27,677 nt of DNA from the IMG/VR virus record IMGVR_UViG_3300030328_004248, positions 1 to 27,677 of that record; one strand, given 5' to 3'. How positions within the stretch are numbered: the first letter of the stretch is position 1; the number at the start of each line of letters is the position of its first letter. Position numbers and translations under genes: made by a program. This stretch comes from a virus. The notes under the pieces were generated by a model. The model searched no databases and was not told the origin of the DNA. It was given only the letters and a program-made list of their open reading frames with translations. This document shows positions 1-27,677 of the stretch, in pieces.

Positions 1-426
1 TAGATACCAACCTGCCGATCTTAGAGCAAACGCTAACATCCAAGGGATGCCAATTAGATCCTTTTCTTTATAATTATCAAGTCTATTTGATCTCTTTGGA
101 CTAACACTTGGTAAGTCCTGATTAGTCTTACTAAGTGTTTGTTTCACGTATGCTTTTCCAGGTCGATAGTTATAATAACTATCACCAATATTCAAGAATA
201 ATACACCATCATCATGTAGTATATTCTTTACATCATCGAACACATTTACCATTTGTTCGATATATTCTTCAGGTGTATTCTCTTGTCCTATTTGATTACT
301 TTCATCACCATAATTACGGAGTCCGTAATAAGGTGGAGATGTAACACACATCTGAACTTTAACATTTTGTTCATGCAATTCTTTCAATGATTGTCTACAA
401 TCACCAAACAATATTGTGTCTTTCAT
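1..426 (-). CDS. DNA methyltransferase, SPPY type (3' part cut off by window edge)
   Basis: The minus-strand frame opens at 426 and is still open at base 1, so only the first 142 residues are seen. Residues 30-33 are SPPY inside a TSPPYYGLRNYG block, the catalytic motif IV of beta-class amino-methyltransferases (N6-adenine or N4-cytosine; SPPY is commoner in m4C enzymes). The segment at 122-142 (KDLIGIPWMLAFALRSAGWYL, split here as KDLIGIPWM then LAFALRSAGWYL) is also typical of this family. The SAM-binding FxGxG motif I should lie beyond the edge. The start is one base after the stop of the upstream methyltransferase, so the genes are co-transcribed and probably coupled in translation. Likely role: methylating phage DNA, for self-protection or to evade host restriction. 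Target sequence cannot be read from this. Confidence 0.85.
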   Translation of the reverse strand, partial: MKDTILFGDCRQSLKELHEQNVKVQMCVTSPPYYGLRNYGDESNQIGQENTPEEYIEQMVNVFDDVKNILHDDGVLFLNIGDSYYNYRPGKAYVKQTLSKTNQDLPSVSPKRSNRLDNYKEKDLIGIPWMLAFALRSAGWYL

Positions 427-427
427 G

Positions 428-1201
428 TTATTTTAGGAATTGTGTGACAGTTGGATTAGTGGCATAAGAATCAATGCGTTCTTTACTCAATTTGATATAA
501 TTATTATTAGTTTCACATCCAATATAGTTTCTATTTGTTAATTTACATGCAATAGCAGTAGATCCACTACCCATGAATATGTCAAGAATAGTATCATTTT
601 CATTTGAATATGCTTCAATCATTCTTGATAATATTTCTAGGTTTTTAGTGGTAGGATGCCAACCACAATGATCCTTACTTGTAGTATGATTATTCTTTTC
701 CCATACACATGTAGGTATAGTTCCCTTAGTATGTTCTTTACCAGTTCGTAAGTTCTTTTTTACCTTACGTTCTATTCTAATATCATCACTATTGAATAAG
801 AACTTATCACCCTTAGAATAACACCATGCATATTCATGTTTACGAGCAAAGTTATTCTTAGTACGTCCACCCCAATTATAACTCCAAACTATCTCATTTT
901 GTGGACGAAGTTCATCAAATAATGATAGCATTAGTTTATATTTTAGGAACGTATCTGTTTTCAATGTACCCCACACAATCATCATACGATTAGGTTTGAG
1001 TACACGAACTAAATGATTAGTCCAGTGGTTACACCATTTCAAATAATCTCTTTCAGATTTCCACTGAGAATCCCATCCTTCTCCACCATCAAATCCGATA
1101 AAATATGGTGGATCAGTTATAATAAGATCAATAGAATTATCAGGGATTGTCTCAAGGTATTTGAGACAATCTTTTTTAGTAATATGGTTCAATTTCTTCA
1201 T
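428..1201 (-). CDS. DNA methyltransferase, DPPY type (beta class, probably N6-adenine)
   Basis: A 257-residue protein. DPPY is at residues 30-33 (motif IV). The SAM-binding motif DIFMGSGST is at 207-215, followed by the NRNYIGCE strand with the conserved acidic E230. Catalytic motif before SAM motif is the beta-class order, as in M.HinfI and CcrM. HPTTKNLEIL at 182-191 matches motif X. Length is normal for a complete solo or type II enzyme. Its ATG overlaps the TGA of the endonuclease-like gene upstream in an ATGA (1198-1201), and the next methyltransferase follows one base after its stop. The three genes therefore look like one operon. Adenine specificity is inferred from the DPPY form. It could instead be a stand-alone modification enzyme unrelated to the nuclease. 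Confidence 0.9.
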   Translation of the reverse strand: MKKLNHITKKDCLKYLETIPDNSIDLIITDPPYFIGFDGGEGWDSQWKSERDYLKWCNHWTNHLVRVLKPNRMMIVWGTLKTDTFLKYKLMLSLFDELRPQNEIVWSYNWGGRTKNNFARKHEYAWCYSKGDKFLFNSDDIRIERKVKKNLRTGKEHTKGTIPTCVWEKNNHTTSKDHCGWHPTTKNLEILSRMIEAYSNENDTILDIFMGSGSTAIACKLTNRNYIGCETNNNYIKLSKERIDSYATNPTVTQFLK

Positions 1202-1743
1202 AAGTAAGTATCAATAGGATGAAAAATAGATGTATAATCTGATGGGAATCCATCAATGCAATATGTACCTGAGTTTACCTTTTTACCACCATGTTGATTA
1301 TACACGAAGTTTCCATCTTTATCTTGAGTTGTTACTAATTCACGAAGTTCATTCTTTTCAGAAGAATAAAACTCAATACGGTCAGGATATACTGCAAGAA
1401 ATATAACAATATCATAGTCTTGATGTGGTCGTAGTTGCTGCCACCTAAACATCGTACCAGTACCCCATAACATAGATCCCTTGATCTCTACCTTGATAAT
1501 CTTACCATCTTTAGTAGCATCAAGTCTGACTCTCCTATCATGGTCAGAGTTCTCAGGTTTGGTGACAGTATAACCAAGTGATTCAAGATATTCTTGAACA
1601 ATTTTCTCGAAGAACTTACCCTTCTTCTTACTACTCATATTCTTGTACACCTTGAACGGTGAGTTTATATAAGGACATTTTGTGGCATCTTCCAATGCCT
1701 CCTTATGACAAGAATATGATTGAATTTCTGTTGCAGTGAGCAT
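1198..1743 (-). CDS. PD-(D/E)xK restriction-endonuclease-like protein
   Basis: A 181-residue protein. A helix with E46 (GKFFEKIVQEYLESLGY) leads into D75, then E86-I-K88 (KVEIKGS), then Q102-Q103 (FRWQQLRPHQDYD). The spacing and order E...D...ExK fit the PD-(D/E)xK nuclease core of type II restriction enzymes, and the following hydrophobic strand DIVIFLAVYP fits the fold. The gene is transcribed first, with its stop overlapping the methyltransferase start by four bases, which strengthens the restriction-modification reading. The start at 1743 lies about 16 bases after the predicted transcription start of an extended -10 promoter; no strong ribosome site is visible. It could alternatively be a nuclease that degrades host DNA, or a repair nuclease of the same fold. 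Specificity unknown. Confidence 0.7.
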   Translation of the reverse strand: MLTATEIQSYSCHKEALEDATKCPYINSPFKVYKNMSSKKKGKFFEKIVQEYLESLGYTVTKPENSDHDRRVRLDATKDGKIIKVEIKGSMLWGTGTMFRWQQLRPHQDYDIVIFLAVYPDRIEFYSSEKNELRELVTTQDKDGNFVYNQHGGKKVNSGTYCIDGFPSDYTSIFHPIDTYL

Positions 1744-1765
1744 TTTTGTTCTCTGTTATAATACT

Positions 1766-1773
1766 ATTATAGC
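1766..1773 (-). promoter_or_regulatory. Extended -10 promoter for the endonuclease/methyltransferase operon
   Basis: The minus strand reads TGCTATAAT here, a perfect -10 hexamer with the TGn extension. No good -35 box is seen 16-18 bases upstream, as expected for extended -10 promoters. It lies about 23 bases before the endonuclease start. Confidence 0.5.
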
Positions 1774-1809
1774 AACAGTTATAGTAAGATAGTGTGACAT
1801 TGTGACACT

Positions 1810-2046
1810 TCAATCAGTGTCATCAACATCTAACCATTGTCCTCTACTTGTCTTAGGATTGTTTTTGTAGTCATCCAACTGATCTAACAAATTATCAGTG
1901 TATGCTAGATTGTCTATCTGAGATAATACCTTAGATAGAATAGTTACAGTGGATGATCTCTCACTACGTGATGCAAACGCCAATGCATTTCTAATGTGAG
2001 ATTCTGCCTCTTTTAGAGACTCAGTTACAGTTTCAGATAGTGCCAT
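1810..2046 (-). CDS. Conserved small phage protein (MALSETV family), function unknown
   Basis: A 78-residue protein if started at 2046. The frame stays open to an ATG at 2112, but I choose 2046. That start gives the MALSETVTESLKEAESHIRN beginning I recognise from small conserved proteins of T4-like marine phages, and the upstream stretch is used by another small ORF in a different frame whose stop lies two bases before this ATG. The protein is helical: an amphipathic stretch to about residue 50, then an Asp-rich tail (QLDDYKNNPKTSRGQWLDVDDTD). No catalytic motif is visible. The absence of a clear ribosome site fits translational coupling to the upstream microprotein. Confidence 0.75.
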   Translation of the reverse strand: MALSETVTESLKEAESHIRNALAFASRSERSSTVTILSKVLSQIDNLAYTDNLLDQLDDYKNNPKTSRGQWLDVDDTD

Positions 2047-2048
2047 AA

Positions 2049-2135
2049 TCAGTGGGGATTGTATTTTTGGACAATAGAATAAACTATTGCAATAACTATT
2101 AGTATTATACAAATACCAGTTAGTAATAAATGCAT
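2049..2135 (-). CDS. 28-residue single-pass membrane microprotein
   Basis: A 28-codon ORF. After MHLLL comes TGICIILIVIAIVYSIV, an uninterrupted hydrophobic run of about 20 residues, then a short polar tail QKYNPH. That is one transmembrane helix with almost nothing else. Its ATG shares a base with the upstream stop (TAATG at 2133-2137), and its TGA ends two bases before the next start at 2046. This stop/start packing on both sides is hard to explain by chance and matches translational coupling. It could act at the inner membrane, as small phage lysis or superinfection proteins do, but nothing in the sequence says which. Confidence 0.6.
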   Translation of the reverse strand: MHLLLTGICIILIVIAIVYSIVQKYNPH

Positions 2136-2497
2136 TAGGTTAGATCATCGAATGGTTCATCAGGTTCTTCAACAGTTACAAGATCACTGAATTTAGATAC
2201 ACTAGCAACAAAATTGTCTAATGAATCCAAATCACAAGTCTTTGTACGTTTATAAGTCCTGTTTAGTTTTACAACAGTCTCATTCCATGCTTTGATTGAC
2301 TTACTTTCAAGATCGCTAAGAATATACTTAGTGAAACTTCTTAGTGCTTCAATCTCATCAATGACTTCATCCGCATCAGTCCAGTCATAAACTGTTTTCC
2401 TCATGCTATCACACATGTCATTGATTATTTTAGTTCTATGAACAACTTCATCTAAGTCATTCATAACTTTCCATACCTCATTGTAATCAAGTGACAT
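2135..2497 (-). CDS. Hypothetical helical protein
   Basis: A 120-residue protein that I do not recognise. It is almost entirely helix-forming and charged, with heptad-like spacing of hydrophobics across residues 5-85, which suggests a small coiled coil or helical bundle. The C-terminus is acidic (EEPDEPFDDLT). No signal peptide, membrane segment or cysteine pattern is visible. It begins just after an intrinsic terminator (2510-2544), so it probably has its own promoter or depends on read-through. The stop overlaps the start of the 28-residue membrane ORF by one base, placing it at the head of a three-gene unit. Confidence 0.75.
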   Translation of the reverse strand: MSLDYNEVWKVMNDLDEVVHRTKIINDMCDSMRKTVYDWTDADEVIDEIEALRSFTKYILSDLESKSIKAWNETVVKLNRTYKRTKTCDLDSLDNFVASVSKFSDLVTVEEPDEPFDDLT

Positions 2498-2509
2498 AGC
2501 AAAAATAAT

Positions 2510-2544
2510 AATTTAAAAAAGAAGACCCCATCTCAAATGGGGTC
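2510..2544 (-). terminator. Intrinsic terminator after the KTSC-like gene
   Basis: On the minus strand, GACCCCAT, a 5-base loop and ATGGGGTC form a perfect 8-bp stem (plus coordinates 2524-2531 and 2537-2544), followed by TTCTTTTTT. A GC-rich stem followed by a U-run is the standard intrinsic terminator form. It lies about 44 bases after the stop at 2588. The plus-strand direction lacks a U-run. Confidence 0.9.
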
Positions 2545-2587
2545 AGATTGTTATAAAGTAATATTCAGTTGTTCTTATTCAATCAGA

Positions 2588-2803
2588 CTAAACTGCCTTT
2601 AGTTGTCCTTCAGAACGGTACTGAGCGATCAAACGACCTACACTCTCACCTTTTGAGATTGTAGACTCTAATCCAGTCTTTACAAGTGTAGCATCCTGAG
2701 CAACGAATCCGTATTCGGTATCATTGTTCTGGAACTTCACGTTGACTGCGTTGTTCTCGCCAAAGTTTACAGCAGCAATAGCAGAAGATCCTGTGATTTG
2801 CAT
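2588..2803 (-). CDS. KTSC-like small protein
   Basis: A 71-residue protein. The pattern SSAIAAVNFGE, then VNVKFQNNDTEYGF, then a helix with LESTISKGESVGRLIAQYR follows the layout of the small KTSC domain: an SS-I-x-A-V-x-F strand, an F-x-N-x-x-x-Y strand and an SxGxxxxxxI helix. The KTSC domain is known as a short domain, sometimes fused to lysyl-tRNA synthetase, and is common as a stand-alone phage protein; its function is not established. The gene has its own terminator. It is the only gene downstream of the long non-coding stretch 2804-3250, so that stretch may be its leader. Assignment to KTSC is by pattern only. Confidence 0.75.
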   Translation of the reverse strand: MQITGSSAIAAVNFGENNAVNVKFQNNDTEYGFVAQDATLVKTGLESTISKGESVGRLIAQYRSEGQLKAV

Positions 2804-3250
2804 TTAGGGTTGCATAATAAAGTGAACAATACCTAGTTTATACTCATACGGTAGGAGTAAAAAATAATGAATGGGACTTACAACTTCAAAACTCGCAATG
2901 AGTACAAGAGGTTCGATTTAAACTCGATTAGTGAACGAGACCCTTGCCTTGCGTTTGCCCAGAAATATGGAAGATCGACTACCGTTTCGAGTCCGTTCAT
3001 AGCATGTCGGTCTTCCACATAAAATAGGACTTACACATAGGGATCATGCATGAACCCACCTGATGCCCGATAAATTAGGATGTCAGTGCTTTTACTCCAA
3101 CATCATGTGACTGCTTCATAGTCAGTCTAGTCAGAAACCTAATCCCCCAGAAGAGGTCTTACACCAATTGAAAAGTGATTCTGCATCAACTGGTTGCCTC
3201 CCTTGTCATGTACCTATTATAGTATATCTAGGGTGAAAGTCAACCAAATG
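2804..3250 (-). ncRNA. Candidate structured RNA or long 5' leader, 447 bases with no convincing gene
   Basis: No convincing ORF is present. GC is about 43% by hand count over 2881-3180, against roughly 30-35% in neighbouring genes. Complementary arms seen directly: 2854-2862 with 3090-3098 (perfect 9 bp, enclosing about 240 bases); 2968-2979 with 3006-3017 (12 positions, one non-Watson-Crick); 3072-3079 with 3138-3145 (8 positions); 3163-3171 with 3186-3194 (9 positions, reinforced by GAGG/CCTC at 3153-3156 and 3197-3200); and a near-palindrome at 3040-3057. A strong promoter on the minus strand sits at the right end. In the two arms nearest that promoter the imperfect positions become G-U pairs only in a minus-strand transcript. 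The 2968-3017 arm instead favours plus. I do not recognise it as tRNA, tmRNA, RNase P RNA, 6S or SRP RNA. Confidence 0.55.
3216..3243 (-). promoter_or_regulatory. Sigma70-type promoter for the structured region and KTSC-like gene
   Basis: On the minus strand TTGACT (3238-3243) is followed after 16 bases by TATAAT (3216-3221). This is close to consensus at both boxes. It starts eight bases beyond the cobS-like stop, with predicted transcription starting near 3209 and running left through the structured region toward 2803. Confidence 0.7.
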
Positions 3251-4360
3251 TTACGATTCCGTAACAATATCAACTTCAGCATCCAACTTACTATAAAGTT
3301 GTAGGAATGACTGCTTAGTCTCCTCATCGAACCGATTCAAACACATTTGAACTGCTTTCAACTTATCACCAAAGATAGAATAAGCACGTATAATATGAGT
3401 AAGTCGTCTAGTTGAAATAACTTCATCAATACCTCCTTCATTGAATGTTTTTCGTACAATATTTGCCCATTCACATAGGTAAACTATGTAGTTTTCATGG
3501 TCTCCAGTCATAGGTATTTGTAAAGAATCGCATACTTTTCTTAGTATTTTATTCTCTACCTGTGGTGAAGGATAGTCTTGCTCAATAGTAATGGGGAATC
3601 TCTCAAGAAATGCCTCATTGAGTACATTTGTGCCAATAAACCTACCGTCATCACTGCCCTTACCTTTAGTATTAGCAGTTGCTATGATATTGAAACCATT
3701 AGCAGGTTTGATGTACTCACCTATCTTTTTGAGGAATACTCCCTTACCTTCTAGTATAGATTGTAAGCATAGTATTTTATTTGATGCTAGATCAACTTCA
3801 TCAAGTAGTAAGATTGCACCACGTTCTAATGCTTCAATAACTGGTCCATTATGCCATACAGTTTGACCATTGACAAGTCTAAATCCACCTATCAAATCAT
3901 CCTCATCAGTCTCAACTGTAATGTTGACTCTAATGAGTTCTCTGTTTGCTTGTGAACATGCTTGTTCTACTCCAAATGTTTTACCATTACCACTCATACC
4001 AGTAATGAATACAGGATAGAATAGTCTTGATGATACTACCTTCTTTAGATCATTGAATGAACCAAACTTTACAAATGTTTCATCCTTATCAGGTACTAGA
4101 TTCTGTACATCTACAGTGGTCTTAGCAATACCAACTGGACTACTACTTTCAAATGTTTGCTCTAACTGTTTCTTTGCTTCCTTTACAGTTATTTTCCAAT
4201 GACCACGTTTGGTCTTATACTGATTCAGGTACTTAGTAATTGTTTGATACCCAACTTCATGGGACTCACAATATGCCTTGACCATATCAGCGTCAAGATC
4301 AGTACCATACTGATCTTTGATATTATCTAAGTGAAACTTAGAATCAATAGTTCTTGGCAT
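3251..4360 (-). CDS. cobS: CobS-like / MoxR-type AAA+ ATPase
   Basis: A 369-residue protein. Walker A GMSGNGKT is at residues 121-128, Walker B LLLDEVD at 184-190, sensor-1 ATAN near N230 and a candidate arginine finger at R254 (AFLERFP). The N-terminal 110 residues are a separate helical region. In bacteria CobS is the ATPase of aerobic cobaltochelatase. In T4-like cyanophages a CobS-like gene is common, but B12 synthesis has not been shown for it, and MoxR-type ATPases more generally work with VWA proteins as remodelling pairs. The VWA partner is encoded in the same operon (5560-7743), supporting a two-protein machine. The ATG at 4360 has an AAAGGA ribosome site about 6 bases upstream. Confidence 0.85.
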   Translation of the reverse strand: MPRTIDSKFHLDNIKDQYGTDLDADMVKAYCESHEVGYQTITKYLNQYKTKRGHWKITVKEAKKQLEQTFESSSPVGIAKTTVDVQNLVPDKDETFVKFGSFNDLKKVVSSRLFYPVFITGMSGNGKTFGVEQACSQANRELIRVNITVETDEDDLIGGFRLVNGQTVWHNGPVIEALERGAILLLDEVDLASNKILCLQSILEGKGVFLKKIGEYIKPANGFNIIATANTKGKGSDDGRFIGTNVLNEAFLERFPITIEQDYPSPQVENKILRKVCDSLQIPMTGDHENYIVYLCEWANIVRKTFNEGGIDEVISTRRLTHIIRAYSIFGDKLKAVQMCLNRFDEETKQSFLQLYSKLDAEVDIVTES

Positions 4361-4385
4361 GTAATCCTTTGTTGCTTATGTACTT

Positions 4386-4393
4386 ATTATAAC
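4386..4393 (-). promoter_or_regulatory. Extended -10 promoter before the cobS-like gene
   Basis: The minus strand reads TGTTATAAT, a TGn-extended perfect -10, about 25 bases before the ATG at 4360. No clear -35 is present. It would allow the ATPase to be transcribed separately from the upstream purN operon. Confidence 0.45.
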
Positions 4394-4410
4394 AGTGGGT
4401 TATGCCACTG
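4393..4410 (-). terminator. Weak hairpin at the end of purN
   Basis: CAGTGG, a 6-base loop and CCACTG form a perfect 6-bp stem that includes the purN stop. The following minus-strand bases (TTATAATAAG) are AT-rich but not a U-run, so it may be an attenuator or 3' end structure rather than a full terminator. It directly abuts the cobS promoter. Confidence 0.35.
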
Positions 4411-4960
4411 ACATGGTTTTGTGGACACTTTGTAGACTGTCACCTATGAGGTTGATTGCTTCAGGTAAAATACCGTATTCTCTACGTTGTATTGCTTTAG
4501 TCAATGACTTTAGATTATCATCAGGCATAATTGCTACCTTAGATTGTAATATTATCTCACCAGAATCCAATTCTTCAGTGACATAATGAACAGTACATCC
4601 TGTAGTATCATCACCTGAATCTAATGCTTGTTGAATAGCATCAATACCTTTATATTTTGGTAGTAGTGATGGATGAACATTTATTATTCTATCAAATGAG
4701 TTTATAAACTTAGATGATAGTATTCTCATGTAACCTGCTAATACTATTAGATCAGGATGAAATGCCTTGATAGTCATTATCATAAGATCTTCATTCTTAT
4801 GAGGTATATGTATATGAGGAACACCAAATTTGGCAGCACGTTTTACTGCACCACATTTTTCAGTGTTATGTATCATCAATACTACTTCATGCTTAGTGAC
4901 TGTCCTAAGTATGTTCTCAAAATTAGATCCACTACCTGAACAAAGAACTGCAATTTTCAT
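4400..4960 (-). CDS. purN: Phosphoribosylglycinamide formyltransferase (PurN)
   Basis: A 186-residue protein. It would transfer the formyl group of 10-formyl-tetrahydrofolate to glycinamide ribonucleotide in de novo purine synthesis. The N-terminal strand and phosphate loop is VLCSGSGSNFENI. The catalytic set is all present: N94 and H96 in INVHPSLLPKYKG and D132 in VTEELDSG, equivalent to N106, H108 and D144 of the E. coli enzyme. GCTVHYV at 121-127 is also conserved. The protein is slightly shorter than bacterial PurN (about 210) but the core is intact. It overlaps the upstream 63-residue ORF by an ATGA. Purine genes are known auxiliary genes of marine T4-like phages, presumably raising nucleotide supply during replication. 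Confidence 0.95.
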   Translation of the reverse strand: MKIAVLCSGSGSNFENILRTVTKHEVVLMIHNTEKCGAVKRAAKFGVPHIHIPHKNEDLMIMTIKAFHPDLIVLAGYMRILSSKFINSFDRIINVHPSLLPKYKGIDAIQQALDSGDDTTGCTVHYVTEELDSGEIILQSKVAIMPDDNLKSLTKAIQRREYGILPEAINLIGDSLQSVHKTMSVA

Positions 4961-5148
4961 AGGATTTCTTTCCCACCATACTTTATATACAATCTCTTGA
5001 CCTGTTCTTTATCAAGACCAGCAAGATTTATGGAGTTATGCAAACATTTTCTAATACATGCTCTGTCTGGAATGGATGCTCGTTGTTCCCATCCATCCTT
5101 ATCAGTATAAGTCTTATAGTTTTTGGTAAAAGAATCTGATATGTTCAT
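4957..5148 (-). CDS. Hypothetical small protein in the cobT-purN operon
   Basis: A 63-residue protein that I do not recognise. It is basic and soluble, with no membrane segment. Its two cysteines are in ACIRKCLHNS (residues 30-39), too few for a classical zinc site. The C-terminal half (LDKEQVKRLYIKYGGKEI) looks helical. Support for a real gene is positional: its ATG overlaps the stop of the 54-residue ORF (5145-5148), and its own stop overlaps the purN start (4957-4960), both as ATGA. Such chains of four-base overlaps run through this whole operon. Confidence 0.75.
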   Translation of the reverse strand: MNISDSFTKNYKTYTDKDGWEQRASIPDRACIRKCLHNSINLAGLDKEQVKRLYIKYGGKEIL

Positions 5149-5309
5149 TTTGCTTTTCTATCCTGTTCTAATCTAAGTTGACGTTGTATCTCAAACTTGA
5201 ATGATGATAGGTCACCCATAAGGTATGACTCCCACTCATTGCCCTTGATAAGATCTTCAAGGTGTAGTATATGCTCAATAGCGAATACTAATTTGGTTTC
5301 TAAATTCAT
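5145..5309 (-). CDS. 54-residue conserved small phage protein
   Basis: A short ORF, MNLETKLVFAIEHILHLEDL at its start, ending QLRLEQDRKAK. It fills the only gap in the operon: ATG at 5309, two bases after the TGA of the 83-residue gene, and TGA at 5145-5147, overlapping the next ATG. It is amphipathic and helical throughout, with leucines spaced as for a small helical bundle. I recall similar short proteins in T4-like marine phages but cannot name a function. Confidence 0.7.
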   Translation of the reverse strand: MNLETKLVFAIEHILHLEDLIKGNEWESYLMGDLSSFKFEIQRQLRLEQDRKAK

Positions 5310-5311
5310 TC

Positions 5312-5563
5312 TCATTGATAGGGTTGATAAGGTGGTTCTACTTCATTGATCCTATATTGAAACTGTTTAGTATCAAAATATGATACTCCAGTTTTACCTT
5401 CTCTCTCATCTAATACTTCATTGATAAGTATTTTCAACTCCCTGACCATTTCAGGAGTATGTAACCTACGTGGTTCAATCATCATAGGTTTATGTGCTTG
5501 AATCTTCCACTCCTTGTTATCGGATGGAAGACTCATGCCTTGTGTATCAATTTTCATGTTCAT
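5312..5563 (-). CDS. Hypothetical protein directly after the cobT-like gene
   Basis: An 83-residue protein, unrecognised. It has a polar N-terminus, a Pro/Arg stretch MMIEPRRLHTPEMV, a helix VRELKILINEVLDEREGK and a Pro/Tyr/Gln tail (EVEPPYQPYQ) that looks disordered. The start overlaps the stop of the CobT-like gene by an ATGA (5560-5563), so the two are probably made together. It could be an accessory factor of the ATPase/VWA pair, but that is only context. Confidence 0.75.
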   Translation of the reverse strand: MNMKIDTQGMSLPSDNKEWKIQAHKPMMIEPRRLHTPEMVRELKILINEVLDEREGKTGVSYFDTKQFQYRINEVEPPYQPYQ

Positions 5564-7743
5564 GCTATTTGTTTGATGAATTGTTTTACTAAGAATTTAT
5601 TTGTTTTCTTATTTCTATTCATTCTCTTGAAAGATGACATAATCTTTCTTTTATCTGCACCTTGATCTACATCTAGTTCATCATCAGTATGCATAGATTT
5701 ACCTTGCATAGCGAACCACATATCAAATGATAAACTACTGAATGATAGTAGACCATTTTTCCTTAGTTGACCTTTTGCTTCATCAATAGTAGCAAAAGAC
5801 TTCCTAGCATACCAACTATAGAATCTATGAAGTCCACCCTTCTCAAGTAATCTAATGGCAATGAAATTACAGTTAGGTATATCACTCTTGACTGCTTCAA
5901 CCAACTTACATGTAAAGTCAGGTTCATTCATTGCACCTAAGAATGTTTTACCATTATGCCTAATAACAGTGTTATATGGATTGAATCCACAAGCACCCAT
6001 ATACTGCTCATTTGAAGTATATTTTGTTCTCATAGCATTATATGAGATATGGAAACCTTCTCCATCAGTCAATGCTATTACATGACATTTTTGCAACTTA
6101 GATCTCTTGATTAGTTGCTTAGTTAGTTGACCAACTGCTATGATTGCTTCATTCAATGGTGTACCTGATAGTGAAAACTTTCTATGGTATTGATACCTAT
6201 ATCCTTCAAATGCAGATACTTGTAACCATAAGTATGTCATCATTTCATCTAACTGTTTAGTCTTTGCAGTACTGGTTATTATGTTTACCATTCTGAATTG
6301 ACCTTCAATATGTAAATCACCTATCTTCATTTCTTTTACTAACCTCTCATCGTTTGTTACATCTTGGTATCCATTCTGTGTATCTCTATTATCAGTTCCT
6401 AATGCCCATGCATCATTACTAAATGCATATACTTCAAATGGTATGTTTACTTTCCTACAGAACCACACTAGATTGTATAGTTGTTTGATAGTATCCTTCA
6501 AATTATATTGCATTGAACCACTCCAGTCTAATAAGAATACTAGACCATGATTCTTGCCTTCAGGTATTGTAGTTACCTTTTTGAATATATCCTCATTGAA
6601 CATATAAGTATGCAACTTAGATGTATCAAGTACACCAGTTTTGGATACACCTTGCCTAGCATAAGAATCTGCTGATTTTCTCATTTCAAATTCTTTTACT
6701 AGATTGTTTACATCTTTAGATGCACTCTTTTTATATACTCTATATGCTGAGTTTGCTTGTTCTATAGTATCACCTGCCCATGAATATTGTTTTTCAGATG
6801 GAGCAATTAGCATTTCTTGATCAAAATGTTCTTTTAGTTCCTTATAAACAGTATCAAATGATATGACTACATTATCAAGATTCAACTCAGGTATTGAAAC
6901 ATAAGTAGTCTCTCTACCTTTATCATTACTATCCTTTAGTCTATCGCTATTGCGATCAAATGCCTCTTGAGTATCACTCTCATCCATATCATTCCAATTA
7001 CCTGCTTCATTACCTAATGATGTTTCATTCTCATCACCATATTCTATATCACCTTCCATTTCTCCATTGTCTCCTTCTCCATCATCTGACTTTTCAAAAC
7101 TAGGTGTATCTAAATCAGCATCATCACCTGACTGACCATTACCTTCTTGTTGTTGTTTCTGTTCTTGTAATTCTTTTTGCTTTCTCTCTTGTTGTGCTTT
7201 AGAATACAAATATATTCTATTAGCAAGATCTAATACATCTTCAAATGTTTCTGTCTTTGATGCTTGTGTAACAAATTCATTCTCTATATCATTGAATTCA
7301 ATGCATAGATAAGCACCGACCTTGAAGTATAGATTGATCTTATCAATTAGTTTCATATTATTTACATTGATTCCATCTAATTCAAAGAAGTCACTTGCAT
7401 TTAGTTCCTCATATCCTTTATAAAAATCTCTATTGAGACCTGCAAACTTATTCTTCATAAATCTCTCAATTCTTACATCCTCAATTACATTTACATAAGG
7501 ATGTGGTAGTGATTCATACTTACCTTCCTTCCACATTACACATGGTGTAAACAATGCATGACCTACCTCGTGAGCAACTAGCATGTCATACACATAGTTA
7601 CTTGATGTATTCCACATAGGTAGAGTTAGTACTCTTGTATCTGTATTGAATTGAGCAGTCTCTACCTGTTTATGCTCAACAATAAGGTTTTCAGTAGCAA
7701 GCAATCTTGCCAAGTTACCTTTTATCTCAATGTTTACTGGCAT
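5560..7743 (-). CDS. CobT-like protein: HExxH metalloprotease-like N-terminus plus VWA domain
   Basis: A 727-residue protein. Residues 57-66 read AHEVGHALFT, a zinc-metallopeptidase HExxH signature (H58, E59, H62), with a conserved-looking NVIEDVRIERF at 85-95 that may supply the third ligand. Residues 185-270 are a low-complexity Gln/Asp/Glu spacer. A VWA domain begins near 400 with the MIDAS motif DWSGS (D406, S408, S410). Acidic linker followed by VWA is the layout of the cobaltochelatase subunit CobT, and the cobS-like ATPase is in the same operon. The HExxH is the reason such phage genes are sometimes called peptidase. More likely a MoxR/VWA remodelling pair with protease activity than a cobalt chelatase; the substrate is unknown. 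The ribosome site is weak. Confidence 0.85.
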   Translation of the reverse strand: MPVNIEIKGNLARLLATENLIVEHKQVETAQFNTDTRVLTLPMWNTSSNYVYDMLVAHEVGHALFTPCVMWKEGKYESLPHPYVNVIEDVRIERFMKNKFAGLNRDFYKGYEELNASDFFELDGINVNNMKLIDKINLYFKVGAYLCIEFNDIENEFVTQASKTETFEDVLDLANRIYLYSKAQQERKQKELQEQKQQQEGNGQSGDDADLDTPSFEKSDDGEGDNGEMEGDIEYGDENETSLGNEAGNWNDMDESDTQEAFDRNSDRLKDSNDKGRETTYVSIPELNLDNVVISFDTVYKELKEHFDQEMLIAPSEKQYSWAGDTIEQANSAYRVYKKSASKDVNNLVKEFEMRKSADSYARQGVSKTGVLDTSKLHTYMFNEDIFKKVTTIPEGKNHGLVFLLDWSGSMQYNLKDTIKQLYNLVWFCRKVNIPFEVYAFSNDAWALGTDNRDTQNGYQDVTNDERLVKEMKIGDLHIEGQFRMVNIITSTAKTKQLDEMMTYLWLQVSAFEGYRYQYHRKFSLSGTPLNEAIIAVGQLTKQLIKRSKLQKCHVIALTDGEGFHISYNAMRTKYTSNEQYMGACGFNPYNTVIRHNGKTFLGAMNEPDFTCKLVEAVKSDIPNCNFIAIRLLEKGGLHRFYSWYARKSFATIDEAKGQLRKNGLLSFSSLSFDMWFAMQGKSMHTDDELDVDQGADKRKIMSSFKRMNRNKKTNKFLVKQFIKQIA

Positions 7744-7766
7744 GTTGCTTTGTGTCTTATACTATT

Positions 7767-7774
7767 ATTATACC
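7767..7774 (-). promoter_or_regulatory. Extended -10 promoter for the cobT-purN-cobS operon
   Basis: The minus strand reads TGGTATAAT, a TGn-extended perfect -10, about 24 bases before the CobT-like ATG. The -35 position is occupied by the upstream terminator and has no good match. Confidence 0.5.
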
Positions 7775-7977
7775 AATAAAAAATCCTCCTGAGAAGGAGG
7801 ATTGTGACACTTATTCAACTGGTCAGTAGGACTTCCCTTCAAGTGGGTACGTTTCGATTCTCTTTCTAAGCGTGTGAGAAACATGTTTCTTGCCTTCCTT
7901 GCTTGCCTCATTGCTTGAGGTTTCAATTTGCGTTTGGCATCCTTTCCTGAGTTGTGCATCCAATTTGGTGTATTCAT
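7768..7977 (-). CDS. Possible overlapping small basic protein (alternative frame)
   Basis: A 69-residue ORF beginning MNTPNWMHNSGKDAKRKLKP, rich in Lys/Arg in its first 50 residues. It overlaps the last 155 bases of the 132-residue ORF in a different frame. Its stop lies beyond the terminator hairpin, so the last ten or so residues (PPSQEDFLLV) are just the hairpin and U-run translated; that argues against it. In its favour, the N-terminal 45 residues read like a real basic protein. It may be a shadow, or evidence of a frameshift or a dual-coding region. Confidence 0.25.
   Translation of the reverse strand: MNTPNWMHNSGKDAKRKLKPQAMRQARKARNMFLTRLERESKRTHLKGSPTDQLNKCHNPPSQEDFLLV
7777..7803 (-). 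terminator. Intrinsic terminator after the small gene at 7823-8221
   Basis: On the minus strand AATCCTCC, a 6-base loop and GGAGGATT form a perfect 8-bp stem (7782-7789 with 7796-7803) followed by TTTTTAT. It separates the small upstream gene from the cobT operon promoter. Confidence 0.9.
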
Positions 7978-8221
7978 TTTCTTCTAGTCTCCTTACTGGT
8001 GTTACTCCTGATATTACTATATTGATGTCCCTATGTGGTAGGTCATCTGTGCCACTTCCACAAGCGGTACATACTGACATTGAATTCTCAGTTAGAAATG
8101 ATATAATACCATAGTCAGGGTCACCGAACCCACATGCAACAGGGTCTCCAATTGCAAAATCTTCTGCCTTCCACTGTAGTGCATAGTCATTACCGTAGTT
8201 TGGTGGGAAGGATCTTTGCAT
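7823..8221 (-). CDS. Hypothetical protein with CxxC motif
   Basis: A 132-residue protein, unrecognised. The first 80 residues look like a compact beta-rich domain: FAIGDPVACGFGDPDYGIIS, then a C51-x-x-C54 pair (VCTACGSG) and NIVISGVTPVRRL. The last 50 residues are charged and helical. With C30 the CxxC might bind a metal, but a fourth ligand is not evident. The gene has a full promoter (TTGTCA, 17 bases, TGCTATAAT) about 20-50 bases upstream and a terminator after its stop, so it is probably a one-gene unit. The C-terminal part overlaps a second ORF in another frame (7768-7977). I prefer this longer frame because it begins near the promoter and stops before the terminator. Confidence 0.6.
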   Translation of the reverse strand: MQRSFPPNYGNDYALQWKAEDFAIGDPVACGFGDPDYGIISFLTENSMSVCTACGSGTDDLPHRDINIVISGVTPVRRLEENEYTKLDAQLRKGCQTQIETSSNEASKEGKKHVSHTLRKRIETYPLEGKSY

Positions 8222-8244
8222 TTGATACTATATACAGCATGATA

Positions 8245-8273
8245 ATTATAGCATGAACTATGTATATTGACAA
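8245..8273 (-). promoter_or_regulatory. Leftward promoter of the divergent pair
   Basis: On the minus strand TTGTCA (8268-8273) is followed by a 17-base spacer and TATAAT (8245-8250), itself extended by TGC. Transcription would begin near 8238 and enter the 132-residue gene. Its -35 overlaps the -35 of the rightward promoter by five bases. Confidence 0.7.
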
Positions 8274-8295
8274 CATAGTACCGACATGCTACACT
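8267..8295 (+). promoter_or_regulatory. Rightward promoter of the surface-sugar cassette
   Basis: Perfect TTGACA (8267-8272), 17-base spacer, TACACT (8290-8295). Predicted start near 8302, with AAAGG at 8306-8310 serving as ribosome site for the ATG at 8318. This is the only good promoter before the plus-strand cassette. Confidence 0.7.
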
Positions 8296-8317
8296 ATTCA
8301 CATATAAAGGTATTGAA

Positions 8318-9202
8318 ATGCACTCCGATTACGGTAAACTAAAAGAATGTTGGGTTGGTAGAGCATACTCACCTGATCTAGTTGAAGATTCTTTTGTCAA
8401 AGATATATTATCTGAAACAGAAGAAGATCTTGCTGGTCTTTGCACAATACTAGAGAATTATGGTGTCACTGTAAAGAGACCTGATTACGTGATAAATGAG
8501 AATACTATAATTCAAAGAAAACCACAATTACTACATGTTAGAGATCACCTTCAAAAGATCAATGGCAAAATGTATATTGGTTCAAGATATGAAGAAGATA
8601 TTGATAGGTGGTTAGATCTATTAGATCTAAGAGATCCATATATTACTATGGATAATCTAAATGCACCTAGTATTGTTAGAGCAGATAAACTATATTTTGA
8701 TGCTAATGCTATCACTAGAGAGAGATACCAATACTTTGCACTTGCTAATCCTGAGATAGATATGGTCTATGATAGATTATCTTGTAGGCAACCAAGTACT
8801 GAAAAACATACTGATGGAGTATTTTGTATAGTCAAAGAAGGTGTAATCATATCAACCGATCAAGGTAGGAACTTAGAAACATTCTTTCCTAATTGGGATA
8901 TATTATACTTAGGTACTAGAGAAAAAGATTTGAATAAGTATAATGAAACTGAGGATATAGTATGGTCACCTGACCAAATACCACCAGAATATAGACGATG
9001 GGTTGGGTATGCACCTGAGTCATTCTTTGATGTAAATGCCCTTGCATTAGATAATGATAAGTTATTAGTAACAAGATATAATAAGAAAGTATTTGACTTC
9101 TTAGAAAAGCATAATGTTGAACCTATTCAAGTACCATTTAGGCATAGATTCTTATGGGATGGTGGTTTACATAGAATGACTTTTGATTACTCAAGAGAAT
9201 GA
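8318..9202 (+). CDS. Amidinotransferase-family protein lacking the catalytic cysteine
   Basis: A 294-residue protein that follows the glycine (AGAT/StrB) amidinotransferase pattern along its length: KLKECWVGRAYSPD at 7-20; H164-T-D166-GVF with a following IVKEGVIIS strand, where the family has HIDxTF; NALALDNDKLLV at 240-251; and VPFRHRFLWDGGLHRMTFD at 272-290, where AGAT has GGGFHCWTCD. The nucleophilic Cys that follows the last His is Arg here (R286), so amidine transfer by the known mechanism should not work. Arginine:glycine-type enzymes modify amino compounds, including aminoglycoside precursors. The gene leads a cassette of surface-sugar genes and overlaps the next gene by an ATGA. It may have changed reaction or be a scaffold. 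Confidence 0.75.
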   Translation: MHSDYGKLKECWVGRAYSPDLVEDSFVKDILSETEEDLAGLCTILENYGVTVKRPDYVINENTIIQRKPQLLHVRDHLQKINGKMYIGSRYEEDIDRWLDLLDLRDPYITMDNLNAPSIVRADKLYFDANAITRERYQYFALANPEIDMVYDRLSCRQPSTEKHTDGVFCIVKEGVIISTDQGRNLETFFPNWDILYLGTREKDLNKYNETEDIVWSPDQIPPEYRRWVGYAPESFFDVNALALDNDKLLVTRYNKKVFDFLEKHNVEPIQVPFRHRFLWDGGLHRMTFDYSRE

Positions 9203-10116
9203 CTGTAACATTCTGGGGTGCTAGACATTATGCTAAGTGTTACATGGTCGGTCTTTTTAGATATAATAGAAAGACCGTAACTAGAATGACAATAGGTGGA
9301 GAATATAGCAGTCATAAGTATGAATATCATGGAGTAGACCAACATTATATAAAATATTATAAATTTACAGGAGATAATAGTCTGTCTTCTGTAAGAAAAG
9401 TAAGACCTTTATCTAGTGAACAGTTATTGTCACATCCACAAGACGAAGGTCTAAAGATAAAATATTTTGTAGAAGATGATTGGATGGGATATGGTAAATT
9501 CAATCCACCATTATCTAATAAAATATTCAAGAGTAATGTTCTTGCTAATAGTGGAGGTCAAGAATTATATCCAATGTATGCGGATCATGGTAGTAAATGG
9601 CATGATCATTTCTTCAATGATTTATCAACATGTGATCTATTCTGTCCTCAACCACATAAACAATTATTTGAGTATGAACCATTTATAGATTACTTCAAGT
9701 CATGTAATAATATTGTCCCATATAAAACAAATATAGAACAAATTACTATTGCACGAATAAATCAGTTTGTACCTGCTGCAACTAATAAAACATTCAATGT
9801 AAATATCAAGAATGTAGAAGATGCATATTATACTGATAAAGAATTAGTATTCAAACATTTAGATGATTTTACACGAAACAATAGAGATGTTGAACAAAAA
9901 CTAATAGATAAGGGAATAGAATTTGACTACCTAGATCTAGATAACCATGACTCTAGAATGTTTTGTGAAAACAAACTTCCTAAAACATATTCTCTATTTA
10001 CTTTTGATAAAGAGAGTGATAGATATAAACTAGCAGTAAAGATGGCAAAAGATTATATACAAACACGAAACTTGACAGACACTAGACTATCAGGTAGAAT
10101 AAACGATAAGATATAA
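9199..10116 (+). CDS. Unknown protein, divergent first member of the four-paralogue family
   Basis: A 305-residue protein. It resembles the three proteins at 10819, 11703 and 12587 in two places: the N-terminus, where a basic YNRKTV segment matches YNRKSC of the 12587 protein, and the C-terminal segment GIEFDYLDLDNHDSRMF, matching DIPYEFFNLDNDSYSEKF. It also has MYADHGSKWHDHFF (residues about 132-145), close to MYADKSDKWHNTM at the start of the 13884 protein. No signal peptide or membrane segment. It lies between the amidinotransferase-like gene (ATGA overlap) and kdsB (7 bases), so a role in building or attaching a surface sugar is plausible but not shown. Confidence 0.6.
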   Translation: MTVTFWGARHYAKCYMVGLFRYNRKTVTRMTIGGEYSSHKYEYHGVDQHYIKYYKFTGDNSLSSVRKVRPLSSEQLLSHPQDEGLKIKYFVEDDWMGYGKFNPPLSNKIFKSNVLANSGGQELYPMYADHGSKWHDHFFNDLSTCDLFCPQPHKQLFEYEPFIDYFKSCNNIVPYKTNIEQITIARINQFVPAATNKTFNVNIKNVEDAYYTDKELVFKHLDDFTRNNRDVEQKLIDKGIEFDYLDLDNHDSRMFCENKLPKTYSLFTFDKESDRYKLAVKMAKDYIQTRNLTDTRLSGRINDKI

Positions 10117-10123
10117 TTATACT

Positions 10124-10822
10124 ATGTACAAGGGTAAAAGAGTCGCTTGTGTAATACCTGCTAGAATGTCATCTAGTAGATTTCCTGGTAAACCACTGAC
10201 CAAAATTGCTGGTAGAGAATTAGTATTGAGAGTAGCAGATATTGCTAGTAAATGTAAGTACTTTGATAAAATAATTGTTGCTACTGAAGATAAAGTAATA
10301 CAAGATGTATGTTTATCAAATGGTTATGACTCAGTAATAACAAATGTACATTATACATGTACTCATAGAGTAGCAGAAGTATCAACAGGTCTAGACGAAG
10401 ATTATATACTCAATCTACAGGGAGACGAACCACAAACAAAACCAGAAGAATTAGATAAAATAGTAGAGTTTGGTATAGATAACGAATGTGATGTAGTCCA
10501 ACCATACAGAGATCTAGTTCAAGAAGATATAGACGATGAAGATTGTGTACAAATGATTGTAAGTAATGGTAATATAGTTCATCTACAAAGAGTACCTGAT
10601 ACAATAACAGAAGGTCTAATAACACAAATAGGAATATATTTCTATAAACGTGATGTTATTGTAGATTTTCCTAAATGTGATCAAACTTGGGTCAAATATT
10701 GGAGAGGATTAGATACTCTAGGTTTCTGTGGTAAGTATAAAGTAACACCATGTAGAATCAATAGTAAAACACAAGCAATAGATAGACCACATCATATCAA
10801 AATAGTAGAAGATTCATTATGA
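10124..10822 (+). CDS. kdsB: CMP-KDO synthetase (3-deoxy-manno-octulosonate cytidylyltransferase)
   Basis: A 232-residue protein. It would activate KDO or a related 3-deoxy sugar with CTP to give the CMP-sugar donor for lipopolysaccharide core. The nucleotide loop VIPARMSSSRFPGKPL is at 10-25 and the metal/substrate motif NLQGDEPQ at 97-104, with THRVAEV at 80-86 where bacterial KdsB usually has GTDRVAEV, so one acidic residue is replaced by His. Length is close to the bacterial enzyme (about 250). The C-terminal end AIDRPHHIKIVEDSL occupies the place of the usual IDTPEDL. These changes may mean a modified substrate. It overlaps the following gene by an ATGA. Confidence 0.85.
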   Translation: MYKGKRVACVIPARMSSSRFPGKPLTKIAGRELVLRVADIASKCKYFDKIIVATEDKVIQDVCLSNGYDSVITNVHYTCTHRVAEVSTGLDEDYILNLQGDEPQTKPEELDKIVEFGIDNECDVVQPYRDLVQEDIDDEDCVQMIVSNGNIVHLQRVPDTITEGLITQIGIYFYKRDVIVDFPKCDQTWVKYWRGLDTLGFCGKYKVTPCRINSKTQAIDRPHHIKIVEDSL

Positions 10823-11706
10823 AACATTCCTATTATTCAACAGATAGGGGTGGTAGATTACACTACCGATGTTTAGCATGGATGAATGGTAAGAGTGTAG
10901 CAATGCTAAAAGGATATGGTCCTTTATATGTTATAGTATGGAATCCAAAAAATAATACACAATCATGGTATTGGGAGGATAAAGAAGGAAGTATTAGAAG
11001 TAGTACCATGCATAGACGTTATGATGATGTAGATTATAATACTACAATAAATGACTATCTAAATCTAGATATGAATAAAGCTATTGAAAGAAAGTCATCT
11101 ACTAATTGGTTAGAATATGACTACAGTAGAAAAAGACCAGATGAACTAACAGATACTATAGTATATCATCCTAATAACTTATATAAAGTATTTGATAAAT
11201 TTTTTGAATGTGATTTTCTACTGCATCCTGAAGTATTGATGGGATACTGGGGATATGTCAAAGATAATAAAGAAGGAATGCATTATGTTGAAGGATTAGA
11301 GAAAGGTATAAGACCCTTGTATGTAGATTTAGAATATTCTATTGAACAAATGAAACAACGAAAGAATGTAGTTGCTTATAAAGAAGACATAAGACATTGG
11401 ACAAGAGCATGGTTTCTTGGTGGTGGACAAATAGTTGATCTTGACCACGAGGAATATTATCAACTAATAAGTTGTCGTCTGAACGCTGCAAGAAAATATC
11501 ATGATGCATATAATATCATGCTTGATAGACATAACATACCCCATGAATCATGGAGTCTTGACAATGGAGACTATCGTAAAACATTTGACGTAGAGAAAGA
11601 TTTTGATAGTAGATATAAAACTGAAGGAATAGACACATTATTACCTCATAGACTACTAGATCAAGTCGATTCTTGGGTTGATCGTTACCTAAAGGAATAC
11701 CCATGA
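10819..11706 (+). CDS. Unknown protein, paralogue family member 2
   Basis: A 295-residue protein. It shares with the next two genes an MK-x-S/T-Y-x-S start, an aromatic SWYWEDKEG near 50-58, MGYWGYVKD in the middle, and then the best-conserved block QRKNVVAYKEDIRHWTRAWFLGGG, IPHESWSLDNGDYRKTFD and a C-terminal WVDRYLKEYP. Soluble, no catalytic signature that I can name. The order of a basic N-terminal loop and a later RKN-V-A-Y helix distantly recalls sulfotransferases, but the P-loop-like PxxGTT is missing, so I do not call it one. Starts and stops overlap its neighbours by ATGA. Likely acts on the same glycan as kdsB. Confidence 0.7.
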   Translation: MKHSYYSTDRGGRLHYRCLAWMNGKSVAMLKGYGPLYVIVWNPKNNTQSWYWEDKEGSIRSSTMHRRYDDVDYNTTINDYLNLDMNKAIERKSSTNWLEYDYSRKRPDELTDTIVYHPNNLYKVFDKFFECDFLLHPEVLMGYWGYVKDNKEGMHYVEGLEKGIRPLYVDLEYSIEQMKQRKNVVAYKEDIRHWTRAWFLGGGQIVDLDHEEYYQLISCRLNAARKYHDAYNIMLDRHNIPHESWSLDNGDYRKTFDVEKDFDSRYKTEGIDTLLPHRLLDQVDSWVDRYLKEYP

Positions 11707-12590
11707 AATACTCATACTTTTGTGCTAAGAAAGCAGGTAAGTATCTCTTACGAGAGATATTTCTAAAGAATAATAGATCTAGTAGTTTATTAGTAACAGG
11801 TAAACCACCTGCTTATGCTACATGTATAACACCAGACTGGAAACGAGATTGGTACTGGGAAAATAATAATGGTGAGTTAGTACACCATGAATACCAAGAT
11901 ACCCCACCAGATTCTAACGAGCAGTTTGATGTACATAATGGTTATCATAGTGAAACATGGTTTTATATTCCTACCTACGATAGTTATAGTATAAAGAAAT
12001 ATCTAAAGGATAGACCTGAAGTAAAAGCATCTGATGACTGTCCTGGTCATTTCCACAAATGTTATAACCACTGTCTTAGTATGGATTTGTGTGTAAACCC
12101 ATTACCTATGCTTGGTTACTTAGGAGAAATTGGTACTGGTAAAATGGCAGATCGTTTATTTGCTAGACAACCAAACATGAAAAACCTATCATTTGTAGGA
12201 AGGTTTGTTGAAAGACTAAGAGCAAGAAAGAATTATATTGGATACAAAGAAGACATTAGACATCATGCATATAATTTCTTTGCTGGTACTGGTAGACCAG
12301 TGTATATGAATCCTGATGTACTATTCACAAATACTGAAGAGAAATATGTTGCACAAATAACCAAACTTATCAATAACAATAGAAGATTTATAGTAGCACT
12401 ACAATATATACTTGACTACTATGATATTCCATATGAATTCTTCAACTTAGATAATGATAGTTATTCTGAGAAGTTTGGTGTCACTGAAACATTTGACAGA
12501 TATGCTAGTGATCTACCATTTGTAGACAAACCAACCTATCAAGATAAAATAGAACAATGGGTTGATGATTACGTAAAGAAATATCCATGA
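11703..12590 (+). CDS. Unknown protein, paralogue family member 3
   Basis: A 295-residue protein of the same family as its two neighbours: MKYSYFCAKKAGKYLLREIF at the start, DWYWENNNGEL near 49-59, PLPMLGYLGEIGTGKMADRL in the middle, RARKNYIGYKEDIRHHAYNF followed by FAGTGRP, then DIPYEFFNLDNDSYSEKF and WVDDYVKKYP at the end. The FAGTGRP block is shared almost exactly with the 12587 protein. Cysteines near 113-132 (DDCPGHFHKCYNHCLSMDLC) are specific to this copy and could bind a metal. Function unknown. ATGA overlaps on both sides. Confidence 0.7.
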   Translation: MKYSYFCAKKAGKYLLREIFLKNNRSSSLLVTGKPPAYATCITPDWKRDWYWENNNGELVHHEYQDTPPDSNEQFDVHNGYHSETWFYIPTYDSYSIKKYLKDRPEVKASDDCPGHFHKCYNHCLSMDLCVNPLPMLGYLGEIGTGKMADRLFARQPNMKNLSFVGRFVERLRARKNYIGYKEDIRHHAYNFFAGTGRPVYMNPDVLFTNTEEKYVAQITKLINNNRRFIVALQYILDYYDIPYEFFNLDNDSYSEKFGVTETFDRYASDLPFVDKPTYQDKIEQWVDDYVKKYP

Positions 12591-13387
12591 AGTATACCTA
12601 TTTTTCATCTACTAAATCTGGAAAATATCTTATAAGGAGTCAGTTCTGGTATAACAGAAAGAGTTGTGCTTTCTTATCACAATCAAAACCATTATGGTGT
12701 GTACTATCATCTCCAATAGGTAACATAGATAAACTAGAATGGTATTGGTGTGATAAAGATACAAAACTATCAAAACATACTCACTTCCTTGATACTAGGG
12801 ATAAACTAATATCATCACACTACGATGAGATGTGGTTTCCTGCACCTGACCATCGTGGACATGAAACTATACCAAGAGATCAGTGGATCACACATGAAAA
12901 CTTCTATGAATGTGTGGATGATATAATGAGTAGAGATATTATAACAAATCCCTTCCCATTATTAGGATACACAGGATCTTTAGGAGCAGCACGGCAGCAG
13001 GACAGGATGCAGAATTCCACTCCAAATATCAACACCCGACCTGATATAATAGAAAGACTAAGACAACGTAAGAATATAGTAGCATATAAAGAGAATATAG
13101 AACATCTAGCATACAATGTATTTGCTGGAACTGGTCGCCCAGAATCAGTGGAAGAAACTACTATCATACTCAATAATATAATAAAATTTCAAAAGTTTAT
13201 ACCAAAGTTCCTTGATAGTCTTGATATACCATACGAAATGTTCTCATTAGATACTGGTGACTATGCCGAAACATTTGATCTTGATAAGATATTACCAAGA
13301 GATAGTAGTGATAATTTATTCACACGTAACGTATGGAATCAAGATGTAGACAGGCAAGTCAAGGACTACATGGACAAGTATGCCTAG
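12587..13387 (+). CDS. Unknown protein, paralogue family member 4
   Basis: A 266-residue protein, the shortest copy. It shows MKYTYFSSTKSGKYLIRSQF, EWYWCDKDTKL, NPFPLLGYTGSLGAARQQDR, RQRKNIVAYKENIEHLAYNV, FAGTGRP, DIPYEMFSLDTGDYAETFD and a C-terminal VKDYMDKYA. The conserved aromatic/acidic C-terminal motif (IPYE-x-F-S-L-D-x-G-D-Y) is complete, so it does not look like a decaying copy. It ends the run of overlapping genes. A promoter for the next gene (13371-13399) lies across its 3' end. Confidence 0.7.
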   Translation: MKYTYFSSTKSGKYLIRSQFWYNRKSCAFLSQSKPLWCVLSSPIGNIDKLEWYWCDKDTKLSKHTHFLDTRDKLISSHYDEMWFPAPDHRGHETIPRDQWITHENFYECVDDIMSRDIITNPFPLLGYTGSLGAARQQDRMQNSTPNINTRPDIIERLRQRKNIVAYKENIEHLAYNVFAGTGRPESVEETTIILNNIIKFQKFIPKFLDSLDIPYEMFSLDTGDYAETFDLDKILPRDSSDNLFTRNVWNQDVDRQVKDYMDKYA

Positions 13388-13399
13388 ATACTGTATAAT
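13371..13399 (+). promoter_or_regulatory. Internal promoter before the GmhA-like gene
   Basis: TGGACA (13371-13376), 17-base spacer, TATAAT (13394-13399), about 22 bases before the ATG at 13421. It would make the last two cassette genes independent of the 8267 promoter. Confidence 0.6.
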
Positions 13400-13420
13400 G
13401 GTAAGGTAATTATTGGTAAT

Positions 13421-13894
13421 ATGAATAGACCTGTTGACCAAAGTGTTATTGACTTACGTGATGCACCTGCTAAATTAGCAAGAGCTAACAGAATAGCACT
13501 CATTGGTAATGGTGGTAACATGGCTATTGCTCAACATATGGCATCAGATATATTTCGTCATACTGGTAAATTTGCATTTGCACCTGATTCTATCAATACA
13601 ACTGCACTTGCAGATCAGGGTGATTGGAAAATACCTTGGATGGAATACGGTAAGAATGCTGACTTAGTAATAGGTATAACATGTAGACTGCATAGAGGAA
13701 TAACAGATGCACTAATGACTGTCAAAGATGAAGTAGATACTATACTCATAGCACCTGTAGAACATCCAGAATTATATACTATCGTAGTTCCATCAACAAC
13801 ATACCATCAGTTTGAAGTTAATGCACTGTGGTCAATATACATGATGATGGAAGAAATAGGAGTAGACCTACCGAAATTACCACATGTACGCTGA
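13421..13894 (+). CDS. gmhA: Phosphoheptose isomerase-like SIS-domain protein (GmhA-like)
   Basis: A 157-residue protein. RIALIGNGGNMAIAQHMASDIF at 24-45 (quoted in two parts: RIALIGNGGNM, AIAQHMASDIF) is the sugar-phosphate SIS motif, very close to GNGGSAADAQHFAAEL of GmhA. GmhA converts sedoheptulose-7-phosphate to the heptose precursor of lipopolysaccharide core. The protein is shorter than bacterial GmhA (about 190) at the N-terminus. The active-site Glu after the SIS loop appears as Asp, and the C-terminal helix has YHQFEVNALWSIYMM where GmhA has the QExH...H pattern, so the catalytic His cannot be placed. It may isomerise a different sugar phosphate or be inactive. It sits with kdsB, which supports a surface-sugar role. 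It overlaps the next gene by 11 bases. Confidence 0.7.
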   Translation: MNRPVDQSVIDLRDAPAKLARANRIALIGNGGNMAIAQHMASDIFRHTGKFAFAPDSINTTALADQGDWKIPWMEYGKNADLVIGITCRLHRGITDALMTVKDEVDTILIAPVEHPELYTIVVPSTTYHQFEVNALWSIYMMMEEIGVDLPKLPHVR

Positions 13895-14861
13895 TAAATC
13901 TGATAAATGGCATAATACTATGACAAGGTATCTTGGTTTATCACCTGATACCTCATTATTATTTGGTATACTACCTGGTGTATGTCGAGAAGCAATTGGT
14001 AGATATGATTTCATGTATACTAAAAATGAATGCTTCAATAGTAACAAGACATATGCTTGGTCTGAACATCATGCTAACAAAATAAACAATGGAAGATTTA
14101 GTAATCAAACTGCTTATTACGGCACTGCTCCATTTCTGTGGGAACTCGGACGAGTTGCAGCCAAAGGAATGCCTAGTGCTAAGGGAAGTCTGTTCTTCTT
14201 ACCAAGAGACGATCAAGTTACGATAAGAGAGGATGAATACGAAAGTGTTCAAAAAATCATTGATGCTGCTCCCAGGCCAACCACCTTCCTACTGCCTTGG
14301 AGACCGTGTGATATATGGAAAAATTGGGATAAACTTAAGTTAGAAGGTGATTGTAAGTTTATACAGATGAGTGATCCTGTAACAAGACAGTTTATCTTAT
14401 CAAAAGCATTACTAGAGCATGAACACATCTACATTCCCTGGCCTGGTACAGATGTTTATTATGCTGAGTTCCTAAACAAGAATGTAATAGTATACGATAA
14501 GTTAGAACAATATCGTACCAAGACTAAAGAAGAAATGGATAGAGAACCTAGTATTGTTATAAACTACTTGAAATGGGGATATGATTATTTGTCTAACAAG
14601 CAGAAGACTTATTTTGAATGGACTAGAAATTGGATGGATATAAACAAAGCAGACAGACAGTGGTTAGCGAATAAATTCTTAGGTCTTAATGTACTAAAAT
14701 CACCTGAAGAATTATATAATGACCTCAAAAAAATAGGATGGTTAGAAGACCAACCATCCAATATAAATCCTGAATACAATGATGGATACCATTGGTTAAA
14801 GGATAATTTAGTAAATCACACTCCTACCCAAAAGGGTAAGGAGATGTATGAAATTATATAA
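13884..14861 (+). CDS. Unknown protein, possible glycosyltransferase-like
   Basis: A 325-residue protein. There are no firm motifs. The segment HIYIPWPGTDVYYAEFLNKN (around 185-205) followed by VIVYDKLEQYRTK has the feel of the C-terminal nucleotide-sugar half of GT-B glycosyltransferases, where a G-x-D/E pair grips the donor and the protein then names a cell-surface position; I rate this weak. The N-terminus MYADKSDKWHNTM matches an internal stretch of the 9199 protein, linking it to that gene. It starts inside the GmhA-like gene (11-base overlap) and is the last gene of the cassette. Its stop is three bases from the stop of the convergent tail gene. Confidence 0.55.
   Translation: MYADKSDKWHNTMTRYLGLSPDTSLLFGILPGVCREAIGRYDFMYTKNECFNSNKTYAWSEHHANKINNGRFSNQTAYYGTAPFLWELGRVAAKGMPSAKGSLFFLPRDDQVTIREDEYESVQKIIDAAPRPTTFLLPWRPCDIWKNWDKLKLEGDCKFIQMSDPVTRQFILSKALLEHEHIYIPWPGTDVYYAEFLNKNVIVYDKLEQYRTKTKEEMDREPSIVINYLKWGYDYLSNKQKTYFEWTRNWMDINKADRQWLANKFLGLNVLKSPEELYNDLKKIGWLEDQPSNINPEYNDGYHWLKDNLVNHTPTQKGKEMYEII
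14821..14843. terminator. Possible bidirectional hairpin at the convergent junction
   Basis: CTCCT-ACCC, an AAAA loop and GGGT-A-AGGAG form a 9-bp stem with one bulged A, inside the last codons of the 13884 gene. No U-run follows on either strand, so it is not a standard intrinsic terminator. It is the only strong hairpin where the plus-strand cassette and minus-strand tail operon meet. Confidence 0.3.
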
Positions 14862-14864
14862 TTC

Positions 14865-15278
14865 TTATGTTAGACCCCAGTTAACACCACCGTTATGGGT
14901 AACTTTATCAGTTGCAGGTCTTGAGAAACCTTGGAACTGAGAAGACTCTACTAATATTGTGTCTACTTCTGCGTCAGATAATACTCCTTTTTCAAGTAGT
15001 AACTGAACTAAACCTTCTGCAGATACTTCAACAGTATCTTGGAACCATGGTGTCCATAGTTCGTGGTGAGTATATTCTTGAATACCACCGTATGCACCAT
15101 TGATTGCTTGGGTATACAAATATCTTGAATGTTCTACCTCTGTATCGGTAGGAGATGCAGTATAAGGTAACCACTCTTCCTTTAGAGGTTTGAAATTGAC
15201 CTCAAGGTCAATCATATTCTTTTCAGGATTAGCCCACTTAGGATTCCTTGCTTGAATAACTTCGTAACTAACGTCCAT
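14865..15278 (-). CDS. Tail-fibre-associated protein
   Basis: A 137-residue protein. The pattern NPKWANPEKNMIDLEVNF, then EWLPYTASPTDTEVEHSRYLY, then INGAYGGIQEY is a recurring one in small phage proteins encoded beside tail fibres (x-N-P-x-W, IDxxVxF, PFTAxxxDxExHGR, GxYGxIxxY). Such proteins are thought to be tail-fibre assembly or distal tail components; which is not settled here. The start is well supported by AAGGAG about 8 bases upstream. It follows the adhesin-like gene by 12 bases and is the last gene of the minus-strand tail block. Confidence 0.7.
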   Translation of the reverse strand: MDVSYEVIQARNPKWANPEKNMIDLEVNFKPLKEEWLPYTASPTDTEVEHSRYLYTQAINGAYGGIQEYTHHELWTPWFQDTVEVSAEGLVQLLLEKGVLSDAEVDTILVESSQFQGFSRPATDKVTHNGGVNWGLT

Positions 15279-15290
15279 TGTTGATTCTCC

Positions 15291-16124
15291 TTATGAATAA
15301 CGCAACCATAAGGTTGACGAGTAAGCGACAGTTGTGTTTACAGTAATAGAACCAAGGTTCACGTTGACTGAAACGTTACCAGCAACTGATAAATCATCAG
15401 TAGCAATAGTACCAGTAGTACCAGTAATGCTTAGTTCATCAGTATCAATGGTTCCAGTGTTACCTGTGAAGTTGAGTTCATCAGTATCACCTTGCCATGA
15501 TCCAGCAACACCAACGTTATCTAGTGGAACTGATCTGTTCACGTTATATGAACCACCCTTACCACCTTGGATGTTACCTTGAACGTTTACGTTAGTATTA
15601 CCCTGAATGTTACCACCTTGGAGGTTACCAGAGATATTACCTTGAACGTTACCTGATACAGATGTTGTAGTATTACCTTGAACATTACCAGAAACGTTTG
15701 CTGTAGTATCACCCTGAATGTTACCACCTTGAACTGAACCTGATCCAGCAGCAGAACCACCAACTGTACCTGAGTTAGTCAGTGCAGCACCTGAGTCATA
15801 ACCCATACACTTCCAGTTTCCTGAAGGTGTATCGTTATGAACACGACCTGTAGCATCTGAATAGCGGAGACTAGAACCTGCTAAGTTGTCGCCAGGATCA
15901 TATTGAGTGTTACCACTCGCTTGCTGCATAAATGCATAACTACCAACCGATCCTACGGTTGCATTTGCATTCAATGTTCCATACGTTACCGAGGAAGTAT
16001 TGATTGCACTAATTCTTTTATTCGAGTCTACAGTGATTACTGGTATAGCATTACCAGAACCATACGTAGCTGCGTTGACGCTCGTCGTTTGGTTTACGTT
16101 TGAACCAGTACCATGTAAAGCCAT
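15291..16124 (-). CDS. Gly/Asn-rich adhesin-like tail-fibre protein
   Basis: A 277-residue protein. The N-terminal part has AIPVITVDSNKRISAINTSS (26-45), a motif shared with the long fibre protein (868-887 there). Residues about 128-190 are a run of GNVQGN, GNIQGG and related steps. Residues 213-241 hold two to three copies of a (D)TDELxxTGxTGTI repeat. The end is a beta-rich tail. Gly-rich repeats like these form polyglycine sandwiches in T-even gp38-type adhesins, so a receptor-contact role is plausible. A late promoter (16148) and AAGGAG precede it. No chaperone domain is seen; the 137-residue gene next door may help it fold. Confidence 0.7.
   Translation of the reverse strand: MALHGTGSNVNQTTSVNAATYGSGNAIPVITVDSNKRISAINTSSVTYGTLNANATVGSVGSYAFMQQASGNTQYDPGDNLAGSSLRYSDATGRVHNDTPSGNWKCMGYDSGAALTNSGTVGGSAAGSGSVQGGNIQGDTTANVSGNVQGNTTTSVSGNVQGNISGNLQGGNIQGNTNVNVQGNIQGGKGGSYNVNRSVPLDNVGVAGSWQGDTDELNFTGNTGTIDTDELSITGTTGTIATDDLSVAGNVSVNVNLGSITVNTTVAYSSTLWLRYS
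15555..15744 (-). repeat. GNxQGN repeat tract in the adhesin-like gene
   Basis: About 63 residues made of short GN(V/I)QG(N/G) and SGNVQGN steps, about nine in all. On the plus strand this is seen as repeated TTACCTTGAACGTT-type runs. It is a low-complexity coding repeat of the kind that changes length by slippage or recombination. Confidence 0.75.
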
Positions 16125-16147
16125 TAAAGTCTAGTCTCCTTCTTGGT

Positions 16148-16155
16148 TATTTATA
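16148..16155 (-). promoter_or_regulatory. T4-type late promoter before the adhesin-like gene
   Basis: The minus strand reads TATAAATA, identical to the T4 late promoter consensus, 24 bases before the ATG at 16124 and followed by the AAGGAG ribosome site. Confidence 0.75.
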
Positions 16156-16159
16156 ATGA

Positions 16160-19100
16160 TTAGATTGCTTCTAGAACAAGACGGAATTTCTTACCGTTTC
16201 TTCTATTAGTTATAAAGAGGTCATTCTCACCCTCTTCAAAGAGGTATGATCCCCAAGTACCATCGATGGTATTTCCACCACGCTGTTCGTTACACATGTG
16301 AAGGTCACCTGCGTATACGTCATCAGCATATATGTTTGCCCATCTTACGGAGTTAGTACCGAGATCTCTAGAACTATCAGCATTTGGTACAATATTACCA
16401 GCAACCGTCATGGTTCCAGTGTAAGTATCTGAAGCATCAGATCTCAAGAACTGAGAACTATCAAGTGAATCAAGAAGAGCAGCATTAGATGCTGTACCAC
16501 TCAATGCTCCACTAAATGTACCTGCTGTTAGAACATTACTTGATGGATTGTATGTTAGTGCAGTGTCAGTTTCAATTCCTTGAGTACCAGTAGCACCATC
16601 AACAAATGTTGGGTATACTGTCTCATTAGCAGTATTGTTAGCACTAGCAGTTATATTTGTTGATGTTGTAGCAGTAGCAGAGTTACCAGTACATGATCCA
16701 GATGAACCAGATGTGTTACCAGTTACGTTACCAGTTAAGTTACCTACAAATACAGATGATGTTAGAGTACCTGATGAAGGATTATATGTCAATCCTGTAT
16801 CAGTTTCTATACCTTGAGTACCAGTAGCACCATCAACAAATGTTGGGTATACAGTCTCGTCTGTGCTATTATTAGCACTAGCAGTTATATTTGTTGATGT
16901 TGTAGCAGTAGCAGAGTTACCAGTACATGATCCAGATGAACCTGATGTGTTACCTGTTACATTACCAGTTACGTTACCAGTCAGCGATGCTGTAATAGTT
17001 CCAGCAGAGAAATCTCCTGATCCATCTCTGTATACTATTGTGCTTGCTGTGTTAGCATTGGTAGCGTTAGATGTAACAGTGAATGTAGCACCCTCAGCAC
17101 CTGCTGAACCTGAAAGTCCATTACCAGATACAGCACCTGCAGCAACGTAGTTACCTGTAGTATCAGTTGATAATGCAACTGAGTTTGCTTGGATAGTAGC
17201 AGTACCGTTAGAAGCGATTGCTACGTCTCCAGATACCTTACCGAATATGTACGTTGGTATACGTGATGCTGCCATCTTACGATTAGTACCACCTGCACCA
17301 TCATCTACAATAAGGAGATCAGCGTCTGCTAATGCAGCACCAATATCTGTACCACCGTCTATGTTTAGTGCCGATAGTCCAACCTTATTAGCAGCAGTAA
17401 TTGTTGCAATGTAGTCATTACCGATTGCAGTACCTTCCCAAGTACCAGATGAAATAGTACCTACACTTGTTAGTGAAGATGCTGTTACACTAGATCCAAG
17501 TGTAGATGCACTTAGTATTGCAGTATTATTGATCTTGTAAGACTTACCTGAAGCAATATTGATATTTTCTGAAGAACCCCAGTTATCACCTGTTGCCTCG
17601 AAGTTCCATGTCTTGTCACCGTCACCTGAATCAACTGTTAGTCCAGCACCATCTGCAGCTGCGTCGTCTGCAGCTCCCGTGGCAACTTGGAAATTTTTAT
17701 CATCTATAGCAACTGTAGTACTATTGATAGTAGTTGTAGTACCGTTGACTGTCAAGTTACCTGAAACCGTTAGGTTATCAGCAACAGTTGTCGTACCACC
17801 GTCAGAATCAAGTGTTAGGTTACCAGATGATGTTGTAAGAGTATTGCCATCCAGTGATAGATTATCAACTGCAGCAGAACCTGAAACTGTAAGTACACCT
17901 GTAAAGGTATCATTTGCATCTGATCTTAGGTAAGATGCTCCTTGTACACCATCAAGTAAGTCAGCATCAAGTCCACTTCCAGCACCATCGTTGGATGAAG
18001 TCCAACCAGATGATGTTACATAACCAGCACCGTTTGTTATAGCGTTGTTGTTTAGAGATATATTTGCTGAACCATCGAATGATACACCTGCGATTGTCCT
18101 TGCAGTTGTCAATGCAGCAGCAGTAGTTGCAGTTGCTGAGTTACCACTACAAGCTGCTGCTGTAGATGCGTTAGTAACCGTTATTCCAGCAATGTATGTG
18201 CTTAGAGCTGTTCCATTGACTGTGTAGGCATCAGCCTCCAGTGTTCCATCAATATCAGCGTTAGCTGAGATGTCAAGACTAGCACAGGCTAAACCACCTG
18301 CAGTTATTATACCAGAACTAGGGTTGAAACTAAATCCTGTATCTGATTCTAATCCTTGAGCTCCAGTAGCACCATCTACAAATACTGGGTAAACTGTCTC
18401 GTCTGTACTGTTGTTAGCAGTAATAGTAGAAGTAGATGCTAATGTTGCAGTAGCAGCGTTACCAGTACAAGATCCAGATGATCCAGATGTATTACCTGTT
18501 ACGTTACCAGTTACGTTACCTGTTACAGTACCAGTAAAACCAGTACTGGTTAGCATACCAGTTGAAGGATTATATGTTAGACCTGAATCGGTTTCCAAAT
18601 CTTGAGTACCTGTCGCCCCATCAGCAAATGTTGGGTATACAGTCTCGTTAGCAGTATTATTAGCAGTAAGTGTTACAGTAGATGCTAATGTAGCAGTAGC
18701 AGAGTTACCAGTACATGATCCTGATGAACCAGAAGTATTACCAGTTACGTTACCAGTTACATTACCAGTAAATGTTGTTGCTGTAAGGTTACCTGATGAT
18801 GGATTATAGGTTAGACCTGTATCTGATTCTAATCCTTGAGTACCTGTTGCACCGTCTGCAAATAAAGGATATACTGTTTCATCTGTACTGTTATTAGCAG
18901 TAATAGTAGAAGTAGATGCTAATGTTGCAGTCGCTGCATTACCTGCACTGGTAATATAACCAGCACCGTTTGTTATAGCATTATTATTCAGTGATATGTT
19001 ACCAGTACCATCAAACGATACACCTGCAATGGTTCTTGCTGAAGCAAGAGCAGTTGCGGTAGCAGCGTTACCAGTACATGATCCAGATGATCCAGATGTG

Positions 19101-21925
19101 TTACCTGTTACATTACCTACGAATGCTCCAGATGATAATGTAATACCTGCAGCAGCAAATGTTGCAAGTGTTGATCCATCAATTGCTACTGTAACAGCAC
19201 CTGTACCAGTGTCTGCAACAGTAACGTTTGAGTTACCCTGAGTTATATTCGTTCCAGCACTTAGAGAAGCAGTACTAGTACCTGTTATTCTACCCTTGGC
19301 ATCAATCGTTAGAACAGGGATTGCTGAAGCAGATCCAACAGTTCCTGCACTTACTCCTGAGTTTGCAAGAGTAATTGCACCACTATCACTAGCAGTAGCA
19401 TCTCCAGATGCAGAAGACCAAATATATTTCTTTATTCTAGTACCAGTAGTCTTTCTATTAGTACCACCTGCACCGTCATCTACTATGAATAGATCGGCAT
19501 CAACTAAGTCAGCACCTATATCTGTACCACCATCTATCTCTAAAGAAGCAAGATCAACTTTACCTGCTGTACTAATAGTATTTAATTTTGAATCTGCAAT
19601 AGACCCTGCAAGTTGTGCATTGGTTATAGTACCAGTAAGACTAGAAGTAGGATAACCTGTGGCATCCTGTAGATCAAAAGCAGGAGTTGCATCTGAAGCA
19701 CCTAGTGCAAGTGATACACCACCATAAGATACTGTGCTATTTGATAACTTACCATTTGCTATTGAACCTGCTAATTGTGCATTGGTTATAGTACCAGTTA
19801 GACTACTTGTAGGATAACCTGTGGCATCCTGCAAATCAAAAGCAGGAGTTGCATCTGCAGCACCTAATGCTACTGATATACCACCAAAGGATACTGAACT
19901 ATTCGCTAACTTAGCATTTGCTATTGAACCTGCAAGTTGTGCATTGGTTATAGTACCACTCAAACTACTTGTAGGATAACCAGTAGCATCTGCTAGGTTG
20001 AATGCTGGAGTTGCATCAGTTGCACCAAGTGTCAATGTCACACCACCAACACTCATAGTTGAGTTTGCTAGGTAAGCATTTGCAATTGCAGTTCCCTGCC
20101 AAACACCAGTAGCAATAGTACCTACACTTGTTAGTGAAGATGCTACAACAGATGAACCTAGTGTGGTTGCATTCAGTATTGCACTATTATTAATTTTATA
20201 TGATTTACCAGTTGCAATGTTGATGTTCTGGTTAGAACCCCAGTTATCACCTGTTGCTTCAAAATTCCATGTCTTATCTCCATCTCCACTGTCTACCGTC
20301 AAACCACCACCGTCAGCTGCAGCATCATCAGCAGCTCCAGTAGCAACTTGGAAGTTTTTATCAGCGATAGTAACTGTGGTAGAGTTGACAGTATTGGTTG
20401 TACCATTTACAGTCAAGTTACCACTGATAACTACGTTATCATCTAGAGTAACAGTACCACCTGCTGAGTCGATTACTAAGTTACCTGATGCTGTATCAAC
20501 CTCATTATCGTTAGTAACACCAATCTGAATATTGTCTATACTTGCTCCACCATTTGCATCTAATGCACCTGCAATGGTTACCCCTGCAGAGAATGTAGCA
20601 GCTCCAGTCATTGTAGAAACACCTGCAATGCTGACATTATCAGCATCTAAGTGTCCATCAATATCAACTGCCCCAGATATATCTAAGTTTGCAGCAACTG
20701 CAGTACCTGTCAGTGTTGGAGTCGCTATAGTAGGAGATGTCCCGAATACAGCAGCTCCTGTTCCTGTCTCGTCTGTCAATGCAGCGAGTAGGTTAGCAGA
20801 ACTTGGAGTACCTAAGAATGTAGCAACGTTTGCTGCTAATCCAGATACACCTGAACTTATTGGTAGTCCTGTAGCATCTGCTAGGTTGAATGCTGGAGTT
20901 GCATCAGTTGCACCAAGTGCTAATGATACACCACCATAAGATACTGTGCTATTTGATAACTTAGCATTAGCAATAGAACCTGCTAGTTGAGCGTTGGTTA
21001 TAGTACCAGTAAGACTAGAAGTAGGATAACCTGTAGCATCCTGTAGATCAAATGCTGGAGTAGCATCGGCAGCACCTAATGCTACTGATATACCACCAAA
21101 GGATACTGAACTATTTGCTAACTTAGCATTAGCGATTGATCCACCTAACTGAGCATTACTTATAGTACCAGTTAGACTACTTGTAGGGTAACCAGTAGCA
21201 TCCTGTAGATCAAATGCTGGAGTAGCATCTGCAGCACCTAATGCTACCGATACACCACCGAAGGATACCGAACTGTTTGCTAACTTAGCATTTGCTATTG
21301 AACCTGCTAACTTATCATTTGCTATTGAACCTGCAAGTTGTGCATTGGTTATAGTACCAGTTAGAGATGATGTAGGATAACCAGTAGCATCCTGTAGATC
21401 AAATGCTGGAGTAGCATCAGTTGCACCTAATGCAAGTGATACACCACCAAAAGATACAGTACTGTTTGCTAACTTAGCATTCGCTATTGAACCTGCTAAC
21501 TTATCATTTGCTATTGAACCTGCTAATTGAGCGTTGGTTATAGTACCACTTAGTGATGAAGTAGGATAACCAGTAGCATCTGCTAAATTGAACGCTGGAG
21601 TTGCATCTGCTGCTCCAAGTGCTACTGATACACCACCAAAGGATACTGAACTATTTGCTAATTGACTGTTTGGAAACGCTGTACTAAAGGTTGCAATACC
21701 AGCTACATTCAGGTTCCTATCTACTCTAATATCATTTACTGTCGATATACCCGTCAACTTTTGGTTGACTGCGGTCATCTCGTTGTATACTATATCACCA
21801 TCTACATCTAATTTTCCGTGAATTCTAACGTCAGACGCAAAGGTTGAGATACCAACAAAAGTTGATATTCCAGCGATAGTCTGAGTCAGTCCACCTACCT
21901 TGGATAGCTCTCTTCCTCTTGACAT
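16160..21925 (-). CDS. 1921-residue repeat-mosaic long tail-fibre protein
   Basis: The protein is assembled from several repeat families. Type A: NSSVSFGGVSVALGAxDATP...NAQLAGSIANAKL, eight copies at 91, 154, 217, 271, 325, 621, 675 and 729, spaced 54 or 63 residues. Type B: GNVTGNTSGSSGSCTGN...ETVYPxFxDGATGTQ, five copies at about 937, 1054, 1133, 1650 and 1730. Type C: about 138 residues, at 481 and 1368. Type D: IDGGTDIGADL...VDDGAGGTNRK, at 784 and 1508. SQFLRSDASDTYTG (1824-1837) is a common fibre motif. The last 75 residues (NIVPNADSSRDLGT to the end) are a cap shared with the 21958 gene. No S74 chaperone/protease is present. Transcribed from TATAAATA at 21955; a distinct near ribosome site is lacking. 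Confidence 0.85.
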   Translation of the reverse strand: MSRGRELSKVGGLTQTIAGISTFVGISTFASDVRIHGKLDVDGDIVYNEMTAVNQKLTGISTVNDIRVDRNLNVAGIATFSTAFPNSQLANSSVSFGGVSVALGAADATPAFNLADATGYPTSSLSGTITNAQLAGSIANDKLAGSIANAKLANSTVSFGGVSLALGATDATPAFDLQDATGYPTSSLTGTITNAQLAGSIANDKLAGSIANAKLANSSVSFGGVSVALGAADATPAFDLQDATGYPTSSLTGTISNAQLGGSIANAKLANSSVSFGGISVALGAADATPAFDLQDATGYPTSSLTGTITNAQLAGSIANAKLSNSTVSYGGVSLALGATDATPAFNLADATGLPISSGVSGLAANVATFLGTPSSANLLAALTDETGTGAAVFGTSPTIATPTLTGTAVAANLDISGAVDIDGHLDADNVSIAGVSTMTGAATFSAGVTIAGALDANGGASIDNIQIGVTNDNEVDTASGNLVIDSAGGTVTLDDNVVISGNLTVNGTTNTVNSTTVTIADKNFQVATGAADDAAADGGGLTVDSGDGDKTWNFEATGDNWGSNQNINIATGKSYKINNSAILNATTLGSSVVASSLTSVGTIATGVWQGTAIANAYLANSTMSVGGVTLTLGATDATPAFNLADATGYPTSSLSGTITNAQLAGSIANAKLANSSVSFGGISVALGAADATPAFDLQDATGYPTSSLTGTITNAQLAGSIANGKLSNSTVSYGGVSLALGASDATPAFDLQDATGYPTSSLTGTITNAQLAGSIADSKLNTISTAGKVDLASLEIDGGTDIGADLVDADLFIVDDGAGGTNRKTTGTRIKKYIWSSASGDATASDSGAITLANSGVSAGTVGSASAIPVLTIDAKGRITGTSTASLSAGTNITQGNSNVTVADTGTGAVTVAIDGSTLATFAAAGITLSSGAFVGNVTGNTSGSSGSCTGNAATATALASARTIAGVSFDGTGNISLNNNAITNGAGYITSAGNAATATLASTSTITANNSTDETVYPLFADGATGTQGLESDTGLTYNPSSGNLTATTFTGNVTGNVTGNTSGSSGSCTGNSATATLASTVTLTANNTANETVYPTFADGATGTQDLETDSGLTYNPSTGMLTSTGFTGTVTGNVTGNVTGNTSGSSGSCTGNAATATLASTSTITANNSTDETVYPVFVDGATGAQGLESDTGFSFNPSSGIITAGGLACASLDISANADIDGTLEADAYTVNGTALSTYIAGITVTNASTAAACSGNSATATTAAALTTARTIAGVSFDGSANISLNNNAITNGAGYVTSSGWTSSNDGAGSGLDADLLDGVQGASYLRSDANDTFTGVLTVSGSAAVDNLSLDGNTLTTSSGNLTLDSDGGTTTVADNLTVSGNLTVNGTTTTINSTTVAIDDKNFQVATGAADDAAADGAGLTVDSGDGDKTWNFEATGDNWGSSENINIASGKSYKINNTAILSASTLGSSVTASSLTSVGTISSGTWEGTAIGNDYIATITAANKVGLSALNIDGGTDIGAALADADLLIVDDGAGGTNRKMAASRIPTYIFGKVSGDVAIASNGTATIQANSVALSTDTTGNYVAAGAVSGNGLSGSAGAEGATFTVTSNATNANTASTIVYRDGSGDFSAGTITASLTGNVTGNVTGNTSGSSGSCTGNSATATTSTNITASANNSTDETVYPTFVDGATGTQGIETDTGLTYNPSSGTLTSSVFVGNLTGNVTGNTSGSSGSCTGNSATATTSTNITASANNTANETVYPTFVDGATGTQGIETDTALTYNPSSNVLTAGTFSGALSGTASNAALLDSLDSSQFLRSDASDTYTGTMTVAGNIVPNADSSRDLGTNSVRWANIYADDVYAGDLHMCNEQRGGNTIDGTWGSYLFEEGENDLFITNRRNGKKFRLVLEAI
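16514..16981 (-). repeat. Type B repeats, distal pair
   Basis: Two copies of an approximately 78-residue unit (residues about 1649-1804): GNVTGNTSGSSGSCTGNSATATTSTNITASANN, here divided at GNVTGNTSGSSGSCTGN and SATATTSTNITASANN, then ETVYPTFVDGATGTQGIETD. The copies are almost identical in amino acids and very close in DNA. Confidence 0.8.
17225..17404 (-). repeat. Type D repeat, copy 2
   Basis: Residues about 1508-1567 of the fibre, with NIDGGTDIGAALADADLLIV and DDGAGGTNRK. It matches the copy encoded at 19400-19576. Confidence 0.75.
17411..17824 (-). repeat. Type C repeat, copy 2
   Basis: Residues about 1368-1505: SGNLTVNGTTTTINSTTV, DKNFQVATGAADDAAADG, GDKTWNFEATGDNWGS, GKSYKINN. The same module as 20072-20485, separated from it by other repeat types. 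Confidence 0.8.
18293..19117 (-). repeat. Type B repeats, proximal three copies
   Basis: Residues about 937-1211. The first copy carries an insert with ARTIAGVSFDGTGNISLNNN, which recurs alone at residues 1275-1294. The three ETVYP-containing units differ mainly by STDE/TANE exchange. Confidence 0.8.
19400..19576 (-). repeat. Type D repeat, copy 1
   Basis: Residues about 784-842, with LEIDGGTDIGADLVDADLFI and VDDGAGGTNRK. Confidence 0.75.
19586..20083 (-). repeat. Type A repeats, second block (three copies)
   Basis: Residues about 615-780, at an exact 54-residue spacing. Plus-strand runs such as GCATTGGTTATAGTACCA recur almost unchanged between copies. Confidence 0.85.
20072..20485 (-). repeat. 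Type C repeat, copy 1
   Basis: Residues about 481-618, the partner of the module at 17411-17824, leading directly into the second type A block. Confidence 0.8.
20882..21670 (-). repeat. Type A repeats, first block (five copies)
   Basis: Residues about 86-348. Copy starts at 91, 154, 217, 271 and 325. The 63-residue copies contain one extra nine-residue step, AGSIANDKL, relative to the 54-residue copies. DNA copies are near identical. Confidence 0.85.
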
Positions 21926-21954
21926 AACGGGTATTTTAGAATCCTAATCCTTTA

Positions 21955-21962
21955 TATTTATA
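21955..21962 (-). promoter_or_regulatory. T4-type late promoter before the long fibre gene
   Basis: TATAAATA on the minus strand, overlapping the stop codon of the upstream fibre gene, 30 bases before the ATG at 21925. Confidence 0.75.
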
Positions 21963-23808
21963 CTTCTGTCAGATTGATCTTGTATTTTTTACCTGTACGA
22001 TTGTTTAGCATGAATATATCTTCCTCTCCTTCTTGAAGTGTCCAATCACCCCAAGTACCATCAACCGAGTTTGGACTGGATGCATTGTTAGAGAAATGCA
22101 TATCAGCAGTATAGATATTAGCAAACCTTAGAGTTGTTGATCCTAAATTTCTAGTATCATTAGTATCTGGTAACAAATTACCTTTCAAAGTAACATCAGT
22201 GACCGCTATATTAGGATCACCAGTCAAACCTGTACAACTACCAGCAAAATTAGCAGCAGTTAGAGTATTTGTTCCTGGATTATATTTGAAGTCAGTATCA
22301 CTTCTTACTTGTTCAACACCTGTTGCTGAGTCTGCAAACAGAACAAAATGGTCAGCACTAGTTGTATTAGTTGCTGTAATATCAACTGAAGATGTTACTA
22401 CACCATTGAGTGATGAACCATCAAGATTAGGTAATACACCTGTCAACTGGGCAGCAGGTAAACTAGTAAGTCTACTACCATCACCTGCGAATCCAGTTGC
22501 AGTAACTATACCTGCAGCAGCATCAAAGGTTAGATTTGAATTTGATTTTACTGATTGAGACCCAGTTGCATTTTGTGAGAACAATATGTTACATGTTGAA
22601 TCTCCTGTCTCATTAGAAATGTCAACAAGAGATGATGAACCTGTAAGTGATCCAACAAAACTAGTATAGGTAGCAGTAGTACCACTAATAGTGGTTGCTG
22701 TGTTAATACCTGTACTGTATACGTTACCTGTATGATCGCCAACCAACTTACCAACAAATCCTTGCGAACCAGATGGAGCAACAAATCCTCCATCAGCAGT
22801 TGCTATACCACTAACATCTATGTTAGTACCACTAAAGAATGCTACTGTACTAACACCTGCAGAGTTTAGGTTACCACTAAATCCAAATGATCCTGCAGGA
22901 GCCTGGAATCCAGCAGTAGTAGTTATAATACCAGTAGTCTGAATAGTTGTAGCACGTAACTGAGTTATAGTACCAATACCAGAATTTACGTTACCAGTAA
23001 CATTACCTGTTAGGTTGCCTACTACGTCCCCAGCTACACCACCAGTATGTTGACCAGCTGTGTTACCTGTTACATTACCAGTTACGTTACCAGTAACATT
23101 ACCCTGTAAGTTACCATCAAATATAGGAGCAGAAGCAATACCAGTAACATTAAGATGCTCTATATGCCCAGTCGGAGAAATAGATGCTATACCTGAACTA
23201 GATTCTGTTATAGTAAGACCATAACCAATACGTATCGTACCTATATCTTCTAAAGAAGTAGCACCAGAATCAGTCTGGAAATCCATCTTAGCATCTGCTG
23301 CTGAGAAGACTGATACAATACCAGAACTAAAGTTTCCTGTAGGTAGTTCTATAAAGGATAGACCTGCACCTACTCGGAAAGTTGTAACACCTGTAATTCT
23401 TGTGAATGCATTAGCATCCTGTATATTGAGTGCCGACTTATTAATTGTAATTGTAGATATACCTAGTTCTATACCTGTACCACCTGAATATTTTGCTTCT
23501 GATACGTCAACACCATTACCCTTGAAGTTTAGTGTAGTAATAGATCCAGCAAATCCAGTTGCAGTAATACCTTGATCTTGTATTGTTACACCATCTACTG
23601 CACCTGAGGCAGCACCTGATGGAGCAGCCCAGTATCTTCTACCATTTACATCACCATACAATACATGATCATTATTACCAGGTAGACCTAAGTTAGGTTC
23701 AGTTTCTTCCAGACTCAGAAAAGACGGGAATCCTGGAGTTTGTTGTCTATGTGTAGATAAACCAGCGTAGCTAGTTACACCTACTCTGCCTGAAAGAAGT
23801 CTTGCCAT
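21958..23808 (-). CDS. Tail-fibre-like virion protein with shared C-terminal cap
   Basis: A 616-residue protein from the ATG at 23808 (MARLLSGRVGVTSYAG). The frame continues up to 23832, but that would overlap the preceding gene, and the chosen start lies one base past its stop. The N-terminus has RLLSGRVGVTSYAGLSTHRQ, likely the baseplate- or fibre-joining part. The middle is beta-rich with GITTITxx-type strands. Residues about 233-275 hold GNVTGN repeats like those of the long fibre. The last 75 residues, from NLLPDTNDTRNLGS through NSVDGTWGDWTLQEGEEDIF to GKKYKINLTEV, match the end of the long fibre protein. Virion location is inferred from these features and the late gene block. Confidence 0.8.
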   Translation of the reverse strand: MARLLSGRVGVTSYAGLSTHRQQTPGFPSFLSLEETEPNLGLPGNNDHVLYGDVNGRRYWAAPSGAASGAVDGVTIQDQGITATGFAGSITTLNFKGNGVDVSEAKYSGGTGIELGISTITINKSALNIQDANAFTRITGVTTFRVGAGLSFIELPTGNFSSGIVSVFSAADAKMDFQTDSGATSLEDIGTIRIGYGLTITESSSGIASISPTGHIEHLNVTGIASAPIFDGNLQGNVTGNVTGNVTGNTAGQHTGGVAGDVVGNLTGNVTGNVNSGIGTITQLRATTIQTTGIITTTAGFQAPAGSFGFSGNLNSAGVSTVAFFSGTNIDVSGIATADGGFVAPSGSQGFVGKLVGDHTGNVYSTGINTATTISGTTATYTSFVGSLTGSSSLVDISNETGDSTCNILFSQNATGSQSVKSNSNLTFDAAAGIVTATGFAGDGSRLTSLPAAQLTGVLPNLDGSSLNGVVTSSVDITATNTTSADHFVLFADSATGVEQVRSDTDFKYNPGTNTLTAANFAGSCTGLTGDPNIAVTDVTLKGNLLPDTNDTRNLGSTTLRFANIYTADMHFSNNASSPNSVDGTWGDWTLQEGEEDIFMLNNRTGKKYKINLTEV

Positions 23809-23809
23809 T

Positions 23810-24148
23810 TTACTTAGCGTTCTCCAATACACTAACGATGCATTTCTGAGTATTCAAGAAATCACCTTTGATCTTTAGAATATCACCTGTTTCCAATACA
23901 AGTCTACCGTCAATAAATGACATAGAATCTTGATGTGGAATACGTCCTAACTCTATAATTGGTGTATCAACAGAGGATCTACTGTGATATGCACTGAAAG
24001 ATGTTACTGATGAACTTGTACCTACGTTTGCAACGTTGCCATATATGACCAACGATGAAACACCTGCAGGACAAGTGTAGATACCGACTGAGTTAGTAGT
24101 CAGTGTGTGAGTAACAGTCTTGAATCTATTAAGTGGGATAGCAGCCAT
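23810..24148 (-). CDS. Small virion structural protein
   Basis: A 112-residue beta-rich protein. It starts MAAIPLNRFKTVTHTLTTNS and then follows alternating strands (IYTCPAGVSSLVIYGNVANV, LVLETGDILKIKGD) of the kind found in small phage tail accessory proteins, where a CPAGxxSxVI strand is frequent. An excellent ribosome site (AGGAGGTAA) lies about 12 bases upstream, inside the end of the preceding gene. It is encoded between two fibre-type genes with gaps of two and one bases. Its exact place in the virion is unknown; a connector or fibre-network protein would fit. Confidence 0.75.
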   Translation of the reverse strand: MAAIPLNRFKTVTHTLTTNSVGIYTCPAGVSSLVIYGNVANVGTSSSVTSFSAYHSRSSVDTPIIELGRIPHQDSMSFIDGRLVLETGDILKIKGDFLNTQKCIVSVLENAK

Positions 24149-24150
24149 TT

Positions 24151-26526
24151 TTATAAGTTACCTCCTAGTGCTATGATGAGTGGTGTCATTTGGGCTTGGA
24201 TACTCTTGTTGAATGAATCACCTGTAATAGTACCAGTCTGCTGGTTTATGGTGAAATTATCACCAACCTTCAGGTTGCCTCTTTCATCCGTAGATGTATA
24301 GACTACCTTACCGCCTTGTTCAGATACTGCCTCATTATCAGGAATACCAACACCACCTTTATTAGGTAAGGCAGAGTTGATTGCTACACCTGAACCAACA
24401 TATTCAAATGTATATGATGAAGCAAGAATCAGTGACTGTTTAGCAAATGGAACTGTAGATCCAACACCAACAGCAGCAGGTAGAGTCTGATCAATAGTGA
24501 TCGTAGAAACACCAGCTGTAACTGGTGTCGCACTATTTATAGTATAATACTTAGGTTCAATTCCAGCAGTAGCAGTTGCAGTTACTCCTGAAGAAGGAGC
24601 AGCAATTGTAACCGTAGGAGCAGATCTATACTGTGAACCTGTAGCGTTTACTTTGAGTGAGGTTATACTACCAAAACCACTCACAGACGCAACACCCTCA
24701 GCAATAATTCCACCTGGTCCAGTTGGTGAACCAATTGTAACTACTGGTGGATTAGTGGAAGTATAACCACTACCAGCATTAGTTACAGAAAAACTTGTTA
24801 CTTCATTGAACAGTTCGCCAAGATAGAATGCTTGACCAGTGAAAGGTCTTGCTGTCAATCCAGATACAGTAACCTGATTATCTTCAGCAATACCTGCTAC
24901 AGCAACAGCACCTGATTGATGAACAGTACCAACACCTGATGCTATAAGACCATAAGTACCAAATGATGCGTTAGAGTTATTGACATCACACTGCCCACCA
25001 CTTACACAAGTGATAGCAGCCTTATCGCATACTGTGAAGATTGATACTAACTGAGCATAACCATCGTTAGATATAGTAACACCTATACCACCTTGGTTAT
25101 ACTGGGTATATGAGTCAACAACCATTGACTTGATACCTTCAGCATGATTACCATCTATCCTCATTCCAACTGAGTTAGGAACAAAGTTAGTACAGTTTCT
25201 TACATATGGTGATTGAGTAACAGCAACACCAATTCTTGCACCAGTACCAGCATCACCAACATTTACAGTAAATGTATTTGTGGTATATGCTGTAATAGCA
25301 GTCATAATACCTGCTACTGGATCAGATGCTCTAGGATATGCATGTTCTGTAGCATGTAAATCCTTCTCACATGTCATCTTGAATGATGATGTCTTTATAC
25401 CAACAGTATTACTTGTGGTAAGACCATGAGATGCTTTAGTAAATGTTGTTACACCTGAAGTAGGATCATAATCAATAGCAGTTGGAGTAATTGATGCTCC
25501 ACTATGCCAATTAGGTCCAACCTTTACAGCATTAGTAGCACCATATCCACTTACAAACTTATGGCGATTGACCATACCTCCTGGTGGGAAGCATATCATC
25601 GCACCTGTATTTGCAGCACCAACGAACGATAAGTTCTGTATCAGTACACCGTTGGTTACTTCAAATAAATCTTTTCCTGCGTTTGATGGAATAACCTGTG
25701 TGTTTCTTAGATCATCTCCATCTATAGTAACATTACGTGGAACAAATACTGGGTTATTTTCTGTGTAGATTCCGCCAGCAACTCGTATAACATCACCTGA
25801 CTGTGCCGTTAGACAAGCAGCCTCAATGGTTCTCTTTGCAGTTTTTAGTGTGAAACCATCGTATGTATCATTACCATCTACATTGACATGAATTATATTA
25901 GAAACACTAGCACCTGCACCTACCCATACTAATTCACCATCAGAACTAGCAGCAAGAATACTCTTACCTGCACCAACAGTACCAGATGAATCAAGGAAAG
26001 TACCACCAATCTGAACTAATCCATTAGCAGTATTACCAGGAGCTCTGGATACCTGTAGAAGATACTCAGGAAGTGTAGTTCCTATACCTACTCGCTTATT
26101 GGTAGGATCATATACAAAATTATCAGCACCTTGGAATTTACCATTGGCTGCTTTCTTAAATTGTACAGTATTATTAGCGTCAGCAGCAAGTGTATGAATT
26201 TCTGCCTCATCAGCCCAATCAACACCTGTAGCAGTTGCTACTAATGCCTGTCCTGCAGTACCTGCAGAAGTATTTTCATCATATACTTTACCAGTAAACC
26301 TGGCAGTACCCCTCACATCGAGGTTTTTAGTTGGTTGGGTACTTCCTATACCAACCTGACCTGCAGCAACAATACCGTCAAAATTTGCTGTGGATGCTAC
26401 GTCAAGACCATATTTGGGATCGGTTTTACCAATACCTGCCTTATTAGAATCGGCATCAACAATCAGAGCCTGATCGCCAACCTCTAAGCCTTTTTCGACA
26501 GCAAACTTCTTATTTACTGATGCCAT
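24151..26526 (-). CDS. Virion structural protein with right-handed beta-helix (pectate-lyase-like)
   Basis: A 791-residue protein. Residues 1-160 contain three VGIG(S/T)TxPxxxLxV-type steps (GIGKTDPKYGLDV, GIGSTQPTKNLDV, GIGTTLPEYLLQV), common in tail fibres of this phage group. Residues about 210-310 hold IHVNVDGNDTYDGFTLKTAK, RTIEAACLTAQSGDVIRVAG and GIYTENNPVFVPRNVTIDGD, the start of a pectin-lyase-type beta-helix. Toward the end, GSGYTSTNPPVVTIGSP and GSQYRSAPTVTIAAP form a repeated GSGYxxxPxVTI unit. Whether it degrades polysaccharide is unknown; such helices also serve as fibre shafts. AAGGAG and a late-type promoter precede it. Confidence 0.8.
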   Translation of the reverse strand: MASVNKKFAVEKGLEVGDQALIVDADSNKAGIGKTDPKYGLDVASTANFDGIVAAGQVGIGSTQPTKNLDVRGTARFTGKVYDENTSAGTAGQALVATATGVDWADEAEIHTLAADANNTVQFKKAANGKFQGADNFVYDPTNKRVGIGTTLPEYLLQVSRAPGNTANGLVQIGGTFLDSSGTVGAGKSILAASSDGELVWVGAGASVSNIIHVNVDGNDTYDGFTLKTAKRTIEAACLTAQSGDVIRVAGGIYTENNPVFVPRNVTIDGDDLRNTQVIPSNAGKDLFEVTNGVLIQNLSFVGAANTGAMICFPPGGMVNRHKFVSGYGATNAVKVGPNWHSGASITPTAIDYDPTSGVTTFTKASHGLTTSNTVGIKTSSFKMTCEKDLHATEHAYPRASDPVAGIMTAITAYTTNTFTVNVGDAGTGARIGVAVTQSPYVRNCTNFVPNSVGMRIDGNHAEGIKSMVVDSYTQYNQGGIGVTISNDGYAQLVSIFTVCDKAAITCVSGGQCDVNNSNASFGTYGLIASGVGTVHQSGAVAVAGIAEDNQVTVSGLTARPFTGQAFYLGELFNEVTSFSVTNAGSGYTSTNPPVVTIGSPTGPGGIIAEGVASVSGFGSITSLKVNATGSQYRSAPTVTIAAPSSGVTATATAGIEPKYYTINSATPVTAGVSTITIDQTLPAAVGVGSTVPFAKQSLILASSYTFEYVGSGVAINSALPNKGGVGIPDNEAVSEQGGKVVYTSTDERGNLKVGDNFTINQQTGTITGDSFNKSIQAQMTPLIIALGGNL
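24534..24541 (-). promoter_or_regulatory. Possible internal late promoter
   Basis: A perfect TATAAATA on the minus strand inside the beta-helix gene, about 390 bases before the 112-residue gene. It could boost downstream genes or be a coincidence of coding AT-rich DNA. Confidence 0.3.
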
Positions 26527-26551
26527 TTATCAGTGTACTCCTTAGTATTTG

Positions 26552-26559
26552 TATTTATC
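26552..26559 (-). promoter_or_regulatory. Late-type promoter before the beta-helix gene
   Basis: GATAAATA on the minus strand, one base off TATAAATA, overlapping the stop codon of the collar gene and about 26 bases before the ATG at 26526. Confidence 0.5.
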
Positions 26560-27677
26560 AACTGATACGCATAATGTAAGCGATTGCATAATATGGAGGT
26601 AGGTTAGCATTAGTTGTACTTGCCGCACCAACAGGACTTGAAGCAGTCATAGAAAGACTTCCACTCTGACCAATTTGGTCACCTGCAGTAGATCCTGGGG
26701 CAGAAACATTTGCTGCATAATCCGTAGTTCCTTCGTCATCAAGAACAAATCCACCTGAGGCAGATGCAGTAACAATACCAGATACATTATTAGAGTACCT
26801 AGTTGGGTGAGCGTGGTTACCACCTGTTGCAGTGTGAGTGTGTATTGGTACTATAGCATCAGCATTACCACCTGTTGCTCCAGCAGAGTAAGAATCACCT
26901 CGACCAACGATAAACTTATCAATTAGGTTTGGAGTTCCATTACTACCATTACAAAGAGACCAGTTTGTTGGTATGTTACCATCGGTTCCAGACCACATAA
27001 TAATACCACCAATCGGTATTATACCGTTACCTACAAATGATGCTGCTGTACATATACCAGCTATCTTCGCATCATCCGTTGAATTGATCTGTTCACCAGT
27101 TATCGTACCAGTACCAGTTATATTAACAGCACTAACATTTCCAGTTGCATTGACGTTAGCGGTTGCAATTATGTTAGCACCCTGTACATCACCTGATGCT
27201 GTTATTCTATCGTCAGCAACTATATCATCTGTAGAATGGAAATGTTCTGCAGTAGAAATTCCAGTAACTTTTGAATGACGGGTAACGGTTAGATCAGCAC
27301 CTACTGTTGCATTATTATCAACGCTAAGTGTATTTGCAGTTAGTGTTGCACCAGCAAATGTCAATGAAGAACTATCTTGTAGTTCACCACTAGCACCTAT
27401 AGTAACAACTCTACCTTGAGTAAGATCATCAACCTTTAGACTACCAACACTAGCATTACCAGTAACAGTCATTGCTTCGCCAGTATCGGCAAATGTCTGA
27501 CCTATAGCAACTCTATCGAATGCATAATGTTCAGTACCATTCTCTACAGATATTGGACCCCATTGTTGCCATTTCTCTGTACCTTGGTCATTTGTCTGAA
27601 CCCAACCAATCGATCCACCTCTAGCAAAGCTAGTCTTGAATAGAATGTCATCAGTAGTTTGTGAAGAAGGAGGAGCA
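26558..27677 (-). CDS. Tail-collar fibre protein (5' part cut off by window edge)
   Basis: The frame is open through the right edge. An ATG at 27472 gives 304 residues, but in-frame coding continues upstream with GWVQTNDQGTEKWQQWGPIS and DRVAIGQTFADTG, so the real start is outside and 372 residues are visible. The middle is fibre-like (VTGNASVGSLKV, NVTGN-type steps). From GIIPIGGIIMWSG comes a phage tail-collar domain: IPTNWSLCNG, TPNLIDKFIVG, then HTHTATGGNHAH and a final NLPPYYAIAYIMRI. The two HxH pairs resemble the metal-binding histidines of T4 gp12-type receptor-binding fibres. It is likely a short tail fibre or a fibre-collar component that contacts the host surface. Confidence 0.85.
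   Translation of the reverse strand, partial: APPSSQTTDDILFKTSFARGGSIGWVQTNDQGTEKWQQWGPISVENGTEHYAFDRVAIGQTFADTGEAMTVTGNASVGSLKVDDLTQGRVVTIGASGELQDSSSLTFAGATLTANTLSVDNNATVGADLTVTRHSKVTGISTAEHFHSTDDIVADDRITASGDVQGANIIATANVNATGNVSAVNITGTGTITGEQINSTDDAKIAGICTAASFVGNGIIPIGGIIMWSGTDGNIPTNWSLCNGSNGTPNLIDKFIVGRGDSYSAGATGGNADAIVPIHTHTATGGNHAHPTRYSNNVSGIVTASASGGFVLDDEGTTDYAANVSAPGSTAGDQIGQSGSLSMTASSPVGAASTTNANLPPYYAIAYIMRIS

What the first reader, a model, noticed from the sequence alone, without database searches (positions are those of the whole stretch)
2804..3250. Large structured non-coding region with its own strong promoter
447 bases without a convincing gene in a genome that otherwise wastes almost nothing. 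GC is higher than surrounding genes, and several long complementary arms are visible, including a perfect 9-bp arm closing about 240 bases and a 12-position arm at 2968-3017. A near-consensus promoter at 3216-3243 points into it. In two arms (3072-3145 and 3163-3194) imperfect positions pair as G-U only in the minus-strand RNA, which fits the promoter; the 2968-3017 arm favours plus. It may be a phage regulatory RNA, a leader controlling the KTSC-like gene, or an RNA acting on host machinery. I match it to no RNA family I know.
Basis: partly seen in the sequence, partly recalled or inferred. Interest (0 to 1): 0.75.

Follow-up and report, generated by a model that had tools for sequence, protein, structure and literature searches.

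The report
Swappable RNA modules in cyanophage leaders
The long gap in this ocean virus of cyanobacteria encodes a folded RNA leader assembled from at least four recurring, interchangeable RNA building blocks that related viruses place in new combinations in front of many different genes; no RNA library or paper I could search describes them, and what they do has not been tested.

Summary
In detail: 2804-3250 is 447 nt without a credible gene, read on the minus strand from a near-consensus promoter (3243-3216). Folding energy alone is unconvincing, but comparison is decisive. The region contains element A (3148-3072). A scan of IMG/VR that left helix P3 wholly unconstrained returned 101 contig stretches with a perfect 5/5 P3, using at least eight helix sequences, against 11 chance hits with 1-4/5. 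In 59 distinct copies 97.7% of cells pair (74.6% when shuffled), with 151 double changes (29.5 expected). A lies upstream of a same-strand gene in 53 of 56 contexts, before 14 unrelated gene families, including DNA methylase and gp32 (ssDNA-binding protein). A is one of many modules (A, B2, B3/F, H; D, E, G, M1, K in relatives) that are shuffled and nested in leaders. The helix closing the leader usually starts 5-8 nt after the -10 box, about at +1. Orthologous leaders carry different modules: A-B2-H-B3/F here, G in AG-345-D19; gp32 has A or manA depending on the phage. None of the window's modules is in Rfam 15. Most likely these are cis-acting 5' leader modules that protect phage mRNA and present its translation start. 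Family and architecture are shown; the mechanism is inferred (0.42).

The parts
3216..3243 (-). sigma-70-type promoter TTGACT-N16-TATAAT; predicted start of transcription near 3209
   Evidence: 11 of 12 consensus positions
3151..3202 (-). B1: class-B-like hairpin, GGGAGG/CCUCUU closing helix, loop CAA / UGUAAGA
   Evidence: sequence and fold; no exact relative in IMG/VR, so classed by resemblance only
3072..3148 (-). element A with its closing helix P1 (GAUUAGG 3144-3138 / CCUAAUU 3079-3073)
   Evidence: R1 scores the window copy 63.6 bits (the copy is in the training alignment)
3092..3138 (-). core of A: P2 3136-3130 / 3101-3095, P3 3127-3123 / 3113-3109, 9-nt loop ACUAUGAAG, 3' bulge ACAUGAU
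   Evidence: covariation
3026..3068 (-). B2 module GGGCAUCAG-hairpin-UGUGUAAGUCC
   Evidence: same frame in 19 IMG/VR contig stretches, flanking and inner helices covary
2964..3021 (-). H hairpin, GGAAGACCGACAUGCUAUG...CGAAACGGUAGUCGAUCUUCC
   Evidence: core recurs in L220, L221 and L222, there nested inside an F-type frame
2873..2960 (-). B3 frame GGGCAAACGCAAGGC...GUUUUGAAGUUGUAAGUCCC
   Evidence: 3' frame motif in 37 IMG/VR stretches, nearly all B3; inner arm exchanged between copies
2906..2948 (-). F module nested in B3, identical over 43 nt to the copy in L064
   Evidence: elsewhere F stands alone at a leader start (L069, L070)
2804..2872 (-). weakly structured, U-rich spacer before the start codon
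   Evidence: fold z -0.62 for 62 nt
2588..2803 (-). downstream gene, 71 aa, PHROG 4357 (unknown function); syntenic orthologue in AG-345-D19 67% identical

Best explanation
The region is the 5' leader of the 71-aa gene's mRNA, transcribed leftward from about 3209. It is built from separately evolving RNA modules (B1, A, B2, H, B3 with F nested inside). In this group of T4-like cyanophages and their relatives such modules act in cis at the 5' end of phage mRNAs. Transcription starts at or a few nucleotides before a helix that closes the folded block, and a short, weakly structured spacer and the start codon follow. I infer that the folded block protects the 5' end of the message from host 5'-end-dependent decay (RNase E, RNase J) and leaves the translation start open, and that the conserved loops form compact folds or bind a common host or phage factor. 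Shown: the RNA structure and its polarity, the position next to promoter and start codon, the unrelated downstream genes, module exchange and nesting. Inferred: expression, protection, translation effect, binding partner.
For: A: 101 of 112 IMG/VR stretches found with P3 unconstrained have 5/5 P3 pairs; 97.7% of cells pair, 151 double changes against 29.5. Of 56 distinct contexts with enough sequence, 53 have the next gene on the same strand; in 34 the start codon is 54-73 nt past the core. The closing helix begins 5-8 nt after the -10 hexamer in most copies where it is identified, the arrangement that stabilises bacterial mRNA in the 5'-terminal stem-loop work listed in the review PMC3997798. 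Downstream genes fall into 14 unrelated families, which argues for a general role. Combinations and nesting. Same gene, different module: the window's gene has A-B2-H-B3/F, the AG-345-D19 orthologue G; gp32 has A or manA. Cyanophage infection raises host RNase E, and protection of phage transcripts from it by antisense RNA has been proposed (PMC9692554).
Against: No transcript or decay data. In the window A is internal and the first helix starts about 8 nt after the predicted +1. Promoters without these modules show no clear excess of 5'-terminal helices (61 against a shuffled mean of 34.6, range 19-60). A occurs about once per genome and several cyanophages lack it, so it is not indispensable. 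Loop conservation exceeds what a mere steric block needs. In L205 a second promoter lies between the RNA and the gene. Several modules also sit beside or between tRNA genes.
Confidence: 0.42

Rival explanations
1. The modules are binding sites for a phage or host protein that controls translation in trans; element A in particular may be the operator through which gp32 represses its own mRNA, as the T4 gene 32 pseudoknot does.
For: In 14 contigs A sits in the gp32 leader, followed by an A-rich unstructured stretch and a GAGG ribosome-binding site (gp32 identity by PF08804), the layout of the T4 operator (PMC3014915). The loops of A are strongly conserved.
Against: A precedes 13 other gene families. 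P-SSM7 has A elsewhere, not in its gp32 leader; P-HM2 gp32 has manA instead.
Confidence: 0.2
2. Each module is a ligand-sensing aptamer (riboswitch) and the leaders combine several sensors.
For: Compact folds with conserved loops in 5' leaders; the same virus carries a glutamine riboswitch elsewhere; manA and wcaG were proposed as phage regulators of metabolism (PMC2864571).
Against: Downstream genes share no pathway; modules are exchanged at the same gene; no conserved expression platform was seen.
Confidence: 0.13
3. The region makes a free-standing regulatory RNA, acting in trans on host or phage RNA or on host machinery.
For: Own promoter, about 400 nt, multi-domain; in L205 a second promoter separates RNA and gene; modules also occur beside tRNA genes.
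Against: No terminator-like site between the RNA's 3' end and the gene on the minus strand in the window (the next is at 2544-2524, after the gene); 53 of 56 A copies point into a same-strand gene, usually at a fixed short distance.
Confidence: 0.12
4. The modules are RNA processing sites (for an RNase, or self-cleaving) that separate cistrons and tRNAs in long phage transcripts.
For: B2 lies between tRNA genes in L171 and directly before genes in varied phages.
Against: Many copies lie just after a promoter, where nothing upstream needs removal; no match to any ribozyme family at E up to 10.
Confidence: 0.08

Closest known systems
manA RNA (Rfam RF01745)
   Same: Structured RNA of T4-like cyanophages in putative 5' UTRs of unrelated genes; next to a tRNA gene in L025; occupies the gp32 leader of P-HM2, where other phages have A.
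   Different: Different sequence and structure; none of the window's modules matches it, and this record has no manA.
wcaG RNA (RF01761) and PhotoRC-II (RF01717)
   Same: Cyanophage leader RNAs found by comparative genomics.
   Different: No match in the window even at E 10.
T4 gene 32 translational operator (pseudoknot plus A+U-rich region)
   Same: Structured element followed by an unstructured stretch and ribosome-binding site in gp32 mRNA.
   Different: A is an interrupted hairpin with large conserved loops, no pseudoknot shown, and it serves many genes.
5'-terminal stabilising stem-loops such as the ompA leader
   Same: Helix at the 5' end of the message, gene-independent.
   Different: Here loops are conserved and the folds are modular and nested; stabilisation is not tested.
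GOLLD and ROOL RNAs
   Same: Large ornate RNAs of bacteria and phages (PMC12286853).
   Different: No Rfam match; here short modules are reassorted in gene leaders, not one large conserved architecture.

Membership tests
manA RNA (RF01745) | score at or above the gathering threshold of the covariance model | tested here: not met
   window; G000: none; the model does ring in P-SSM2, P-SSM7, P-HM2 and others
Any of 4227 Rfam 15 families | covariance-model match in 2500-3400 | tested here: not met
   none at gathering; only chance-level matches (E 2.2-9.3). The same scan finds a glutamine riboswitch elsewhere in the record
T4 gene 32 autoregulatory operator | position in the gp32 leader with an unstructured stretch before the ribosome-binding site | tested here: inconclusive
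   met in 14 gp32-linked copies of A, with the stretch judged by eye; not met in the window, where A precedes another gene
T4 gene 32 autoregulatory operator | H-type pseudoknot | not tested
   only nested helices P1-P3 were examined; no pseudoknot search was made
T4 gene 32 autoregulatory operator | specific binding by gp32 | not testable with these tools
   needs protein-RNA binding
5'-terminal stabilising stem-loop | helix begins within a few nucleotides of the transcript 5' end | tested here: met
   5-8 nt after the -10 hexamer in most relatives where a closing helix is identified; start sites are predicted, not mapped. In the window the first helix starts at about +8
5'-terminal stabilising stem-loop | longer mRNA half-life | not testable with these tools
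   needs decay measurements
Riboswitch | leader of functionally related genes | tested here: not met
   14 unrelated downstream families
Riboswitch | ligand binding | not testable with these tools
   needs in-line probing
tRNA or tmRNA | ARAGORN match | tested here: not met

The most novel reading that the evidence does not exclude
Marine T4-like phages carry a shared repertoire of small RNA modules that are inserted, nested and swapped between the leaders of unrelated genes, a combinatorial leader system of which manA may be one already named member; selection is on having a suitable folded leader, not on one fixed regulator per gene.
Probability: 0.4. Interest if true: 0.85.

Novelty: new variant of a known kind. 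Interest (0 to 1): 0.72.

Why it matters
It defines a covariation-supported RNA family absent from Rfam 15 (element A) and several companion modules in ocean viruses, including the long-studied P-SSM2 and P-SSM7, where these stretches are unannotated. It suggests that phage mRNA leaders evolve by exchange of RNA modules. It also makes an open question testable: how T4-like phages other than T4 and RB69 control gp32, which the review PMC3014915 says needs study.

Tried and rejected
Rfam at gathering and at E up to 10 on the window, and at various thresholds on relatives: no family for these modules. tRNA/tmRNA: none in the window. Coding: 51- and 46-aa ORFs with no family. Minimum free energy as proof of structure: too weak. 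The 9-bp long-range arm: chance level and in conflict with P2. B1 as a recurrent module: no exact relative. A in bacterial genomes: one pattern hit in GTDB r220 genomes, a chance match without P3. Universal 5'-terminal helices at module-free cyanophage promoters: no clear excess. A in the contigs of orthologues of the downstream gene: none, so the leader turns over faster than the gene.

Full report
Observation. The gap 2804-3250 is real, 447 nt, and the largest stretch without an ORF of 60 aa in the 64.7-kb virus record. The neighbours (cobS at 3251-4360, a peptidase at 5560-7743, a DNA methylase) and blastn hits to cobS of many Synechococcus and Prochlorococcus phages place it among T4-like cyanophages. 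The promoter TTGACT-16-TATAAT (3243-3216, minus) is the best in the region. There is no terminator-like site between the 3' end of the structured RNA and the 71-aa gene at 2588-2803 on the minus strand; the next one is at 2544-2524, after that gene.

Element A. blastn of the gap found only P-SSM7 and the single-cell virus AG-345-L05, but the shared piece proved to be a motif. A first pattern gave 58 IMG/VR stretches. To avoid circularity a second pattern left all ten positions of helix P3 free: 101 of 112 stretches have five of five P3 pairs, with helices such as GACUG/CAGUC, GUCUG/CAGAC, CUCUG/CAGAG, CCUUG/CAAGG, CCACG/CGUGG, CCAUG/CAUGG, GACCG/CGGUC and CCCCG/CGGGG; the other 11 have one to four and lack P2. 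In 59 distinct copies 10 of 12 pairs show changes on both sides, and slid controls collapse to 32-44% paired. RNAalifold recovers P2 and P3 unaided. The bases CUA, ACU, GAAG and ACAUGA were fixed by the pattern, so their invariance there is by construction; P-SSM2 has a diverged copy with ACAUUA and an insert of about 45 nt in the P3 loop. G-U cells outnumber A-C cells 93 to 5, so the RNA is the minus strand of the window. A search of GTDB genomes gave one chance match.

Place and partners. Of 56 distinct copies with enough sequence, 53 have the next gene on the same strand, 34 of them with the start codon 54-73 nt beyond the core. Downstream proteins fall into 14 families, among them gp32 (PF08804), an N6/N4 DNA methylase, DUF7294 and small lysine-rich proteins. 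The helix that closes the leader begins 5-8 nt after the -10 hexamer in most relatives, for example GGGAAACAAA/UUUGUUUCUC or UGUUGAGAGGA/UCCUCUCAACA; in the gp32 and some other contexts the script found no such helix.

Modularity. Relatives carry further recurrent modules in the same leaders. In P-SSM2 the leader of PSSM2_070 reads A-B-D and that of PSSM2_071 reads C2-M1 with a G-like stretch after it. The window reads B1, A, B2, H, B3 with F inside. F is identical over 43 nt to L064 and stands alone at the leader start in L069 and L070. B3 keeps its frame in about 35 marine contigs while its inner arm is exchanged. H is nested inside an F-type frame in L220, L221 and L222 but separate in the window. 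A is nested inside B2 in L070 and L076. B2 recurs in varied phage contigs, several beside tRNA genes, with covarying flanking and inner helices.

Turnover at one gene. The orthologue of the 71-aa gene in AG-345-D19, 67% identical and also beside cobS, has module G in its leader. Fifteen further contigs encode relatives; one, L205, has an F/H-containing class-B block and a second promoter, others short unrelated hairpins, and A is absent from the 11 contigs tested. For gp32, A, manA in P-HM2, or neither occupies the leader.

Interpretation. Gene-independent position, a helix at the start of the message, module exchange and a weakly structured spacer before the start codon fit a cis-acting role in message stability and translation start. 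Cyanophage infection is known to raise RNase E, and protection of phage transcripts by antisense RNA has been proposed (PMC9692554); 5'-terminal stem-loops are known stabilisers (works listed in PMC3997798). This mechanism is inference. Against it stand the lack of expression data, the single copy of A per genome, the absence of a general trend at module-free promoters and the tRNA-linked copies. A gp32-type operator is the best specific rival (PMC3014915).

Novelty. Cyanophage leader RNAs are a known kind (CfrI, PhotoRC-II, wcaG, manA, glutamine riboswitch; PMC9964418). The window's modules match none of the 4227 Rfam families, and paper searches found no description of them; the library lacks most subscription journals. 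The combinatorial, nested use of modules is the new aspect.

Noticed in passing
L224:12598-12644 (-), record position about 59497-59543: A glutamine riboswitch (RF01739, 36.8 bits) lies in a 373-nt gap of the same virus record, upstream of a 47-aa ORF.
   Followed up: partly
L166:2435-2479 and L171:1887-1931 (-), L155:1632-1674, L165:641-683: B2-type RNA modules lie beside or between tRNA genes in other phage contigs.
   Followed up: partly
L155:1684-1757, L165:692-765: Phage tRNA-Thr genes with anticodon AGT, which is unusual for bacteria.
   Followed up: no
L072:1380-1505 (S-SSM4): An unannotated 41-aa basic ORF follows element A and precedes tRNA-Val in S-SSM4.
   Followed up: no
L208, L211, L212, L214, L215, L216, about 60-110 nt before position 1498: Relatives of the downstream gene carry another short recurrent leader hairpin with GCCCUAAAGA or a close variant.
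   Followed up: no
L172:11445 (+): A copy of A with a nested insert of about 60 nt in the P3 loop, as in P-SSM2.
   Followed up: no
window 3266-3249 (-): Hairpin UGUUACGGAAUCGUAACA spans the end of cobS just before the leader promoter; similar GUUACGGAGUCGUAAC hairpins precede the promoter in L217 and L219.
   Followed up: no
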